64,000 nucleotides of DNA from Spiribacter sp. 2438 (GTDB taxonomy: Bacteria > Pseudomonadota > Gammaproteobacteria > Nitrococcales > Nitrococcaceae). A program made the translations under genes and the position numbers. Shown here in pieces: positions 1-64,000 of the stretch. The stretch lies in the NCBI RefSeq assembly GCF_009676705.1, contig NZ_CP046046.1, positions 1,178,001 to 1,242,000 on the forward strand, in the 5' to 3' direction. Position 1 is the stretch's first letter, and every line of letters begins with the position of its first letter. Under the pieces are notes generated by a model. The model did not search any database. It saw only the letters and a program-made list of their open reading frames with translations, and was not told the DNA's origin.

Positions 1-647
1 CCATTTCGGTGGCAGTGGCGGTTGGCGATGAAACCGCAGACACGCTTGTTGAATCACTCCGCCCCCGGGTCGAAGCGCTGCGGATCGGCGATGGCCTGGC
101 CGAACAGGGCCTGGAGATGGGGCCGCTGGTCACCCGGGAGCATTTGGAAAAGGTCCGCGGGTACGTCGAGCTTGGCGTGTCCGAGGGCGCGGTCGCCGTG
201 GTCGATGGCCGTCAGAGGAGCCTGGATGGCGACGGGTTTTTCCTGGGAGGAACCCTCTTCGATCGCGTGGAACCCTCGATGCGGATCTATCAGGAGGAGA
301 TCTTCGGGCCCGTTCTCTGTGTGGTCCGGGCGCCGGATTATGAAACCGCACTGGCTCTGGTCAATCAGCACGAATTTGGCAATGGCACGGCCATCTTCAC
401 CCGGGATGGAGATACCGCCAGGCAGTTCACCCAGGATGTGCGGGTCGGGATGGTGGGCGTTAATGTCCCGATTCCGGTGCCGATGGCGTTTCACAGTTTT
501 GGCGGCTGGAAACGCTCGATATTCGGACCGCTGAACGTGCACGGCCCGGACGGTGTGCGTTTTTACACCCGGAAAAAAGCCGTCACGGCACGCTGGCCCA
601 AAAGCGTATCAGCCGGCTCCGAATTCACCATGCCAACCATGAAGTGA
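1..647 (+). CDS. mmsA: Methylmalonate-semialdehyde dehydrogenase, C-terminal part (5' end outside window)
   Basis: This is the last ~214 residues of a CoA-acylating aldehyde dehydrogenase of the MmsA type, which converts methylmalonate or malonate semialdehyde to propionyl- or acetyl-CoA. The frame is open from base 3 (I-S-V-A-V-A-V-G-D), which matches the stretch just after the catalytic Cys of the family, so the nucleophile lies a few residues off the edge. Visible family features are QEEIFGPVL (residues ~97-105), the GNGTAIFT segment and the C-terminal FGGWKRSIFG motif. It ends at TGA 645-647. The propionyl-CoA product links it in theme to the propionyl-CoA synthetase gene at 20954-22819. 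The family is clear; the exact substrate is inferred. Confidence 0.85.
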   Translation, partial: ISVAVAVGDETADTLVESLRPRVEALRIGDGLAEQGLEMGPLVTREHLEKVRGYVELGVSEGAVAVVDGRQRSLDGDGFFLGGTLFDRVEPSMRIYQEEIFGPVLCVVRAPDYETALALVNQHEFGNGTAIFTRDGDTARQFTQDVRVGMVGVNVPIPVPMAFHSFGGWKRSIFGPLNVHGPDGVRFYTRKKAVTARWPKSVSAGSEFTMPTMK

Positions 648-675
648 AGGCCGCTGCGGCTTTTTCCAGGTCGAT

Positions 676-846
676 CTATTGGCCCTTGCGGGACTCGTCG
701 CGCAAGGTGCTGTACAAATCGTAGGCCAGAAGGGCGACCACCAGAATTGCAACACCCCACAGGTCCCAACGCTGGAGCTCTATAACCAGAACACCAATAA
801 AACCGAGCATCGCCAAAAACGCGATGCCTGCAAGTATCCGATTCAT
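676..846 (-). CDS. Small hydrophobic membrane protein (56 aa), last gene of the TRAP/amidase operon
   Basis: This short reading frame starts with ATG (846-844) and ends with TAG (678-676). It begins 22 bp after the amidase stop and has a purine-rich GGGAAAGGG ribosome site just upstream. The product reads as two hydrophobic segments (about residues 4-21 and 28-46) separated by a short polar turn, with a charged tail (R-D-E-S-R-K-G-Q). That pattern fits a two-pass inner-membrane miniprotein. I do not recognise a family. Position suggests co-transcription with dctPQM and the amidase, so an accessory role in that transport system is possible but unproven. Confidence 0.55.
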   Translation of the reverse strand: MNRILAGIAFLAMLGFIGVLVIELQRWDLWGVAILVVALLAYDLYSTLRDESRKGQ

Positions 847-868
847 CCGATTACCCTTTCCCGGTTGG

Positions 869-2212
869 TCATGCCGATTCAGCCCAGTGGGTCAGCCAGT
901 TCGCACACCTTAACAGCCGTCCATCGTTGCCATGCTCCCCAACCAGCTGGACGCCCATGGGCAGGTTTTTGCTGCTGGTAAGGAGAGGCACCGTCACTGC
1001 CGGGCTTCCGGTCAGCGTCCACAGGCCGTTGAAAACCGAATCTCCCGTGGTGTCCAGTGATTCCGGGGCCGGCCCCGGAGCTGCCGGACAAAGAATACAA
1101 TCGCAGCGCGCGAGGATCTCTTCCAGTGCCGCATTGAGCAGTTTTGGCACATCCAGCGCGGAGAGGTAATCCCGGGCAAGAATCCCCTCACCACTCGCTA
1201 ACGCGGTCCGCATGGTGCGGCTCAATACCTCGCCTCCGTCCCGTCCATAGCGGTAGTAACAACGCGCCATTTCTGCGAGGTTGATATCCTCGCGAACGCC
1301 GACGGCCTGATTGAAAACCGACGGCAGTTGCACTTCAAAGCATTGGTCTCCGAGCGCCTCGGCCAATTCCGCAAACGCCTCATGGATTTCGGGATCAGCG
1401 TCCTCCCAGCCCGGCGGGTGGATCAAAGCAAACACCGGCGGCAAGGGTGCATCGGCACCTGCCGTCTCCAGAAGCCGCGGATGTGGCTGCAGGCGGGTCG
1501 CTGGATCCGCCTCATCGACCCCGAACAGGACCTCTGCAATCAGCGCCGCGTCGACAGCTGTGCGCGCGAACACGCCCACGGTGTCCAAAGAAGGAGACTG
1601 TGTGAGCACCCCACGCCGTGGCACCGCACCGAAGGTCGGCTTGAAACCGGTTACCCCGCAGAAGGACGCCGGCCGGATCACCGATCCGCCGGTCTGAGTA
1701 CCGATCGCCAGCGGTACCATCCCGGCGGCTACGGCCGCTGCGGACCCCTGGGACGAACCGCCGGGCGTGCAGGCCGTGTTGTGGGGGTTGCGAGTCTTGC
1801 CGGGGTGGAGATAGGCCAGCTCGGCGGTCACGGTTTTGCCCATGATCACGGCACCCGCGGATTTCAGGCGCTCAACGACATAAGCGTCCCTGGATGGCAC
1901 GCGGCCGGCATCCACCGCCGTGCCGTTCTCGGTGGGAATGCGGGCGGTGTCAATGACATCCTTGATACCCACCGGAAGGCCATGCAGGGGGCCCAGCGGC
2001 AGACCCAGCGAACGCTGGCGATCCAGCAGCGCCGCCTGCTCTCGCGCGTGGGCGGGATCGTGCCAGCACCAGGCTTTGACCTCATCTTCACGAGCCGCGA
2101 TCTGCTCAATGCAGGCTTCGGTGAGCTCAGCCGCCTTAATACTGCCGGCCGCGAGCTCGTCACGCAGGGCGATTGCGCTCAGGCCCAGGAGATTTCTTTG
2201 CGGCTTAGCCAT
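869..2212 (-). CDS. Amidase-signature hydrolase (AmiE/GatA-like)
   Basis: A 447-residue member of the amidase-signature family, serine hydrolases that cleave carboxamides. The Ser-cisSer-Lys triad is visible: Lys84 in GIKDVIDT, Ser153 in the glycine/serine-rich loop (GGSSQGSAAA, with Gln where most relatives have Gly) and nucleophile Ser177 in TQTGGSVIRPA. The spacing of the two serines (24 residues) is standard. It has no signal peptide, so it is cytoplasmic. Its start overlaps the end of dctM by 8 nt, so it is translationally coupled to the TRAP transporter and probably processes the imported compound. The substrate cannot be read from sequence, and GatA itself is unlikely because no gatB or gatC is present. 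Confidence 0.85.
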   Translation of the reverse strand: MAKPQRNLLGLSAIALRDELAAGSIKAAELTEACIEQIAAREDEVKAWCWHDPAHAREQAALLDRQRSLGLPLGPLHGLPVGIKDVIDTARIPTENGTAVDAGRVPSRDAYVVERLKSAGAVIMGKTVTAELAYLHPGKTRNPHNTACTPGGSSQGSAAAVAAGMVPLAIGTQTGGSVIRPASFCGVTGFKPTFGAVPRRGVLTQSPSLDTVGVFARTAVDAALIAEVLFGVDEADPATRLQPHPRLLETAGADAPLPPVFALIHPPGWEDADPEIHEAFAELAEALGDQCFEVQLPSVFNQAVGVREDINLAEMARCYYRYGRDGGEVLSRTMRTALASGEGILARDYLSALDVPKLLNAALEEILARCDCILCPAAPGPAPESLDTTGDSVFNGLWTLTGSPAVTVPLLTSSKNLPMGVQLVGEHGNDGRLLRCANWLTHWAESA

Positions 2213-3620
2213 AGAAGAGCTCCGGGAGATAGAACACGATCTGCGGGAAGGTGTACATCACGACCATTGACAGAATGACACAGACCAGGAATGGCATACA
2301 CCCGGCAAATATCTGAGTGAGTTTCACCGAAGGTGGTGCAATGCCTTTCAGGTAATAGGCCGACATCGCCATGGGTGGCGTCAAAAAGCTGGTCTGCAGG
2401 TTCAATGCCACCAGAATCCCGAAGAACAGGGGGCTGATGTCGAACAGAGCCAACAGGGGCAAAAAGATGGGGACGAAGATAATAATGATCTCTGACCACT
2501 CAAGCGGCCACCCCAGCAGGAAGATGATGAGCTGCGCGAGAATCAGGAATTGCAGCGGCGTCAGATTCAACCCCTGAACGAACTCGGAGATCACATGTTC
2601 GCCACCGAGGTAGGAAAAGACTGAGGAAAAAACATAAGACCCGACGAACAGCCAGCACACCATGGCCGTCGTCCGCACTGTCAGGTAGATGCTCTCCCTC
2701 AGTCTTTGCCAGGTCATCGCCCGATAGGCAAACCCCAGCAGTAAGCCGCCGATGGCGCCAATCGAGGCGGCTTCCGTCGGCGTTGCGAGACCAAAGAAAA
2801 TCGAGCCGAGCACCGAGAAGATCAGCAGCGCCAGCGGCAGGAATGACGTAAGCAGCATCAGGAGCACTTTGCTCATGGGCACGTCCGGGATCTCTTCCGG
2901 ACTCGGCCTGGGGGCGACGTTCGGCTGAAGCGCCGCCCGTGCCACCACGTAAACCAGATAGAGACCGGCCAGCACCAGGCCCGGCAGCAGCGCGGCAGCA
3001 TATAGCCGGACGATGGAAACATTGGAAGCGGCTGCATAGACAATCAGCAGAATGGACGGCGGAATCATGATGCCCAGTGTCCCGCCCGCACAGATGATGC
3101 CGCTGGCGAAAGAATGGCTGTAGCGCGCCTTCAGCATCGCCGGCAGTGCCAGAAGCCCCATCAGCGTGACCACCGCACCGACGATGCCGGTGGCCGTGGC
3201 GAACAACGCGCACGTCACCAGCGCCGCGACCCCCATTGAACCCGGCATGTTCTTGGCCGCAATGTTCAGCGTATTGAACAGCCGACTGACAATATTGGTC
3301 CGCTCAACCACATACCCCATAAAGAGGAAAAGCGGAATGGCGGTCAGTACCTCGTTGGCCATTACCGAGTACGTCTGATTAACGAACAGGTCGAAGACTC
3401 GATTATTAAAAAACCCGCCAATATAGGCGGTGCCTTGTTCCCAGAGCGTGGCGTCCTCCGGCAGGCGGTCATAGGTGCGCCACATGCGACCCGCATTAAA
3501 GAAGGCGTAGTAACCAACGCCAATGCCCATCGCCATCAGCGTAAAAGCAATCGGAAACCCAAGAAAAACAAAAAGAATAAATACGCCCAGCATCATCAGG
3601 GCGACTTGGGGATCAGTCAT
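2205..3620 (-). CDS. dctM: TRAP transporter large permease (DctM type)
   Basis: A 471-residue polytopic protein of the DctM family, the ion-coupled translocation subunit of TRAP importers. About 12 hydrophobic segments are visible, with the family's signature stretches: FLGFPIAFTL near the N-terminus, FLFMGYVVERT, GTLGIMIPPSILLIVYA, ATPTEAASIGAIGG and the C-terminal NLQTSFLTPPMAMSAYYLKG. It overlaps dctQ upstream by 4 nt and the amidase downstream by 8 nt, a tightly coupled operon. The substrate is unknown, but the binding protein is of the 2-oxoacid TakP-like group. It acts in the inner membrane. Confidence 0.93.
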   Translation of the reverse strand: MTDPQVALMMLGVFILFVFLGFPIAFTLMAMGIGVGYYAFFNAGRMWRTYDRLPEDATLWEQGTAYIGGFFNNRVFDLFVNQTYSVMANEVLTAIPLFLFMGYVVERTNIVSRLFNTLNIAAKNMPGSMGVAALVTCALFATATGIVGAVVTLMGLLALPAMLKARYSHSFASGIICAGGTLGIMIPPSILLIVYAAASNVSIVRLYAAALLPGLVLAGLYLVYVVARAALQPNVAPRPSPEEIPDVPMSKVLLMLLTSFLPLALLIFSVLGSIFFGLATPTEAASIGAIGGLLLGFAYRAMTWQRLRESIYLTVRTTAMVCWLFVGSYVFSSVFSYLGGEHVISEFVQGLNLTPLQFLILAQLIIFLLGWPLEWSEIIIIFVPIFLPLLALFDISPLFFGILVALNLQTSFLTPPMAMSAYYLKGIAPPSVKLTQIFAGCMPFLVCVILSMVVMYTFPQIVFYLPELFYG

Positions 3621-4201
3621 TGAACCGCGTCCTTCTTAGCCTCGGCGGCTTCCTTCATAAGCCGCTCTTCGGTTTCCAAAACGTCCTCATCAGAGGGAAT
3701 CCACTCGTTGGTGCGCATGGCAATGATGCAGCGCATGACCTGAGCAATGCCCTGAATGAACAGCAGCACACCGGCGACAACGATGACCGTTTTGAATTGG
3801 TAAATCGGGATTCCGGCCGGGCTGTTGACCGATACCTCGCCAAACGCCCACGACCTTGAGGCGTATTTCCAGCCAGCAATGATCAGGGCCGTAATCCCGG
3901 GAAAGAAGAAAATGATGTAGAGAAAAAGGTCGAGGGCACCCTGGTGCTTCGGCTGAAGAAGGCGATACAGAAAATCGCCGCGCACGTGCCCGCCCCGAGA
4001 AAGTGTATAGGCCCCTCCCATCATGAAGATCGTGCCGTACATGATGAATGACACATCCAGGGCCCAGGGCGTCGGGCTATTCAAGCCATAGCGGACGAAA
4101 ACCTCATAGCCGGTACCTGCTGCCATGAAAATAATTAGCCAGGCGAACGCTTTGCCGAACCAGGCGGACAGACTGTCCGCAAAGCGAATGTAACTGAGCA
4201 T
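3617..4201 (-). CDS. dctQ: TRAP transporter small permease (DctQ type)
   Basis: A 194-residue, four-helix membrane protein of the DctQ family, which pairs with DctM. The hydrophobic segments lie near residues 18-36, 50-70, 90-112 and 130-155. Between the second and third is the family motif GGAYTLSRGGHVRGDFLY, and the fourth helix is preceded by SPAGIPIYQFK. The C-terminal 40 residues are charged and cytoplasmic. The gene lies 70 bp after dctP, separated by a strong stem-loop, and overlaps dctM by 4 nt. Confidence 0.92.
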   Translation of the reverse strand: MLSYIRFADSLSAWFGKAFAWLIIFMAAGTGYEVFVRYGLNSPTPWALDVSFIMYGTIFMMGGAYTLSRGGHVRGDFLYRLLQPKHQGALDLFLYIIFFFPGITALIIAGWKYASRSWAFGEVSVNSPAGIPIYQFKTVIVVAGVLLFIQGIAQVMRCIIAMRTNEWIPSDEDVLETEERLMKEAAEAKKDAVQ

Positions 4202-4219
4202 GGAGACCCCTCAATCAAC

Positions 4220-4250
4220 AAGCTCCCGATAACGCCGTTACCGGGAGCTT
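4220..4250 (-). terminator. Intercistronic stem-loop between dctP and dctQ
   Basis: Nine-base arms (AAGCTCCCG and CGGGAGCTT) enclose a second inner pairing (TAAC/GTTA), giving an almost continuous hairpin. In the direction of transcription no T-run follows, so it is more likely an mRNA-stabilising or attenuating structure than a full terminator. It would favour extra dctP message over dctQM. Confidence 0.6.
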
Positions 4251-4271
4251 TAACGCCTGAAGAAAACGGCT

Positions 4272-5447
4272 TTAGACCAGGCGACCCGGGAAGTTGTGCT
4301 CGTAAGCACGCTCCATGGTCGCTTCACCCGTGTTCATGAGGGTGTAGTAAGCCGTCCGCTCGAACCACGCACGCTGACTGGCGAGCACCTTCTCCATGAA
4401 GGGATCTTCTTCAGCCAACTCGGCCTCGAGCTCGGTCCAGGCTTCGAGCTGTGCGTCCAGAATCTCGCCAGAGGTCCGATGCAGGGTCACACCATCTTCC
4501 TCGACCAGGCCGACGAGATCACGGGAGTACCGATCGTGGGAGGCGCAGATGTTGTGCAGCGTGGCAGCTTCAACAGCATGCATCACGATGGCCCGCAGGT
4601 CGTCATCCAGGTCCTCGAGGAAGTCGCGGTTGAAGATGTACTCCATGGTTTCCGCAGCCTGATGGTAGGAACCCATGTACCAGTCCTTGGAGACGTCCTG
4701 GGCGCCGAAATCGCGATCGGAGGACGGGTTATTGAACTCGAAGGCGTCGATCACACCGCGCTCCATGGCGGGCACAATTTCACCACCCGGCAACTGAGAA
4801 ACCGACATGCCCATCTTCTGCAGCAGATCAGCGGCAAGCCCCACCGTCCGGTAACGCAGGCCCCTCAGGTCTTCAACACTATTGACTTCGACATTGAACC
4901 AGCCAAACGGCTGGGAGGGATGTGGGAAGCCGAGCATGCCGACCACATTCATTCCCAACACATCCTGGGTGAGCTCGCGATAGAGCTCATCGCCACCACC
5001 CTGATAGAACCAGGCGAGGAAGTTGATGGCATCACCGCCGTAGCAAGGCCCGGTGCCGAAAAGCGATGCGGCCTTATGCTTGCCGTACCAGTACGGTGGC
5101 ACCGAATGGGCGGCATCAAGAATGCCGTCGTTACAGCCGTCCATTACCTGGAACGCGCCGACCACAGCGCCCGCCGGCAGCAGGTCGACCCGAAGACGGC
5201 CGCCGGACATCACTTCCACGCGATCCGCGTAGTTCTGGGCGAACTGCTGCCAGACGTTTCCAGACGGCCAGGAGGTCTGCATGCGCATCACCAGCGGCGC
5301 CTGAGCGTTCACATAGGGCGCGCCAAGAATCGTTGTACCGGCCGCTACACCTCCCGCGGCGGCCAGACTACCCTTCAGAAACTTCCGGCGTGAGCTGTCG
5401 GTTTCTACAGCTTCCTTGTTGACAGAGCTCTTCGTGGAATCAGTCAT
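4272..5447 (-). CDS. dctP: TRAP transporter periplasmic binding protein (DctP family, TakP-like)
   Basis: A 391-residue extracytoplasmic solute receptor. The N-terminus has a twin-arginine export signal (SSRRKFLKG, residues ~18-26, then a hydrophobic stretch ending ILGAPYVNAQA), implying folded export. The mature part has TRAP receptor hallmarks: MRMQTSWPSGNVWQQFA, the VEDLRGLRYR helix cap with the Arg that usually binds the substrate carboxylate, and LPGGEIVPAMERGVIDAFEF, which is typical of the TakP/2-oxoacid subgroup. It is the first gene of the operon dctP-dctQ-dctM-amidase-small membrane protein. A clear GGGAGGAG ribosome site precedes the ATG. A carboxylate substrate is inferred from the family, not shown. 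Confidence 0.9.
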   Translation of the reverse strand: MTDSTKSSVNKEAVETDSSRRKFLKGSLAAAGGVAAGTTILGAPYVNAQAPLVMRMQTSWPSGNVWQQFAQNYADRVEVMSGGRLRVDLLPAGAVVGAFQVMDGCNDGILDAAHSVPPYWYGKHKAASLFGTGPCYGGDAINFLAWFYQGGGDELYRELTQDVLGMNVVGMLGFPHPSQPFGWFNVEVNSVEDLRGLRYRTVGLAADLLQKMGMSVSQLPGGEIVPAMERGVIDAFEFNNPSSDRDFGAQDVSKDWYMGSYHQAAETMEYIFNRDFLEDLDDDLRAIVMHAVEAATLHNICASHDRYSRDLVGLVEEDGVTLHRTSGEILDAQLEAWTELEAELAEEDPFMEKVLASQRAWFERTAYYTLMNTGEATMERAYEHNFPGRLV

Positions 5448-5495
5448 GGTCTCTCCTCCCGTTTGTAGGAGCGCTCGCTTATTGGTGCGAGGCGC

Positions 5496-5548
5496 CAGAC
5501 CAGATTGGTCTGTCCACGCAATAAATCATACTTGTGAGCATCGAGCAA
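5496..5548 (-). promoter_or_regulatory. Predicted dctP promoter with palindromic operator at the start site
   Basis: Reading on the minus strand, TTGCTC (5548-5543) and TTTATT (5525-5520) are separated by 17 nt and look like a weak sigma-70 promoter. A perfect 7+3+7 inverted repeat, CAGACCA-nnn-TGGTCTG (5496-5512), covers about +1 to +17 of the predicted transcript. A repressor bound there would block initiation. The ACCA/TGGT arms recall GntR-family sites, but no regulator gene lies next to it. This is a prediction from sequence pattern only. Confidence 0.5.
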
Positions 5549-5579
5549 ATGCCTTTTTCCTGATAAGCAAATCGATGGC

Positions 5580-5813
5580 TCAGCGCAAGGAGAGCTCTAT
5601 GATGACCACCAGAACGAGTCCGGCCGCAGCGGGCCAGATACGCCGCAGAAACACACCAAACAGCACCGCCGGTATGAGAACGGTTAAGGCGGCCAGAGTA
5701 TGCGGCAGCGCCGCCACCCCCGTCGCCGCCATGGCCCAGATTCTGGTGAGGCCAAGCACGCCGAGCAGCAGCCCCACCAGGACACTGCGATTCTGAAACA
5801 GCGGCTCCGTCAT
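5580..5813 (-). CDS. Small hypothetical membrane protein (77 aa)
   Basis: A 77-residue product with three closely packed hydrophobic segments (about residues 10-27, 32-53 and 57-73) and few charged residues apart from an Arg-Arg turn. I recognise no family. It lies in the gap between the dctP promoter region and the divergent amidotransferase gene at 5879, on the same strand as the TRAP operon but upstream of that operon's promoter. A real gene is plausible because the frame is fully hydrophobic and fills the gap neatly, but it could be a chance reading frame. Confidence 0.45.
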   Translation of the reverse strand: MTEPLFQNRSVLVGLLLGVLGLTRIWAMAATGVAALPHTLAALTVLIPAVLFGVFLRRIWPAAAGLVLVVIIELSLR

Positions 5814-5878
5814 TAATGCTCCTGAGACAGCCGGTTTTGCTCTACTCTTAAGGACGTCACAGAGGACATCAACCCGTT

Positions 5879-6679
5879 ATGTGTGAACTGCTCGCAATGA
5901 GTGCCAACACGCCGACCGACCTGTGCTTCAGCTTTACCGGGCTGGCTCGCCGGGGCGGCGCCGTGGGGCCTCATCGAGACGGCTGGGGAGTCGCTTTCTA
6001 TGAGGGACGCGGCGTGCGGGTTTTTCACGATCCGAGCGCCAGCGCCGATTCTCCCATCGCCGAGGTGGTGCGCACCCATCCCATCAAGAGCCTGGCGGCC
6101 ATATGTCACATCCGTCAGGCCAATGTCGGGCGTGTGGGACTGGAGAATACTCATCCGTTCATTCGAGAATTGTGGGGGCGTTACTGGAGCTTTGCCCACA
6201 ACGGCCAGTTACCGGATTTCCGGGCCCGCCCCGGCGTCTACCAACCGGTGGGAGACACCGACAGCGAGAACATTTTCTGCGATCTGTTGAACCGGATTCG
6301 GGCGGATCACGGTCCGGATGACCCCGACGAGGCGCTGCTCGAGACCATTGTTCAGGCCTCGGCGGAATACGCGCGGGAGCGGGTGTTCAACCTGCTGCTG
6401 AGCAATGGGCACTGGGTCTTCACCTTCTGTACCACCCGACTCGTGGCCATCACCCGGCGCGCGCCCTTCGGCCCGGCCCAGCTGAAGGACGCGGATGTCA
6501 CCGTGGACTTCGAAGCGGTGACCACACCCAGCGACGTGGTGAGCGTCATTGCCACCGAGCCGCTGACCCGCGATGAGCAGTGGGACACCTATCAGCCCGG
6601 TGAATGGCGTCTGTGGCGCGACGGGCTGGTGGTGGCTTCCGGGGTGGAGTCCATTCCGACCTGGGTCCACCCCGACTGA
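5879..6679 (+). CDS. Class II glutamine amidotransferase (YafJ-like)
   Basis: A 266-residue N-terminal-nucleophile amidotransferase domain protein. Met1 is followed directly by Cys2 (M-C-E-L-L-A), the nucleophile exposed after Met removal. Other glutaminase-pocket signatures are GPHRDGWGVAFYEG, the AAICHIRQANVG segment (Arg for glutamine binding), NTHPF and the oxyanion-hole WSFAHNGQL. No synthase domain is attached, as in the stand-alone YafJ group of unknown acceptor. It would be cytoplasmic. It is convergent with the SDR gene, with only 1 bp between the stop codons. Confidence 0.88.
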   Translation: MCELLAMSANTPTDLCFSFTGLARRGGAVGPHRDGWGVAFYEGRGVRVFHDPSASADSPIAEVVRTHPIKSLAAICHIRQANVGRVGLENTHPFIRELWGRYWSFAHNGQLPDFRARPGVYQPVGDTDSENIFCDLLNRIRADHGPDDPDEALLETIVQASAEYARERVFNLLLSNGHWVFTFCTTRLVAITRRAPFGPAQLKDADVTVDFEAVTTPSDVVSVIATEPLTRDEQWDTYQPGEWRLWRDGLVVASGVESIPTWVHPD

Positions 6680-6680
6680 G

Positions 6681-7412
6681 TCACTGCCCCTTGGGCCGCA
6701 ACGCCCCGCGGCCACCATCCACCGGAAACACCTGACCGGTAATCCAGCCGGCGTCGTCGCTCAGCAGAAATGCCGCCATCGCCGCGGAATCCTCCGGTGA
6801 GCCCACCCGCTTCAGGGGATGAGCCGCCGCCAGCGCCTCGGCCATGGGCTCGCTGGAGAGCAGCGGCCCGGCAATCCCGGTCTGGCTGATACTGGGGGCG
6901 ATGCAGTTGACCCGCACCTCGGGTGCGAGATCCGTGGCGAGGGATCGGGCCAGTGCTTCCACGCCACCCTTGGCGGCGGCGATCACCGCATGATTGCCAA
7001 AGCCCTGCTCCGCCGCCACGGTAGAAAACATGACGACACTGCCCTTCGCCTTGCGCAGCGCCGGTGCCGCGGCTTGTACCGCGAGGGCGGCCCCCACGGT
7101 ATTCAGCCGGTAGCAGTCGACCAGGTCGGATTCTGTGAGGCTTTTCAGCGGTTTGAGCACGATGCTGCCGACACAGTAAGCCAGGCCGGCGAGGCCCTCG
7201 TCGGTCGAGGCCTCCTCCACGGCGGTTTTGATGGCGTTGGTGTCCATGACATCGCAGGTGACCACGGCAGCACCGGTTTCCTCGGCCAGCGACTGGACGC
7301 TGTCCGGATCCCGTGCCGACAGCACCAGCGGGTATCCCGCAGCCGATAAACGCCTTGCCAGTGCTTCGCCAATGCCCCCGTGGGCGCCCATGATGAGAAC
7401 CGGTGCCGTCAT
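6681..7412 (-). CDS. Short-chain dehydrogenase/reductase, atypical active site
   Basis: A 243-residue Rossmann-fold SDR. The nucleotide-binding GAHGGIG motif is at residues 9-15, the conserved Asn is in RLNTVGA (Asn104) and the catalytic Ser is Ser130. The usual YxxxK is altered: Lys148 is present in IAAAKGG but the Tyr position (144) is Ile, with His141 nearby. I recall related proteins sharing a HxxIAAAKG pattern, so this looks like a subfamily trait rather than a mutation. The C-terminal VFPVDGGRG substrate-loop motif is normal. The reaction is unknown; activity may depend on His141 or be lost. Confidence 0.82.
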   Translation of the reverse strand: MTAPVLIMGAHGGIGEALARRLSAAGYPLVLSARDPDSVQSLAEETGAAVVTCDVMDTNAIKTAVEEASTDEGLAGLAYCVGSIVLKPLKSLTESDLVDCYRLNTVGAALAVQAAAPALRKAKGSVVMFSTVAAEQGFGNHAVIAAAKGGVEALARSLATDLAPEVRVNCIAPSISQTGIAGPLLSSEPMAEALAAAHPLKRVGSPEDSAAMAAFLLSDDAGWITGQVFPVDGGRGALRPKGQ

Positions 7413-7488
7413 TGTCTGGACCCTCTCGCCGTTGTCTTTGTGCAGGAAAACTCTTCATCATGGACACGCAGAAAGCGGGATTGGTGCC

Positions 7489-8064
7489 ATGACGGAGACA
7501 TCTGAGACAGGGCTGCTGATCATCGATTTCGAGGCCACTTGCGATGACCGGGGGGCTCTGCCCGCTGCCGACATGGAAATCATTGAAATCGGCGCCGTCC
7601 TGCTGGATGCCCGCCGTCAGGTGGTGGGCCAGTTCCAGCGCTTCGTCAAACCCGTCAAAAATCCGGTGTTGACCGATTTCTGTACCAAGCTGACCGGCAT
7701 CCATCAGCGCGATGTGGAGACCGCCCGGACGTTTCCGGAAGCCGCCCACGGTCTTGAGGCATGGCTTCGCCTGACCACGCCCATTGCCCCCGCTGCCTGG
7801 GCCAGCTGGGGCGCCTATGACCGCAAGCAACTGCGGCGGGATTGCGAGAGGCACCAGATTCCCCATCCACTGGATTTACCCCATTGCAACGTCAAACAGG
7901 CCTTTGAGCACATCCACGGCGGCCATGGCTGGTCGCTCCAGGACGCGCTCGCCCATCGGCGAATGCGCTTTGAAGGGAGTCTTCATCGGGGACTGGATGA
8001 TGCCCTCAACATCGCGCGCATTCTTCAGAAAGATTCCCGGGTGTTCGAAGCGCTGGGTGCCTGA
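7489..8064 (+). CDS. DEDDh-type 3'-5' exonuclease (ERI-1/DnaQ-like)
   Basis: A 191-residue ribonuclease-H-fold exonuclease. The four metal-binding acids and the catalytic His are visible: Asp13 and Glu15 in IDFEATC, Asp111 in WGAYDRKQL, and His166 with Asp171 in HRGLDDALNIARI. The DFEATC form and the SLHRGLDDA ending resemble the ERI-1/3'hExo group, which trims RNA 3' ends. The frame is open further upstream (from 7228), but that part is antisense to the SDR gene. The ATG at 7489 starts directly before the domain and is chosen. It is followed after 3 bp by the membrane protein gene at 8068. Confidence 0.85.
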   Translation: MTETSETGLLIIDFEATCDDRGALPAADMEIIEIGAVLLDARRQVVGQFQRFVKPVKNPVLTDFCTKLTGIHQRDVETARTFPEAAHGLEAWLRLTTPIAPAAWASWGAYDRKQLRRDCERHQIPHPLDLPHCNVKQAFEHIHGGHGWSLQDALAHRRMRFEGSLHRGLDDALNIARILQKDSRVFEALGA

Positions 8065-8067
8065 ACG

Positions 8068-8661
8068 ATGATCCCGTTGACCGCCAAGCTGGGATATACC
8101 CTCTGGATCGCCCTGTGGGTGCCGTTGATCCAGACCACTTACGGGCCTCAGAACTTCTTCTGGCTTTGCAATATCGCTCAGCTGATCCTGCTGTATGCCA
8201 TCTGGCGCGAGAACCGGTTACTGCTCGCCAGCCAGAGCGGGATGTTTTTTCTGGTGGGAAGCGGATGGACGCTGGATCTGGTGGTGGCGATGGCCCTGGG
8301 CGGCTACAGCGTCACCGGTTTCACCACCTACATGTTCAACCCGGACATTTCACTGGTGGTCCGGCTGTCTTCGCTTTACCACACGGCGCTGCCGCCGTTC
8401 CTGCTATGGCTGGCCTGGCGGGTTGGGCATGACCGTCGCGGGCCCTGGCTGCAGTGCCTGATCGGCGCTGCGGGGGTCATTGGCGGGTGGCTCTTTACCG
8501 ACCCGGAGCGCAATATCAACTGGGTGTATGAGTTCTTCGGCCTGGCCGCTCTGGTGGATTCCACCGCGCTGTGGGTGGCCTGCCTGCTGGTGATTTATCC
8601 ACTGACGTTGTTCTTCCCCGGCGACTGGCTGTTTCGACGGTTTCTGCGCTGGCTTGGCTAG
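8068..8661 (+). CDS. Conserved multi-pass membrane protein of unknown function
   Basis: A 197-residue, strongly hydrophobic protein with about six transmembrane segments. It contains several Trp/Tyr-rich stretches (QTTYGPQNFFWLCNIAQ, DPERNINWVYEF) that look conserved rather than random. The NFFWLCN and INWVYEFFG segments recall small membrane proteins often annotated only as hypothetical. It starts 3 bp after the exonuclease stop and is probably co-transcribed with it. No catalytic motif is evident, and I assign no function. Confidence 0.65.
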   Translation: MIPLTAKLGYTLWIALWVPLIQTTYGPQNFFWLCNIAQLILLYAIWRENRLLLASQSGMFFLVGSGWTLDLVVAMALGGYSVTGFTTYMFNPDISLVVRLSSLYHTALPPFLLWLAWRVGHDRRGPWLQCLIGAAGVIGGWLFTDPERNINWVYEFFGLAALVDSTALWVACLLVIYPLTLFFPGDWLFRRFLRWLG

Positions 8662-8686
8662 GCCGTCGACCCGGCTGGAGACACGG

Positions 8687-9022
8687 TTAGACCAGGATGA
8701 CCAGCCACACCAGAACCGCCACCGCGATACTCACGAATACCGCTGCCGAGCCCACATCCTTGGCTTTCGCGGACATCGGATGCTTCTCCGGTCCGAATCG
8801 ATCGATGGCGGACTCCACCCCGGTGTTCAGCAGCTCGGTAATCAGTACCAGCCCGATGCTGCCGATCAGAAGCGCCCGCTCGACACCGTCGCTGCCCAGC
8901 CAGATCGCCAGCGGAATGAGCACCACCGCCAGATAGACCTCGAGGCGGAAGGCGGCCTCGTCTTTGAATGCCTGCCGCAGGCCGGTCAGGGAGCAGCGGG
9001 TCGCTTGTATCAGCCGATGCAT
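8687..9022 (-). CDS. dgkA: Diacylglycerol kinase (prokaryotic DgkA type)
   Basis: A 111-residue, three-helix inner-membrane kinase that phosphorylates diacylglycerol during membrane lipid recycling. Family motifs in order are the N-terminal amphipathic part ending EAAFRLE, the active-site motif ELLNTGVESAIDR, and AKDVGSAAVFVSI leading into the last helix. Length is close to the 120-residue norm. It is convergent with the preceding membrane protein gene and runs toward it with 25 bp between stops. Function is secure by family. Confidence 0.93.
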   Translation of the reverse strand: MHRLIQATRCSLTGLRQAFKDEAAFRLEVYLAVVLIPLAIWLGSDGVERALLIGSIGLVLITELLNTGVESAIDRFGPEKHPMSAKAKDVGSAAVFVSIAVAVLVWLVILV

Positions 9023-9052
9023 TTGATTGAACGCACTCCGGTCAACCCGCGG

Positions 9053-9811
9053 TCATGTTCGCAGAAAAAACACCAGCGTCGTCGCTGCGCCCACTATAAC
9101 GATGAACGCTCTCAACGCCGCGGGATGAACCCGACGCCCGATGGTAACGCCCAGCACCCCGCCCGCGCTGGCAGCAACAGCCATGGGCAGCACTTGCAAC
9201 CAGGAGACTAATCCACCCATCGCATAAACCACTACAGCAACCAGCGTTAACACCGCAGAAAGCAGATTTTTCAGAGCATTGGCCGCGTTTAAATCATGGA
9301 CACCCATCAGCCGGACTGCCGCGAGTATCACGATCCCCATGCCGCCATTGAAATAGCCGCCGTAGAGGCTGACCCCAACGATGCCCGCACGGCCCCAGAA
9401 ATGCCCACCCCGCCGGGCTTTCGCCATCAGCAGCCCGTGGAGGCGTGGCCCAAAGGCGAACAGCAGGGTGGCAAACAGCAAAAGCCACGGCACGATCAAC
9501 GAAAAAGCCTCGTTGGAGCTCACCAGCAGCAGCGTGGCACCCAGCGTCCCGCCAATAGCTCCGAGGATCACCACTAGGAGCACGGACAGCCCGGCGGGGG
9601 AGCGGATGAACTCACGGCCACTCCAGGCACTGGCCAGATACCCGGGCAGCAGCGCCGTGGTCCCCGTGGCATTGGCCATCACCGGTGGCACACCGGTCAA
9701 AACCAGAGCCGGAAGCGTAAAGAAACTACCGCCCCCGGCCAATGCGTTAAGCAGGCCGCCGGCAAAGGCGGCCACCGTTATCACAACGAGATTCACTGAT
9801 TGGTCGAGCAT
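9053..9811 (-). CDS. TauE/SafE family membrane permease (putative anion/sulfite exporter)
   Basis: A 252-residue protein with seven or eight hydrophobic helices and the two repeated TauE motifs: GLLNALAGGGSFFTLPAL near the N-terminus and LYGGYFNGGMGIVILAA in the second half. Members export sulfite, sulfonates or related organic anions. It follows the small CC-motif protein by 11 bp in the same direction as arsR and acr3, so it may belong to the arsenic operon. Whether its substrate is an arsenic or sulfur species cannot be told. Confidence 0.85.
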   Translation of the reverse strand: MLDQSVNLVVITVAAFAGGLLNALAGGGSFFTLPALVLTGVPPVMANATGTTALLPGYLASAWSGREFIRSPAGLSVLLVVILGAIGGTLGATLLLVSSNEAFSLIVPWLLLFATLLFAFGPRLHGLLMAKARRGGHFWGRAGIVGVSLYGGYFNGGMGIVILAAVRLMGVHDLNAANALKNLLSAVLTLVAVVVYAMGGLVSWLQVLPMAVAASAGGVLGVTIGRRVHPAALRAFIVIVGAATTLVFFLRT

Positions 9812-9822
9812 GACGGCAGAGT

Positions 9823-10116
9823 CTACGCCAGCCGTGGGCTAACCGGCCCCTCCACCACCAATCGCTTCCAGCCCAGAAAACCCTCCAGGTCCACTTGATA
9901 AGGGCCCCGATCCAGGCTCGCCGCGCGATAGACCGTAACGCCCTCATCGGCTTGCACCTCAAAACCCGCCGAATCGTCCGGCACCCGGGGTTCGGCCATG
10001 GGGATCAGGGCGGTGCCACCACAACAGCCGTGCTGAGGGGCCGCCCGCAGCGTCACTGCCCCGCCCCGCTGCTGCACCCAATCTCGGGCGGCTGGCGTCA
10101 AGCGCACCGATACCAT
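9823..10116 (-). CDS. Small Cys-Cys motif protein of the arsenic operon
   Basis: A 97-residue protein with vicinal cysteines Cys31-Cys32 in HGCCGGTALIP, early in a small alpha/beta sequence resembling HesB/IscA-size proteins. It resembles what NCBI calls the CC/Se-motif (seleno)protein family, found beside Acr3 pumps, in which one Cys may be selenocysteine. Here both codons are TGT, so no Sec is encoded. It starts 3 bp after the acr3 stop and is surely co-transcribed. A role in handling arsenite or selenium through the dithiol is an inference from context. Confidence 0.65.
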   Translation of the reverse strand: MVSVRLTPAARDWVQQRGGAVTLRAAPQHGCCGGTALIPMAEPRVPDDSAGFEVQADEGVTVYRAASLDRGPYQVDLEGFLGWKRLVVEGPVSPRLA

Positions 10117-10119
10117 GAG

Positions 10120-11226
10120 TCAGGCGCTGGCCGCTGGCATGGACTCTGACGGCGCATCGGCGGGGAACCAGTTCCGGGTGCGGTTGGCAATGCGCACCAG
10201 CGCCAGCATCAGCGGAACCTCTACCAGCACGCCCACCACCGTGGCCAGCGCCGCTCCGGACTGCAGACCGAACAGGGCGATGGCCGCGGCCACGGCCAGC
10301 TCAAAGAAGTTACTGGCACCAATCAGTGCGCCGGGGGCGGCCACCGAGTGCCGGACTCGCCAGGCTTTGGCCCAGCGATAGGCGATAAAGAACACCAGGA
10401 AGGTCTGGATAATCAGCGGAATGGCGATCAGCAGGATATGCAGCGGGTTGTTGAGAATCACCTCGCCCTGGAAGGCAAACAACAGAATCAGCGTCAAAAT
10501 CAGGCCAATGGGCGTCACCGGCGCCAGGCGTTTCATGAACACCCCGTCGAACCATTCCAGACCCCGACGACGGATCATGAGCACCCGGGTGAGATAGCCC
10601 GCCGTGAGCGGGATGACAATGTAGAGAAACACCGACAGCGCCACCGTGTCCCAGGGCACCTGAATGTCGGAAATGCCCAGCAGGAAAACCACAATCGGGG
10701 CGAAGGCAAACAGCATGATCAGATCATTCACCGACACCTGCACCAGCGTGTAAGCCGCATCCCCCCGGGTAAGGTAGCTCCAGACGAAGACCATGGCCGT
10801 ACACGGAGCTGCCCCGAGGAGAATCGCCCCAGCCAGGTACTCCCGAGCAAGGGCCTCGGGAATGAAGGGCTGGAACACCACCATGAGGAAAAACCAGGCA
10901 ATGGCGAACATGGTGAAGGGCTTGATCAGCCAGTTTACCGTCGTGGTAATTATCAGGCCCCGGGGCTGCCGGCGCACGCCGAGGATCGACGTGAAATCCA
11001 CCTGCACCATCATGGGGTAGATCATTGCCCAGATGAGAATCGCCACCGGGATGGAGACCTGGGCGTACTCGAACCGTGCCAGGGTATCCGGCACCACCGG
11101 CAGAAACTGCCCGATGAGCACGCCGGCGATCATGCCAAGGGCCACCCACACGGTGAGATAGCGCTCGAAAATTCCCATGCCCTCTTTAATGGAAGGGGCA
11201 TCCTGAGTGACCGCGGATTCGCTCAT
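10120..11226 (-). CDS. acr3: ACR3-family arsenite efflux permease
   Basis: A 368-residue secondary transporter with about ten membrane helices that expels arsenite. The family's essential Cys is visible at Cys142 in GAAPCTAMVFVWSYLTRGD, and the VQVSVNDLIMLFAFAPIV helix and the glutamate-containing NFFELAVAAAIALFG segment are typical. The ATG at 11226 (MSESAVTQD) is chosen. An upstream extension to 11331 would be 35 residues of non-hydrophobic sequence overlapping arsR. The order arsR-acr3-CC protein-TauE permease on the minus strand indicates one arsenic-responsive operon. Confidence 0.93.
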   Translation of the reverse strand: MSESAVTQDAPSIKEGMGIFERYLTVWVALGMIAGVLIGQFLPVVPDTLARFEYAQVSIPVAILIWAMIYPMMVQVDFTSILGVRRQPRGLIITTTVNWLIKPFTMFAIAWFFLMVVFQPFIPEALAREYLAGAILLGAAPCTAMVFVWSYLTRGDAAYTLVQVSVNDLIMLFAFAPIVVFLLGISDIQVPWDTVALSVFLYIVIPLTAGYLTRVLMIRRRGLEWFDGVFMKRLAPVTPIGLILTLILLFAFQGEVILNNPLHILLIAIPLIIQTFLVFFIAYRWAKAWRVRHSVAAPGALIGASNFFELAVAAAIALFGLQSGAALATVVGVLVEVPLMLALVRIANRTRNWFPADAPSESMPAASA

Positions 11227-11239
11227 GAGACAACCTGCC

Positions 11240-11584
11240 TTAATTAGGAGAGGGACGGTTCGGCATGCGGGTGAGTCGCTGCCGCGCTCCGGCACCGGGT
11301 GCTCCACTGCCGGAGGCTTCAGCCGCGGCAACGATCACCCGGTGCGCCCAGTCCGGCAGACCTTCCGCCAATCGGTAATGCACCCACTGACCCCGCCGCT
11401 CGTCGGTCACGACACCGGCATCCCGGAGCTGAGCCAGGTGGCGGGAGATTTTGGGTTGCGACAGCTGCAGGGCATGGGTCAGCTCACAAACACAGAGCCT
11501 GCCCTCGGCATGGAGCAGCATCACGCTCTGCAGGCGCGTGGGGTCCGCGAGGAGCCGAAACAGTGTTTCCGGGCTGAACGTCAT
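11240..11584 (-). CDS. arsR: ArsR-family arsenite-responsive repressor
   Basis: A 114-residue winged-helix repressor. The metalloid site Cys31-x-Cys33 lies in LCVCEL, the pattern of the classical E. coli-type ArsR. It is followed by the recognition helix LSQPKISRHLAQLRDAGVV and the wing (DERRGQWVHYRL). It is the first gene of the arsenic operon, 13 bp before acr3. The start codon has no Shine-Dalgarno sequence and coincides with the predicted transcription start, so translation is probably leaderless. Arsenite binding should release it from the palindrome at 11593-11610. Confidence 0.92.
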   Translation of the reverse strand: MTFSPETLFRLLADPTRLQSVMLLHAEGRLCVCELTHALQLSQPKISRHLAQLRDAGVVTDERRGQWVHYRLAEGLPDWAHRVIVAAAEASGSGAPGAGARQRLTRMPNRPSPN

Positions 11585-11590
11585 GACGGG

Positions 11591-11619
11591 AGTATACGGT
11601 TTCCCGTATATATGGGCAA
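11591..11619 (-). promoter_or_regulatory. arsR promoter with overlapping operator
   Basis: On the minus strand, TTGCCC (11619-11614), a 17-nt spacer and TATACT (11596-11591) form a good sigma-70 promoter. A perfect 7+4+7 inverted repeat, TATACGG-nnnn-CCGTATA (11593-11610), overlaps the spacer and the -10 box, the expected place for ArsR autorepression. The predicted +1 falls at about 11584, the first base of the arsR start codon. Confidence 0.7.
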
Positions 11620-11732
11620 AAAGATATTCAGCCTTACCGGTCGATCGTCGACCCGGTCTGCCCCATACTGAATTCGATGTTCACTCGCCGGTCAAAGAAT
11701 TAATTGATTCTGAACCCGACTCTGGATAACCC

Positions 11733-12560
11733 GTGCATCGACTGCTGACCGTTTTCATCATTGCCGTCATGGTCTCCGCCTGCAGCCGGGTGGAGCTCGC
11801 CTACGAAAACGCCGACTGGCTGGCCGCCTGGCGGATTGGTAGCTATCTGGAGCTGGATCGGGATCAGCGAGGGCGTTTGCGGGAGGGACTGACGGCCTAC
11901 CAGGCGTTTCACCGGGAGAACCGTCTGCCCGCGGTCAATGCCCAGCTGCAGGCCTGGGATTCGCTATTGCAGACCTCAAACCTCACGCCGGCAGCGGTTG
12001 AGCAACGCTTCGCCGAGGCAGAAGCAACCCTGCGGACCACGGTGGACGATCTGATCCCACTGGCCGCTGAACTGCTTCGGGATCTGGATGACTCCCAGAT
12101 CAGCGCCCTCGGGGACGCAATGGCCGAGGGGCGCGATGCGTACGTGGAGCGGGCGCTTGAGGACCAGGACACGCGGGCCGTCGAACGGGCCCGGGATTGG
12201 GTGGATGACCTGAACACCCATCAGGAACAGATTCTGGCCACCTGCGTCAGCGACCTGCCGACGGTCACCGAAGCCTGGAGTACCTGGCGTCAGGGCATCG
12301 AAGAAGAGCTCATTGGCCTGCTGCGCCGGTCCGCCCCACAGGCCGAGGTGGAGGCGTTCCTGCGGGACTGGTGGCTGGAGGATGAAACCCGCCCGCCGGT
12401 GCTTCAGGCCTATCGACAGACCGCTCGAGCCACCTGGGAGGCTTGCACGTATACCCTGCTGGTCTCGCTAACGGATGGCCAGCGGGAAGAAGCGCGCCAG
12501 CGGCTCGCCCGCTACCGAAATGGGCTGGACGCATCGGCGGCGGTGGCGCAGAAGGATTAA
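11733..12560 (+). CDS. DUF6279-type outer-membrane lipoprotein
   Basis: A 275-residue protein with a lipoprotein signal: hydrophobic residues 3-15, then the lipobox V-S-A-C with Cys17 as the lipidated residue. The mature part begins with the family pattern ELAYENADWLAAWRIGSYLELDRDQR and is then largely helical and acidic, with no catalytic motif. DUF6279 proteins are common gammaproteobacterial lipoproteins of unknown role. Start is ATG-like (GTG) at 11733. The DCC-family gene follows 42 bp downstream on the same strand. Confidence 0.8.
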   Translation: MHRLLTVFIIAVMVSACSRVELAYENADWLAAWRIGSYLELDRDQRGRLREGLTAYQAFHRENRLPAVNAQLQAWDSLLQTSNLTPAAVEQRFAEAEATLRTTVDDLIPLAAELLRDLDDSQISALGDAMAEGRDAYVERALEDQDTRAVERARDWVDDLNTHQEQILATCVSDLPTVTEAWSTWRQGIEEELIGLLRRSAPQAEVEAFLRDWWLEDETRPPVLQAYRQTARATWEACTYTLLVSLTDGQREEARQRLARYRNGLDASAAVAQKD

Positions 12561-12602
12561 CATGGCACAGTCATTGGCGGACGACAGAAGGCCCATCGGC
12601 TC

Positions 12603-12956
12603 ATGAAACCCACGTTGTATTTCGATGGCAGCTGCGGGCTGTGCCGGCGGGAAATCGAACACCTGAGGCCGCGGTTAAAGCCCCGTGCTCAACTGGTGGA
12701 CATCAGCGCCAGCGACTTCGAACCGCCGGCGGGGTATACGCTGGCCGCCATGATGGAGCGTATCCACTTCCATGATGGCGACGGCATGCGGATCGGTCTG
12801 TCCGCCTCCTTGGGCTACTGGCGTCTGGCCGGGGGTGGATTTCGCTGGCTGGCGTTGCTGCTCAGTCTGCCGGGACTTTTTCAGATCGCCGACTGGGCTT
12901 ACAACCGCTGGGCCGCCTGGCGAATCCGAAACCGGCACTGCGATCCGGTCCGGTAA
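12603..12956 (+). CDS. DCC-family thiol-disulfide oxidoreductase-like protein (DUF393)
   Basis: A 117-residue protein starting with the defining DCC motif: YFDGSCGLCRREIEHL at residues 6-21, i.e. D-G-x-C-x-x-C. These proteins are thioredoxin-like and predicted, not proven, to exchange disulfides. Downstream are the ARIHFHDGDG-like central part and a Trp-rich C-terminus (WRLAGGGFRWLALLLSLPG) typical of the family. Many relatives have a longer tail; this is a normal short form. Probably cytoplasmic or membrane-associated. Confidence 0.85.
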   Translation: MKPTLYFDGSCGLCRREIEHLRPRLKPRAQLVDISASDFEPPAGYTLAAMMERIHFHDGDGMRIGLSASLGYWRLAGGGFRWLALLLSLPGLFQIADWAYNRWAAWRIRNRHCDPVR

Positions 12957-12978
12957 CCACCGCACGCCGGGCCAGCCG

Positions 12979-14100
12979 TCAGTTTTCGCACACCGCGCCG
13001 ATCGCCTCGGCTCGGTCCACACCCTGCCCCGACGGCAGCGGTGCCGCCGGCGCATCAATGAAAGCGGCCACGTCCGCCAGCACCCGATCGGCAATGCTGG
13101 ATCGGGTCAGCATGTGGTAGCCCTCCGGGTAATGGGCCACCCGCCAGGGGCCGTCGGTGGGCAGGCGCTGGTACATGGCACACATGGCTTCCGGGGGAAT
13201 GACCTCGTCCTGGCCGCCGTATTGAATGAGCATGGTGGCCCGATCGAGTTGCGGGATGGCCTCCAGTGCCTCGTCCATGAGCTCGGCCACACCGGCCATC
13301 ACCTCCACCCGGGTCCGGCGGATCCACAGCGGGTCTTCCGCCAGGTCATCCAGCACCGCGTCCAGATCGGTGGGCTCAATGCCTACGGCCCGAGCGCTCA
13401 CCGCGAGGTCCGGTACCAGCCGCTCGCCCACCCAGAGCGCCCAGCGCTGATGCCAGGGCATCACCTCCTCGCCCCAGACCGCCGGGCCGCTCAGCACCAC
13501 TCCATCTACCGGCAGATCCGGCTCCTGATCCAGCCCCAAGGCAATCACGGCGCCGCCCATGCTAATGCCCATGAGATAGATCGGCGTTTGGGGGTAGCGT
13601 TCGCGCAGCTGTCCCGCCACCCAGCTCGCGTCGGCCACCAGGGTGTCGGTTCCCGGCCAGCTGCCCCGGGCCTGACTGGCGCCGAACCCTCGCTGATCCC
13701 AGGCATAGACCGCCATACCCTCCGGCACCAGCGCGGCGGCGGTGGGGGCGAAGGAACCAGCGTGATCATTCAACCCATGGACGCCGAGGACAACGGCTCG
13801 GGGCGGCTCTCCGGTTTCCGGCGACGGCCCCCATCGGCGCAGCGGCAGCGGGGTGCCGTCTGCCATCACCACCTGATGTGGCGCCCGATCGGACACCGTG
13901 GTGCGGGCCTCCGGCGCGGTGCGATGAGCGGCCAGCGCCGGCTCATCCAGTGCCAGACCGGCCTCAACCCGGGGCTCCCCGACGTACGGGATCGACTCGT
14001 CATTCCCCTCCTCGGCACCCACCACGGCACATCCAGCTGCCATGGTGGTCACAAACAGACCAACCAACCATCGACGAAGCTTGAGCAATGCCTGATCCAT
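12979..14100 (-). CDS. Alpha/beta-hydrolase lipoprotein (S33/lysophospholipase-like)
   Basis: A 373-residue serine hydrolase with an N-terminal lipoprotein signal: basic start, hydrophobic stretch LVGLFVTTMAAGC, and a likely lipidated Cys. The nucleophile elbow is LMGISMGGAVIALG (G-x-S-x-G), with the oxyanion segment LGVHGLNDHAG and a C-terminal His in EGYHMLTR. The fold matches monoglyceride lipase/lysophospholipase relatives. The ATG at 14100 is preferred because longer starts (14115, 14157) run toward or into the divergent gene at 14152 and displace the signal peptide. Substrate unknown; probably anchored to a periplasm-facing membrane surface. Confidence 0.78.
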   Translation of the reverse strand: MDQALLKLRRWLVGLFVTTMAAGCAVVGAEEGNDESIPYVGEPRVEAGLALDEPALAAHRTAPEARTTVSDRAPHQVVMADGTPLPLRRWGPSPETGEPPRAVVLGVHGLNDHAGSFAPTAAALVPEGMAVYAWDQRGFGASQARGSWPGTDTLVADASWVAGQLRERYPQTPIYLMGISMGGAVIALGLDQEPDLPVDGVVLSGPAVWGEEVMPWHQRWALWVGERLVPDLAVSARAVGIEPTDLDAVLDDLAEDPLWIRRTRVEVMAGVAELMDEALEAIPQLDRATMLIQYGGQDEVIPPEAMCAMYQRLPTDGPWRVAHYPEGYHMLTRSSIADRVLADVAAFIDAPAAPLPSGQGVDRAEAIGAVCEN

Positions 14101-14151
14101 GCTTGTTAGTCTCATCCGCCTGGTATCCGCTGTCGAGGATAGTATGAACCC

Positions 14152-14844
14152 ATGCACCGCCCATCAGTGAGGGACCGGGTGACAGGCATTCGACGAAACC
14201 GCCGTCTTCTCGCACTGCTGGCATTGATTATCGCCGGCACCCTGCTTGCCGTTTTTCGTCCCTTTGATCTGGATGACGTGATAACCATCGGCGAGCGGCT
14301 GGCGGGCAACCCGCTGACTGCCGGAGTGTTGATTGGCGTTCAGGCCGTGATGCTCGCTCTGGCGCTGCCGGGCACCCTGGTGATCTGGCTGGTGGCGCCT
14401 TTCTACGAGCCGCCGCTGGCAACGGTTATCCTGACCATCGGCAGTACCCTCGGCGCTATCGGCGGCTATGCACTGGCCCGGCGGCTGGGTGGTGACGCTC
14501 CCGCCGCCCAAAGCCGCGGCGCCGTTATGCGGTTCCTGCAGCGCTACGGCAATCGATTTTCAACGCAATTTGCTCTTCGGGTTCTGCCCGGCTTCCCCCA
14601 CTCGGTACTGAACTACGGGGCGGGCACACTGCGTTTCAACCTGCCCGCATACATCCTGGCGACAGTCTCCGGCCTGGCGATCAAGTGGTGGGTTTACAGC
14701 GCTGCCATCTACGAGCTCGCCGCCGCCGGCGTCACCGGCGAGCCCCCGGATCGGGGTGCGTTGATTCCCCTGTTGGGCCTTGCGCTGCTCATGGTGATCG
14801 GCGGCGCCGCCCGGGCCTGGGTCGAAAAGCGCAACGCCCGCTGA
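14152..14844 (+). CDS. VTT-domain (TVP38/DedA-like) membrane protein
   Basis: A 230-residue inner-membrane protein with about six helices and the VTT/SNARE-associated domain. The pattern LPGTLVIWLVAPFYEPPLATVILTIGST and the second half RVLPGFPHSVLNYGAGTLRF fit the family, whose members are implicated in lipid transport or membrane homeostasis. Divergent from the hydrolase gene (51 bp between starts), sharing a short promoter region. Convergent with copD downstream, 1 bp between stops. Confidence 0.83.
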   Translation: MHRPSVRDRVTGIRRNRRLLALLALIIAGTLLAVFRPFDLDDVITIGERLAGNPLTAGVLIGVQAVMLALALPGTLVIWLVAPFYEPPLATVILTIGSTLGAIGGYALARRLGGDAPAAQSRGAVMRFLQRYGNRFSTQFALRVLPGFPHSVLNYGAGTLRFNLPAYILATVSGLAIKWWVYSAAIYELAAAGVTGEPPDRGALIPLLGLALLMVIGGAARAWVEKRNAR

Positions 14845-14845
14845 A

Positions 14846-15724
14846 TTACATGGGCGGCGCGGTCAGGGTGGTAATGGTGGCGGTGACCAGCAGCACCCCG
14901 ATAATCAGCAGGCCCTCCCAGCCCAGAGAGCGGCGCATTCGCCCCCCCGCCATGGCATCCCCCCGCTCCAGCGCCGGCGTCAGGCTCAGGCGGTTTCGGG
15001 CGGCCAGCAGGAGTGCACCGGCGAACAATGCCAGTTTGACCGCGAACAGCTGCCCGTAGGCGATGTCCATGACGGCCGGCAGCCCGCCGGTGAGCTGGTG
15101 CAGGGTCATGGCTCCGGCCACCGCCAGCACCGGAACCGCGACCAGCGCACGCCGGCCAAAGTCCCGCGCCAGGCGGGCCGCATGGCCCGTATCATAGCCG
15201 CTGGCCCGGTAAAGCGGAATGAAAATGCCCACCCAGAACGCCAGCAACAGCCAGTGAAGGGATACTAGGCCGACGAGAAGCCAGCCATCGGCACCCCGAG
15301 GGTGGCCCGTGAGCGCGAAACTGGCCGCGATGGCAACGGCACTCAAGGCGGCCAGGATCGCTCCGATGGCCCCCGAGAACCCGATCCCGAGAGCGAGTAC
15401 CAGACCAATGACCAGCACCAGCATTGACTCTCCGGTGGTGCCGGACAGTGCCAGGGTGAGCAGGCTCGGATCCAGCGCAGCACCCCAGTCGTCTCCGCCC
15501 AGAAACACCGCCTGCAGAGCGACTCCGGCCAGCGCGAAAACCACGGTTACACCCGCCGCAGACGGCACCAGCACTTTCAGCAGACGGGATTCAGATCCCG
15601 GCAGACGCGGCAGCAACCAGGCCACCAGCAGCGACCCGGCGGTCACCAGCGCGGCGAGATACAGCCCAGCTCGGGCGATAATCATCAGCGCTTCCGTCGC
15701 AGACAGCCCCACCAGAGCTTCCAT
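14846..15724 (-). CDS. copD: CopD-family copper resistance membrane protein
   Basis: A 292-residue protein with eight predicted helices and the CopD domain near the C-terminus: LHWLLLAFWVGIFIPLYR, then LTGGLPAVMDIAYGQLFAVKLALFAGALLLAARNR. CopD proteins move copper across the inner membrane, usually with a periplasmic CopC partner. No copC lies next to it here. Hydrophobic start and an ATG at 15724. Family assignment is good; copper as the substrate is inferred. Confidence 0.82.
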   Translation of the reverse strand: MEALVGLSATEALMIIARAGLYLAALVTAGSLLVAWLLPRLPGSESRLLKVLVPSAAGVTVVFALAGVALQAVFLGGDDWGAALDPSLLTLALSGTTGESMLVLVIGLVLALGIGFSGAIGAILAALSAVAIAASFALTGHPRGADGWLLVGLVSLHWLLLAFWVGIFIPLYRASGYDTGHAARLARDFGRRALVAVPVLAVAGAMTLHQLTGGLPAVMDIAYGQLFAVKLALFAGALLLAARNRLSLTPALERGDAMAGGRMRRSLGWEGLLIIGVLLVTATITTLTAPPM

Positions 15725-15836
15725 TGATCCTCTCCGTCATCGAAACCTTAAAGTCGCAACTCGCCACTCTAAAGACACCGCTCCCCGGGCGCCAAATCAC
15801 CTTCGCAGGGAGGCGGGTCTTCTCTATACTGCGGCC

Positions 15837-16226
15837 ATGTCTTCAACCAATGAACAGTTTGCCTCCGTCAACGTCCTCGGTGAGCCCCTACAGACCTGTG
15901 GCCGCGACCCCCTCACGGGTTTTTTCCGGGACGGGTGTTGCAACACCGGGCATGCCGATGGCGGCATGCATACCGTCTGTGCGGTGGTCACCGAGACCTT
16001 TCTCGATTTCTCCCGACAGCAGGGCAATGATCTGACCCGACCCGTCCCGCTGGCGGACTTCCCGGGCCTGGAGCCCGGAGATCGCTGGTGCCTTTGCGCC
16101 GGGCGCTGGCTCGAAGCTTATCGAGCCGGCGTGGCGCCGCTGGTGGATCTGGACGCTACCCACGAGGAAACCCTGGCCGTCATCGACTTCAACCTGCTGG
16201 TGGAATACGCCCTCAACAAAGAATAA
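15837..16226 (+). CDS. DUF2237 family protein
   Basis: A 129-residue soluble protein matching DUF2237 throughout: NVLGEPLQTCGRDPLTGFFRDGCC, then a D-G-G-M-H-T-V-C-A segment, QGNDLTRPVPLADFPGL and GDRWCLCAGRW, ending with ATHEETL. It is rich in conserved Cys and Gly, but the biochemical role of the family is unknown to me. The frame is open back to 15309, antisense to copD. The ATG at 15837, 112 bp from the divergent copD start, gives the family-length product. Confidence 0.85.
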   Translation: MSSTNEQFASVNVLGEPLQTCGRDPLTGFFRDGCCNTGHADGGMHTVCAVVTETFLDFSRQQGNDLTRPVPLADFPGLEPGDRWCLCAGRWLEAYRAGVAPLVDLDATHEETLAVIDFNLLVEYALNKE

Positions 16227-16304
16227 GGGTATTCGCAAAAGTTATTTATCGCTGCGTTTTATAGCCATCAGAATATAAAGATATTCCAATGTCCGAGGCT
16301 TTTC

Positions 16305-17366
16305 ATGACGGCAACGCAGCGAATCACCGGAGCATCCGGCTGGGCTTTTCTTCTGCTATTCACGGCGCTCCTGGCCCGTCCCGCCCTGGCCAGCGAAGAT
16401 ACTACCCGCCTCGAAGTGGGCTACATGCCAATTCTGCCGGTGGCTCAGCTGTTCGTGCTGGAGGAGGCCGGATGGGCCGAGGAAGCCGGGCTGGAGCTGG
16501 AGCTGACGCGCTTCAGCAGTGGACCGGCCATGACCCAGGCACTGGCCTCCGGCGAGCTGGATGTCATGTACTTCGGGATCGGCCCCGCCATGGTCAGTCG
16601 CGCCCGGGACATTCCCATCACCGTCCTGGCGGCAAGCATTCAGGAGCAGATCGGCCTGGTTGCCCGCGGCGCCCTGGCCGAGGCGTTTGAGCGGCATCCC
16701 GACGACGCGGCCGCCGCCATCGCCGATTTCACCGACCGCCAGGGCCGTCCGCCGGAAATCGCGACATTCCCGGAAGGATCGGTCCCGGATACCGTGCTGC
16801 GTCATTGGCTGATCGAGGAATTGGGGATTGGCACCGAAGCGGTCCAGATCACGTCCATGGGTGCTGATCGAGTCCAGCAGGTGCTCCTGGCCCAGGCCGT
16901 GGATGGCGCGTCGATCCTTGAACCCATTCTCACCACCGTTCAGGAGCGGGTGGAAGGGGCCCGACTGGTGGCCACCGCCGACGACATGCTGCCGGGTCAG
17001 CCCGGCGCGGTGCTCGCCGCGCGGCAGTCCGCCATCGAGGAACATCCCGAGGCCCTGCGCGACCTGCTCCAGCTGCATATTCGCGCCACCCGGTTGCTGA
17101 ATGACCACCCGGTAGTGGCGGCCCCGTACGTTCGCGAGTTTGTTGGCCGGCGCCTGATTCCGCTGGAGACCATCGAAACCGCCCTGCAGGCACCCACCTC
17201 CAACTACGTCTCGGATCCCGATGAAATCCGCGACGGTACCCGGCGAATGCATGACTTCCAGCTGGAGCGCGGCACCCTGAATCGGCCTGTCGATCTGGAC
17301 GCTCTGTTCGATCGATCCCTCTATGAAGCGGCCTGGCAGCGCGAGCAGGACCGTGTCGAAAACTAA
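16305..17366 (+). CDS. ABC transporter substrate-binding protein (SsuA/TauA/NrtA-like)
   Basis: A 353-residue periplasmic protein with a cleavable signal (hydrophobic residues 12-27, cleavage near ALAS). The mature part starts LEVGYMPILPVAQLFVLEEAGW, followed by SSGPAMTQALASGELDVMYFGIGPA, the pattern of the family that binds sulfonates, nitrate, taurine or thiamine precursors. First gene of a three-gene importer, overlapping the permease. A 78-bp AT-richer leader (16227-16304) separates it from the DUF2237 gene and probably holds the promoter. No sulfur-metabolism gene is adjacent, so the substrate is open. Confidence 0.85.
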   Translation: MTATQRITGASGWAFLLLFTALLARPALASEDTTRLEVGYMPILPVAQLFVLEEAGWAEEAGLELELTRFSSGPAMTQALASGELDVMYFGIGPAMVSRARDIPITVLAASIQEQIGLVARGALAEAFERHPDDAAAAIADFTDRQGRPPEIATFPEGSVPDTVLRHWLIEELGIGTEAVQITSMGADRVQQVLLAQAVDGASILEPILTTVQERVEGARLVATADDMLPGQPGAVLAARQSAIEEHPEALRDLLQLHIRATRLLNDHPVVAAPYVREFVGRRLIPLETIETALQAPTSNYVSDPDEIRDGTRRMHDFQLERGTLNRPVDLDALFDRSLYEAAWQREQDRVEN

Positions 17367-18105
17367 TCGCGCACTCATCAGCGCCGGCGGACTGCTGGGC
17401 TTTCTGCTGGCCTGGGAGCTGACCCTGCGGGCCGGCCTGTTGCCGGGTGCGCTGGTGCCCCTGCCATCGATCATCCCCAGCGTGCTGATCGAGGAAATCC
17501 GCGACGGCATCTGGCAGGCCATGGTGATTTCGAGCTTTCAACACTATGGCATCGGACTGCTGCTGGGTTCGTCGCTGGGGATTGTGGTGGGCGTGGCGGC
17601 GGCGCTGATGCCGTTTTTCAATGCCCTCCACGCCTGGTTGGCGAGGCTTCTGCGCCCCATCCCGCCCCTGGCGTGGATCCCCTTTGCCATCATCTGGTTT
17701 GGCATCACGCCCACGGCGGCGGCTTTCATCATCAGCATCGGCGTGTTCTGGATTAACTACTTCGCGAGTTACAGCGCCGTCGAGGCCATCGACCCGGGCT
17801 ACAACGAACTGGCGGATGCTTTCGGTCAGGGAGGACTGCTCCCCCGACTCTTCAAGGTCACGCTTCCAGCGGCGGCGCCGGGGATTCTTGGCGGTCTGCG
17901 CGCCGGGCTGGGTCAGGGATGGATGACCGTGGTGGCGGCGGAGCTTTTTGGCATCACCGGAATCGGCCAACGAATGATGGAGGCATCCAGCCTCCTCGCC
18001 ACCGATGTGGTGGTGGTTTACATGCTCACCATTGCCGCGCTCTACGCGGTGATTGACGCGGTCTTTGTCCTGATTCAACGGAGGATCCTGCGATGGCAGC
18101 CGTAA
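17323..18105 (+). CDS. ABC transporter permease (SsuC/TauC-like)
   Basis: A 260-residue, six-helix inner-membrane subunit. The ATPase-coupling EAA loop is visible around DAFGQGGLLPRLFKVTLPAAAPGILGGLRAG. The LRPIPPLAWIPFAIIWFG stretch is typical of the SsuC/TauC/NrtB group. The start is uncertain: ATG 17323 overlaps the binding-protein gene by 44 nt, while a GTG at 17353 would overlap by 14 nt and remove ten charged residues. It overlaps the ATPase gene by 13 nt. Confidence 0.87.
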   Translation: MKRPGSASRTVSKTNRALISAGGLLGFLLAWELTLRAGLLPGALVPLPSIIPSVLIEEIRDGIWQAMVISSFQHYGIGLLLGSSLGIVVGVAAALMPFFNALHAWLARLLRPIPPLAWIPFAIIWFGITPTAAAFIISIGVFWINYFASYSAVEAIDPGYNELADAFGQGGLLPRLFKVTLPAAAPGILGGLRAGLGQGWMTVVAAELFGITGIGQRMMEASSLLATDVVVVYMLTIAALYAVIDAVFVLIQRRILRWQP

Positions 18106-18908
18106 ATGAGACCCGGCAGCCGGTTCTCACGGCCCGGGATGTGGCCGTGGGTTTTGACGGGACCCCCGTACTCAACCAGGTGGACCTGGCCCTCAGACCC
18201 CAGGGGCTGATCGCCATTGTCGGCGCCTCCGGAGTCGGCAAGTCGACGCTGCTGCGAGCCCTGGCCGGCCTGTTGACCCCGCTGAGCGGCCAGGTCCAGC
18301 GCCCCGGTGCCACCCGACGGGACACCCGCGGCTGGTCCATGGTGTTCCAGGCCCCCCGGCTGCTCCCCTGGCGACGGGTGCGGGCCAACGTCGAGTTTGG
18401 CCTGGAAGGACTGGGGCTGTCCCGACGCGAGCGCGCACTGCGAGCCGAGCGCTACCTGGATCTCGTCGGCCTGAATGAATACGCCGATCGCTGGCCCCAC
18501 AGCCTCTCCGGTGGACAGCAGCAGCGGGTCGGTCTTGCCCGCGCCATGGCCGTGGAGCCTGACGTGCTGTTCATGGACGAGCCATTCTCGGCGCTGGATG
18601 CCATCACCCGGCGCCGGCTCCAGCAATCCCTGGTGGCGCTGCGTCGCCAGACCACCGCCGCCATCGTCTTTGTCACCCACGATATTGAAGAGGCGGCGCT
18701 GCTCAGCGATCGCATTGTGGTGCTGGGTCACGCGCCCGATGAGCCCACCGCCTCGGTGCGTGCCACCGTAGACGTGCCCCTGGCACTCAGCGATCGCCGC
18801 AGTGACCCGGCCTTCCGGCCGCTGGTGCAGGAAGTCGAAGAGATGATTCGGACCGCACCGCAAGGCTTGCAGGCCGCGGATTCGAGTCCCTCCCGAGCCA
18901 GCGGCTGA
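18093..18908 (+). CDS. ABC transporter ATP-binding protein (SsuB/TauB-like)
   Basis: A 271-residue ATPase driving the importer encoded just upstream. The Walker A is GASGVGKST (residues ~47-55), the Q-loop is VFQAPRLLPWRRV, the signature [14 protein letters not shown], Walker B VLFMDEPFSALD and the switch His in VTHDIEEA. The C-terminal ~20 residues after VEEMIR are not part of the core, and their DNA contains a GGATTCGAGTCC stretch that looks faintly like a tRNA T-arm (see rejected items). Cytoplasmic face of the membrane. Confidence 0.9.
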   Translation: MAAVNETRQPVLTARDVAVGFDGTPVLNQVDLALRPQGLIAIVGASGVGKSTLLRALAGLLTPLSGQVQRPGATRRDTRGWSMVFQAPRLLPWRRVRANVEFGLEGLGLSRRERALRAERYLDLVGLNEYADRWPHSLSGGQQQRVGLARAMAVEPDVLFMDEPFSALDAITRRRLQQSLVALRRQTTAAIVFVTHDIEEAALLSDRIVVLGHAPDEPTASVRATVDVPLALSDRRSDPAFRPLVQEVEEMIRTAPQGLQAADSSPSRASG

Positions 18909-18940
18909 CCCCGACCCCCCAACGGGCGCATAATGGCTCC

Positions 18941-19393
18941 ATGGAATTGAGTAGCCCGGAATTTACTGATGGCGGCGAAATGCCCTGGAGCATGTCCGCG
19001 GCCAACGAAAACCGATTTCCGCCACTCAACATCGACGGGGTCCCCCCAGGCACCCGCTCGCTGGCCCTGGCCCTCGAGGATCTGAACTCGCCGGTGGGCG
19101 GGCTCACCCATTGGCTGGGCTGGAACCTGCCGCCCGACACCGGCCATCTGGATGCACTGACTTGGCCGCCGCACGCCGTGGTGGGGATGAGTGACTTTGG
19201 CAAAGTGGGGTATCTCGGGCCCATTCCGCCCCAGGGGCGGCACACTTACCGGTTTGTTCTGTTCGCCCTCGACACCGGACTGGATCTGCCCGAGGGCGCC
19301 ACGCGGCGGGCCTTTGATGAGGCCATCGACGGACACGTCATCGCCACCGCCGAACTCGAAGGCAGTATCGAGCGGACGCCGGAGGGCGACTGA
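18941..19393 (+). CDS. YbhB/YbcL-type phosphatidylethanolamine-binding protein
   Basis: A 150-residue PEBP-fold protein (Raf-kinase-inhibitor-like family). Key pocket residues are in LALALEDLNSP and THWLGWNLPP, followed by the YLGPIPPQGRHTYRFVLFALD motif and GATRRAFDEAIDGHVIATAEL. It has no signal peptide, so it is cytoplasmic like YbhB. Bacterial PEBPs have no firmly established role. The BCCT carrier gene starts 2 bp after its stop, so the two are probably one transcript. Confidence 0.88.
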   Translation: MELSSPEFTDGGEMPWSMSAANENRFPPLNIDGVPPGTRSLALALEDLNSPVGGLTHWLGWNLPPDTGHLDALTWPPHAVVGMSDFGKVGYLGPIPPQGRHTYRFVLFALDTGLDLPEGATRRAFDEAIDGHVIATAELEGSIERTPEGD

Positions 19394-19395
19394 GC

Positions 19396-20943
19396 ATGTC
19401 CGCCCGCTATCGCGCCGACGCATTCTTTGCCACCGCCAATCCGACGGTGTTCATTGCCTCCACCATCGTCATTGGCAGCTTCGTGGCCTTTGGCGTGGTG
19501 CTCCCCGAGACCGCCAACCAGGTTTTCAGCGAGATACACGGCTTTATCACCGAGTACTTCGGCTGGGGGTATCTGCTGGCGGTGTCGTTTTTCGTCGGCT
19601 TCCTGATCTGGCTAGCCTTGAGCCGCTACGGCTCCATCCGCCTGGGTCAGCCCAACGACCGGCCGCAGTTTCGCTTCAGTGCCTGGTTCGCCATGCTGTT
19701 CAGTGCCGGCATGGGCATCGGGCTGATCTTCTGGGGGGTAGCCGAGCCGGTACTTCATTATCAGCACCCGCCCACCGGGGAGGGGGGCACCCCCGAGGCC
19801 GCCCGCCAGGCCATGGTCTACAGCTTCTACCACTGGGGGCTGCACGCCTGGGCGGTCTACGTGATTCTGGGTCTGTCGGTGGCCTATTTCAGCTTCCGCC
19901 ACAGCCTGCCCCTGAGTATCCGCTCGATTTTCTATCCGCTGCTGGGCAACCGGATCTATGGACCCATCGGCCATGTCATTGATGTGCTTGCCGTTTTTGG
20001 CACCCTCTTCGGCCTGGCCACTTCCCTGGGTTTTGGCGCCATGCAGTTCAACACCGGGCTGAACGTGCTGCTCGGCGTTGAGGTGTCCCCCACCAACCAG
20101 GTGATCATCATCGGCGCCATTACCGCCCTGGCGGTAATCGCCGTGGTCTCCGGCCTGGACCGCGGCCTGAAATGGCTGAGCCTGTTCAATCTGTTCCTGG
20201 CCGCGGGCTTCATGCTATTCGTGTTTGCCACCGGGCCGACGCTGTTCCTGATCCGCTTCCTGCTGGACTCCACCGGCGCCTATTTCCAGCAGCTCATCGG
20301 CATGAGCCTGTACACCGGTGCCGTGGAGCAGTCCGAGTGGCAGAAGGACTGGACCATGTTCTACTGGGGATGGTGGATCGCATGGTCGCCGTTCGTGGGC
20401 ATTTTCATCGCGCGCATTTCCCGCGGCCGCACCATTCGGGAATTCATTGTCGGGGTGCTGGCGCTGCCGAGCCTGTTCGTCTTTGCCTGGATGACCGTAT
20501 TCGGTGGCACCGCCCTGCACATGGAGCTTTTTGACACCGGCGCCGGCATTGCCGAGGCCGTGGACGCAGACACCACCGTGGCGCTCTACCGGACGCTGGC
20601 GGAGCTCCCATGGGCGACGTTCTCCTCGGCCATCGCCACCCTGCTGATTGGCACCTACTTCGTGACCTCATCGTCCTCGGGTACCTATGTCATTGACGCG
20701 CTCATTTCCCGCGGTGCCAAGCATTCGCTGCGCCGGCAACGGGTCATCTGGGGGATCACCGAAGGCGCAGTGGCTGCCACGCTGCTCATTGTCGGCGGCC
20801 AGCAGGCGCTGAACAGCCTGCAGACCGGCGCCATCATTGCCGGTTTTCCGGTGGCGATCATCCTGCTGATCTGTTGCCTGAGCCTGCTGCGGGCGTTGCG
20901 CCGGGAATTTGACGTTCCCGGCGTCAACCCCACCCTCGGCTAG
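19396..20943 (+). CDS. BCCT-family betaine/choline/carnitine transporter
   Basis: A 515-residue secondary transporter with twelve helices. Diagnostic sequences are FSAGMGIGLIFWGVAEPVLHY, the Trp-rich signature DWTMFYWGWWIAWSPFVGIFIARISRGRTIREF and VTSSSSGTYVIDALIS. Such carriers take up glycine betaine, choline, ectoine or carnitine with Na+ or H+. Together with the proXWV-type operon at 44763-47910 it gives the cell two routes for compatible solutes. The terminal regulatory extensions seen in BetP are short here, so osmotic self-activation cannot be inferred. Confidence 0.93.
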   Translation: MSARYRADAFFATANPTVFIASTIVIGSFVAFGVVLPETANQVFSEIHGFITEYFGWGYLLAVSFFVGFLIWLALSRYGSIRLGQPNDRPQFRFSAWFAMLFSAGMGIGLIFWGVAEPVLHYQHPPTGEGGTPEAARQAMVYSFYHWGLHAWAVYVILGLSVAYFSFRHSLPLSIRSIFYPLLGNRIYGPIGHVIDVLAVFGTLFGLATSLGFGAMQFNTGLNVLLGVEVSPTNQVIIIGAITALAVIAVVSGLDRGLKWLSLFNLFLAAGFMLFVFATGPTLFLIRFLLDSTGAYFQQLIGMSLYTGAVEQSEWQKDWTMFYWGWWIAWSPFVGIFIARISRGRTIREFIVGVLALPSLFVFAWMTVFGGTALHMELFDTGAGIAEAVDADTTVALYRTLAELPWATFSSAIATLLIGTYFVTSSSSGTYVIDALISRGAKHSLRRQRVIWGITEGAVAATLLIVGGQQALNSLQTGAIIAGFPVAIILLICCLSLLRALRREFDVPGVNPTLG

Positions 20944-20953
20944 CGACAGCTGC

Positions 20954-22819
20954 CTAAGCTCCCCGCAATCGGGCGATATCCGCCGCGATTTCGTCGAGCA
21001 CCACCGGGTCATCGATGGTCGCCGGCATGTTCCAGGACTCGCCGTTGGCAATGCTGCGCATGGTGCCCCGCAACGTCTTGCCAGAGCGGGTTTTGGGCAG
21101 GCGGTTGACCACCGCACAGTGCCGGAATGCCGCCACCGGCCCGATGTGATCGCGGATCCGCTGGATCAGTTCCGCCACCAGCTTGTCGTCGTCCCCCGCG
21201 TAGCTGCTGGAGGGCACCACCAGCCCGATGGGAATCTGCCCCTTGAAGGCATCGGCCACGCCAAAGACGGCGGCTTCCACCACCTCCGGGTGATCGCTGA
21301 GGACTTCTTCCATCTGACCCGTGGACAGCCGATGGCCGGCGACGTTAATGACGTCGTCAATCCGGCTCATGATGTGGATGTACCCCTCGTCATCCACGAT
21401 GCCGGAGTCCCCGGTGAGATAATGGCCGGGATACTGGGTGAAATAACTGCTTTCGAAGCGGTCGCGGGCTCCCCAGAGAGTCAACAAATTGCCCGGTGGC
21501 AGCGGCAGGCGGATGGCGATATTGCCCAGCTCCCCCGCTGGCACCGATTCGCCCGCCTCATCCAGTGCGCGCACATCATAGCCAGGCATGGGACGCCCCG
21601 CGGAGCCGATCTTCACCGGAATCTCCTCCAGCCCGAAGCGATACCCCGCAATGGCCCAGCCGGTCTCGGTCTGCCACCAGTGATCGAACACCGGCCGTTG
21701 CAGGTGCTTTTGCGCCCACCGCACGCTGTCCGGGTCCGACCGCTCCCCGGCCAGGAAAAACGCCCGCAGACTGGACAGATCATGACGCGCGATGGCTTCG
21801 CCGTCGGGATCGACCTTCTTGATGGCACGCAACGCCGTGGGTGCGGTAAACAGCGCCCGAACGCCGTAGGTCTCCACGATGCGCCAAAATTCCCCGGCAT
21901 CCGGCGTACCCACCGGCTTGCCCTCGAACATAACCGTGGTGGAGCCATTCAGGAGCGGGCCGTAAACGATGTAGGAGTGCCCCACCACCCAGCCCACATC
22001 CGAGGCGGTGAACATCACCTCGCCGGGTTGCACGCCGTAAATGCTGCTGACTGTCCACCGCAGTGCGACGGCGTGGCCGCCATGATCCCGCACCACCCCC
22101 TTGGGCCGGCCCGTGGTACCGGAGGTGTAGAGGATATAGAGCGGATGATTGGCATCCACCGGTACGCAGTCCGCGGGTTCGGCGTCTGCCATGGCGCGGT
22201 CCCAGTCCAGATCGCGACCGGCGGTGAGCTCACAGCGCTGATGGTCCCGCTGCAGGATCACGCAACGCTGCACCGGATGCTCGGCAATCTCGAGGGCCTG
22301 ATCCAGCAGACGTTTATAGTCCACGGTGCCGCTGGGCTCGATGCCGCAGGAGGCGGAAATGATCAGGCTGGGCTCGGCGTCGTCGATGCGCTTGGCCAGC
22401 TCCGGCGCGGCGAATCCGCCGAACACCACCGAGTGAATGGCGCCAATGCGGGCGCAGGCCAGCATGGCGATGGCGGCCTCCGGGGCCATCGGCATGTAAA
22501 TGACCACCCGGTCGCCGAGCTTCACGCCATTGGCCTTGAGCACGCCGGCGAGTCGGGCGGTCTGGTCCCGAAGCTCCCGATAGGTGTAACGGCGGGTCTC
22601 GCCGGTGACCGGACTGTCCCAGATCAGAGCGTCCTGGTCGGCACGGCCATTGGCCACATGACGATCCAGCGCGTTTTCGCAGGTATTGAGCAGCCCGCCG
22701 GCGAACCAGCGATAGTGAGGCGCATCGCTGTCGTCCAGGACCTGATCCCACTGACGGTGCCAGTCCACATGTCGGGCCTGCTCAGCCCAGAATCGCTCCG
22801 ATTGATTGCGTGTCGACAT
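20954..22819 (-). CDS. prpE: Propionyl-CoA synthetase
   Basis: A 621-residue AMP-forming acyl-CoA synthetase. The phosphate-binding loop is YILYTSGTTGRPKGVVRDHGG, in the form typical of PrpE rather than Acs, followed by SDVGWVVGHSYIVYGPLL. The adenylation motif YLTGDSGIVDDEGYIHIMSRIDD and the C-terminal PKTRSGKTLRG with the acetylatable Lys are all present. It activates propionate to propionyl-CoA. No prpBCD cluster is visible nearby; the mmsA fragment at the left edge also yields propionyl-CoA. Convergent with the BCCT gene, 10 bp between stops. Confidence 0.9.
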   Translation of the reverse strand: MSTRNQSERFWAEQARHVDWHRQWDQVLDDSDAPHYRWFAGGLLNTCENALDRHVANGRADQDALIWDSPVTGETRRYTYRELRDQTARLAGVLKANGVKLGDRVVIYMPMAPEAAIAMLACARIGAIHSVVFGGFAAPELAKRIDDAEPSLIISASCGIEPSGTVDYKRLLDQALEIAEHPVQRCVILQRDHQRCELTAGRDLDWDRAMADAEPADCVPVDANHPLYILYTSGTTGRPKGVVRDHGGHAVALRWTVSSIYGVQPGEVMFTASDVGWVVGHSYIVYGPLLNGSTTVMFEGKPVGTPDAGEFWRIVETYGVRALFTAPTALRAIKKVDPDGEAIARHDLSSLRAFFLAGERSDPDSVRWAQKHLQRPVFDHWWQTETGWAIAGYRFGLEEIPVKIGSAGRPMPGYDVRALDEAGESVPAGELGNIAIRLPLPPGNLLTLWGARDRFESSYFTQYPGHYLTGDSGIVDDEGYIHIMSRIDDVINVAGHRLSTGQMEEVLSDHPEVVEAAVFGVADAFKGQIPIGLVVPSSSYAGDDDKLVAELIQRIRDHIGPVAAFRHCAVVNRLPKTRSGKTLRGTMRSIANGESWNMPATIDDPVVLDEIAADIARLRGA

Positions 22820-22859
22820 AGCGGCTCACCTCTCTCTCCGTGGTCAGTGGCCGCGTCGG

Positions 22860-23816
22860 CTAGGGCGCGGCCTGTTTTTTTCTTTCTTTCTCGCGCCAGT
22901 GCCACAGGCCTTCAGCGGACAGCCAGATGTCCAGACCGTAGGCGTCGCGACAGGCCTCCCGGGTAATGCCCTCCGGTAGCCAGGCTGCCCACACATCCAG
23001 CAGCCGGGACTCCAGATCCGGCACCGACTCGGCGGCCCGGGCCGCTTCAATGCCGGCATCGAGCATGGCTTCCAGGCGCTCGGCGCCTGCATCCACGGCT
23101 TCCACCACCGGAAAATGGGCGGGTAACACCCGCGCGGGTTTCATGGCCCGAATACGAGCCAGGGTCTGGCGATAGGGGTCGGGCTTGAATTGCGAGGGCG
23201 GGGAAACCGGCACCAGGAACGGATCGCCGGCCTCGCCGAAACCGTGATAGCCGGCGCCGAATGCGTCTCCGGCAATCAGGCTGTTGGAGCTGACATCCAG
23301 CACACTGAACTGGTGCCAGGCATGGCCGGGGGTGTGCAGGATCTGCAGGCGCCGCCCGCCGATCCGAACCTCGGCCTCATCCTCCAGCGGATGGATCCTC
23401 TCCTGCGCCACCGGGGTGAGTGGCGCGTAGTGGGCGTCGAAGAAGGCGTCCCCGTAAAGATCACGCACCCCGGCCTCCAGCGCGGCGGGATCCGCCATGT
23501 GGCCGGCGCCGGAGGGATGGATGCCCAACTGGGCCCGGGGCAGCGCGGCCATCAATGCACCCGCACCGCCGGCGTGATCCAGATGCACGTGGGTCGGCAT
23601 GACGTAATCAACGCCCTCCGGGCCGATGCCGAGGCAATCCAGGGTGTCCAGGAGGCCGGCGACATTGCCCACGACGCCGGTGTCGACGATGGCCGCCCGG
23701 CCGCCGTCAACCACCAGGTAGCAGGCGGTGTGACCGGTGCGCACGTAGCCGGTGTCAAAACGGTAAAGGCCTTCCGCGATCTCGCTGATCCCATGGCCTG
23801 CGACCGTTGCCGTCAT
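22860..23816 (-). CDS. Metallo-beta-lactamase-fold hydrolase
   Basis: A 318-residue MBL-fold enzyme. The two-metal motif is THVHLDHAGG (H-x-H-x-D-H), with further metal ligands HPSGAGHM, the HTPGHAWHQF strand, and an Asp in LIAGDAFGAG. The C-terminal ~100 residues form a helical extension. Likely a glyoxalase-II-like or lactonase-like thioester/ester hydrolase; the substrate is unknown. Its stop is 40 bp upstream of prpE on the same strand, so it may act on a related acyl-CoA or ester, but that is only context. Confidence 0.85.
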   Translation of the reverse strand: MTATVAGHGISEIAEGLYRFDTGYVRTGHTACYLVVDGGRAAIVDTGVVGNVAGLLDTLDCLGIGPEGVDYVMPTHVHLDHAGGAGALMAALPRAQLGIHPSGAGHMADPAALEAGVRDLYGDAFFDAHYAPLTPVAQERIHPLEDEAEVRIGGRRLQILHTPGHAWHQFSVLDVSSNSLIAGDAFGAGYHGFGEAGDPFLVPVSPPSQFKPDPYRQTLARIRAMKPARVLPAHFPVVEAVDAGAERLEAMLDAGIEAARAAESVPDLESRLLDVWAAWLPEGITREACRDAYGLDIWLSAEGLWHWREKERKKQAAP

Positions 23817-23861
23817 GGCCTCTCCTCCTTTTTATGGACGGTCATTGACCGTCGAAACGAC

Positions 23862-24425
23862 TCAGCTCTTTCGGCTGATGCGCGCGAACGACCAGGCAAT
23901 CAACCCCGCCGCTGTCATTTTAAGGGCGGCGCCGGGCAGAAATGGCAGCAACCCGACGGCCACGGCCTGATGAAGGCTGCCAACAATCACCGTCAGCCAG
24001 GCCAGACCAACCACATAGACCGCCGCATTGCCGACAATGGCGGCGGCAATGGCCGACACCGGATGCCGGATCCAGCCCCGAACCGCCAGCTGACCGGCAA
24101 TCCAGGCCGCCGGCACCATGCCCAGCAGATACCCGCCGGTGGGGCCCGCCAGATATGCCGGCCCGCCACCAGCCGCAAACACCGGCAGACCCATCAACCC
24201 CTGCCCCAGATAGGCCAGCACGGTGGCTGCCCCCAGTGCCGGGCCATAAACCATGCCAAGGGTGAGGACCACAAACGTCTGCATGGTGAATGGCACCGGC
24301 CAGAACGGGATTTCCACCCGCGCCGACAGCGCCAGCAGTAGAGTGCCAGCGACTACCGACACCAGCTGACGGGTCAGGCTTGCATTGATCCAGTGTCCAA
24401 AAGTGGTCTGCGCGTGGGTGGTCAT
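23862..24425 (-). CDS. bioY: BioY biotin transporter substrate-binding membrane protein
   Basis: A 187-residue S-component of an ECF-type biotin importer, with six helices. Family motifs are IPFWPVPFTMQTFVVLTLGMVYGP, GLPVFAAGGGPAYLAGPTGGYLLGM and the late Asn/Lys helix (LPGAALKMTAAGL). No bioM or bioN is adjacent, so it acts alone or with a distant energising module. The ATG at 24425 is chosen for its GGGAG ribosome site 4 nt upstream; the open frame continues to 24470 without such a site. Confidence 0.88.
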   Translation of the reverse strand: MTTHAQTTFGHWINASLTRQLVSVVAGTLLLALSARVEIPFWPVPFTMQTFVVLTLGMVYGPALGAATVLAYLGQGLMGLPVFAAGGGPAYLAGPTGGYLLGMVPAAWIAGQLAVRGWIRHPVSAIAAAIVGNAAVYVVGLAWLTVIVGSLHQAVAVGLLPFLPGAALKMTAAGLIAWSFARISRKS

Positions 24426-24580
24426 GGTGCTCCCGATTGTCATGATTTTCTGGAAAGGTAGCAGGGCCAACGCCCAGCGTCACCCTTGCCAACCGCTGAA
24501 CGGGTTGCCGGCGCCCGTGTCGGCACCTAGGCTGTCTCCCGACATCGTCATCTGTCTATTTCGTGGAGGAGATCAATACC

Positions 24581-25663
24581 ATGGATCGTCGTGGATTTCT
24601 GAAGGGGGCGGGCACCGGTCTGGTGGCGGCGGGAAGCGTCAGTGCGCCGGCCGTGATCGCCCAGCCGCGCCGCTTTCGACTCAACCTGATTACGTCGTGG
24701 CCCGCCGCCCTGGACAACCTCTATGGCACCGCCGAGTACTTCGCCGAGCGCATTGCCGCGATGACCGACGGCGATGTTCAGGCCCGCACTTCACCGGGGG
24801 GCGCCGAGGTCGGGCCGCTGGAAGTCTATGACGCCGTCTCCAATGGCGCCTTCGAGTGCTGTCACACCGCGCCTTACTATTTCATCGGCAAAAACCCCGC
24901 CCACGGATTCTTCACCGCCCTGCCCTTCGGCATGACGCTGGAGGAGCAGAATGCCTGGATGTACGCCGGTGACGGTCAGGCGCTGTGGGACGAGCTCAAC
25001 GCCCGGGACAATCTGATCGCTTTCCCCGGGGGCAACACCAGCGCCCAGTGCGGGGGCTGGTTCAATGTCGAAATCAATGGCCCCGAGGACCTGCGGGGTC
25101 TGCGGATGCGCTTCCCCGGCCATGGCGGCCGGGCCATGGCCAAGGCTGGCGTCAACATCCAGCAGCTGCCCGGCGGCGAGGTTTTCACTGCCATGGAGCG
25201 GGGTGCCCTGGATGCCGCCGAGTGGGTCGGCCCCTATGACGATCAAATCCTTGGCATGCAGAACGTGGCGCAGTACTACTACCTGCCGAGCTGGGCCGAA
25301 CCCAGCGCGATGCTGGGCTTTTATTTCAATCTGGATGTCTGGAATCAGTTCCCCGCGGATATCCAGGCCCAGATACGGGCCTGCTGCGCGGAAGCCAACA
25401 GCTGGATGGCCGCCCGCTATCTCTCACTCAACCCGATTGCCCTGGATGAACTGCGGGAACAGGGCGTTGAGGTGCGGGACTTTCCAGATTCGGTGCTGCG
25501 GGCGTTTGAGGCCGGCGCCGAGGAAGTCCATGAGGAAGACATGGGCTCCGGGCAGTATGCTCGCATTCATGAAAACTGGGTGGCTTTCCGGGACCGCCTT
25601 CGGGGCTGGGACGCCATCAACAGCTATCGCTATCGACGCTACATCCACGAAAACGGCGCCTGA
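24581..25663 (+). CDS. dctP: TRAP transporter periplasmic binding protein, second system
   Basis: A 360-residue DctP-family receptor with a twin-arginine signal at its very start (MDRRGFLKG, then an Ala/Gly-rich stretch ending VIAQP). Receptor motifs are LITSWPAALDN, the EDLRGLRMRFPG substrate-Arg segment and LPGGEVFTAMERGALDAAEWVGP, again the TakP-like pattern. ATG 24581 is preferred over the in-frame GTG at 24563 because GGAGGAG precedes it and the signal begins there. It is transcribed toward, not with, its presumed permeases, which lie on the other strand across a strong hairpin. Confidence 0.87.
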   Translation: MDRRGFLKGAGTGLVAAGSVSAPAVIAQPRRFRLNLITSWPAALDNLYGTAEYFAERIAAMTDGDVQARTSPGGAEVGPLEVYDAVSNGAFECCHTAPYYFIGKNPAHGFFTALPFGMTLEEQNAWMYAGDGQALWDELNARDNLIAFPGGNTSAQCGGWFNVEINGPEDLRGLRMRFPGHGGRAMAKAGVNIQQLPGGEVFTAMERGALDAAEWVGPYDDQILGMQNVAQYYYLPSWAEPSAMLGFYFNLDVWNQFPADIQAQIRACCAEANSWMAARYLSLNPIALDELREQGVEVRDFPDSVLRAFEAGAEEVHEEDMGSGQYARIHENWVAFRDRLRGWDAINSYRYRRYIHENGA

Positions 25664-25674
25664 CCGACGCCGGA

Positions 25675-25715
25675 GCCGGCGGTTTCCCTCCGCTTACCGG
25701 GCGGAAACCGCCGGC
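25675..25715. terminator. Long stem-loop between convergent dctP and dctM
   Basis: Thirteen-base complementary arms (GCCGGCGGTTTCC at 25675-25687 and its complement at 25703-25715) with a 15-nt loop. The loop contains the dctM stop codon (25694-25696), so part of the stem is dctM coding sequence. No T-run follows on either strand, so it is either a factor-assisted bidirectional terminator or a 3'-end stabiliser for both messages. Confidence 0.6.
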
Positions 25716-27064
25716 AGCCAGGTCACCAATCCGGGAAAGGCGACAATCAGGCCCACCATCAGCAGCTGGATGAGAATGAACGGCACGATACCGCGGTAGA
25801 TGGTGCCGGTGGCGATGGCCGGCGGCGTCACCCCCCGCAGGTAGAACAGCGAAAACCCGAATGGCGGGGTCAGAAATGACGCCTGCAGGTTCATGGCGAT
25901 CAGCACGGCAAACCACACCGGATCCAACCCCATGGCCACCGCCACCGGAGCCACCAACGGCACCACAATGAAGGTGATCTCGATAAAGTCGAGGAAGAAT
26001 CCCAGCAGAAAGACCGTCAGCATGACGAACAGCACAAAGCCCATGGCCTCGCCGGGCAGCGCCATGAGCAGATCTTCCACCAGCCACTTGCCGCCCATGG
26101 CGCTGAAAACCGTGGCAAACAGCGTGGCGCCCACCAGGATCGTGAACACCATGGCGGTCAGGCGAACGGTGGAATCGGCCACCGCCATCAGATTCGCCAG
26201 GTTGAGCTTGCGATAGGCCAGGGCCAGCACCGACGCGCCGAGAGCGCCCATGGCGCCGGCCTCGGTGGGCGTGGCCACGCCATAAAAAATCGTACCGAGC
26301 ACCGCCGCCACCAGCCCCAGTGGGGGCAATAGACAGCGAATGACCGCGACGCCCAGCGGCGCGGCGCTGCCACTGTCATCGGCACCATCGGGTAGGGCCG
26401 GCGCTGCCAGAGGGCGCCGCCAGGCCACGACAATCACCCACAGGATATAGGTCAGCCCCAGCAGCAGGCCGGGCACCATGGCACCGAGGAACAGCTCTCC
26501 GACATTGACCCCCATCTGGTCGCCGAGAATGATCAGCACGATGGATGGCGGAATGATCTGTCCCAGAGTGCCGCTGGCGGCAATGGTGCCGGTGGCCAGT
26601 CGGGTGTCGTAGCCATATTTAAGCATGATGGGCAGCGCCAGCACGCCCATGGTGACCACCGAGGCGCCCACCACACCGGTGGCAGCGGCCAGCAGCATGC
26701 CCACCACGATCACCGAGATGGCAAGCCCACCCCGCAGCCGGCCGAATAGCCGACCCATGGTCTGGAGCAGATCTTCGGCCAGACCGGAGCGCTCCAGCAT
26801 GGTGCCCATGAAAATGAAAAACGGCACCGCCACCAGGGTGTAGTTCTCCATGATGGATCCGTAGACCCGCTGGGGCAGAATGTTGAGCCGCGGCAGTCGG
26901 AAACTGGGCTCCCAGGGCAGCGGAATACCCAGCGATGGCAACAGATCACTGCCAATCAGCGTAAAAACCAGCGCCGTCCCCGCCAGGGCAAACGCCACCG
27001 GATAACCGGAGATCAGAAACGCCAGCAGGAGGGCAAACATGCCGAGGGGCAGAAATTCCATCAT
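25694..27064 (-). CDS. dctM: TRAP transporter large permease (DctM type), second system
   Basis: A 456-residue DctM-family subunit with about twelve helices. Signatures include FLISGYPVAFALAGTALVF, FFIFMGTMLERSGLAEDLL, GTLGQIIPPSIVLIILGDQM, ATPTEAGAMGALGASVLAL and NLQASFLTPPFGFSLFYLRG. The last form differs from the first system's and is common in the mannitol/chloroaromatic-type branch. ATG 27064 overlaps the dctQ stop by 4 nt (ATGA), giving coupled translation. The partner receptor is the convergent gene at 24581. Confidence 0.92.
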   Translation of the reverse strand: MMEFLPLGMFALLLAFLISGYPVAFALAGTALVFTLIGSDLLPSLGIPLPWEPSFRLPRLNILPQRVYGSIMENYTLVAVPFFIFMGTMLERSGLAEDLLQTMGRLFGRLRGGLAISVIVVGMLLAAATGVVGASVVTMGVLALPIMLKYGYDTRLATGTIAASGTLGQIIPPSIVLIILGDQMGVNVGELFLGAMVPGLLLGLTYILWVIVVAWRRPLAAPALPDGADDSGSAAPLGVAVIRCLLPPLGLVAAVLGTIFYGVATPTEAGAMGALGASVLALAYRKLNLANLMAVADSTVRLTAMVFTILVGATLFATVFSAMGGKWLVEDLLMALPGEAMGFVLFVMLTVFLLGFFLDFIEITFIVVPLVAPVAVAMGLDPVWFAVLIAMNLQASFLTPPFGFSLFYLRGVTPPAIATGTIYRGIVPFILIQLLMVGLIVAFPGLVTWLPAVSAR

Positions 27065-27585
27065 TTGGGCGCTCCGGCCAGACGATCCAGGCATTTAATG
27101 GCGTGACTGATGCCCTGCAGGAGCAGCAGGACAAAGGCCACCAGCAGCATCGTCTTGATGGGATAGAGCGGCAGCCCGCCGGGGTTGGGGCTGACCTCGA
27201 GGCGCGACCAGGACCGGACCACAAAATCCACACTGAAGTGGATCATCACCAGGCAGAATGGCAGCAGAAACCCCACGGTGCCCACCAGATCAATCCACGC
27301 ACGGGTACGCGGTTTGAGCTGATTATTAAGGATATCCACCCGAATGTGGCCGTCATGCCGCAGCAGATAGGAAGCGCCCAGGAGGAAAATGACGGAAAAC
27401 GCCTGCAGCTGAAACTCCAGCAGCGCATTGGAGCTCAACTGCATGCCCAGCTGGGCCCCAAGATAGCGCCCCACAACGTTAATCACGCCCACGGCCACCA
27501 GCGCCAGAGCAAGCCAGCGCAGCGCAAATCCCACCCAGTCCGTCAGACGGTCAATCTGACGGCTGAAAGCCCGGAGCGTATTCAT
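27061..27585 (-). CDS. dctQ: TRAP transporter small permease (DctQ type), second system
   Basis: A 174-residue four-helix DctQ-family protein. The conserved central motif is FLLGASYLLRHDGHIRVDIL, with the NPGGLPLYPIKTMLLVAFVLLLLQG stretch leading into the last helix. Start ATG 27585 (MNTLRAF) is chosen; an extension to 27624 adds a short Cys/Pro-rich piece with no support. Overlaps dctM by 4 nt. The alcohol dehydrogenase gene lies 54 bp upstream on the same strand and may be in the same transcript. Confidence 0.9.
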   Translation of the reverse strand: MNTLRAFSRQIDRLTDWVGFALRWLALALVAVGVINVVGRYLGAQLGMQLSSNALLEFQLQAFSVIFLLGASYLLRHDGHIRVDILNNQLKPRTRAWIDLVGTVGFLLPFCLVMIHFSVDFVVRSWSRLEVSPNPGGLPLYPIKTMLLVAFVLLLLQGISHAIKCLDRLAGAPK

Positions 27586-27639
27586 AGGCGCGCAGAGTAT
27601 GGCCAAGGGGGGCTTCAGGCACAACCGGCCCGCGGGTGC

Positions 27640-28785
27640 CTACCAGGCCCTCTCCATGGCCTCCACCAGCGCTGTCTGATTCAGGGTGACCGGATTGCCC
27701 CGCATGGACGATGACTGGCTGGCTGCCTCAGCGACCGCCGGCAGGCGGCTGCGGGGCAGGCCCATCTCGCCAAGCCCGGGCAGGCCGTGATCCCGAGACC
27801 AGCGCTCCAGCGCCCGGGTGGCGTCGCCCGCTGACACGCCAAAGGCCCCGGCGATCCAGTGATCGACCTCGTTGATTCGATCGGCGGCCGGACCACCGGC
27901 ACAGGCTGCTCGGTTGGCATCGAGAATGCTTGGCAGCAGACACCCAGCGATCTGGCCGTGGGGCGCCGCCACCAGCCCCCCCAGTGGGCCGGCCAGACCA
28001 TGGACCGCACCGAGTTTGGCATTGGCCAGCGCCAGCCCCCCGCAAAGGCTGACCCAGGCCATCTCATCCCGCGCCCCGGGGGATTCGTTTCGCATCAAAT
28101 CCTGAATCGCCCTGAGACCCCGGGGGATGGCATCGCGACAGAGCACGTCGGTGAAGTCATTGGCCAACGGGCTGATATACGGTTCGATGACCTGGGTGAT
28201 GGCGTCCAGGCCACTGGGCAGCGTCACCGCGGCCGGTGCATGGTCAGTGAGCGCCGGGTCCACCAGCGCCATGCGCGGCAGCAACCGCGGGTCCCGCAGC
28301 GACACCTTGCGGCGCGCCTCCGGCACACCGATGACCGCATTGGCGGTGACTTCTGCACCGGTACCCGACGTCGTCGGCAACGCAACCCACGGCAGGGGGG
28401 CCCCGTCCAGGGGCAGCCCACGACCCACCACCTCCAGGTAATCCAGAATGGGCCCCGTCACCGGGATCAATCCGGCCACCGCCTTGGCGAGATCCAGCAC
28501 CGCGCCACCGCCGAGCCCCACCACCACCTCGGCCTGCATCTCACGGCCCTGACGGACGGCGGCCTCAACCATGAGCACATCAGGCTCCCGAGGCCCGGAA
28601 AAGCACTCCACGATGGCGCCGGTATCCCGCAGCCCCTCAACCAGCCACTCTGCCCGACCGCCGGAGGCTCCATGCACCAGCAACACCCGCTGACCCAACG
28701 CCGCAATACTGGCCGTGGCCTCGGCGGAGCGGTCCCGCCCGAAACGGATAGCCGGGCAGAGCTGGAGTGAAAACGGTACTGGCAT
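27640..28785 (-). CDS. Iron-containing (group III) alcohol dehydrogenase
   Basis: A 381-residue NAD(P)-dependent dehydrogenase. The nucleotide motif is GLGGGAVLDLAKAVAGL and the metal-site region is PSGLDAITQVIEPYIS, with His ligands in AVHGLAGPLGGLVAAPHGQIAG. ALPTTSGTGAEVTANAVI is also diagnostic. ATG 28785 is preferred, with AGGAGG upstream; the reading frame extends to 28926 through non-family sequence. Followed by dctQM, so it may oxidise the imported compound. It is divergent from aapJ, and its upstream region contains the NtrC box at 28849-28863. Confidence 0.88.
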   Translation of the reverse strand: MPVPFSLQLCPAIRFGRDRSAEATASIAALGQRVLLVHGASGGRAEWLVEGLRDTGAIVECFSGPREPDVLMVEAAVRQGREMQAEVVVGLGGGAVLDLAKAVAGLIPVTGPILDYLEVVGRGLPLDGAPLPWVALPTTSGTGAEVTANAVIGVPEARRKVSLRDPRLLPRMALVDPALTDHAPAAVTLPSGLDAITQVIEPYISPLANDFTDVLCRDAIPRGLRAIQDLMRNESPGARDEMAWVSLCGGLALANAKLGAVHGLAGPLGGLVAAPHGQIAGCLLPSILDANRAACAGGPAADRINEVDHWIAGAFGVSAGDATRALERWSRDHGLPGLGEMGLPRSRLPAVAEAASQSSSMRGNPVTLNQTALVEAMERAW

Positions 28786-28848
28786 GAGTGAGAGCCTCCT
28801 GAGTCGGACCGACTGGATCGGCGCGGCCAATGATACCGTCAAACACCC

Positions 28849-28863
28849 GCACCCGACTGGTGC
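28849..28863 (+). promoter_or_regulatory. Predicted NtrC (NR-I) enhancer site
   Basis: GCACC-N5-GGTGC, a perfect match to the core of the NtrC-binding consensus, lies about 127 bp upstream of the predicted sigma-54 start site. A second half-site GGTGCA occurs at 28888-28893, about 93 bp upstream. Two such sites at this distance resemble the layout at glnA in enteric bacteria. Confidence 0.65.
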
Positions 28864-28955
28864 AAAACGCCCGCTCTTGTCTATTTTGGTGCAAACGTGA
28901 CATAAACACGGAGGCGTCGTGATCAATCAACGGCGCCATGGAGGAGAGAGTTCGG

Positions 28956-28973
28956 TTGGCACAGGCCTTGCTA
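28956..28973 (+). promoter_or_regulatory. Predicted sigma-54 (RpoN) promoter of aapJQMP
   Basis: TTGGCACAGGCCTTGCTA matches the consensus YTGGCACrN4TTGCW at nearly every position. The invariant GG (28958-28959) and GC (28970-28971) are separated by exactly 10 nt. The predicted start is about 28983, giving a 46-nt leader before the aapJ ATG. Together with the NtrC box it indicates nitrogen control. Confidence 0.75.
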
Positions 28974-29028
28974 GGTTTCTGGTCGCCGAATCGGCCAAAC
29001 CCCCTCGATAAGCAGAGGAAGGAACCCA

Positions 29029-30048
29029 ATGAAGAAAACACTACTAACCACCACGCTGGCCGCCGCAGGCCTGATGGCCCTGGGCAGCCAGGCACAGGCG
29101 TCAACGCTGGAAGATGTGATGGATGCCGGTGAGCTGCGCTGCGGCGTAAGTAACGGCCTGCCGGGCTTCTCCCAGCCCGACCAGGACGGCAACTGGACAG
29201 GCATTGACGTGGACACCTGCCGGGCATTCGCCGCCGCCATCTTTGGTGACAGCCAGGCCGTTGAGTTCGTGCCGCTGACCGCGGCCGAGCGTTTCACCGC
29301 CCTCCAGTCTGGTGAGATTGACGTCCTGTCCCGTAACACCACCTGGACCACCACCCGCGATGCGTCGCTGGGGATCAACTTCACCGGCACCAACTTCTAC
29401 GACGGCCAGGGCTTCCTGGTTCAGTCGGAGCTGGGTGTCACCAGTGCCTTTGAGCTTGACGGCGCCGCGGTCTGCACCCAGGCCGGCACCACCACCGAGC
29501 TCAACCTGGCCGACTTCTTCCGGGCCAACGACATGGAGTACGAGGCGGTGGTGTTCGACACCTCCGAGGCCAGTGCCCAGGGCTTTGATAACCAGCGCTG
29601 CGACATTCTCACTTCCGACACCTCCCAGTTGGCCGCGCTGCGGACCCAGCTGAGCGACCCGGAAGGTGCGGTCGTGCTGCCGGAGATCATCTCCAAGGAG
29701 CCGCTTGGCCCCGCCGTCCGGCAGGGTGACGACGAGTGGTACAACATCATCAAGTGGGTGCTGTTCGGCCAGATCAATGCTGAGGAATACGGCATTTCTT
29801 CCGAGAATCTCGACGAAATGCTCGAGTCCGGGGACCCGAACGTCCAGCGGATTGTCGGCACCGACGGCAACATGGGTGAAATTCTCGGCCTGTCCGATGA
29901 CTTCATGGTCGATGTCATTAGCCAGGTGGGCAACTACGCCGAGATGTTCGAGCGCAACGTCGGTCCGGATACGCCTCTGGGCCTGGAGCGTGGGGACAAC
30001 GCGCTCTGGACCGAAGGCGGCATTCTCTACGCACCGCCGTTCCGGTAA
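29029..30048 (+). CDS. aapJ: General L-amino acid ABC transporter, periplasmic binding protein
   Basis: A 339-residue binding protein with a cleavable signal (residues 1-24, cleavage after QAQA). The mature protein begins TLEDVMDAGELRCGVSNGLPGFSQPD and continues GIDVDTCRAFAAAIFGD and DVLSRNTTWTTTRDASLG, the AapJ/BztA pattern. Two Cys at the mature N-terminal domain may form a disulfide. It binds a broad range of polar L-amino acids in the family. First gene of aapJQMP, followed by a hairpin that should raise its level above the permeases. Confidence 0.93.
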   Translation: MKKTLLTTTLAAAGLMALGSQAQASTLEDVMDAGELRCGVSNGLPGFSQPDQDGNWTGIDVDTCRAFAAAIFGDSQAVEFVPLTAAERFTALQSGEIDVLSRNTTWTTTRDASLGINFTGTNFYDGQGFLVQSELGVTSAFELDGAAVCTQAGTTTELNLADFFRANDMEYEAVVFDTSEASAQGFDNQRCDILTSDTSQLAALRTQLSDPEGAVVLPEIISKEPLGPAVRQGDDEWYNIIKWVLFGQINAEEYGISSENLDEMLESGDPNVQRIVGTDGNMGEILGLSDDFMVDVISQVGNYAEMFERNVGPDTPLGLERGDNALWTEGGILYAPPFR

Positions 30049-30062
30049 AACACCGGCCCACC

Positions 30063-30097
30063 GGACGGGGTACTCCTGAGGTGCCCCGTCCTCTTTT
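30063..30097 (+). terminator. Attenuating stem-loop after aapJ
   Basis: GGACGGGG (30063-30070) pairs with CCCCGTCC (30084-30091), the stem extended by an inner GTAC-like pairing, and TCTTTTC follows. The structure looks like a leaky rho-independent terminator between aapJ and aapQ, compatible with more binding protein than membrane components. Confidence 0.65.
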
Positions 30098-30127
30098 CGC
30101 TCTCAACCGAGGGTCGTCCCGGAACCC

Positions 30128-31315
30128 ATGAGCCTGGACAATCTGCCCAATCAGCCGCCGCGCCCGAAGCCCTGGAATGATCCCCGGGTCCGGTCGGTCT
30201 TCTTTCAGATCGTCGCCGTGCTGGCGGTTGCCTGGTTTGGCTACACGCTCTTCCAGAACACCATTACGAACATGGAAAGCCGGGGCATTCGCACCGGCTT
30301 TGACTTCCTGGATCGCACCGCCGGATTCGGGATCATCATGAGCCTCATCGAATACGATGAGAGCATGACCTACGGCCGCACCTTCGTGGTGGGCCTGGCC
30401 AACACCTTGCTGGTGTCGGGCCTCGGGATTCTTTTCGCCACCGTGGTGGGTTTCATCGTCGGTATCGCCCGGCTCTCCACCAATTGGCTGGTGGCCAAAG
30501 TGGCGCTGGCGTACATCGAAATTTTCCGCAATGTGCCGCTGCTGCTGCAGATATTCTTCTGGTATTTCGCCGTGCTCGGCGCATTGCCCGCTCCCCGTCA
30601 GGCCATCAACCTCGGTGACCTGGTGTTCATGAGCAACCGCGGCATCATGATCCCGGCACCGGTCTTCGAACCCGGCAGCGGGTTAATGGGCTTTGCACTG
30701 ATCCTCGCTCTGGTCTTCATCTTTTTCCTGGCGCGCTGGGCCCGTCGCCGCCAGGCGGCCACCGGGCAAATCTTCCCGGTGCTGCCCATCGCCCTGGTGC
30801 TGATTCCGGGGCTGCCCCTGCTGGCTTACTGGCTGATGGGCAGCCCGGTGTCCTGGAGCATCCCCGAATTGGGCGGATTCCGATTCCGCGGAGGCATCAC
30901 CGCCATCCCCGAGCTGGGAGCCCTGCTGCTGGCACTCACTCTCTACACGGCGTCGTTTATCGCCGAAATCGTTCGCTCGGGGATTACCTCGGTGAGTCAC
31001 GGCCAGACCGAAGCCGCATCAGCGCTGGGACTGCCCGGGCGACGGATTCTTCGGCTGGTGGTCATCCCCCAGGCGCTGCGGGTGATCATTCCACCACTCA
31101 CCAGCCAGTACCTGAACCTCACAAAGAACTCCTCGCTGGCAGTGGCCATCGGCTACCCGGATCTGGTGAATGTGTTCATGGGAACCACCCTCAATCAGAC
31201 CGGCCGGGCCGTGGAGATCGTCGCCATGACCATGGCGGTTTACCTGTTCATCAGCCTGGCCATTTCCCTGCTCATGAACATCTACAATCGGGCCGTTGCC
31301 CTCAAGGAGCGCTGA
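30128..31315 (+). CDS. aapQ: General L-amino acid ABC transporter permease, first subunit
   Basis: A 395-residue inner-membrane subunit with about eight helices. The His/Glu/Gln-type permease core is clear: ANTLLVSGLGILFATVVGFIVG, then YIEIFRNVPLLLQIFFWYF, and the coupling loop EAASALGLPGRRILRLVVIPQALRVIIPPLTSQ. The long insertion between helices (residues ~150-250) is typical of AapQ. Forms a heterodimer with AapM. 3 bp separate the two genes. Confidence 0.93.
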   Translation: MSLDNLPNQPPRPKPWNDPRVRSVFFQIVAVLAVAWFGYTLFQNTITNMESRGIRTGFDFLDRTAGFGIIMSLIEYDESMTYGRTFVVGLANTLLVSGLGILFATVVGFIVGIARLSTNWLVAKVALAYIEIFRNVPLLLQIFFWYFAVLGALPAPRQAINLGDLVFMSNRGIMIPAPVFEPGSGLMGFALILALVFIFFLARWARRRQAATGQIFPVLPIALVLIPGLPLLAYWLMGSPVSWSIPELGGFRFRGGITAIPELGALLLALTLYTASFIAEIVRSGITSVSHGQTEAASALGLPGRRILRLVVIPQALRVIIPPLTSQYLNLTKNSSLAVAIGYPDLVNVFMGTTLNQTGRAVEIVAMTMAVYLFISLAISLLMNIYNRAVALKER

Positions 31316-31318
31316 TCC

Positions 31319-32419
31319 ATGGCCGTGCATCAGCCAAGCCCTGACCTTCCGCCACCGGTGGCGGAGCGCGGTGCGATCCGCTGGCTGAGAGAAAATCTTT
31401 TCTCCAGCTGGCTGAACAGCATCGTCACCGTGGTAACGGCCTATCTGCTGGCCCTCTTTCTGATCCCCATCATCGACTGGGCCTTCATCAAGGGCGTTTT
31501 CCTGGGCGAGGGGCCGGAGTCCTGCCGACCGGACGGTGCCTGCTGGCTGTTCGTCCAGCAACGCATCACCTTCTTCACCTATGGCAACTACCCTCGGGAA
31601 CTGCTCTGGCGGCCGGACCTGGTGTTCCTGATGTTTGCCATCGCGGTGGTGCCGCAGTTCTTTCCGATTCCGCCGCGGTGGCGTAAATGGCTGGCCATTT
31701 ACGGCGTCACCCTGCTGCCGGTGGCCGCGTACTTCCTGCTTGCGGGTGGGCATTTCGGTCTCGAGCCGGTCCGCACCACCCGCTGGGGCGGATTGTTATT
31801 GACCCTGGTCCTCGCCTACGTGGGCATTATTGCCGCCCTGCCCATCGGCGTTGCGCTGGCTCTCGGCCGGCGCTCCGAGATGCCGGTCATTCGCGGCATT
31901 TGCGTCACCTTTATTGAATTCTGGCGGGCGGTGCCGCTGATCACCATTCTGTTCATGGCCTCGGTCATGCTGCCGTTGTTTCTGCCTGCCGGCGTGACTT
32001 TCGACAAACTCATGCGCGCACTGGTGGGTATTACACTCTTTCAGGCGGCTTACATGGCCGAAGTGGTGCGAGGGGGACTGCAGGCCATCCCCAAGGGCCA
32101 GTACGAGGCCGCTGAGGCCCTCGGCTTGGGTTACTGGCGGCGCATGCGCCTGATCATTCTCCCGCAGGCGCTGAAGATCGTGATTCCCGGCATCGCCAAC
32201 ACGGTCATCTCCCTGTTCAAGGACACCACGCTGGTTCTGATCATCGGGCTTTTCGATCTGCTGGGTGCGGTCAAATCCACCCTCAGCGATCCCGCCTGGG
32301 ATAACGTCATGGCCGAAGGCTATTTATTCGTCGCATTCTGTTTCTGGGTGTTCTGCTTTGGCATGTCGCGCTACAGCCATCGCCTTGAAAAGCAGCTCGA
32401 CACCGGACACCGCAACTGA
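31319..32419 (+). CDS. aapM: General L-amino acid ABC transporter permease, second subunit
   Basis: A 366-residue permease pairing with AapQ. Core sequences are [48 protein letters not shown], and the coupling loop [34 protein letters not shown]. The N-terminal ~170 residues form the extra membrane part seen in AapM, including a Cys-containing periplasmic loop ([12 protein letters not shown]). Followed by aapP after 8 bp. Confidence 0.93.
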
Positions 32420-32427
32420 GGGTCGTC

Positions 32428-33234
32428 ATGAGCACACCGCAAGATAACGCCTCCCCTGCCCCGACTCAGGATGCCGCCGTGGAATCCACCGCCGGCAGCG
32501 ATGACGTCATCATCGTTCGTGACATGAACAAATGGTTCGGCGATTTCCACGTCCTCAAATCCCTGAACCTCAACGTCAAGCGCGGCGAACGCATTGTCAT
32601 TTGCGGGCCCTCGGGCTCTGGCAAGTCCACCTTCATTCGCTGCCTGAACCGTCTCGAGGTGCATCAGCGCGGTGAGGTCTACATCGACGGCGTCGCGCTG
32701 AATGACGACGTCAAAAACATCGAGGCCGTCCGTCGGGAAGTGGGCATGGTGTTCCAGCACTTCAACCTGTTCCCGCACCTGAGCGTGCTCGAAAACTGTC
32801 TGCTGGCGCCCATCTGGGTCCGCAAGACCCCGCGGCAGGAAGCCATCGAGACGGCCATGCAGTACCTGGAGCGGGTGCGCATTCCCGAACAGGCGGACAA
32901 ATACCCGGGCCAGCTTTCCGGCGGGCAGCAGCAGCGGGTCGCCATCGCCCGGGCCCTGTGCATGCAGCCCAAAATCATGCTTTTCGATGAGCCGACTTCA
33001 GCCCTGGATCCGGAGATGATCAAAGAAGTGCTGGACGTGATGGTGGGGCTGGCCGGCAGCGGCATGACCATGCTCTGTGTGACCCACGAAATGGGTTTCG
33101 CCAAGACGGTGGCGGATCGGGTGATCTTCATGGATGGTGGAGAAATCGTTGAGGAGGCGCCGCCCCAGGACTTCTTCAACAACCCCCAGCAGCCCCGCAC
33201 CCAGCAATTCCTCCAGCAGATCCTCCAGCATTGA
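32428..33234 (+). CDS. aapP: General L-amino acid ABC transporter ATP-binding protein
   Basis: A 268-residue polar-amino-acid-type ATPase. Walker [10 protein letters not shown] (residues ~60-68), Q-loop [14 protein letters not shown], signature [14 protein letters not shown], Walker [15 protein letters not shown] and switch VTHEMGFA are all intact. A ~25-residue low-complexity N-terminal lead precedes the domain. Its stop overlaps the start of a response-regulator gene by 4 nt, which is not usual for this operon. Confidence 0.94.
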
Positions 33235-33911
33235 CCGTGAATCGGGCGCTGATTATTGACCCCGAGCCCACTGAGCGGGATCGGCTGCTGGGTCTGGTCG
33301 TCGAGGTCTGGCCCGAGACCCGAGCGAGTGCCGCCGGGTCGCTGGCCGCGGCTTATGGCAACCTCGCCCATTGCATGCCGGGCCTGCTGATCACCGACAT
33401 CTACCTGCCGGACGGCTGTGGATTTGAACTGCTGGAGACCGTCGGACGGGACTATCCCGACTCACCCCGGCTCGTGGTGACCCGTCACGATGACCCACCC
33501 CATATTCTGGCGACCCTGCAGCGGGACGTGGACGGGTATCTCATTAAAGGACAGGCGTCGCAGAAAACCCGGGATCTTCTTACCGCCCTGGCCCGGGGCG
33601 AACCCGCGCTCTCGCCCCAGGTGACCCGGGCGGTACTTCGCCACTTCAGCCAGAACAACGGCCAGAAAAGCATCAGCGAAATCGACCCCGACGCCCAGGC
33701 CGAGGATCTCGGGCTCACGCCAAGGGAGATTGAGGTACTGCGATTACTGGCCCACGGCGCGGATCGCCATCAGGTGGGGGAAGCGCTGGCAATCAAGCCC
33801 TCCACCGTGGCCGGCTACATCAAGTCGCTGTACCTGAAACTCGATGTCTCCACCCGCGCCGAGATGACCATTGCGGCGGTCAAGCTCGGCCTGGTGCACC
33901 TGGAGGACTGA
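33231..33911 (+). CDS. NarL/LuxR-type response regulator (orphan), coupled to aapP
   Basis: A 226-residue two-domain regulator. The receiver has the phospho-acceptor Asp in [13 protein letters not shown] (~residue 56), a reduced acidic pocket (IIDPEP) and the conserved Lys in GYLIKGQ. The C-terminal helix-turn-helix is [43 protein letters not shown]. The TTG start at 33231 overlaps the aapP stop (TTGA); a GTG at 33237 is an alternative. No histidine kinase is nearby. It could control amino-acid use or the aap genes, but targets are unknown. Its 3' end overlaps the convergent Rrf2 gene by 32 nt. Confidence 0.83.
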
Positions 33912-34347
33912 GGTGGTGATCGGTGTCGGGAAACAGTCTGTTCAGCGAGGGCTGTTCGCCCAGCTCCGCCAACGTGATGTCATCCAGGAAATCCTGTAGC
34001 TGACCGGAGAGCTCCGACCACAGATCGTGGGTAAGGCAGCGCTCGCCGGCGTCGCAGTCCTCGCGCCCCTGGCACTGGGTCGCATCCACCGGCTCGTCCA
34101 CGGCGATAATGACATCCGCCACGCTGATGGAGTCGGCGGGGCGGGCCAGGCGGTATCCCCCTCCGGGGCCCCGGGTGCCCTGCACCAGGTCATGACGACG
34201 CATCCGCGCAAACAGCTGCTCCAGGTAGGACAGGGACAGGTGCTGCCGCTCGGAGATGTCCGCCAGGGTCACCGGTCCCTCAAGCCCGTGGACATACAGA
34301 TCCATGATGGCGGTGACGGCGTAGCGGCCTTTGGTGGACACCCGCAT
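33880..34347 (-). CDS. iscR: IscR-like Rrf2-family [2Fe-2S] regulator
   Basis: A 155-residue winged-helix regulator. The N-terminus [20 protein letters not shown], the recognition region [19 protein letters not shown] and the [11 protein letters not shown] wing fit IscR. The cluster ligands Cys92, Cys98, Cys104 and His107 occupy the same numbers as in the E. coli protein. However, no iscSUA genes are next to it in this window; DUF1249 lies upstream. It is therefore IscR-like with an unknown regulon. Convergent overlap of 32 nt with the response regulator. Confidence 0.85.
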
Positions 34348-34356
34348 GGCGCCGTC

Positions 34357-34830
34357 CTACACCGCCCAGCGGCGGGCGGGTGGCCGCTGGATGACCGCGC
34401 GACCGCTGTCCGCCTCAAAGCCGTGCCCCTCGCCGAGGCAGTAGCGCAGCCAGCGATTGAGGAACCGATTAGTCACCCAGCGGGACGCCAGGGTGCCGTT
34501 GCCGGCAACGGGTTCCCCATCGGGCATGACCTCGGCCACCCGGGCGTCATGATAAATCCTTACCCGCAGATCCGGCAGTGACTCGAGGGCTTCGACGCTG
34601 CTAAACCGGTGCGTGAGCAGAACGGTGGTGGTGTAGGCGCACCGCTCGATGACTTCCAGGTGGAGATCCGGTCCGCGATCGATGCTGGAGACCTGGGCGT
34701 CCCGGCGGCCGTCCAGTTGCGGAACCAGACGCCGCAGAAAGATGTAGTTGTTCTCGTACAACTCCATGAGGGCCGCGAAATTGCCCTCCCGGGGGGCATC
34801 GGCGAGTGTCGGCAACGTCTTTAAAACCAT
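34357..34830 (-). CDS. DUF1249 family protein (YqiB-like)
   Basis: A 157-residue soluble protein with the DUF1249 opening FAALMELYENNYIFLRRLVP, followed by LHLEVIERCAYTTTVLLTHRF and the C-terminal RFLNRWLRYCLGEGHGF. The family is widespread in gammaproteobacteria and has no known function; in E. coli it sits near cpdA and nudF. Here it is 9 bp upstream of the IscR-like gene in the same direction, so the two are probably one transcript. Confidence 0.85.
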   Translation of the reverse strand: MVLKTLPTLADAPREGNFAALMELYENNYIFLRRLVPQLDGRRDAQVSSIDRGPDLHLEVIERCAYTTTVLLTHRFSSVEALESLPDLRVRIYHDARVAEVMPDGEPVAGNGTLASRWVTNRFLNRWLRYCLGEGHGFEADSGRAVIQRPPARRWAV

Positions 34831-34893
34831 TGCAAAAGGGTACCACAGCCTCGTTGTTGGTCATCGATCCGGAGTGGCAATCCGCCGGCCTTT

Positions 34894-35715
34894 CTAATAC
34901 AGTCTGCGCGGCAACCGGCAGGTCTGAATGATGGTTGCCGCCAGTTCTTCGATGGATTTGGTGGTGGTGTCCGAAAAGGGCAGCTTTTCCTGGTGATAGA
35001 GGCCTTCGGACCGGGCGACCTCGTACTGGCACTGCCGAAGGGATGCATAGCGACTGTTGGGACGCCGTTCCCCGCGGATCTGCGCCAGCCGCTCCGGCCT
35101 GATGGTGAGGGCATAGACATGGTGACGATGGGGTCGCAGCACCTCCGGCAGCCGGCCACTGAGCAGGTCGTCATCGGTGAGCGGGTAATTGGCCGCAAAA
35201 ATGCCGTAGTGGAGCGCCAGATAGATGCAAGTCGGTGTTTTGCCGGACCGGGAGACCCCCACCAACACCACGTCCGCCTGGTCGTAGTGCGTCACCACCG
35301 CCCCGTCATCTGCCGACAGAGCATAGTTCATCGCGTCCATTCGCAGGTTGTAGGCGCCGGGATCCGCCATTCCATGGCTCTGCCCCACCGTGTGACTGGA
35401 CTCCATGCCGAGCTCGCTCTCCAGCGGGCCGATGAACGTGTCAAAAAAGTCGAACACCACCGCATTGACGCGCCGCAGGCGATTGCGCAGGCCGGCGTCG
35501 ATAATGGTGCTGAACACAATGGGCCGCTGGGTGCTGTCCTGCCCCGCCGCCTCAATCCGTTCAATGGCCGCATCCACGGCCTGGGGACTGTCCGTGAAAG
35601 GCAGACTCACCGGCTGGCAATCCATCGGAAACTGGGTCAGCAGACTGTGGCCCAGGGTTTCAGAGGTGATGCCGGTGCGATCGGAGACGAAGAATACACT
35701 GCGGTTGCCGGCCAT
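34894..35715 (-). CDS. ppsR: PEP synthase regulatory protein (bifunctional kinase/pyrophosphorylase, DUF299)
   Basis: A 273-residue regulator that phosphorylates and dephosphorylates PEP synthase in response to ADP and phosphate. Family markers are VFFVSDRTGITSETLGHSLL at the N-terminus, the P-loop VLVGVSRSGKTPTCIYLA, and the C-terminal SRYASLRQCQYEVARSEGLY. It is divergent from ppsA across an 83-bp region that contains an inverted repeat, the standard arrangement for this enzyme/regulator pair. Cytoplasmic. Confidence 0.93.
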   Translation of the reverse strand: MAGNRSVFFVSDRTGITSETLGHSLLTQFPMDCQPVSLPFTDSPQAVDAAIERIEAAGQDSTQRPIVFSTIIDAGLRNRLRRVNAVVFDFFDTFIGPLESELGMESSHTVGQSHGMADPGAYNLRMDAMNYALSADDGAVVTHYDQADVVLVGVSRSGKTPTCIYLALHYGIFAANYPLTDDDLLSGRLPEVLRPHRHHVYALTIRPERLAQIRGERRPNSRYASLRQCQYEVARSEGLYHQEKLPFSDTTTKSIEELAATIIQTCRLPRRLY

Positions 35716-35733
35716 GCGGTTCGGTACCCTGTA

Positions 35734-35763
35734 AGTTACTGACAGTCGAGTGACAAAGTAACT
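35734..35763. promoter_or_regulatory. Inverted repeat in the ppsR-ppsA divergent promoter region
   Basis: AGTTACT (35734-35740) and AGTAACT (35757-35763) are perfect complements separated by 16 nt. Inside is a direct repeat of TGACA. The position between two divergent start codons suggests an operator for a shared regulator, but I cannot name it. Confidence 0.4.
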
Positions 35764-35798
35764 GGCTGAAACACGTTGTTGAAGGGGAGCGCGGAGAA

Positions 35799-38180
35799 GT
35801 GAGCGAGTACGTAGTCTGGTTTGAGTCCCTGGGCATGGGCGATGTCGAGCGCGTTGGCGGCAAGAACGCCTCGCTGGGGGAAATGATCGCCAATCTGGCG
35901 GACGCCGGCGTTCAGGTACCCGGCGGGTTTGCCACCACCGCCGACGCTTACTGGGACTTCCTCGATGAGAGCGGGCTGCGCGAGCGCATCCAGAAAGAGC
36001 TGGAAGGCCTGGATGTGGATGACGTGCGGGCCCTCGCCGAGACCGGCGCGAAAATCCGCCGCATGGTGGTGGAAACGCCCTTCCCGGAGGCTCTCCACCA
36101 ACAGATCGTCACCGCCTGGGAGCAGCTCCTGGAGCGGACCGGCAAGACCGACCTGTCCGTGGCCGTGCGCTCCTCGGCCACCGCTGAGGACCTGCCGGAT
36201 GCCTCCTTTGCCGGCCAGCAGGAAACCTATCTGAACGTCACGGGCCTGGAGAGCGTCCTGCACTACATCCGTGAGGTGTTTGCCTCGCTGTTCAACGACC
36301 GGGCGATCTCCTACCGGGTCCATCATGGTTTTGCCCACGAGCAGGTGGCGTTGTCTGCCGGCATCCAGGAAATGGTCCGCTCGGACACCGGCGCCTCCGG
36401 GGTCATGTTCACCATGGACACCGAGTCGGGCTTTCGGGACGTGGTGTTCGTCACCGCTTCCTACGGACTGGGAGAAACCGTGGTGCAGGGCTCGGTCAAC
36501 CCGGATGAGTTCTACGTCCACAAGAGCACTCTGGACGCGGGGCGTCCGGCGGTGCTGCGGCGGATGCTCGGCGAAAAGGCCATCAAGATGATCTACGCCA
36601 CCGATCCCAACGCCGACGAAACCGTGGAGGTGGTGGAAACCGAAGCCGATGAGCGAGCTCGGTTCTGTCTCACCGACCAGGAGGTGGAAGCCCTTGCCGC
36701 TCAGGCCATGATCATTGAGCGCCACTATGACCGCCCCATGGACATCGAGTGGGGCAAGGACGGCGAAACCGGCCGGCTGTTTATCCTCCAGGCCCGCCCA
36801 GAGACCGTAAAAAGCCGCGACGGCGGCCAGAGCCTGCAGCGCTATCAGCTGCATGAACGCGGTCAGGTGCTGGTGGAAGGTCGGGCCATCGGCCAGCGCA
36901 TCGGCGCCGGCCGCGCCCGGGTGGTGGACTCCATCGAGGACATGTATCAGGTGGAGGCCGGCGACGTGCTGGTGACCGACATGACCGATCCCGACTGGGA
37001 GCCGATCATGAAACGCGCCGCCGCCATCGTGACCAATCGGGGCGGTCGCACCTGCCATGCCGCCATCATCGCCCGGGAGCTGGGTATTCCGGCGGTGGTG
37101 GGCACCGGAGCCGGTACCGAGCGGATCCGGGATGGCGCCGAGGTCACGGTGTCCTGCGCCGAGGGGGACACCGGTTACATCTACCGCGGACTGCAGGATT
37201 TCGACATTCGCGAGATCGCCCTCGGCAACATGCCGGAACTGCCGTTCAAGATCATGATGAATGTCGGCAACCCGGATCGGGCCTTCGATTTCGCCTCGCT
37301 GCCCAACGCTGGCGTCGGGCTCGCAAGGCTGGAATTCATCATTAACCGCATGATCGGCATCCACCCCCGGGCGCTGCTGGAGTTCGACCAGCAGGACGAC
37401 TCGCTGCAGAGCATTATTCGCAACCAGATTGCCGGCTACGACGACCCGGTGAGCTTTTACGTGGACAAGCTCACTGAGGGGATCAGCACCCTCGCGGCGA
37501 GCTTTGCTGACAAGCCGGTGATCGTGCGGATGTCCGATTTCAAGTCCAACGAGTACGCCAATCTGATTGGCGGCGCCGCCTATGAGCCCGAGGAGGAGAA
37601 CCCCATGATCGGGTTCCGTGGCGCCTCGCGGTATGTCTCCGAGGATTTTCGTGCCTGCTTCGAGCTGGAATGCCGGGCGCTGAAGCGGGTCCGGGACGAC
37701 ATGGGGTTGACCAATGTCTGGATCATGATCCCCTTCGTGCGCACCCCCGCCGAGGGCCGCCAGGTGATGGAGTTGCTGGAGGCCAACGGCCTGAAAAAAG
37801 GCGACAACGGGCTCAAGGTCATCATGATGTGCGAGCTGCCCTCCAATGCCGTGCTGGCGGACGAGTTCCTGGAAATCTTTGACGGCTTTTCCATCGGCTC
37901 CAACGACCTCACCCAGTTGACCCTGGGACTGGATCGGGACTCCGGTCTGGTGGCCCACCTCTTCGAAGAGCGGGACCCGGCGGTGAAGGCGCTTTTGCAC
38001 ATGGCCATTCAGGCGGCCCGGCGCGCCGGAAAATACGTCGGCATCTGTGGTCAGGGCCCTTCAGACCACCCGGATCTGGCCCGCTGGCTGATGGAAGAAG
38101 GCATCGACAGTGTCTCGCTGAACCCGGACAGCGTGGTGGAGACCTGGCTCTATCTCGGTGAGGAGGAGCTCGGCGACTGA
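35799..38180 (+). CDS. ppsA: Phosphoenolpyruvate synthase
   Basis: A 793-residue enzyme converting pyruvate, ATP and water to PEP, AMP and phosphate for gluconeogenesis. The ATP-grasp domain includes [11 protein letters not shown] and [22 protein letters not shown]. The phosphohistidine domain contains [21 protein letters not shown] with the catalytic His, and the C-terminal barrel has CGQGPSDHP with the catalytic Cys. Length is normal. The start is GTG with GGAG upstream. Partner PpsR is divergently encoded. With glcDEF immediately downstream, this is a small C2/C3 assimilation block. Confidence 0.95.
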
Positions 38181-38231
38181 CCGACGGCAGCACGGCACCG
38201 CCTCCTTGAGCCATTGGGAGGACTCAGGTAA

Positions 38232-38246
38232 TTTGGTCAGACCAAA
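38232..38246 (+). promoter_or_regulatory. Palindrome upstream of glcD, likely GntR/FadR-family operator
   Basis: TTTGGTC-A-GACCAAA is a perfect 15-bp palindrome with the TTGGTnnnACCAA core used by FadR-branch GntR regulators (PdhR, GlcC, LldR). It lies 18 bp upstream of the glcD start codon. Glycolate or lactate control of glcDEF would fit, but no such regulator gene is in the window. Confidence 0.6.
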
Positions 38247-38263
38247 AACGAGGAGGAGGCGCC

Positions 38264-39763
38264 ATGGCCGCTCATGCCCTATTTCGCGCGGAAGATACGC
38301 GCTTCGAGGTGGATGTTGATCCCCTCATCGAGGCGCTTCGGGCGGTCCTCCCGGGCGAAGGACTGATCGTTCACGAATCCGGCCGGCGCGCCTATGAATG
38401 CGACGGGCTCGCCGCCTATAAGCAGCTGCCGCTGTTGGTGGCCGTTCCGGAGACCGTGGAACAGATTCAGGCGGTGCTACGGCTCTGTCATGAAGCCGGG
38501 GTGCCGGTGGTAACCCGCGGAGCCGGCACCAGCCTCTCCGGCGGCGCCCTGCCCCATCCCCAGGGTTTGCTGCTGGCTCTGGGCAAGTTCAATCGGGTGA
38601 AATCCATTGACCCGGAGCGGCGCATTGCCCGCATCGAGCCAGGCGTCCGCAACCTGGCCATCTCCGAGGCGGCGGCCCCTTATGGCCTCTACTACGCGCC
38701 GGACCCCTCATCCCAGATTGCCTGCACCATCGGTGGCAACGTCGGTGAGAACGCGGGTGGCGTGCACTGCCTGAAGTACGGCCTGACGGTTCACAACGTG
38801 CTGTCAGTGAACATGCTCACCATGGATGGCGAATTCACCACCATTGGCAGTGCGGCGCTGGACACCCCGGGCCTGGACCTGCTGGCCCTGCTGCACGGCT
38901 CGGAAGGCATGCTCGGGGTCATCACCGAAGTCACCGTCAAACTGTTGCCCAACCCGTTGACCAAGCAGGTATTAATGGCGTCGTTTGACGACGTCGAAAA
39001 GGGCGGCCATGCGGTGGCCGACATCATCGCCCGGGGCATTATCCCCGGTGGACTGGAGATGATGGACGGCGCCGCCATACAGGCAGCGGAAGACTTTGTG
39101 CAGGCGGGATATGACACCGATGCGGCAGCGATCCTGATCTGCGAACTGGATGGCAGCGCCTCCGAAGTTGAAGACCAGATGGCGGTGGTTCGGGCCTGCC
39201 TGGATGATCACGGTGCCAGCCGCATCCAGGTGGCGGCGGATGATGAAGAAAAGGCCCGCTTCTGGGCGGGACGCAAGGCGGCGTTCCCGGCGGTGGGTCG
39301 GCTGTCGCCGGACTACTACTGCATGGATGGCACCATTCCGCGGCGACAGCTGGCCACGGTTCTCCGCCGGATCAGTGAACTGAGCGCCGAGGAAGGCCTG
39401 GAAACCGTTAACGTCTTCCACGCCGGCGATGGCAACCTCCACCCGCTGATCATGTTTGACGGCAACCAGCCGGGGCAGCTGGAAGCCGCCGAGCGGGTGG
39501 GCAGTCGTATTCTTCAGCTCTGTGTCGAAGTGGGTGGCACCGTCACTGGCGAGCATGGTGTCGGCATTGAGAAGATCAACGAGATGTGCGTGCAGTTCGC
39601 CAGCGCCGAGATCGAGCAGTTCCACGCCATTAAAAATGCCTTCGACCCGGAGGGATTGCTAAATCCCGGCAAAGCCATCCCCACACTCAATCGCTGTGCC
39701 GAATTCGGCCGGTTGCATGTTCACAACGGCGAACTGCCTCACCCGGAGCTGGAGCGGCTCTAA
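38264..39763 (+). CDS. glcD: Glycolate oxidase subunit GlcD (FAD-binding)
   Basis: A 499-residue flavoprotein that oxidises glycolate to glyoxylate. The PCMH-type FAD domain includes PVVTRGAGTSLSGGALP, PSSQIACTIGGNVGENAGGVHCLKYG and HGSEGMLGVITEVTVKL. The C-terminal domain has NVFHAGDGNLHPLI and VTGEHGVGIEK with conserved metal and substrate His residues. Strong AGGAGGAGG ribosome site. The stop overlaps glcE (TAATG). The family also includes D-lactate dehydrogenases, but the glcDEF order supports glycolate. Confidence 0.94.
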   Translation: MAAHALFRAEDTRFEVDVDPLIEALRAVLPGEGLIVHESGRRAYECDGLAAYKQLPLLVAVPETVEQIQAVLRLCHEAGVPVVTRGAGTSLSGGALPHPQGLLLALGKFNRVKSIDPERRIARIEPGVRNLAISEAAAPYGLYYAPDPSSQIACTIGGNVGENAGGVHCLKYGLTVHNVLSVNMLTMDGEFTTIGSAALDTPGLDLLALLHGSEGMLGVITEVTVKLLPNPLTKQVLMASFDDVEKGGHAVADIIARGIIPGGLEMMDGAAIQAAEDFVQAGYDTDAAAILICELDGSASEVEDQMAVVRACLDDHGASRIQVAADDEEKARFWAGRKAAFPAVGRLSPDYYCMDGTIPRRQLATVLRRISELSAEEGLETVNVFHAGDGNLHPLIMFDGNQPGQLEAAERVGSRILQLCVEVGGTVTGEHGVGIEKINEMCVQFASAEIEQFHAIKNAFDPEGLLNPGKAIPTLNRCAEFGRLHVHNGELPHPELERL

Positions 39764-40845
39764 TGACCGACCAGGAGCGGACAGAGGCGCTACAGGCCCA
39801 GGTGGCGGAAGCCGCAGGAAGCGGGCGGGCGCTTCGAGTGGTTGGCAGTGGATCCAAGGACTTCTACGGCAACCCGGTCGAGGGCCAACCGCTGGAACTG
39901 GCCAGCCATCGCGGGGTGATCAATTATCAGCCCACGGAGCTGGTGCTCACCGCCCGGGCTGGCACGCCCCTGGAGGAGATCCAGGCCCTGCTTGCCGACA
40001 ACGGCCAGTGGCTGGCCTTTGACCCACCACGATTCGATGGACCGGGTACCCTGGGTGGCGCCGTCGCCGCGGGGCTCTCCGGTCCGGGACGCCCCTATAA
40101 CGGCGCGGTCCGTGACATGGTGCTGGGCATGCGGCTCATTAATGGCCGCGCCGAGGTCATGCGCTTTGGCGGCGAAGTCATGAAAAATGTCGCCGGCTAC
40201 GATGTGTCGCGACTGAACACCGGCGCCCTGGGAACGCTGGGCGCCATCCTCGAAGTGTCGGTGAAAGTGCTGCCAAAGCCGGAAGCCACCGCCACCCTGG
40301 CTCTGGAGCGCCCGGCGACGGACTGCCGGGCCTGCAGCGAGGAATGGGTCCGCGGTGGCCGGCCGGTCACCGGGGTGGCTCATGATGGCGAGCAACTGCG
40401 GGTGCGGCTTGCCGGTACACCGTCCGCCGTGGACGATGCCGTCAAGGGCATTGGCGGCGAAGTCATGAACCCGGCCGAGGCGGATACGTTCTGGTCCTCG
40501 TTACGGGATCACCAGCATCCATTCTTTCAAAAGTCGGACAGGCCCGTCTGGCGTCTATCCCTGCCACCGGGGGCGGACCCGAAGCCTTTCGGAGGCGATC
40601 AGTTCGTTGACTGGGGCGGTCAACAGGTCTGGCTGACCGGCGATGTTGACCCCACCGTATTGCGACAGCAGGCCGCTGATGCCGGCGGCAGCGCCACCCT
40701 GTTTCGTGGACAGATGGCCGACCTTGAGGCCTTCCCGCCACTGGACGCGGTCAAGACCCGATTGCATGCCGCGCTCAAGGACGCCTTTGACCCCGAACGC
40801 ATCTTCAACCCCGGGCGGCTGTACCCGGAGACGAAGGAGCACTAG
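39763..40845 (+). CDS. glcE: Glycolate oxidase subunit GlcE (FAD-binding)
   Basis: A 360-residue partner of GlcD, with a shorter FAD domain. Visible motifs are LRVVGSGSKDFYG, TARAGTPLEEIQALLADNGQWLAFDPP and GTLGGAVAAGLSGPGRPYNGAVRDMVLGM, then VMKNVAGYDVSRLNTGALGTLGAILE. The C-terminus ends with DAFDPERIFNPGRLYP as in the family. Start ATG overlaps the glcD stop by 1 nt, and glcF follows after 3 bp, so the three are one operon. Confidence 0.94.
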   Translation: MTDQERTEALQAQVAEAAGSGRALRVVGSGSKDFYGNPVEGQPLELASHRGVINYQPTELVLTARAGTPLEEIQALLADNGQWLAFDPPRFDGPGTLGGAVAAGLSGPGRPYNGAVRDMVLGMRLINGRAEVMRFGGEVMKNVAGYDVSRLNTGALGTLGAILEVSVKVLPKPEATATLALERPATDCRACSEEWVRGGRPVTGVAHDGEQLRVRLAGTPSAVDDAVKGIGGEVMNPAEADTFWSSLRDHQHPFFQKSDRPVWRLSLPPGADPKPFGGDQFVDWGGQQVWLTGDVDPTVLRQQAADAGGSATLFRGQMADLEAFPPLDAVKTRLHAALKDAFDPERIFNPGRLYPETKEH

Positions 40846-40848
40846 CCC

Positions 40849-42072
40849 ATGCAGACCCAACTGGCGGATTCCATTAAGCACACGGCGGCGGGCCGGGAGG
40901 CGGATGCCATCCTGCGCAAATGCACCCATTGCGGCTTCTGTCTGGCCAACTGCCCAACTTATCGGTTGCTGGGTGACGAGCTGGACAGTCCGCGGGGCCG
41001 AATTTACCAGATCAAGCAAGTGCTCGAGGGCGAGGCGCCCACGGAGAGCACCCAGCTCCACCTGGATCGCTGTCTCACCTGTCGGGCCTGCGAGACCACC
41101 TGCCCGTCGGGTGTGGAATATGGCCGCCTCGCGGATCTTGGCCGGGAGATTGTCGAGCAACAGGTCCCCCGGTCCGGCATGCAGCGCACCCTCCGCCTGG
41201 CGCTGCGGACGGTGCTGCCGCGCCGGTCGCTGTTCAGCGCCCTGCTGACGCTGGGGCGCTGGACCCGACCGCTGGTCCCGGGGGTGCTGCGCAAAAAGAT
41301 CCGTCCGCGGCGTTCCGCCCTGCCCTGGCCGTCTGCTGACCGGCACCCTCGATTCGTTCTGATGCTGGAGGGCTGTGTCCAGCCCGGCCTGGAACCGCCG
41401 GTGAACCCCCAGACCGCCCGCGTCCTGGACGGGCTGGGGATCGGCGTCACCCGTACCCGCGAGGTGAGTTGCTGTGGTGCCATTGATCAGCATCTGGGCG
41501 CACCCGCGACGGCCGCTGACCGCATTCGGGCCAACATTGACGCCTGGTGGCCTCATATCGAGGCCGGTGCCGAAGCCATTGTCGTGAATGCCAGCGGCTG
41601 TGGTGCCCAGGTCAAGGATTACGGTCACCTGCTGGCCGATGATGATGACTATGCGGACAAGGCCGCCCGGGTGAGCGAACTCTGTGTCGATCCGGTGGAG
41701 CTGCTGGAGCGGCATGCCGATGAGCTGGTCCCCGCCGAGGACGCTCCGCGACGGATCGCTTTTCAGACCCCCTGCACACTCCAGCATGCCCAAAAGCTCA
41801 ACGGCCGGGTGGACAAGCTGCTGGCCCGCATCGGCTTCGAGCTAACGCCGGTGCCGGATTCACACATTTGCTGTGGTTCTGCCGGGACCTATTCCGTCCT
41901 GCAGCCAAAACTCGCCGAGCAACTTCGCGCCCAGAAACTCGAGAATCTGTCCACGGGATCCCCCGAGATGATTGCCACCGCCAACATTGGCTGTCTGGTG
42001 CATCTGGACGAAGCCTCCGAGATACCGGTGCGTCACTGGCTGGAGTTGATCGAGGCCAACCCGGCGTCTTGA
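40849..42072 (+). CDS. glcF: Glycolate oxidase iron-sulfur subunit GlcF
   Basis: A 407-residue electron-transfer subunit. Two [4Fe-4S] motifs are visible, CTHCGFCLANCPTY (~residues 25-38) and CLTCRACETTCPSG (~75-88). Two CCG-type domains follow, with CCGAIDQHLG, NASGCGAQVKDYG and the second-domain ICCGSAGTYSVLQP. It passes electrons from GlcDE to the membrane quinone pool. Complete and normal length for the family. Confidence 0.95.
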   Translation: MQTQLADSIKHTAAGREADAILRKCTHCGFCLANCPTYRLLGDELDSPRGRIYQIKQVLEGEAPTESTQLHLDRCLTCRACETTCPSGVEYGRLADLGREIVEQQVPRSGMQRTLRLALRTVLPRRSLFSALLTLGRWTRPLVPGVLRKKIRPRRSALPWPSADRHPRFVLMLEGCVQPGLEPPVNPQTARVLDGLGIGVTRTREVSCCGAIDQHLGAPATAADRIRANIDAWWPHIEAGAEAIVVNASGCGAQVKDYGHLLADDDDYADKAARVSELCVDPVELLERHADELVPAEDAPRRIAFQTPCTLQHAQKLNGRVDKLLARIGFELTPVPDSHICCGSAGTYSVLQPKLAEQLRAQKLENLSTGSPEMIATANIGCLVHLDEASEIPVRHWLELIEANPAS

Positions 42073-42146
42073 ACCGGGACGCCGCCGGGTCCATCGGCGT
42101 GCGTTGCTATACTGCTCGGCATTCTGGAAACCGATGAGGCAAAGGG

Positions 42147-42983
42147 ATGACGGAGCAGGCGTTGCCGCGGATCATCGACACCCACACGCTGGCCAAACAG
42201 CCGCCAAAAGACCATTGGCTGATCATTTTCGTCGGCGATGAGCCCGCCCATGCCGCCGGGCATATCCCCGGGTCGGTCTGCCTCGACTATGGCTGGCTCA
42301 ATCGCCAGCAGCCACCCGCTGCCGGTCTTCTCCCGGATCTCGAGAGCCTCGCCGACTTGCTGGGTTCGCTGGGCATTACCCCCGACACCCATGTGATCGC
42401 CTACGACGCCAGCGGCAATGGTCGTGCCTCCCGACTGCTCTGGACCCTGGACTGCATCGGTCATCCGCACTGGTCGTTGCTGAGCGGAGGCCTCATGGCC
42501 TGGCAGGCGGACGATTACCCCCTCGAAACCGGCCTCGTGCCGTGGTCCTCCGCTCCGCCCTATCCGGTGCCAGCGGCCCCCACCCCGGCCCTCGCCCGCC
42601 GGTCGGATGTCATGGCGAGCATCGATATGCCGGAGGTGATGGTCCTGGACGCCCGCTCGCCCATGGAATACGCCGGCGCCGATGTGCGCGCCGCCCGGGG
42701 CGGGCATGTGCCCGGAGCGCTGAACCTCGAATGGACACAGAACTTTGATGCCGACAATGCCACCCGCCTGCTGCCGGCGGAGACATTGATGGCCATGTAC
42801 CAGGACCTGGGGCTCACCCCGGACCAGGAGATCATCACCCACTGCCAGACCCATCATCGGTCTGCGTTGACCTATGTGGTCCTCCGTCATCTGGGGTTTG
42901 CCCGCGTCCGGGGCTACGATGGCTCCTGGTCAGAATGGGGCAATGACCCGGATTGCCCGGTGACAGCGGGCACCGAGCCCTAG
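42147..42983 (+). CDS. Thiosulfate sulfurtransferase (two-domain rhodanese)
   Basis: A 278-residue tandem rhodanese. The inactive N-terminal domain has GHIPGSVCLDYGWLN and VIAYDASGNGRASRLLWTL, with Asp where an active Cys would be. The catalytic C-terminal domain has VLDARSPMEYAG and ITHCQTHHRSALTYVVL, with Cys at the start of the active loop. It moves sulfane sulfur to cyanide or another thiol acceptor in the cytoplasm. It stands alone between glcF and orn and is convergent with orn (16 bp). Confidence 0.9.
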   Translation: MTEQALPRIIDTHTLAKQPPKDHWLIIFVGDEPAHAAGHIPGSVCLDYGWLNRQQPPAAGLLPDLESLADLLGSLGITPDTHVIAYDASGNGRASRLLWTLDCIGHPHWSLLSGGLMAWQADDYPLETGLVPWSSAPPYPVPAAPTPALARRSDVMASIDMPEVMVLDARSPMEYAGADVRAARGGHVPGALNLEWTQNFDADNATRLLPAETLMAMYQDLGLTPDQEIITHCQTHHRSALTYVVLRHLGFARVRGYDGSWSEWGNDPDCPVTAGTEP

Positions 42984-42999
42984 ATGGACAAGGGATGGA

Positions 43000-43560
43000 T
43001 CAGCCGCGGCGCGCCGCCCCGCAGAACAGATGCTCGCGATAGTGCTCGAGCTCGCGGATGGAGTCGCGGATGTCATCCAGTGCCAGATGCGATGACCGCT
43101 TGGCGGTCCCCTCCGCCACCGCGGGCAGCCAGCGCCTGGCCAGCTCCTTCAGGGTGCTGACATCGATGTGCCGGTAGTGAAAATGGCGGAGCAGTGCCGG
43201 CATGAACCGGTGAAGAAAACGCCGGTCCTGGCAGATGCTGTTACCGCACATGGGCGACACACCGGTCGGCACCCACTGCTCCAGAAACGCCAGCGTTTGA
43301 CGTTCTGCCTCGGCCTCGCCGATGTCACTGTCCCGCACCCGCTGCAGGAGGCCGGATCCACCGTGCTGGCGCTGATTCCAGTCGTCCATGGCCGCCAACA
43401 CGGACTCCGGCTGGTGAACCGCCAGCACCGGCCCCTCGGCCAGGATATTCAGTTCCGCATCGGTCACGATGGTGGCGATCTCGATGATCCGGTCGTTGTC
43501 CACGTCCAGACCGGTCATCTCCAGATCAATCCAGATCAGGTTGTTCGCCGAGTGGCTCAT
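43000..43560 (-). CDS. orn: Oligoribonuclease
   Basis: A 186-residue DEDDh exoribonuclease that degrades 2-5-nt RNA and pGpG. Motifs are [26 protein letters not shown] (Asp12, Glu14), the internal [16 protein letters not shown], and [14 protein letters not shown] near the end, as in E. coli Orn. The ATG at 43560 gives the family-length protein; the open frame continues to 43620 with unrelated sequence. Divergent from rsgA, as is common in gammaproteobacteria. Confidence 0.95.
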
Positions 43561-43646
43561 CCTTCTCCCATGCCTGACTGCTCTCAACGGCCCGCAGTCT
43601 ATCAGAGCAACGGCCGGCACTCGGCGCAGTGCGAGTGGGAAAGCCC

Positions 43647-44546
43647 ATGACGCCCAGCGCCGACACCGCCCGTGTGGTCATGAGCACGGGCAATCATTGC
43701 GTGGTGGAAACCGATCAGGGCGACCTGCGCCGCTGCCAGCTGCCCAGCCGTCGCCACGCCCGGCCGGTCTGTGGGGACCGGGTTCAGTGGGACGACACCG
43801 ACGGGACACCCACGGTCCGACGCGTGCTCGAGCGAGACAATGTCATCGAGCGCGGCGATTTCCGCGGCCATCCGCGACCCCTGGCGGCCAACATCCATCG
43901 CATGGTGCTGGTCATGGCGCCAGCCCCCACGCCGGACACCCTGCTGGCTGACCGCTACCACGTCCTGGCCGCTGCCATCGAGGTGCCCCTGACAGTCTGG
44001 ATCAACAAGGCGGATTTCGGGGAGGGCCTGGCTACCCCGGCGGTCCAGCGCCTGCTGTGTGAACACTGCCCCGGGGACACACGGTCGCTGGCCGGCAGCG
44101 CCACCACCGGTGAGGGCATTGATGATCTCGAAGCCCTGATTCAGGGAGAGACCATCATTCTGGTGGGCCAGTCCGGGGTCGGTAAATCGTCCCTCACCCA
44201 GCGCCTGATCCCCTCGCTGGACCTGCGCATCAACACGCTCTCCGCACTAAGCGGCCAGGGCCGCCACACCACGACCACCACCCGTTTGTTCAGCCGTAAC
44301 CGACAGTTTGCGGTGATTGACTCGCCGGGTGTGCGCACATTGCGCCTTGATCACCTGGATATTGCCGACGTGAACCGCGGCTTCCCGGAGATCGCCGCCG
44401 CCGCCCGCGGTTGCCGATTCCGCGACTGCCACCACGGCACGGAACCAGGGTGTGCGGTCAGGTCAGGACTCAAGGCCGGAACCATCCATGCCCAGCGCTT
44501 TGACAACTGGCGTCAACTGATGCGGGAAGCCGGGGGCTTTCAATGA
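43647..44546 (+). CDS. rsgA: Ribosome small-subunit-dependent GTPase A
   Basis: A 299-residue circularly permuted GTPase that assists late 30S maturation. After the OB-fold N-terminus come INKAD (G4), [10 protein letters not shown] (G1), the [11 protein letters not shown] switch and DSPGVR (G3). The C-terminal zinc motif is [17 protein letters not shown] 43647 is chosen with GGGAAAG upstream; a GTG at 43629 is possible. Pairing with orn on the opposite strand supports the call. Confidence 0.94.
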
Positions 44547-44762
44547 TCAGTAAAGTTGATCTATAGTTAAAGACAAGTTGAAACCGAGGACCCGGTCAGA
44601 ACGACCTTAAGCCGTAAATAGTGCTACAGCACATTAGCCTCTCTCCCATTTCCCCCTCATCAGGCAGCGACCGGCGGCTCTCGAGCGACCTCCGTCCCCG
44701 CCTGATGTATTCCTCCGACCGCAATCCAACGATTTCCATCGCTTAGCAAAACGGAGAAAACC
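44547..44762 (+). promoter_or_regulatory. Upstream region of the betaine ABC operon
   Basis: This 216-bp gap is AT-richer than the surroundings near its left end. TATAGT at 44562-44567 with TTTCAA 18 nt upstream is a possible weak promoter, which would give a ~190-nt leader. A 12-bp palindrome, GTGCT-AC-AGCAC (44621-44632), may be an operator. No known riboswitch or tRNA was recognised in it. Confidence 0.35.
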
Positions 44763-45725
44763 ATGAAGAAGCGTTCTCTATACGCACTGGCCTTAACCGG
44801 CGCCATGCTGCCCATGGCCGCCAACGCGGAATGTGGTGACGTGTCCGTCGCCGAAATGAACTGGACCTCCGGTGGCATCATCACTGGCGTGACCGCTTTC
44901 CTGCTTGAGCAGGGCTATGGCTGCAACGTCACGGTGATTCCGTCGGCCACCACCACCGCGATCACCTCGCTGGCCGAGAACAATGAGCCGGACGTAGTGC
45001 CGGAGCTCTGGGTCAACTCGGCTCCCGTATTCTTCCGCCTGGAAGAAGAAGGGCGGGTCTTGAAGGCCTCGGATTCTTTCTCTGACGGCGGCACCGAGCA
45101 CTGGCTGGTGCCGGATTACCTGGTGGAAGAAAACCCGGAGCTGGCCACCATTGAGGGTATTCTGGACAACCCGGACGCCGTCGATGGGGTTTTCCACAGC
45201 TGCCCGGACGGCTGGGGCTGCCGCATCGTGAGTGACGCGCTGGCCGAGGCCTTTGATCTCGAGGGCAATGGCATCGAGGTGTTCCACCACGGCTCCGGCG
45301 AGACCCTGGCGGGCGCCATGGCTTCTGCCTACGAAAACCGTGAGCCCTACTTTGGCTACTACTGGGGCCCCACCGCTCCGCTGGGCGCCTACAACTACGT
45401 CAATGTCGACCTGGGCCCTTATGACCAGGCCATCCATGACTGCAACCAGGACGTGGATTGCAACGAAGTGGGCGTGTCCAGCTTCCCGGCCGCTGACGTG
45501 TTCAACGTGGTAACCACCGACTTCGCCGATCGCGAGCCAGCGGCGTTCGGCCTAATCCAGAACGTCAGCTTCGAGAACGATCAGATGAGCGAGCTTCTGG
45601 CTTGGCACGGCGACAACAACGCCAGCGTCGATGAAGCCGTTGTCTACTACCTCCAGAACAATCAGGAGCAGTGGATGAGCTGGCTGAGCGACGACGCGCG
45701 GGCCAACCTCGAGGACCTCTTCTAA
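44763..45725 (+). CDS. proX: Glycine betaine/proline-type ABC transporter binding protein
   Basis: A 320-residue periplasmic protein with a signal peptide (MKKRSLYALALTGAM..., cleavage near ANA-EC). The mature part starts VSVAEMNWTSGGIITGVTAFLLEQGYGCNV and contains DVVPELWVNSAP and the Trp/Tyr-rich PYFGYYWGPTAPLGAYNYV, consistent with an aromatic cage for quaternary ammonium ligands (OpuAC domain). It contains at least six Cys, probably disulfides. First gene of proX-proW-proV. Substrate most likely glycine betaine or a relative. Confidence 0.88.
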   Translation: MKKRSLYALALTGAMLPMAANAECGDVSVAEMNWTSGGIITGVTAFLLEQGYGCNVTVIPSATTTAITSLAENNEPDVVPELWVNSAPVFFRLEEEGRVLKASDSFSDGGTEHWLVPDYLVEENPELATIEGILDNPDAVDGVFHSCPDGWGCRIVSDALAEAFDLEGNGIEVFHHGSGETLAGAMASAYENREPYFGYYWGPTAPLGAYNYVNVDLGPYDQAIHDCNQDVDCNEVGVSSFPAADVFNVVTTDFADREPAAFGLIQNVSFENDQMSELLAWHGDNNASVDEAVVYYLQNNQEQWMSWLSDDARANLEDLF

Positions 45726-45747
45726 AAGACGGGTTTCGAGCATTAGG

Positions 45748-45780
45748 AACGCCGGGGTGGCCTGACCGCCCCGGCGTTTA
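45748..45780 (+). terminator. Stem-loop between proX and proW
   Basis: AACGCCGGGG (45748-45757) pairs with CCCCGGCGTT (45769-45778), and a short T-containing tail (TTACTGTTT) follows. Likely a partial terminator that keeps proX message in excess over proWV. Confidence 0.65.
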
Positions 45781-45807
45781 CTGTTTCCAACATTCGGGGA
45801 TCCGGCT

Positions 45808-46830
45808 ATGGCCACCTACGATTTCGTCTTTGACCGCCTCGGGCTTCGCAACTGGTGTGGAGAGAAAACCGGCGGCAACATGAGCATGCAAGACCTGCTA
45901 CGGCAGCGCTCCGGCGACACTTCAACTTCTATTTGGGAGCTCCCCTTCCCGTCCCTGGACAATCTTCACGACGCCTGTCCGGCCGTTGCCCAGACTCGCA
46001 ACCTCACCAGTGGTCTGGAGAGCGGCTTTCTGGGGGCAAGAGACAGCCTCCGTTTCATTCTCGACCCCATCACACAGCCACTGAGCTGGTTCCTGAATGG
46101 CGCATTGAACCTGTTTCAGACCGTGCCCTGGTGGATCATGATCCCGGCCCTGATGGCGGTGGTGTTCGTGGCCTCCAAATCCATGCGTCTGGTTGCCATG
46201 GTGGCGATCATGATTCTCTTCCTGGCCTTTATTGACCACTACGATTACGCCATGCAGACACTGGCCATTATCTTTGTCTGCTCACTGATCTGCGTGCTGC
46301 TGGGGGTGCCCATCGGCATCGCCATGTCACGAAGTAACGGCCTCCAGCGCGGGGTCATCCCGGTGCTGGACATGCTCCAGACCCTGCCGCCATTCGTCTA
46401 TTTGATTCCCTTGATCTTCCTGTTCTCGGTGACCGAGCCCAAGCTCTATGGCATCGCCATCATCCTCTACGCCATCGTGCCGGTGATTCGCCTGACGGAT
46501 CTGGGGATAAGGCTGGTGGACAAGGACGTGATCGAGGCGGCCGATGCCTACGGCATGACCGACCGACAGAAGCTCCGCGGGGTGCAGATCCCGCTGGCGT
46601 TACCGAACATCATGGCCGGGGTCAACCAAACGATCATGATGAGCCTGGCGATGGTGGTGATCGCCTCCCTGGTATCGGCGCCTGGTCTGGGCGTTCTCGT
46701 TCTGCGGGGCATTCGCAACCTGGAGCTGGGTGTGGGGCTGATCTCCGGCCTTGGCATCGTGCTGCTCGCCATCATTCTCGACCGGACGACCAAGGCCGCC
46801 CTGGCCCGGGTCAACACGGCCCAGCGTTAA
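45808..46830 (+). CDS. proW: Glycine betaine-type ABC transporter permease
   Basis: A 340-residue permease. An N-terminal soluble stretch of about 85 residues precedes seven or so helices. Core sequences are CVLLGVPIGIAMSRS, PVLDMLQTLPPFVYLIPLIFLF and the coupling loop EAADAYGMTDRQKLRGVQIPLALPNIMAGVNQT, as in ProW. It forms a homodimer with ATPase ProV. The start is the first ATG after the hairpin; an internal ATG at residue 25 (MSMQDLL) is possible. Confidence 0.9.
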   Translation: MATYDFVFDRLGLRNWCGEKTGGNMSMQDLLRQRSGDTSTSIWELPFPSLDNLHDACPAVAQTRNLTSGLESGFLGARDSLRFILDPITQPLSWFLNGALNLFQTVPWWIMIPALMAVVFVASKSMRLVAMVAIMILFLAFIDHYDYAMQTLAIIFVCSLICVLLGVPIGIAMSRSNGLQRGVIPVLDMLQTLPPFVYLIPLIFLFSVTEPKLYGIAIILYAIVPVIRLTDLGIRLVDKDVIEAADAYGMTDRQKLRGVQIPLALPNIMAGVNQTIMMSLAMVVIASLVSAPGLGVLVLRGIRNLELGVGLISGLGIVLLAIILDRTTKAALARVNTAQR

Positions 46831-46848
46831 TGGAGCGGGACGAACGCA

Positions 46849-47910
46849 ATGACTGACAACATCAAAATCTCCATCAAGAATCTGTACAAGATTTTTGGTG
46901 ATGATCCGGCCTCGGCCTTAACCCGGGTCCACGCCGGTGTCGGCAAATCCGCGCTCCTCGAGGAGCACGGCCATGTGCTGGGCCTTCAGGACATTAACGT
47001 GGATATGGTGGATGGGCAGATTACCGTCATCATGGGCCTGTCCGGCTCGGGCAAATCGACGCTGATCCGTCACCTCAACCGCCTGATTGACCCCACGGAT
47101 GGTCAGGTACTGGTGGACGGCGATGACGTCATGGGCTATGACCAAGAGACCCTCCGACAGCTACGTCGTCACCAGATGTCCATGGTGTTCCAGAAGTTCG
47201 CGCTGCTGCCCCATCGCACGGTGGCCGAGAATGCTGCCATGCCCCTGATCGTGCGGGGTGAAGACAAAGGCCCCGCGCTGCAGGAGGCCAGCAAGTGGCT
47301 GGAGCGGGTGGGGCTTCAGGGCAACGACAACCAGCACCCTCATCAGCTCTCCGGCGGCATGCAGCAGCGGGTGGGTATCGCCCGGGCGCTGACCTCCAAC
47401 TCCGACATCATGCTGATGGACGAGGCCTTTTCCGCACTGGACCCGCTGATCCGCACGGATATGCAGGACCTGCTGCTGGAATTGCAGACGGAGCTGCACA
47501 AAACCATCGTTTTCATTACCCATGACCTCGATGAGGCGCTGAAGCTGGCCGATCACCTGGTCATCCTCAAGGATGGCTATATCGTCCAGCAGGGTGAGCC
47601 TCAGGAGATCCTGCTCAAGCCCAATGACCCGTACATTGTTGATTTCATCAGCGACATCAACCGGGCCCGGGTGCTGCGTGTGCGCTCGGTCATGCACCCC
47701 ACCACTGATGCGGCGGAACACTCCTTTGCCGGTGAAGTGGATGGGGACAGCAACCTCGAGTCGGTGATCGCCGAATCCGGCGGCGACACCAACTATGTCT
47801 ACCGCGTCATGAGCAACGGCGAGCAAATCGGCGTGCTGGACATGAAGGATCTGGTCAAGGCCCTGGTGCCCACCAGCGCCGCCGAGGACGGGTTGCGCGG
47901 CAAGGTCTGA
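46849..47910 (+). CDS. proV: Glycine betaine-type ABC transporter ATP-binding protein
   Basis: A 353-residue ATPase with the long N-terminal lead of ProV proteins, Walker A GLSGSGKST, Q-loop MVFQKFALLPHRTV, signature LSGGMQQRVGIARA, Walker B IMLMDEAFSALDPLI and switch ITHDLDEA. The last ~75 residues look like a single, shortened CBS-type domain (YVYRVMSNGEQIGVLDMKDLV), compared with two in E. coli ProV. CBS domains sense ionic strength in this family, so osmotic control is plausible. Confidence 0.9.
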   Translation: MTDNIKISIKNLYKIFGDDPASALTRVHAGVGKSALLEEHGHVLGLQDINVDMVDGQITVIMGLSGSGKSTLIRHLNRLIDPTDGQVLVDGDDVMGYDQETLRQLRRHQMSMVFQKFALLPHRTVAENAAMPLIVRGEDKGPALQEASKWLERVGLQGNDNQHPHQLSGGMQQRVGIARALTSNSDIMLMDEAFSALDPLIRTDMQDLLLELQTELHKTIVFITHDLDEALKLADHLVILKDGYIVQQGEPQEILLKPNDPYIVDFISDINRARVLRVRSVMHPTTDAAEHSFAGEVDGDSNLESVIAESGGDTNYVYRVMSNGEQIGVLDMKDLVKALVPTSAAEDGLRGKV

Positions 47911-47928
47911 CGCTTTTTCCAAGCCATA

Positions 47929-47968
47929 AAAAAACCCCGCCAGCTCAACAGCCGGCGGGGTTTTTTAT
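47929..47968. terminator. Bidirectional rho-independent terminator between proV and katG
   Basis: A run of A, then ACCCCGCC-A-GC, a six-nt loop, GC-C-GGCGGGGT and a run of six T. The symmetric A/T flanks let it stop both proV (plus) and katG (minus) transcripts. Confidence 0.88.
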
Positions 47969-47983
47969 TGGGCAACGGCTGCC

Positions 47984-51629
<3,646 letters not shown>

Positions 51630-51656
51630 GGTGATTCCTCCGTGACGCAAGGTTCC

Positions 51657-51675
51657 CCCGCCAGTCACTGGCGGG
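51657..51675 (-). promoter_or_regulatory. Hairpin between glycine riboswitch and dadA
   Basis: CCCGCCAG-TGA-CTGGCGGG in the dadA leader, 28 nt before the start codon. No T-run follows, so a simple terminator is unlikely. It may be part of the riboswitch expression platform or help expose the ribosome site. Confidence 0.5.
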
Positions 51676-51739
51676 CATGGTCCCCTCTGTCGCGAAGTCC
51701 CGGCGCGGTGGCCGGAGCCATGCTTCAGATTGTCAAACC

Positions 51740-51820
51740 CGACGCGGTCCTTTTGCCTGAGAGATTCCGGGGGGTTGCTCCTTCGGCGCCAGCATTACGC
51801 TGATCTCTCCCGCGTAGGCG
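51740..51820 (-). ncRNA. Glycine riboswitch (single aptamer) upstream of dadA
   Basis: On the minus strand the leader contains, in order, the conserved glycine-aptamer blocks GCGGGAGAG, GCCGAAGGAGCAA and TCTCAGGCAAAAGGACCGC, with P1 formed by ACGCGG/CCGCGT. Only one full aptamer is visible. A downstream GACAGAGGGG (about 51683-51692) resembles the tail of a second aptamer and may be the ghost helix described for single-aptamer versions. It controls the dadA-like gene that follows. No gcv genes are present in the window. Confidence 0.88.
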
Positions 51821-51882
51821 AACACTTGGATTGTGGAGGCATCGCTGCCGGTGTGCAAGGGCGATGCCCGGTCACCTGGACT

Positions 51883-52860
51883 TCATTCCCCCGAGCTCGC
51901 CCCCATGACGTGATCCAGCTCCACGCCGGACAGCACCACATGGCTGGCCCGCCCCACAATCAGCGGGTCCGGACGGCCGACAATGCGGGGGTCCTTGTCT
52001 GGATAGTCGATGGTGGAGAGAAAATGCTTCATGCACTCCAGCCGAGCCCGCTTCTTGTCCTTGGACTTGATCACTGTCCATGGCGCATCGGCGGTGTCGG
52101 TGTAGAAGAACATGGCTTCCTTGGCCTGGGTGTACTCGTCCCACTTGCCCAGGCTCTCCTTATCGATGGGAGAGAGCTTCCAGCGTTTCAGGGGATCGGT
52201 TTCCCGTGAACTGAACCGGCGGCGCTGCTCCTCGGGAGTGACGGAAAACCAGTACTTGTAGAACCGGATACCGGAACGGACCAGCATGCGCTCGAACTCC
52301 GGCGCCTGGCGCATGAACTCGAGGTAGTCCGTTGGCGTACAGAAACCCATGACCCGCTCGACACCGGCGCGGTTGTACCAGGAGCGGTCATAGAAGACCA
52401 TTTCGCCAAGGGTCGGCAGGTGCTCAATATAACGCTGGAAATACCACTGCCCCAGCTCTTTTTCGGACGGTTTGTTGAGCGCCACCACCCGGGCAAATCG
52501 CGGGTTGAGATGCTCGTTGAACCGCTTGATGGTGCCGCCCTTGCCCGCGGCATCGCGCCCCTCGAAAAGAAACACAAACCGCTCACCGGTCTCGATGGCC
52601 CATTTCTGCACCTTCAGCAGTTCCGCCTGCAGGAGCGCCTTCTCGGCCTCATAGCTCTTACGCGCCATCTTGTAGCGATAGGGATAGCGTTCCGACTCGA
52701 AGAAGCGGCGAATCTCATCGGCCGTCAACGTGTCGGGATCAGGCCGCCAGGCGTAGTTCTTGGGCGCTTTTTTCAGGCGTGGACCCGGATCGGATTCCGG
52801 TGCTTCCGCCAGCGCCTTCATGGCGTCAACGGCTCGTGGCGCAGGGGCTCGGCTGGACAT
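51883..52860 (-). CDS. ppk2: Polyphosphate kinase 2
   Basis: A 325-residue PPK2-family kinase that uses polyphosphate to phosphorylate nucleotides. Walker A is FEGRDAAGKGGTIKRF, Walker B is FYDRSWYNRAGVERVMGF, and the lid motif is RFSSRETDPLKRWKLSPID. A single PPK2 domain with a ~70-residue N-terminal part suggests class I (NDP substrate). ATG 52860 is preceded by GGAGA; the frame extends to 52962. Lies downstream of the tRNA-Ser array in the same direction. Confidence 0.93.
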   Translation of the reverse strand: MSSRAPAPRAVDAMKALAEAPESDPGPRLKKAPKNYAWRPDPDTLTADEIRRFFESERYPYRYKMARKSYEAEKALLQAELLKVQKWAIETGERFVFLFEGRDAAGKGGTIKRFNEHLNPRFARVVALNKPSEKELGQWYFQRYIEHLPTLGEMVFYDRSWYNRAGVERVMGFCTPTDYLEFMRQAPEFERMLVRSGIRFYKYWFSVTPEEQRRRFSSRETDPLKRWKLSPIDKESLGKWDEYTQAKEAMFFYTDTADAPWTVIKSKDKKRARLECMKHFLSTIDYPDKDPRIVGRPDPLIVGRASHVVLSGVELDHVMGASSGE

Positions 52861-52976
52861 GATTTTCTCCAAATTCGGGGCAAACGCCCACTCCACCACC
52901 TTACCCGGTTGCTCGGGGCGACCCTTGATGTCGATCAAATCGGGGGGAGTTCGCGCCCACAACCCAGCTGATCAGC

Positions 52977-53427
52977 TCGAACCCGTCATCTGTTCGTACC
53001 GAGGGTTCGAACCCCTACATGCTTCAACCAATAAAAAAGGGGCCGATGGCCCCTCTTTCATTGGTTGGCGGAGAGGGAGGGATTGATTCGGCCCTACGGG
53101 CCTCACCCTTCGGGCGCGTCGCTGCGCTCCGCGTCCCAATCGCCATCCGGCGATTGGTCGAACCCGTCATCTGTTCGTACCGAGGGTTCGAACCCCGGCA
53201 TGCTTCAACCAATAAAAAAGGGGCCGATGGCCCCTCTTTCATTGGTTGGCGGAGAGGGAGGGATTGATTCGGCCCTACGGGCCTCACCCTTCGGGCGCGT
53301 CGCTGCGCTCCGCGTCCCAATCGCCATCCGGCGATTGGTCGAACCCGTCATCTGTTCGTACCGAGGGTTCGAACCCCGGCATGCTTCAACCAATAAAAAA
53401 GGGGCCGATGGCCCCTCTTTCATTGGT
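52977..53427 (-). repeat. Tandem 181-bp repeat array following tRNA-Ser, with embedded tRNA 3' ends
   Basis: Between ppk2 and tRNA-Ser lie about 2.5 units with an exact 181-bp period; terminator arms start at 53039, 53220 and 53401. Each unit holds, on the minus strand: the last 19 nt of tRNA-Ser including CCA (copies at 53066-53084 and 53247-53265), a symmetric hairpin terminator (53026-53066, 53207-53247, 53388-53428), an inverted copy of the tRNA's T-arm side (17 nt identical), and a GC-rich core with GGCCC-TAC-GGGCC and an AATCGCC/GGCGATT hairpin. Copies are nearly identical; the outermost differs by 2 nt (CTA for CGG). The layout recalls the E. coli tyrT/rtT repeats. No protein-coding gene is supported here. 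Confidence 0.85.
53388..53427 (-). terminator. tRNA-Ser terminator
   Basis: Directly after the encoded CCA, AACCAAT then GGGGCC-ATC-GGCCCC and six T. Outer AACCAAT/ATTGGTT arms extend the stem, so it works on both strands. Identical hairpins recur in each repeat unit. Confidence 0.85.
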
Positions 53428-53518
<91 letters not shown>

Positions 53519-53554
53519 AGAAGACGCGTAGCCTAATCCACCGGCATCAGCCGA

Positions 53555-53887
53555 TCAATCATTGCCTTTGCCCGGGCTGTAGACCGGCATCGGGAAGGGC
53601 GTGACATTGCCATCGGTGTCGGAAATTCGGGCCGGGCCTTCCTTTTCCACCTCGTCAATGCGAACGATGGCGTGCATGGGAATGTAGGTACGCCGGACGC
53701 CGGCGAACTCGCTCTTGAGCTTTTCCTCGGCGGGGTCCACCACGACCTGTGTGCGCTCGCCAAAGGTGAGCTCCTCGACCTCGACAAAGCCCAGCAGCCC
53801 GCCATCGGAGACTCCGCGGGCATAGATTTCGTAGATCTTCCCCTGACTGTGAAAGACCACCCGATAAATTCGCTCGGCCGACGACAT
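53555..53887 (-). CDS. DUF1820 family protein
   Basis: A 110-residue conserved protein matching DUF1820 along its length: YRVVFHSQGKIYEIYARGVS, then GFVEVEELTFGERTQVVVDPAEEKLKSEFAGVRRTYIPMHAIVRIDEVEKEG. Its function is unknown; the family is restricted mainly to gammaproteobacteria. ATG 53887 (MSSAERIYRV) gives the usual length, while the open frame runs 93 codons further into unrelated sequence. It lies 36 bp upstream of tRNA-Ser on the same strand, so read-through into the tRNA is possible. Confidence 0.88.
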   Translation of the reverse strand: MSSAERIYRVVFHSQGKIYEIYARGVSDGGLLGFVEVEELTFGERTQVVVDPAEEKLKSEFAGVRRTYIPMHAIVRIDEVEKEGPARISDTDGNVTPFPMPVYSPGKGND

Positions 53888-54023
53888 GGCGACTCCATTG
53901 AAAAGGCATGGCTGAACCGCGCAGATTAACATGCTGACCCCGCCGGCACACGGCTGCCTCGACCGGGGTGGCCGGCCCGTTGATAATGGATGGCCATCTT
54001 TCAATGACCAGTACGGGGTGATT

Positions 54024-54524
54024 ATGCACGCCTGGGAAGGCCAGAATTTCACTGATGTGGCGTTGCTGCCGCAGCGCCGGGATCCACGCCGATTCCAGCT
54101 GGGCTGTGCCACCACCAACGGGCAACATCTGGTCCTGCAGTGGTTTCGCAACATGCCGGAAATCACTCAGTGGCTTCGTCGCATGGAGCCCCAGCGATGG
54201 GGCTTGCGGGGGGCCGACCTGATCGCCATTAAACCATCACTGGAAGCCGTGCTGACCGAGGTGGATGTCCACGGTTTGAGCGAGACCAGCCGGCAGGCGC
54301 ACAACGCCGCCGCCGAGCCCCATTATTCGTTGGTCTGGTGGGGGGACTTCACCACGTTTGCGGCGGGCGGTGACACCTGGTCACGGCAGTTTCTGGAAAA
54401 TAGCGGAATCACCCCGGTCAGTGACGCTGACAATCAGGCGGCCAAGGAACTCCACGAGGCGCTGCGTGCCCGGGCCGAGGCCGAGAACCAGATCTGGCTT
54501 GCGCGCCAGGCATCGTCCTCGTAG
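54024..54524 (+). CDS. Conserved hypothetical protein (166 aa)
   Basis: A soluble 166-residue protein rich in Trp and charged residues, with no signal peptide and no catalytic motif I recognise. The ATG at 54024 (MHAWEGQNF) follows a GGGGTG site; the frame is open to 53931, but that part looks non-coding. Codon use matches its neighbours. It is 10 bp upstream of the HIT-family gene on the same strand and probably co-transcribed with it and the transaldolase. I can assign no function. Confidence 0.6.
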   Translation: MHAWEGQNFTDVALLPQRRDPRRFQLGCATTNGQHLVLQWFRNMPEITQWLRRMEPQRWGLRGADLIAIKPSLEAVLTEVDVHGLSETSRQAHNAAAEPHYSLVWWGDFTTFAAGGDTWSRQFLENSGITPVSDADNQAAKELHEALRARAEAENQIWLARQASSS

Positions 54525-54534
54525 TCTCAAACCC

Positions 54535-54891
54535 ATGAACAAGCCCTGCCTTTTCTGCGAAATCGTCGCCGGTCGGATCGATGCCGACATCGTCTATCAG
54601 GATGATCAGGTCACGGCGTTCCACGACATTCACCCTCAGGCGCCGGTGCATGTGCTGGTGATCCCGAACCGGCATATCCCCACCATGCTCGATCTTGAGC
54701 CGGAGGATGCGCCGCTGATCGGTCACATGCACGTCACCGCGAAACACCTGGCCCATGAGCTGGGAATCGCCGATAACGGCTACCGGAGTATTTTTAATTG
54801 CGGGACGGCAGCGGGGCAGACCGTTTGGCACATCCATCTGCACATCATGGGGGGCCGCAGCATGGGTTGGCCGCCCTGGCCGGGGAACTGA
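54535..54891 (+). CDS. hinT: HIT-family nucleotide hydrolase (HinT-like)
   Basis: A 118-residue histidine-triad protein. The zinc-type N-terminus CLFCEIVAGRIDADIVYQDD, HPQAPVHVLVIPNRHI, and the active triad VWHIHLHIMGG are in place. HinT proteins remove AMP from aminoacyl- or phosphoramidate-linked adenylates in the cytoplasm. The frame is open upstream to 54358 but overlaps the preceding gene; ATG 54535 gives the family length. Stop is adjacent to the transaldolase start. Confidence 0.92.
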   Translation: MNKPCLFCEIVAGRIDADIVYQDDQVTAFHDIHPQAPVHVLVIPNRHIPTMLDLEPEDAPLIGHMHVTAKHLAHELGIADNGYRSIFNCGTAAGQTVWHIHLHIMGGRSMGWPPWPGN

Positions 54892-55545
54892 ATGAAATTC
54901 TTCGTTGATACCGCCATGGCGGATGACATCCGCGAGCTCAATGACTACGGACTGCTGGATGGCGTGACCACCAATCCGTCTCTGGTCGCCAAATCCGGTC
55001 GCGACTTTAAGGAAGTCGTGGGCGAGATTTGCCGGATTGTGGACGGGCCAGTATCCGCGGAAGTCGCCGCCCTGGATTTCGACGGCATGATGGCCGAAGC
55101 CCGGGTCCTGGCGGCGATTGCCGACAATGTGGTGATTAAGCTGCCGCTGACGCTGGATGGCCTGAAGGCCTGTCGACGGCTGCGGGCGGACGGCGTCCAC
55201 GTCAACGTCACCCTCTGCTTCGCCGCCAATCAGGCCCTGCTGGCTGCCAAGGCCGGGGCCAGCTACATTTCGCCTTTCCTGGGTCGGCTGGATGACATCA
55301 ACCTCGACGGCATGGAGCTCATTCGAGACATCCGCGCGATTTACGACAACTACGGCTTTGAAACCGAGATACTCGCCGCCTCGATCCGTACCGCCAATCA
55401 TGTCAAGGAAGCCGCCATCGCCGGCGCGGATGTGGCCACCATCCCGCCAGCGGTGATCCGCGGCCTGGCCAGCCACGTCCTGACCGACAAAGGCCTGGAT
55501 CAGTTTGTCAAAGACTGGCAGGCGACGGGGCAGTCAATCCTCTAG
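54892..55545 (+). CDS. Transaldolase / fructose-6-phosphate aldolase-like protein
   Basis: A 217-residue TIM-barrel aldolase of the short transaldolase subfamily (TalC/FSA). The N-terminus [32 protein letters not shown], the Schiff-base Lys83 in [38 protein letters not shown] and the C-terminal FVKDW are all typical. Whether it is a true transaldolase (pentose phosphate pathway) or an aldolase cannot be decided by eye. Start follows the hinT stop without a gap. Its end overlaps the convergent LysR gene by 12 nt. Confidence 0.9.
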
Positions 55546-56463
55546 GTCACCAAGCAGTTCGCTGACCACCGTCTGCCGCAACCAGCGGTGCATGGCATCG
55601 GCGTGGTGACGCGCGTGCCAATAAAGGTACATGGGAAACCCGCCGGCGCGCAGCTCATCGGGCAATGGTCGGCGGACGATTCCCCCGTGCTGGCTCAGGC
55701 GGCGGGCCATGCGGTGTGGCAGCGAGAAAATGACGTCGCTGTCGAGGCAAGCGTCCGGGACGTTAAAAAAACTTGAGAGCCGCACCATGACCCGGCGTGA
55801 GCGCCCCAGACGCCGCAGCTGATCATCCATCAATGCCGGTCCCTCGCCGGTGATTGAGACGATGCCGTGGTTGGCGTCCAGAAACCGGCTCAGGGTCATT
55901 TCGCCACTGGCCAGCGGGTGCTTTGCGCTCATCAGGCATTCGGACCAGGTCCGGTCGATCACCCGGCGGTGAAATTGATCGGCGTTGCGCCGGGGCTCCA
56001 GTCCGCTGATCGCGAGATGCAGCTGGCCCCGGGCAAGCCGCGTGAAAAAATCACCCGGGTGCGAATAGATCTCCAGGTCCATGCCGGGGGCATCGCGGCG
56101 CACCACCGAAACCATATCGCCCAGATAAATGCTCGCCTCCAGATCCAGGCAGCCCAATCGAATGGAACCACTGGCCCGGGCAGGATCAAAACTCGTGGCC
56201 GACACCAGCTGATGGATCTCCCCGAGGACGCGATCCAGTGGCTCCTGCAGGTGCATGGCCCGATCGGTGAGGGAAAGCCCGTCGGGACCCCGCACCAGCA
56301 AAGGATCATCAAAAACCTCGCGCAGGCGCTTCAGTGAGCGACTGACCGCTGGCTGGCTCATGCCCAGCTGCTCTGCCGCCCGGCTGACATGCTGGGCAGC
56401 CAGTAGGGCCCGGAGTATCACCAGCAAGTTGAGATCCAGAGCTCGGAGATCCACTTGGCGCAT
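55534..56463 (-). CDS. LysR-family transcriptional regulator
   Basis: A 309-residue LysR regulator. The N-terminal helix-turn-helix is [41 protein letters not shown], followed by the linker helix and an effector domain beginning [16 protein letters not shown]. It is divergent from wrbA across 84 bp, so wrbA is its most likely target, and autoregulation is expected. The effector is unknown; LysR proteins beside flavodoxin-like quinone reductases often respond to quinones or oxidants, which is inference only. Confidence 0.88.
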
Positions 56464-56547
56464 GCCCGTGATGTTAATTATTTATTTTACGCATCAAAAG
56501 ACCCTAGCCTATGCTGACCGCTGATATCTACGAAAAGGAGCAATGGC
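56464..56547. promoter_or_regulatory. Divergent promoter region between LysR gene and wrbA
   Basis: An AT-rich stretch (about 56473-56500) stands out from the GC-rich surroundings. TTTACG (about 56488-56493) and TATGCT (56512-56517) with 18 nt between them could drive wrbA. AAAGGAG precedes the wrbA start. Confidence 0.45.
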
Positions 56548-57147
56548 ATGGCAAATATTCTCGTTCTCTATTACTCGATGTATGGCCACATGGAGACCAT
56601 GGCCCATCGCGTGGCCGATGGCGCCCGGGCGGTCGAAGGCACGACGGTTACCGTCAAGCGGGTACCGGAGACCATGGACGACCAGGCCTTCGAAGCAGCC
56701 GGTGGGAAGGCCGATCAGGAAGCCCCCGTGGCCCGACCGGACGAACTGGCCGATTACGATGCGATAATTTTTGGCACTCCGACGCGTTTCGGGAATATGT
56801 GCGGCCAGATGCGGACGTTCCTGGATCAGACAGGGGGTCTGTGGGCCAGCGGCGCTCTCGCCGGCAAAGTCGCCAGCGTGTTCACTTCCACGGGCACCCG
56901 GGGCGGCGAGGAGCAGACCATTACCTCAACCTGGTTGACGCTGGCCCATCACGGGATGGTGCTGGTACCCCTGGGTTATACCAATCCGGTGCAGTTTGAT
57001 ATCTCGAAGGTGAGCGGTGGCAATCCGTACGGTGCTGCCACCATCGCGGGTGCGGATGGCTCCCGCCAGCCCGATGACCGCGAGCTGGAAATCGCCCGCC
57101 ACCAGGGCGAGCGTGTGGCGCAGATCACCCGCAAACTCCACGGCTAG
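56548..57147 (+). CDS. wrbA: NAD(P)H:quinone oxidoreductase WrbA
   Basis: A 199-residue flavodoxin-fold enzyme, the same size as E. coli WrbA, reducing quinones by two electrons with FMN. FMN-binding stretches are [58 protein letters not shown] and [19 protein letters not shown], with [21 protein letters not shown] near the end. ATG 56548 has AAAGGAG upstream. Divergent LysR gene probably regulates it. Cytoplasmic protection against redox cycling. Confidence 0.94.
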
Positions 57148-57172
57148 GCGATTGATCCAGGCCGGGCCCGGC

Positions 57173-57721
57173 CTACCAGTGACCGGTGCCCGGCTCCCCT
57201 TTCCAGGGGCCGACCAGTTCCGGGGTAACCCAGCCGCCGTAATACCGACCCGACTGGGCTTCGACTGGCTGGCCATCCACGACACAATCCAGTTTTTCGG
57301 GGTAGCAGGAAAACCAGCCGGCAATCGCTTCGGCGCCGCTCAGTGGTGAACGGTAAGTCCAGACCGCCGCTTCGATGACGCCATCCGCACACACCACATC
57401 AAAGTAATTGGCTTCGCCTTTCCACTCGCAAAAAGTGCGATGCTCTGAAGGACGGAGTCGGTGGGAATGAAAAGCTTCCGGAGGCAGATAAAACGCCGGC
57501 GGGCTGCCCGTTTCCAGCGCCCGAATGGAATGGGAGCTGTGAGCCAGCTGTTCACCACTGGCCCACACCACCACCGGGCGTGAATCAGGGACATAAGCCG
57601 GTGGCCGGGGGTAATCCCAAACCGATTCCTGCTGCGGCCCCGGCACTACGGCAAAGTCGGGGCGGGACTGACCCCGGTAGGACCAGGCCGCCCGGCGGGC
57701 GTCGAGATCTCGATCGCTCAT
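57173..57721 (-). CDS. DUF427 domain protein
   Basis: A 182-residue protein with the DUF427 fold: SVWDYPRPPAYVPDSRPVVVWASGEQLAHSSHSIRALETGSPPAFYLPPE, then TFCEWKGEANYFDVV and WTYRSPLSGAEAIAGWFSCYPEKLDCVVDG. Family members are small beta-rich proteins of unknown function. The start codon (57721) is only 10 bp from the end of the tRNA-Arg repeat array, with GAGGG as ribosome site, so its promoter must lie inside the array or further up. Convergent with wrbA. Confidence 0.85.
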   Translation of the reverse strand: MSDRDLDARRAAWSYRGQSRPDFAVVPGPQQESVWDYPRPPAYVPDSRPVVVWASGEQLAHSSHSIRALETGSPPAFYLPPEAFHSHRLRPSEHRTFCEWKGEANYFDVVCADGVIEAAVWTYRSPLSGAEAIAGWFSCYPEKLDCVVDGQPVEAQSGRYYGGWVTPELVGPWKGEPGTGHW

Positions 57722-57731
57722 GGCAACCCTC

Positions 57732-58187
57732 GCCGGCTTTTTAATAGATGGCGCGCCCGGGAGGATTAGCTCGGCCCTCCGGGCCTCGTGCTCTCGCGCT
57801 GCGCGCTCGGGTCGAACCCCTATTCGCTTGTTGGGGGTTCGAACCCTCCTCCGGGTATCTATTAAAAAACCGGCTTGCAGCCGGCTTTTTAATAGATGGC
57901 GCGCCCGGGAGGATTAGCTCGGCCCTCCGGGCCTCGTGCTCTCGCGCTGCGCGCTCGGGTCGAACCCCTATTCGCTTGTTGGGGGTTCGAACCCTCCTCC
58001 GGGTATCTATTAAAAACCGGCTTGCAGTACTTTTAATAGATGGCGCGCCCGGAGGATTAGCTCGGCCCTCCGGGCCTCGTGCTCTCGCGCTGCGCGCTCG
58101 GGTCGAACCCCTATTCGCTTGTTGGGGGTTCGAACCCTCCTCCGGGTATCTATTAAAAAACCGGCTTGCAGCCGGCTTTTTAATAGA
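57732..58187 (-). repeat. Tandem 144-148-bp repeat array following tRNA-Arg, with embedded tRNA 3' ends
   Basis: Three units lie between tRNA-Arg and the DUF427 gene, with periods of 148, 144 and 147 bp. Each carries the last 19 nt of tRNA-Arg with CCA (57749-57767, 57897-57915; 58041-58058 lacks one G), a symmetric hairpin ATCTATTAAAAA/CCGGCT...AGCCGG/TTTTTAATAGAT (57857-57897, 58148-58188; the one at 58005-58041 is decayed), an inverted copy of the T-arm side (14 nt identical), and a core with GGCCC-TCC-GGGCC and a GCGCGCAGCGC stretch. The core resembles that of the tRNA-Ser array. Apparent reading frames across it are repeat translations. Confidence 0.85.
58148..58187 (-). terminator. tRNA-Arg terminator
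   Basis: Directly after CCA: ATCTATTAAAAA, C, GCCGGCT-like stem (AGCCGG pairing with CCGGCT around a TGC/GCA loop) and six T. The outer AT-rich arms are also complementary, giving a symmetric 41-nt structure active on both strands. Confidence 0.85.
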
Positions 58188-58264
58188 TGGCGCGCCCGGG
58201 AGGATTCGAACCCCCAACCTCCTGATCCGTAGTCAGGTGCTCTATCCAGTTGAGCTACAGGCGC
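58188..58264 (-). tRNA. tRNA-Arg (anticodon ACG)
   Basis: A 77-nt class I tRNA. Acceptor GCGCCTG/CGGGCGC (one T-G pair), D-arm with TAGCTCAACTGGATAGAGCA, anticodon stem CCTGA/TCAGG around CTACGGA (anticodon ACG, A34 usually edited to inosine), variable loop, and T-arm GGGGGTTCGAATCCTCC. Discriminator G73 and CCA are encoded. Transcribed leftward into the array. Confidence 0.95.
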
Positions 58265-58355
58265 TTTGCGAGGAGCGCGAATTATGGGGGCTTTGTAGAT
58301 GGTGGTCAAGCGGATACCCTGTCCACAGCAACATCCCCAACCGCGTGCGGAATTG

Positions 58356-59033
58356 ATGGACATGGAGAAATTGTTATATTATTACACTAGAAATTTCGCA
58401 CTGGGCCTCGCTCTGGGAATCAGCGTGTTGGCGGGTCAGGCCGCTGCTCATCCCCATGGCTGGATCGACGTACGAGTCAACGTGGTCGTCGACGACGAAG
58501 AGCGTCTGGTGGCCTTCGAGCAGCAGTGGAAAATGGATCCGTTCTACAGCATCGCTCTGATTGAAGAACTCGAGCTGCTGGCTCCGGACAACCGCGATGA
58601 GGCGCTGGCCCTGATGGCCGAAGAAATGAAGATCAACCTGGCGCCGGAAGACTTCTTTACGGAAATCCGAATCGATGATGAATCGATGGCCTTCGACGCA
58701 GTGGAAACCTACCGACTCACGGCGACCGACTCCGAAGTGACCCTGCATTTCACCCTGCCTCTGGCCTCGCCACCGGTCATCACCGGCCAACCCGTGGTCT
58801 ACAAAATCTTCGAGCCCACCTATTTTCTCGAGATGCTCCACGACGCCGATCGCGACGGGCCACTTCCCGACTCCCTGACCGTGCAGGGCCCTCTGGAGTG
58901 TGAGACGGATATCGAGGCCGCCGACCCGGATCCGAAACTCGTCATGGAGGCCGCCCGAATCCCGATTGATGAAGAGGCCGAGTACGGCCTGGGACGTCAC
59001 TTTGCCGAGACGGTGACCATTCAATGCCGATAG
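58356..59033 (+). CDS. DUF1007 family periplasmic protein
   Basis: A ~225-residue exported protein: basic start, hydrophobic signal (FALGLALGISVLAGQAAA), then the DUF1007 opening HPHGWIDVRVNVVVDDEERLVAFEQQWKMDPFYS. Conserved His-Pro-His at the mature N-terminus could bind metal. DUF1007 proteins usually accompany NicO-type metal permeases, as here, where the next gene overlaps by 10 nt. Starts at 58356 or 58362 are both possible. A periplasmic metal-handling role is inferred from this pairing. Confidence 0.85.
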   Translation: MDMEKLLYYYTRNFALGLALGISVLAGQAAAHPHGWIDVRVNVVVDDEERLVAFEQQWKMDPFYSIALIEELELLAPDNRDEALALMAEEMKINLAPEDFFTEIRIDDESMAFDAVETYRLTATDSEVTLHFTLPLASPPVITGQPVVYKIFEPTYFLEMLHDADRDGPLPDSLTVQGPLECETDIEAADPDPKLVMEAARIPIDEEAEYGLGRHFAETVTIQCR

Positions 59034-59953
59034 CCGGGCGACGCGTTCTTATCGGGCTGCTCGGGGTCGGGGCCATCGCCCTTCTCGCCCTGGCTCTCCA
59101 GCCGGCTTTCCAGTCCCTCACGGTTCAGATTCTCCAATGGCAGCGCGCCCTGCATCGGCTGCTGACCACCGCGATTATGGAGTTCTCCGCCCTGTCCACG
59201 GCGGCGACCTGGGGTTGGCTGCTGGGAGTGAGTTTTGCCTACGGCGTTTTCCATGCCGCCGGGCCGGGGCACGGCAAAGCGGTGATCACCACCTACCTGC
59301 TCTCCCATGACAGCGCCAGCCAACGGTCGGCCCTGCTGCTCTCCCTGGCGTCATCGCTGGCACAGGGGCTGACGGCCATCACGCTGGTCAGCGTGCTGGT
59401 AATCGGGCTTGGCTGGGTGACCCGGGAAGCCATGGGCAGTGTTTATTGGGTAGAGCAGGCCAGTTTTGCCGTGGTCACGCTTCTCGGGGTCTGGTTGTGT
59501 TTCCGCGCTATTGGCCGCCTCCGCAAGCCCGGTCATGGCGGATGCTGTGGCGGACACCATGGACATCACGGGGCGCTCCGGCCCCCGGCGGACTGGCGCA
59601 CGGCCCTGGGCATCGTCGCTGGCGTCGGCATCCGGCCCTGCACCGGCGCCGTTCTGCTGCTCGGGGCCGCGGTGCTCCTTGGTGAGTTCTTGGTGGGGAT
59701 CGCCGCGGTGGTGGTGATGTCTCTGGGCACGGCCCTCACGGTGTCGGCGCTGGCGCTTATCAGCGTCCATGCCCGGGAGTGGGCTCAGCGCTGGAGCGGC
59801 GCGGCCACCGGTGGTGTGGTCCGCCTGGGCGGATGGGCCGCGCTGGTGGGCGGAGCAATCATCGTCATGATCGGCGCGTCGCTGCTCATGGCCAGCGGCA
59901 CGGAGCCGGTGACCAGCCCGCTGCTGAACAACCCGGGGGTTCGTTTACGCTAA
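59024..59953 (+). CDS. NicO-family nickel/cobalt-type membrane permease
   Basis: A 309-residue protein with about seven helices. The NicO signature SFAYGVFHAAGPGHGKAVITTYLL is intact. A His/Gly-rich cytosolic loop (HGGCCGGHHGHHG, ~residues 171-183) with two Cys is a probable metal-binding spacer, as in RcnA-type exporters. The second half repeats the fold (GIVAGVGIRPCTGAVLLLG). Metal identity (Ni, Co, Zn) and direction are not determinable from sequence. Coupled by overlap to the DUF1007 gene. Confidence 0.87.
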   Translation: MPIAGRRVLIGLLGVGAIALLALALQPAFQSLTVQILQWQRALHRLLTTAIMEFSALSTAATWGWLLGVSFAYGVFHAAGPGHGKAVITTYLLSHDSASQRSALLLSLASSLAQGLTAITLVSVLVIGLGWVTREAMGSVYWVEQASFAVVTLLGVWLCFRAIGRLRKPGHGGCCGGHHGHHGALRPPADWRTALGIVAGVGIRPCTGAVLLLGAAVLLGEFLVGIAAVVVMSLGTALTVSALALISVHAREWAQRWSGAATGGVVRLGGWAALVGGAIIVMIGASLLMASGTEPVTSPLLNNPGVRLR

Positions 59954-60033
59954 AAGCCCGATCCCGTATCCGCTGAATCCGCGCCCCCACCTGCGCTATG
60001 CTTTTTCACTTCTGAAAATTTGGGGGCAGAAAA

Positions 60034-61326
60034 ATGCTTGAACGCTATTTCGGACTGGCGGAAACCGGCACCAACCTGCGACAGGAGGTTCTGGCCGGTC
60101 TCACCACCTTTCTCACCATGGCCTATATCGTCGTGGTTAACCCGAGCATCCTCTCCGACGCCGGCATGGAATGGGGAGCGGTTTTCGTGGCGACCTGCCT
60201 GGCGGCGGCACTGGGCTGCCTCATCATGGGGTTGTATGCCAACTACCCGTTTGGCCTGGCTCCCGGCATGGGTTTGAATGCCTACTTCACCTACGGCGTG
60301 GTGCTCGGCATGGGCATTGCATGGCCGACGGCACTCGGGGCGGTGTTCGTCTCAGGCATCCTATTTTTGATCATCTCGCTGTTGCCCATCCGCGAATGGA
60401 TCATTAATGCCATTCCCCTTTCCCTGAAAATGGCGATCTCGGCAGGGATCGGTTTTTTCCTGGCCATTATCGCGCTGAAGAACGCCGGAGTCGTGGTGGA
60501 GAGCCAGGCCACCCTGGTGACCCTGGGCGATCTGTCAGCTCCACCGACCCTGCTCGCGTTGCTCGGCTTTTTCATCATGATCGGACTCAGCCACCACCGG
60601 ATTCCGGGGGCCGTGCTCATCGGCATTATTGCGGTCAGCTTGATTGGCGTGCCTTTTGGCGTCGCCGAGTTCGACGGCGTGGTGTCGCTGCCGCCGGATC
60701 CGAGCGCCACTTTCCTGGCCATGGACATCGTCGGAGCACTTGAGCTGGGGCTCATCACCGTGGTGCTGGTGTTCCTGTTCATCGACCTGTTTGACAGTTC
60801 CGGCACGCTGGTGGGCCTGTCTCACCGCGCCGGATTCCTGGACAGTGAAGGGCGGCTCGGTCGCCTGCGCAGCGCCCTGGTGGCCGACTCCGGCGCCACC
60901 ATCGGCGGCGCGGCGCTGGGCACCTCCACTACCACCACCTACATTGAGAGTGCGGCGGGCGTGAACGCTGGCGGTCGGACGGGCCTCACCGCGGTGGTGA
61001 TTGCGGCGATGTTCCTGGTGTCCCTGTTTTTCCTGCCCGTGGTCAGCGCCATCCCGGCCTATGCCACCGCCCCCGCCCTGCTGTTTGTCGCGTGCATGAT
61101 GGCCCGCGGCCTGGCCGAGCTTCAGTGGGATGACATCACCGACACGGCACCGGCGGTGGTGACGGCCATCGCCATGCCGCTCACCTTTTCCATTGCCGAC
61201 GGCATGGGTCTCGGTTTCATCACTTACGTGGCTGGCAAGACCCTGGCGGGTCGAGCTCGCGAGGTTCATGTCGCCGTGTGGGTGATAGCGGTGCTGTTCG
61301 CCCTGCGATTCCTGTTCATCCATTGA
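60034..61326 (+). CDS. NCS2-family purine permease (AzgA-like)
   Basis: A 430-residue, 12-14-helix transporter of the AzgA group, which imports hypoxanthine, guanine or adenine with protons. Markers are TNLRQEVLAGLTTFLTMAYIVVVNPSIL, GLYANYPFGLAPGMGLNAYFTYGVV, LFIDLFDSSGTLVGLSHRAGFLD and GTSTTTTYIESAAGVNAGGRTGLTAVV. Start ATG 60034 after an A-rich leader with GGGGGCAG. It stands alone; no purine catabolic genes are adjacent. Convergent with the metal ABC operon (9 bp between stops). Confidence 0.92.
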   Translation: MLERYFGLAETGTNLRQEVLAGLTTFLTMAYIVVVNPSILSDAGMEWGAVFVATCLAAALGCLIMGLYANYPFGLAPGMGLNAYFTYGVVLGMGIAWPTALGAVFVSGILFLIISLLPIREWIINAIPLSLKMAISAGIGFFLAIIALKNAGVVVESQATLVTLGDLSAPPTLLALLGFFIMIGLSHHRIPGAVLIGIIAVSLIGVPFGVAEFDGVVSLPPDPSATFLAMDIVGALELGLITVVLVFLFIDLFDSSGTLVGLSHRAGFLDSEGRLGRLRSALVADSGATIGGAALGTSTTTTYIESAAGVNAGGRTGLTAVVIAAMFLVSLFFLPVVSAIPAYATAPALLFVACMMARGLAELQWDDITDTAPAVVTAIAMPLTFSIADGMGLGFITYVAGKTLAGRAREVHVAVWVIAVLFALRFLFIH

Positions 61327-61335
61327 CCCGGACGG

Positions 61336-62439
61336 CTAACGGCGGGCGAAGAGGTCTCTCGCGGCCGCTTCGCCCGCCGGCCGCAGAATCAGCAGCGCGC
61401 CGCGCTGCTCCACCAGATCCTGGCCGATGGCGTGCTCGATGACGCGATCGGCATGGGACTCTGGCCAGCTGAGATGACCCACCAGCGCGGCCCGGGTATT
61501 CTCCTGGGGCATGCGGCGGGTGCCCTGATGACTGAGCAGATGCGCCAGCATCACTCGACAGTCATGCCGAAGCGTCTCCTGCCGGCGTTGAAGCGCCTGA
61601 ACCAGTAAGCCCTGCCGCGGGCTGAACAACAGCGCCAGGGCAAACCAGACACCGGTCATGGTGGCCATCATCCCCGCAATGGACACATCCCAGAAAACCG
61701 CCAGTGCATACCCCACGGGACAGGCCAGCGCCCCCAGCACCACCGCCAGCAGCGTCATCAGCCAGACCCGCTGGGTGAGCAGATACGCCGTCGCCGGGGG
61801 GACGATCACGAAGGCAATGAACAGAATCGCCCCGACCGCGTCGAAGGCGGCCACCGCGGTAATGCTGGTCAGGGTCATGAGCGCGTAATAAAGGGCCGTC
61901 GGGAACAGCCCCAGCGACGCCGCCAGCGCCGGATCAAATACCGCCAGCTTGAGCCGATGCCAGAAGGCGACCACAAACAGCAGGTTGGCCAACAGCACCA
62001 GACCCAGCGTCAGGGTCGAAACCGGGATCTCGAAGCCCGCGATCGGCCGGGTGTTCAGCCAGACAAAGCCAATTTCCCCCAGCAGAATGGTGTCCACGTG
62101 AATGTGAACCTGTCGGGCATAAAGGGAGATCAGGAGCACCCCCGCGGCAAATAGCGCCGGGAAGACCAGACCAATGGCCGCGTCCATGCGTACCAGCCGG
62201 GACTGGGCGATCCACTGGGTCAGCACGACGGTAAGCACTCCGGCCAGTGCCGCGCCAATCACGGGAATCGGTCCGCTGAGTTGCCGGGTCACCAGCCAGA
62301 CCAGAATGATCCCGAACACAATGGAATGGCTGATGGCATCGGAGAGCATGGCGCTACCGCGCAGGACCAGAAAAGTGCCCAGCAGGGCCGCGGAGGCCGC
62401 TGCCAGCATGCCGGTGATCAGGATGCTCGCGGTGATCAC
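61336..62439 (-). CDS. Metal ABC transporter permease with C-terminal winged-helix-like domain
   Basis: A 367-residue protein. Residues 1-272 are an ABC-3-type permease (ZnuB/MntB/TroD family): RGSAMLSDAISHSIVFGI, ILLGEIGFVW, KLAVFDPALAASLGL and AFVIVPPATAYLLT. About 95 further cytosolic residues follow (285-367), with a helix-helix-wing pattern ending SWPESHADRVIEHAIGQDLVEQRGALLILRPAGE, like the DNA-binding domain of DtxR/MntR regulators. The GTG start at 62439 overlaps the upstream permease stop by 4 nt. The extra domain resembles the permease-repressor fusion idea known from chlamydial YtgCR; function unproven. Confidence 0.85.
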   Translation of the reverse strand: MITASILITGMLAAASAALLGTFLVLRGSAMLSDAISHSIVFGIILVWLVTRQLSGPIPVIGAALAGVLTVVLTQWIAQSRLVRMDAAIGLVFPALFAAGVLLISLYARQVHIHVDTILLGEIGFVWLNTRPIAGFEIPVSTLTLGLVLLANLLFVVAFWHRLKLAVFDPALAASLGLFPTALYYALMTLTSITAVAAFDAVGAILFIAFVIVPPATAYLLTQRVWLMTLLAVVLGALACPVGYALAVFWDVSIAGMMATMTGVWFALALLFSPRQGLLVQALQRRQETLRHDCRVMLAHLLSHQGTRRMPQENTRAALVGHLSWPESHADRVIEHAIGQDLVEQRGALLILRPAGEAAARDLFARR

Positions 62440-63389
62440 CGTTTCAGCCCCCGAACCGGCACATGCCGGCGCCGGAGATCCGCGCTCGATCGGGATTCGC
62501 GGGTCAGCGTCCGTGACAGACGTCGGCGAGCCCGCCATCGCCAGATGACGCCGCGCCCCGGCGCCAGCGTCAACGACACCAGCACAATGGCGGAAATCAG
62601 CAGAACCACCACCGGGCCGGTGGCCAGGCCGCGCCCCGTGGCGCTGATCAGCGCGCCACTTCCACCCGCCAGCGCCCCCAGGAAGCCGGCGAGAACCACC
62701 ATGCCCGCCAGTGACCCGACCCACTGACGGGCAGCCGCGGCGGGAGCGATGAGCATGGCCACCATCAGGATGACGCCCACCAGCTGCAGGCCGACCACCA
62801 CCGCCACCGCGACGATCAGGGTCAGGGCAGACTGCAGGACCATTACCGGCAACCCCGCCGCCCGGGCCGACTCCGGATCGAAGGTCACCAGCTTGAATTC
62901 TTTCCACAACAGCAGAACCACCGCTGCAATCAGGACGCCGGCCACCGCCATCAGCTGAATGTCCCCGCGGGTAATGGCGGCGGCCTGGCCAAACAGAAAA
63001 GTGCTGAGCCCGGCGGCACCGGCATCACCCCGGGACTGGATCACCGTGAGCAGAACCGTACCGATGGCGAAATAGACGCTGAGCGCGATCCCCAGGGCCG
63101 CGTCGGTCTTGAGCCGGGTGCAGCGGGTGATCACCAGCACGGTACCCGCCGCCAGTCCGCCGGTGACCAGCGCTCCGGCCAGCAACAGGCCAAGGTGGCG
63201 ATCACCGGCGATCAGAAAGCCGAGGCAGACCCCGGGGAGCGCGGCGTGGCTGAGGGTATCGCCCAGGAGGCTCTGTTGACGCAGCACCGCGAAGCTACCG
63301 AGCACCCCGCTGATCGCGCCCAGCAGCGCGGCCCCGATGACCACCAGCTGAACCACCCGGCTTCCCAGCAGTTCTGCAAGCAGGCTCAT
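62436..63389 (-). CDS. Metal (Zn/Mn/Fe-type) ABC transporter permease
   Basis: A 317-residue ABC-3-family permease with eight or nine helices. Typical blocks are SVLRQQSLLGDTLSHAALPGVCLGFL-like residues near position 35, FGQAAAITRGDIQL, KLVTFDPESARAAGLPV and VGVILMVAMLIAPAAAARQWV. It heterodimerises with the product of the following gene. The ATG overlaps the upstream ATPase stop by 4 nt. The C-terminal 30 residues are very basic (Arg-rich), longer than in most relatives. Confidence 0.9.
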   Translation of the reverse strand: MSLLAELLGSRVVQLVVIGAALLGAISGVLGSFAVLRQQSLLGDTLSHAALPGVCLGFLIAGDRHLGLLLAGALVTGGLAAGTVLVITRCTRLKTDAALGIALSVYFAIGTVLLTVIQSRGDAGAAGLSTFLFGQAAAITRGDIQLMAVAGVLIAAVVLLLWKEFKLVTFDPESARAAGLPVMVLQSALTLIVAVAVVVGLQLVGVILMVAMLIAPAAAARQWVGSLAGMVVLAGFLGALAGGSGALISATGRGLATGPVVVLLISAIVLVSLTLAPGRGVIWRWRARRRLSRTLTRESRSSADLRRRHVPVRGLKR

Positions 63390-64000
63390 GGCGTCAAACG
63401 ACGTCCATAAGTGGCCCGAAGGTTGTCTTCGGTAAAAACGCTTTTCAGCGGCCCCTGTGCCACCACCTGGACATTGACCATGATCAGCCAGTCGAAATGG
63501 GCCTCGACGTTGGTCAGGTCGTGATGGACAACAATGAGGGTCTTGCCGCGGTCACGAAGCCGTTTGAGCAGATCCAGAATGATCCCTTCGGTGGTGATGT
63601 CCACACCCGCGGTTGGCTCATCGAGGATCATGAGGGGCGCGTCCTGAACCAGCGAGCGTGCGATGAACACCCGCTGCTGCTGCCCACCGGAGAGCTCGCT
63701 GATCTGACGGTGGGCCAGGTCCGCCATCTCCACTTCGTTCAGGGCTGCCATGGCACGCGCCCGGTGGTCGCGCCCCGGCCGCCGGAACCATCCTATTTCG
63801 CCGTAGAGCCCCATTTCCACCACATCCACCGCCGTCGTTGGAAAATCCCAATCGACACTGTGGCGCTGGGGTGCATAGGCAATCTGTCGGCGCATCTCCT
63901 TTACCGGTCGCCCGAAAAAACGGACATGGCCTGCCACGGGGCGCAGCAGGCCAAGTACCGATTTCAACAGCGTGGATTTACCGGCACCATTGGGGCCAAT
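63386..64000 (-). CDS. Metal ABC transporter ATP-binding protein (N-terminus outside window)
   Basis: The last ~204 residues of an ABC ATPase of the Mn/Zn type. The window ends inside Walker A (IGPNGAGKST is read from the last bases), so only the N-terminal ~35 residues are missing. Visible are the Q-loop IAYAPQRHSVDWDFPTT, signature [14 protein letters not shown], Walker B PLMILDEPTAGVD and switch VVHHDLTNVEAHFD. First known gene of the operon; a binding-protein gene may lie beyond the edge. Confidence 0.92.
   Translation of the reverse strand: MGPNGAGKSTLLKSVLGLLRPVAGHVRFFGRPVKEMRRQIAYAPQRHSVDWDFPTTAVDVVEMGLYGEIGWFRRPGRDHRARAMAALNEVEMADLAHRQISELSGGQQQRVFIARSLVQDAPLMILDEPTAGVDITTEGIILDLLKRLRDRGKTLIVVHHDLTNVEAHFDWLIMVNVQVVAQGPLKSVFTEDNLRATYGRRLTP

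Follow-up and report, generated by a model that had tools for sequence, protein, structure and literature searches.

Downstream of tRNA-Arg(ACG) and tRNA-Ser(GGA) in Spiribacter sp. 2438 are two arrays of tandem tRNA-linked repeats (TLRs; Rfam RF00391, RtT), a known and widespread family, and most Ser and Arg units in this lineage contain an inverted copy that is antisense to about positions 46-63 of the unit's own tRNA and covaries with it. The arrays are not new in kind; what looks new is the covarying antisense to the own tRNA, for which no description was found in the literature searched, for the most part literature other than subscription papers. The window is the whole stretch of DNA that was analysed (64,000 nt), and coordinates refer to it unless the genome is named.

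The first array sits 3' of tRNA-Arg(ACG) with a unit spacing of 148, 144 and 147 nt, and is recognized as a tandem repeat by TRF (score 901, 95% matches; Table 1). The initial annotation had described units of 144-148 bp, each with the 19-nt tRNA end starting at position 58, a terminator and an inverted T-arm copy, and all of these elements were confirmed. In the direction of the tRNA, the Arg units open with a hairpin and T-run, followed by the antisense segment, which is complementary at 19/20 bases to tRNA positions 46-65. After a short spacer comes GGGGTTCGA, which directly repeats the 5' half of the T-arm; GC-rich hairpins and finally the 19-nt tail complete the unit. In units 1 and 3 the leading hairpin forms a near-perfect inverted repeat with a T-run, the inverted T-arm copies in the three units are 20 nt long with 95% identity, and the tail copies begin at position 58, G57 being included in none of them. 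The decay that had been noticed in this array is real: the tail copy of unit 1 (58041-58058) has lost one base and is 18 nt long, and the hairpin of unit 2 is broken. Open reading frames cross the array on both strands (57748-58356, plus; 57741-58217, minus); they are largely made of repeat sequence and likely spurious.

Table 1. Features of the Arg and Ser arrays in the window (R1, unit model described in the text).
Feature	Position	Strand	Evidence
tRNA-Arg(ACG)	58188-58264	minus	ARAGORN; Rfam tRNA 65.9 bits
Final 19 nt of tRNA-Arg(ACG) (tRNA positions 58-76)	58188-58206	minus	
Arg unit 1, 147 nt: intact terminator-like hairpin, antisense segment, insert hairpins, tail copy	58041-58187	minus	R1 38.6 bits
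Antisense segment of Arg unit 1, complementary at 19/20 to tRNA-Arg 58199-58218 (positions 46-65)	58121-58140	minus	
Arg unit 2, 144 nt: broken terminator hairpin, exact 19-nt tail copy at 57897-57915	57897-58040	minus	R1 40.7 bits
Antisense segment of Arg unit 2	57978-57997	minus	
Arg unit 3, 148 nt: intact terminator hairpin, exact tail copy at 57749-57767	57749-57896	minus	R1 40.7 bits
Antisense segment of Arg unit 3	57830-57849	minus	
17-nt stub of a fourth Arg unit (half a terminator)	57732-57748	minus	
tRNA-Ser(GGA), final 19 nt at 53428-53446	53428-53518	minus	
Ser unit 1, 181 nt: tail copy 53247-53265, antisense 53357-53377	53247-53427	minus	R1 118.5 bits
Ser unit 2, 181 nt, identical to Ser unit 1: tail copy 53066-53084, antisense 53176-53196	53066-53246	minus	R1 118.5 bits
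Partial third Ser unit: terminator and antisense 52995-53016, no tail	52977-53065	minus	

That the same design recurs at an unrelated tRNA was borne out by the mapping of units, tails, hairpins and inverted T-arm copies at the Ser locus. The Ser array (52977-53446) follows the plan of the Arg array with its own 19-nt tail, the two loci being 4.7 kb apart; its partial third unit scores 24.2 bits with model R1 over 52837-53020, which is the level of a bare tRNA end. Nearby, a glycine riboswitch (51735-51822, minus strand; Rfam RF00504, 71.2 bits) is found upstream of a minus-strand open reading frame (50334-51668) for an FAD-dependent oxidoreductase (Pfam DAO). A tRNA-Ile called by ARAGORN at 60839-60937 (minus strand) is not found by the Rfam tRNA model and overlaps a long plus-strand open reading frame (60034-61326); it is probably a false call.

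A TLR is defined by a final 18-19 bp that repeat the end of the upstream tRNA or rRNA, and E. coli K-12 has 22 of them at ten loci, with one to five per locus (PMC8144298). The complete window units close with 18-19 nt that repeat the 3' end of the tRNA upstream, and tail copies, one to three each, follow 5 of the 43 tRNAs of the genome (Arg-CCG, Arg-ACG, Ser-UGA, Ser-CGA and Ser-GGA). With the RtT covariance model, all five complete window units gave full-length sub-threshold matches of 19.6-22.5 bits, and at E 5 the 5.5 kb searched held no other match. None of the units reached the gathering score of 45 bits; the assignment to TLRs is kept because this score is the detection threshold of a Tyr-type model and lies outside the TLR definition. 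Among 59 relatives, 39 match RtT at E 10 or better and 7 lie above the cut-off, and E. coli alone does so among 14 control genomes. Elsewhere in the Spiribacter sp. 2438 genome, a weak RtT match (genome positions 875013-875075, plus strand; 14.8 bits, E 3.7) lies away from the listed tRNAs. Sub-threshold matches to Rfam sX4 (L016, 1624-1784, and L006, 652-819, both minus strand) span a tRNA with a long variable arm (Ser, Tyr) and the start of the adjoining unit; a relation of sX4 to combined tRNA and TLR sequence is possible.

The training set of a second model, R1, comprised the cores of 25 Ser, Tyr and Gln units, among them sister Ser loci and one E. coli tyrV unit, with no Arg unit and none from Spiribacter sp. 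2438. It recovers all five complete window units, supporting their homology: the Ser units score 118.5 bits and the Arg units 38.6-40.7 bits, against 24.2 bits for the tRNA-Ser gene alone. Other Arg units outside the training set (L034, L026, L038 and L191) score 26.7-78.7 bits; in E. coli the values are 78-81 bits for tyrV, but 16-28 for argVYZQ and 22 for rrnB, close to the 18-24 that a bare tRNA end receives. As to whether the Ser and Arg arrays are alike through tRNA sequence alone, a doubt that had been raised at the outset, R1 places the Arg units above a bare tRNA, but an insert-only nhmmer profile lacking T-arm and tail, which finds the Ser units at 3.7e-11, gives a non-significant E of 1.5 for the Arg units. 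The score of the direct alignment of Ser and Arg inserts was matched by 3 of 2000 shuffles. As judged from these sequence comparisons, membership of the Arg array is indicated by its architecture, R1 and its relatives, and less by the short insert.

The initial annotation had seen two independent breaks at tRNA position 58 as a sign of a specific mechanism. Independence of the two breaks is not supported, since a 19-nt tail is standard throughout TLR/RtT, from E. coli tyrV to species that have it after tRNAs for Tyr, Arg, Ser, Gln, Glu, Thr, Asn and Asp; as both arrays belong to this family, their shared break point is inherited architecture. Like the E. coli K-12 TLR/RtT repeats of tyrT and tyrV, the window arrays consist of tandem units behind a tRNA, each closing with the tRNA's final 18-19 nt (in tyrV, exact copies of the 19-nt end occur at +160, +338 and +516), with conserved insert hairpins that carry CCCGNAGGG and with a variable number of units. 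Unlike tyrT and tyrV, the tRNAs here are Ser, Arg and, in two sister genomes, Gln.

Among the 258 tRNA genes that ARAGORN calls in six complete genomes of the genus (one call, Asp-ATC, is seemingly spurious), 21 have a tail copy, counted with at most 3 edits and within 600 nt of the tRNA; 3 of the 258 had less than 600 nt downstream, and matches with 4 edits and a Lys match with 3 edits 906 nt away are outside this count. The repeat is therefore not peculiar to the two window tRNAs, contrary to the refuting case in which all other tRNA genes of the clade would lack it. The argument against chance duplication is supported, and unit number varies between 0 and 3 tail copies per locus among these genomes, the variation for which a scan had been suggested. 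The 21 genes are orthologues of seven: Arg-ACG (4/6 genomes), Arg-CCG (1/6), Gln-CUG (2/6), Ser-CGA (5/6), Ser-GCU (2/6), Ser-GGA (3/5) and Ser-UGA (4/6). All 21 have the T-arm GGTTCGAATCC, which was not a requirement of the scan and occurs in 106/258 tRNAs overall. Several tRNA sites without a tail copy keep a terminator and antisense, i.e. a partial unit. One complete congener (G001) has no tRNA-Ser(GGA) among its 42 tRNAs; the gene is present in the five other complete genomes. As a control, tails were compared with the regions downstream of tRNAs for other amino acids in Spiribacter sp. 2438, by a regex that can miss inexact copies; 24 of 1724 pairs matched, 18 of them through neighbouring tRNA genes, five as 3-edit matches 490-810 nt off and one between the Asn tail and the Arg array's own tail copies (3 edits). 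Upstream of tRNAs, where 118 of the 258 have at least 500 nt of sequence, no tail copy was found.

On a wider scale, R1 at E 0.001 has matches in 103 of the 276 class genomes sampled (88/216 genera) and in 62 of 397 genomes of a phylum sample, 27 of the 62 lying outside the class and 23 of these in one family. A search of named genomes with a DNA pattern gave 99 stretches; represented among the 80 listed are Spiribacter, Thioalkalivibrio, Marinobacter, Xanthomonadaceae, Enterobacteriaceae and one member of the Mariprofundaceae. Of these 80, 58 adjoin a tRNA with a tail copy and 22 do not. The tRNAs at the listed loci are Tyr (30), Ser (21), Arg (15), Gln (5), Glu (4), Thr (2), Asn (1), Asp (1) and one unassigned, tallied per gene so that tandem tRNA genes count repeatedly. 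Another check, of 30 loci, found no full tRNA with a tail copy at 5 of them. Both the pattern and R1 contain the AATCC tail and hence cannot show which T-arms are excluded.

A list of 64 units, taken with a best-match regex and incomplete (it misses two of the three window Arg units, for example), underlies the antisense score, folds, unit identities, tRNA swaps and terminator counts. An inverted match to the 3' half of the own tRNA scores at least 10 in 59 of the 64 units, which partly reflects the generic palindrome of the T-arm. Scored against all foreign tRNAs, the own tRNA reaches 12 in 23/258 cases and the best of about 40 foreign tRNAs also in 23/258, with 27 against 53 at a score of 10 and 20 against 13 at a score of 14; this comparison is too blunt, the palindromic core of the T-arm being generic, and was therefore replaced by a fixed-offset test. 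Here the inverted T-loop sets the offset, and the next ten bases are compared with tRNA positions 44-53, counted back from the T-arm. Of 77 anchor matches 56 were kept, the other 21 belonging to tRNAs of other amino acids; the rows include partial units without a tail, exclude units without the inverted T-loop motif and, where related, are non-independent. In 38 Ser rows the own tRNA matches at 8.92 of 10 bases, compared with 6.60 for the other Ser isoacceptors of the same genome, and it is strictly best in 28 of 31 Ser rows. The 19-nt tail cannot explain this match to the own isoacceptor, because Ser-GGA, Ser-CGA and Ser-UGA tRNAs share one common tail in the six genomes.

With class loci added (apart from four that lack the anchor motif), none of 5000 permutations reaches the observed match over positions 44-53, either for Ser (35 distinct rows) or for Arg (11). 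For Arg positions 44-48 alone the test failed, 411/5000 permutations reaching the observed value. At the named loci, nine Ser rows have a mean of 8.0 against 7.19 when permuted (9/5000 reach it), and the antisense is absent from all five distinct Arg rows (4-5 of 10 bases paired). As an alternative partner of the antisense we considered the downstream strand of the unit itself, in the 42 Ser and 9 Arg distinct rows that also have the required downstream motif. At each of positions 47-50, 40/42 Ser rows pair with the tRNA and 8-18/42 with the downstream strand; at Arg positions 46-50 the figures are 9/9 and 0-5, and position 45 pairs in 2/9. The unit-internal strand was thus rejected as the partner beyond positions 51-53, since the tRNA pairs better.

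The antisense follows the tRNA and the insert does not do so comparably. Ser loci of the same genome that differ in their variable arms (8 pairs) have an insert identity of 0.84 and an antisense identity of 0.66, while for the same tRNA in different genomes (28 pairs) the values are 0.81 and 0.91. Unlike in E. coli tyrV, whose units match tRNA positions 47-68 at 19/22, mainly on the T-stem/acceptor side, the inverted copy here extends into the variable arm and follows the own tRNA. Most Tyr units lack the variable-arm part, as do E. coli argQ, argY and argZ and a few of the Ser units (Ser-CGA of Spiribacter sp. 2438, G005 Ser-UGA and G027 Ser-UGA), so it should be regarded as a variant and not as a function of all TLRs. 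In most of the RNAfold structures listed, the antisense pairs with tRNA positions of about 44-63 around the terminator hairpin, and the 5' acceptor strand of the tRNA often pairs with the unit's tail copy; these are equilibrium predictions, and a real tRNA folds during synthesis. When tRNAs were swapped within a genome, the own tRNA gave the largest folding gain in 5 of 7 units, foreign tRNAs likewise gaining folding energy; of the two exceptions, the G008 Ser-CGA unit prefers Ser-UGA, whose variable-arm bases are identical, and for the G008 Ser-GGA unit two other tRNAs do at least as well as its own.

The main rival to an antisense function is DNA-level gene conversion or template switching that repeatedly transfers the T-arm sequence to the inverted copy, in which case pairing of the RNAs would have no function. 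The near-palindromic T-arms would favor such copying, 21 of the 27 tail copies that the six genomes contain match the tRNA end exactly, so some copying keeps pace, and different Ser loci of G000, G001 and G011 have nearly the same inserts (0.95-0.99). However, conversion would have to act on a bounded inverted stretch, given the abrupt fall of Arg pairing between positions 46 and 45, and the Ser loci of G011 are alike in terminator (0.89) and insert (0.97) and unlike in antisense (0.60), whereas two locus pairs with the same variable arm have fully shared terminator and antisense. We regard this explanation as unlikely, though still to be reckoned with.

The RNA structure of the unit also appears to be conserved. 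In 25 aligned cores, 54 cells have two-sided paired changes compared with 22.5 in shuffled alignments (0/500 reach 54), and the covariation score is 0.323 against 0.152 shuffled (0/500 reach it) and 0.029-0.083 in slid versions; the count of cells, too, is higher than in every slid version. The number of pairs with a two-sided change, 7 of 19, shows no excess (shuffled mean 7.1; 353/500 reach it). Two-sided changes are confined to the two insert hairpins, the helix to the tail having none. As the sequences are related, this covariation is support for a conserved structure and not proof of it. First units are headed by a hairpin with a T-run in 25/33 Ser, 6/10 Arg, 3/3 Gln and 0/7 Tyr cases, so that most units here, unlike those of the Tyr type, begin with an intrinsic terminator. 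These terminators, and the common occurrence of partial units, would fit a neutral tandem duplication of tRNA end and terminator that is retained only as extra terminators; the covarying insert hairpins, the spread over the class, the antisense that tracks its own tRNA and the lack of a terminator in Tyr first units make this improbable.

Within an array, units are 95-100% identical in 10 of 11 pairs, the exception being the Arg array of G045 (60%). The end of the last unit differs from genome to genome: the Arg array stops with a 17-nt stub in G000 and with a whole terminator in G012, several Ser arrays keep a longer piece, and other arrays have no recognizable remnant. These observations agree with an inherited unit whose 3' end is fixed and which is gained and lost in tandem. 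tRNA 3' ends are classic att sites, and the exact boundary at position 58 (the base preceding 47 exact tail copies is C or T and never G57) could suggest that the unit is a tiny element inserted by a tyrosine recombinase at the tRNA 3' end with a 19-bp att duplication; but the junctions are not constant, tandem duplication with decay being favored because the last-unit ends differ among genomes, the interior of the unit is tailored to its tRNA, and Pfam finds no integrase domain in ten neighbouring proteins (50.3-59.0 kb), though an integrase might act from elsewhere, so site-specific integration is very improbable.

TLRs have been described since 1978 (Egan and Landy 1978, Bosl and Kersten 1991/1994 and Rudd 1999, as given in citing papers). 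In 2021, when three rRNA-linked ones were studied, TLRs were said to have had no known function until then; PMC8144298 states that tRNA-linked TLRs have no known function and that a stringent-response role of the tyrT repeat has since been retracted. The three, rrA, rrB and rrF, are located behind E. coli 5S rRNA between two terminators, are made by read-through, end in an 18-bp end copy at which the authors suggest cutting by RNase E, and bind Hfq and CsrA (PMC8144298). The window units resemble them in lying behind a terminator, in the end copy and in the same CCCGNAGGG insert motif (R1 gives 22 bits on the 5S-linked repeats), and the terminators at unit heads follow the same order as in rrA/rrB/rrF; the differences are the linkage to 5S rRNA and the binding of Hfq and CsrA described there (PMC8144298). 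The leuZ 3' external transcribed spacer is a tRNA-derived sponge that is processed from behind a tRNA and acts by pairing; compared by description, it differs from the window arrays in having other sRNAs as targets and in not being described there as a repeat (PMC8144298). RtT RNAs have been detected on northern blots in Actinobacillus (PMC4986893), and RtT RNA is reported to be higher in the cold in Thioalkalivibrio (PMC8092127).

The explanation that we prefer, and consider probable, is that the TLR arrays of the window are transcribed by read-through and give a processed RNA that could pair with the precursor of its own tRNA. RNA polymerase would pass the hairpin terminator behind the tRNA and transcribe one or more units, and the 19-nt tail copy, itself a tRNA 3' end, would be cut like one to release a unit-length RNA; by analogy with the E. 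coli precedents, this part is quite likely. The antisense would then pair with about positions 46-63 of the own tRNA, in the read-through precursor or in trans, and block the T-arm, so that maturation of the tRNA would be limited or diverted when termination fails. This step as a whole, pairing included, has a little under an even chance of being right. Recombination between tandem units would raise or lower the copy number and leave stubs and decayed units behind. A more specific proposal, which we put forward tentatively, is that the TLR units of this lineage are dedicated antisense regulators of their own tRNAs, isoacceptor by isoacceptor: the read-through RNA would pair over 18-20 nt with the variable arm and T-arm of that tRNA, and the tail copy would serve as an alternative 3' strand for the 5' acceptor strand of the tRNA.

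The R1 model widens the family to the class genomes and the additional genomes of the phylum sample in which it finds matches. The unit segment that tracks its own tRNA, also between Ser isoacceptors that share a 19-nt tail, is a concrete and testable target, and if the antisense reading is true, it would provide a function for tRNA-linked TLRs, namely tRNA-specific cis-antisense control of tRNA supply.
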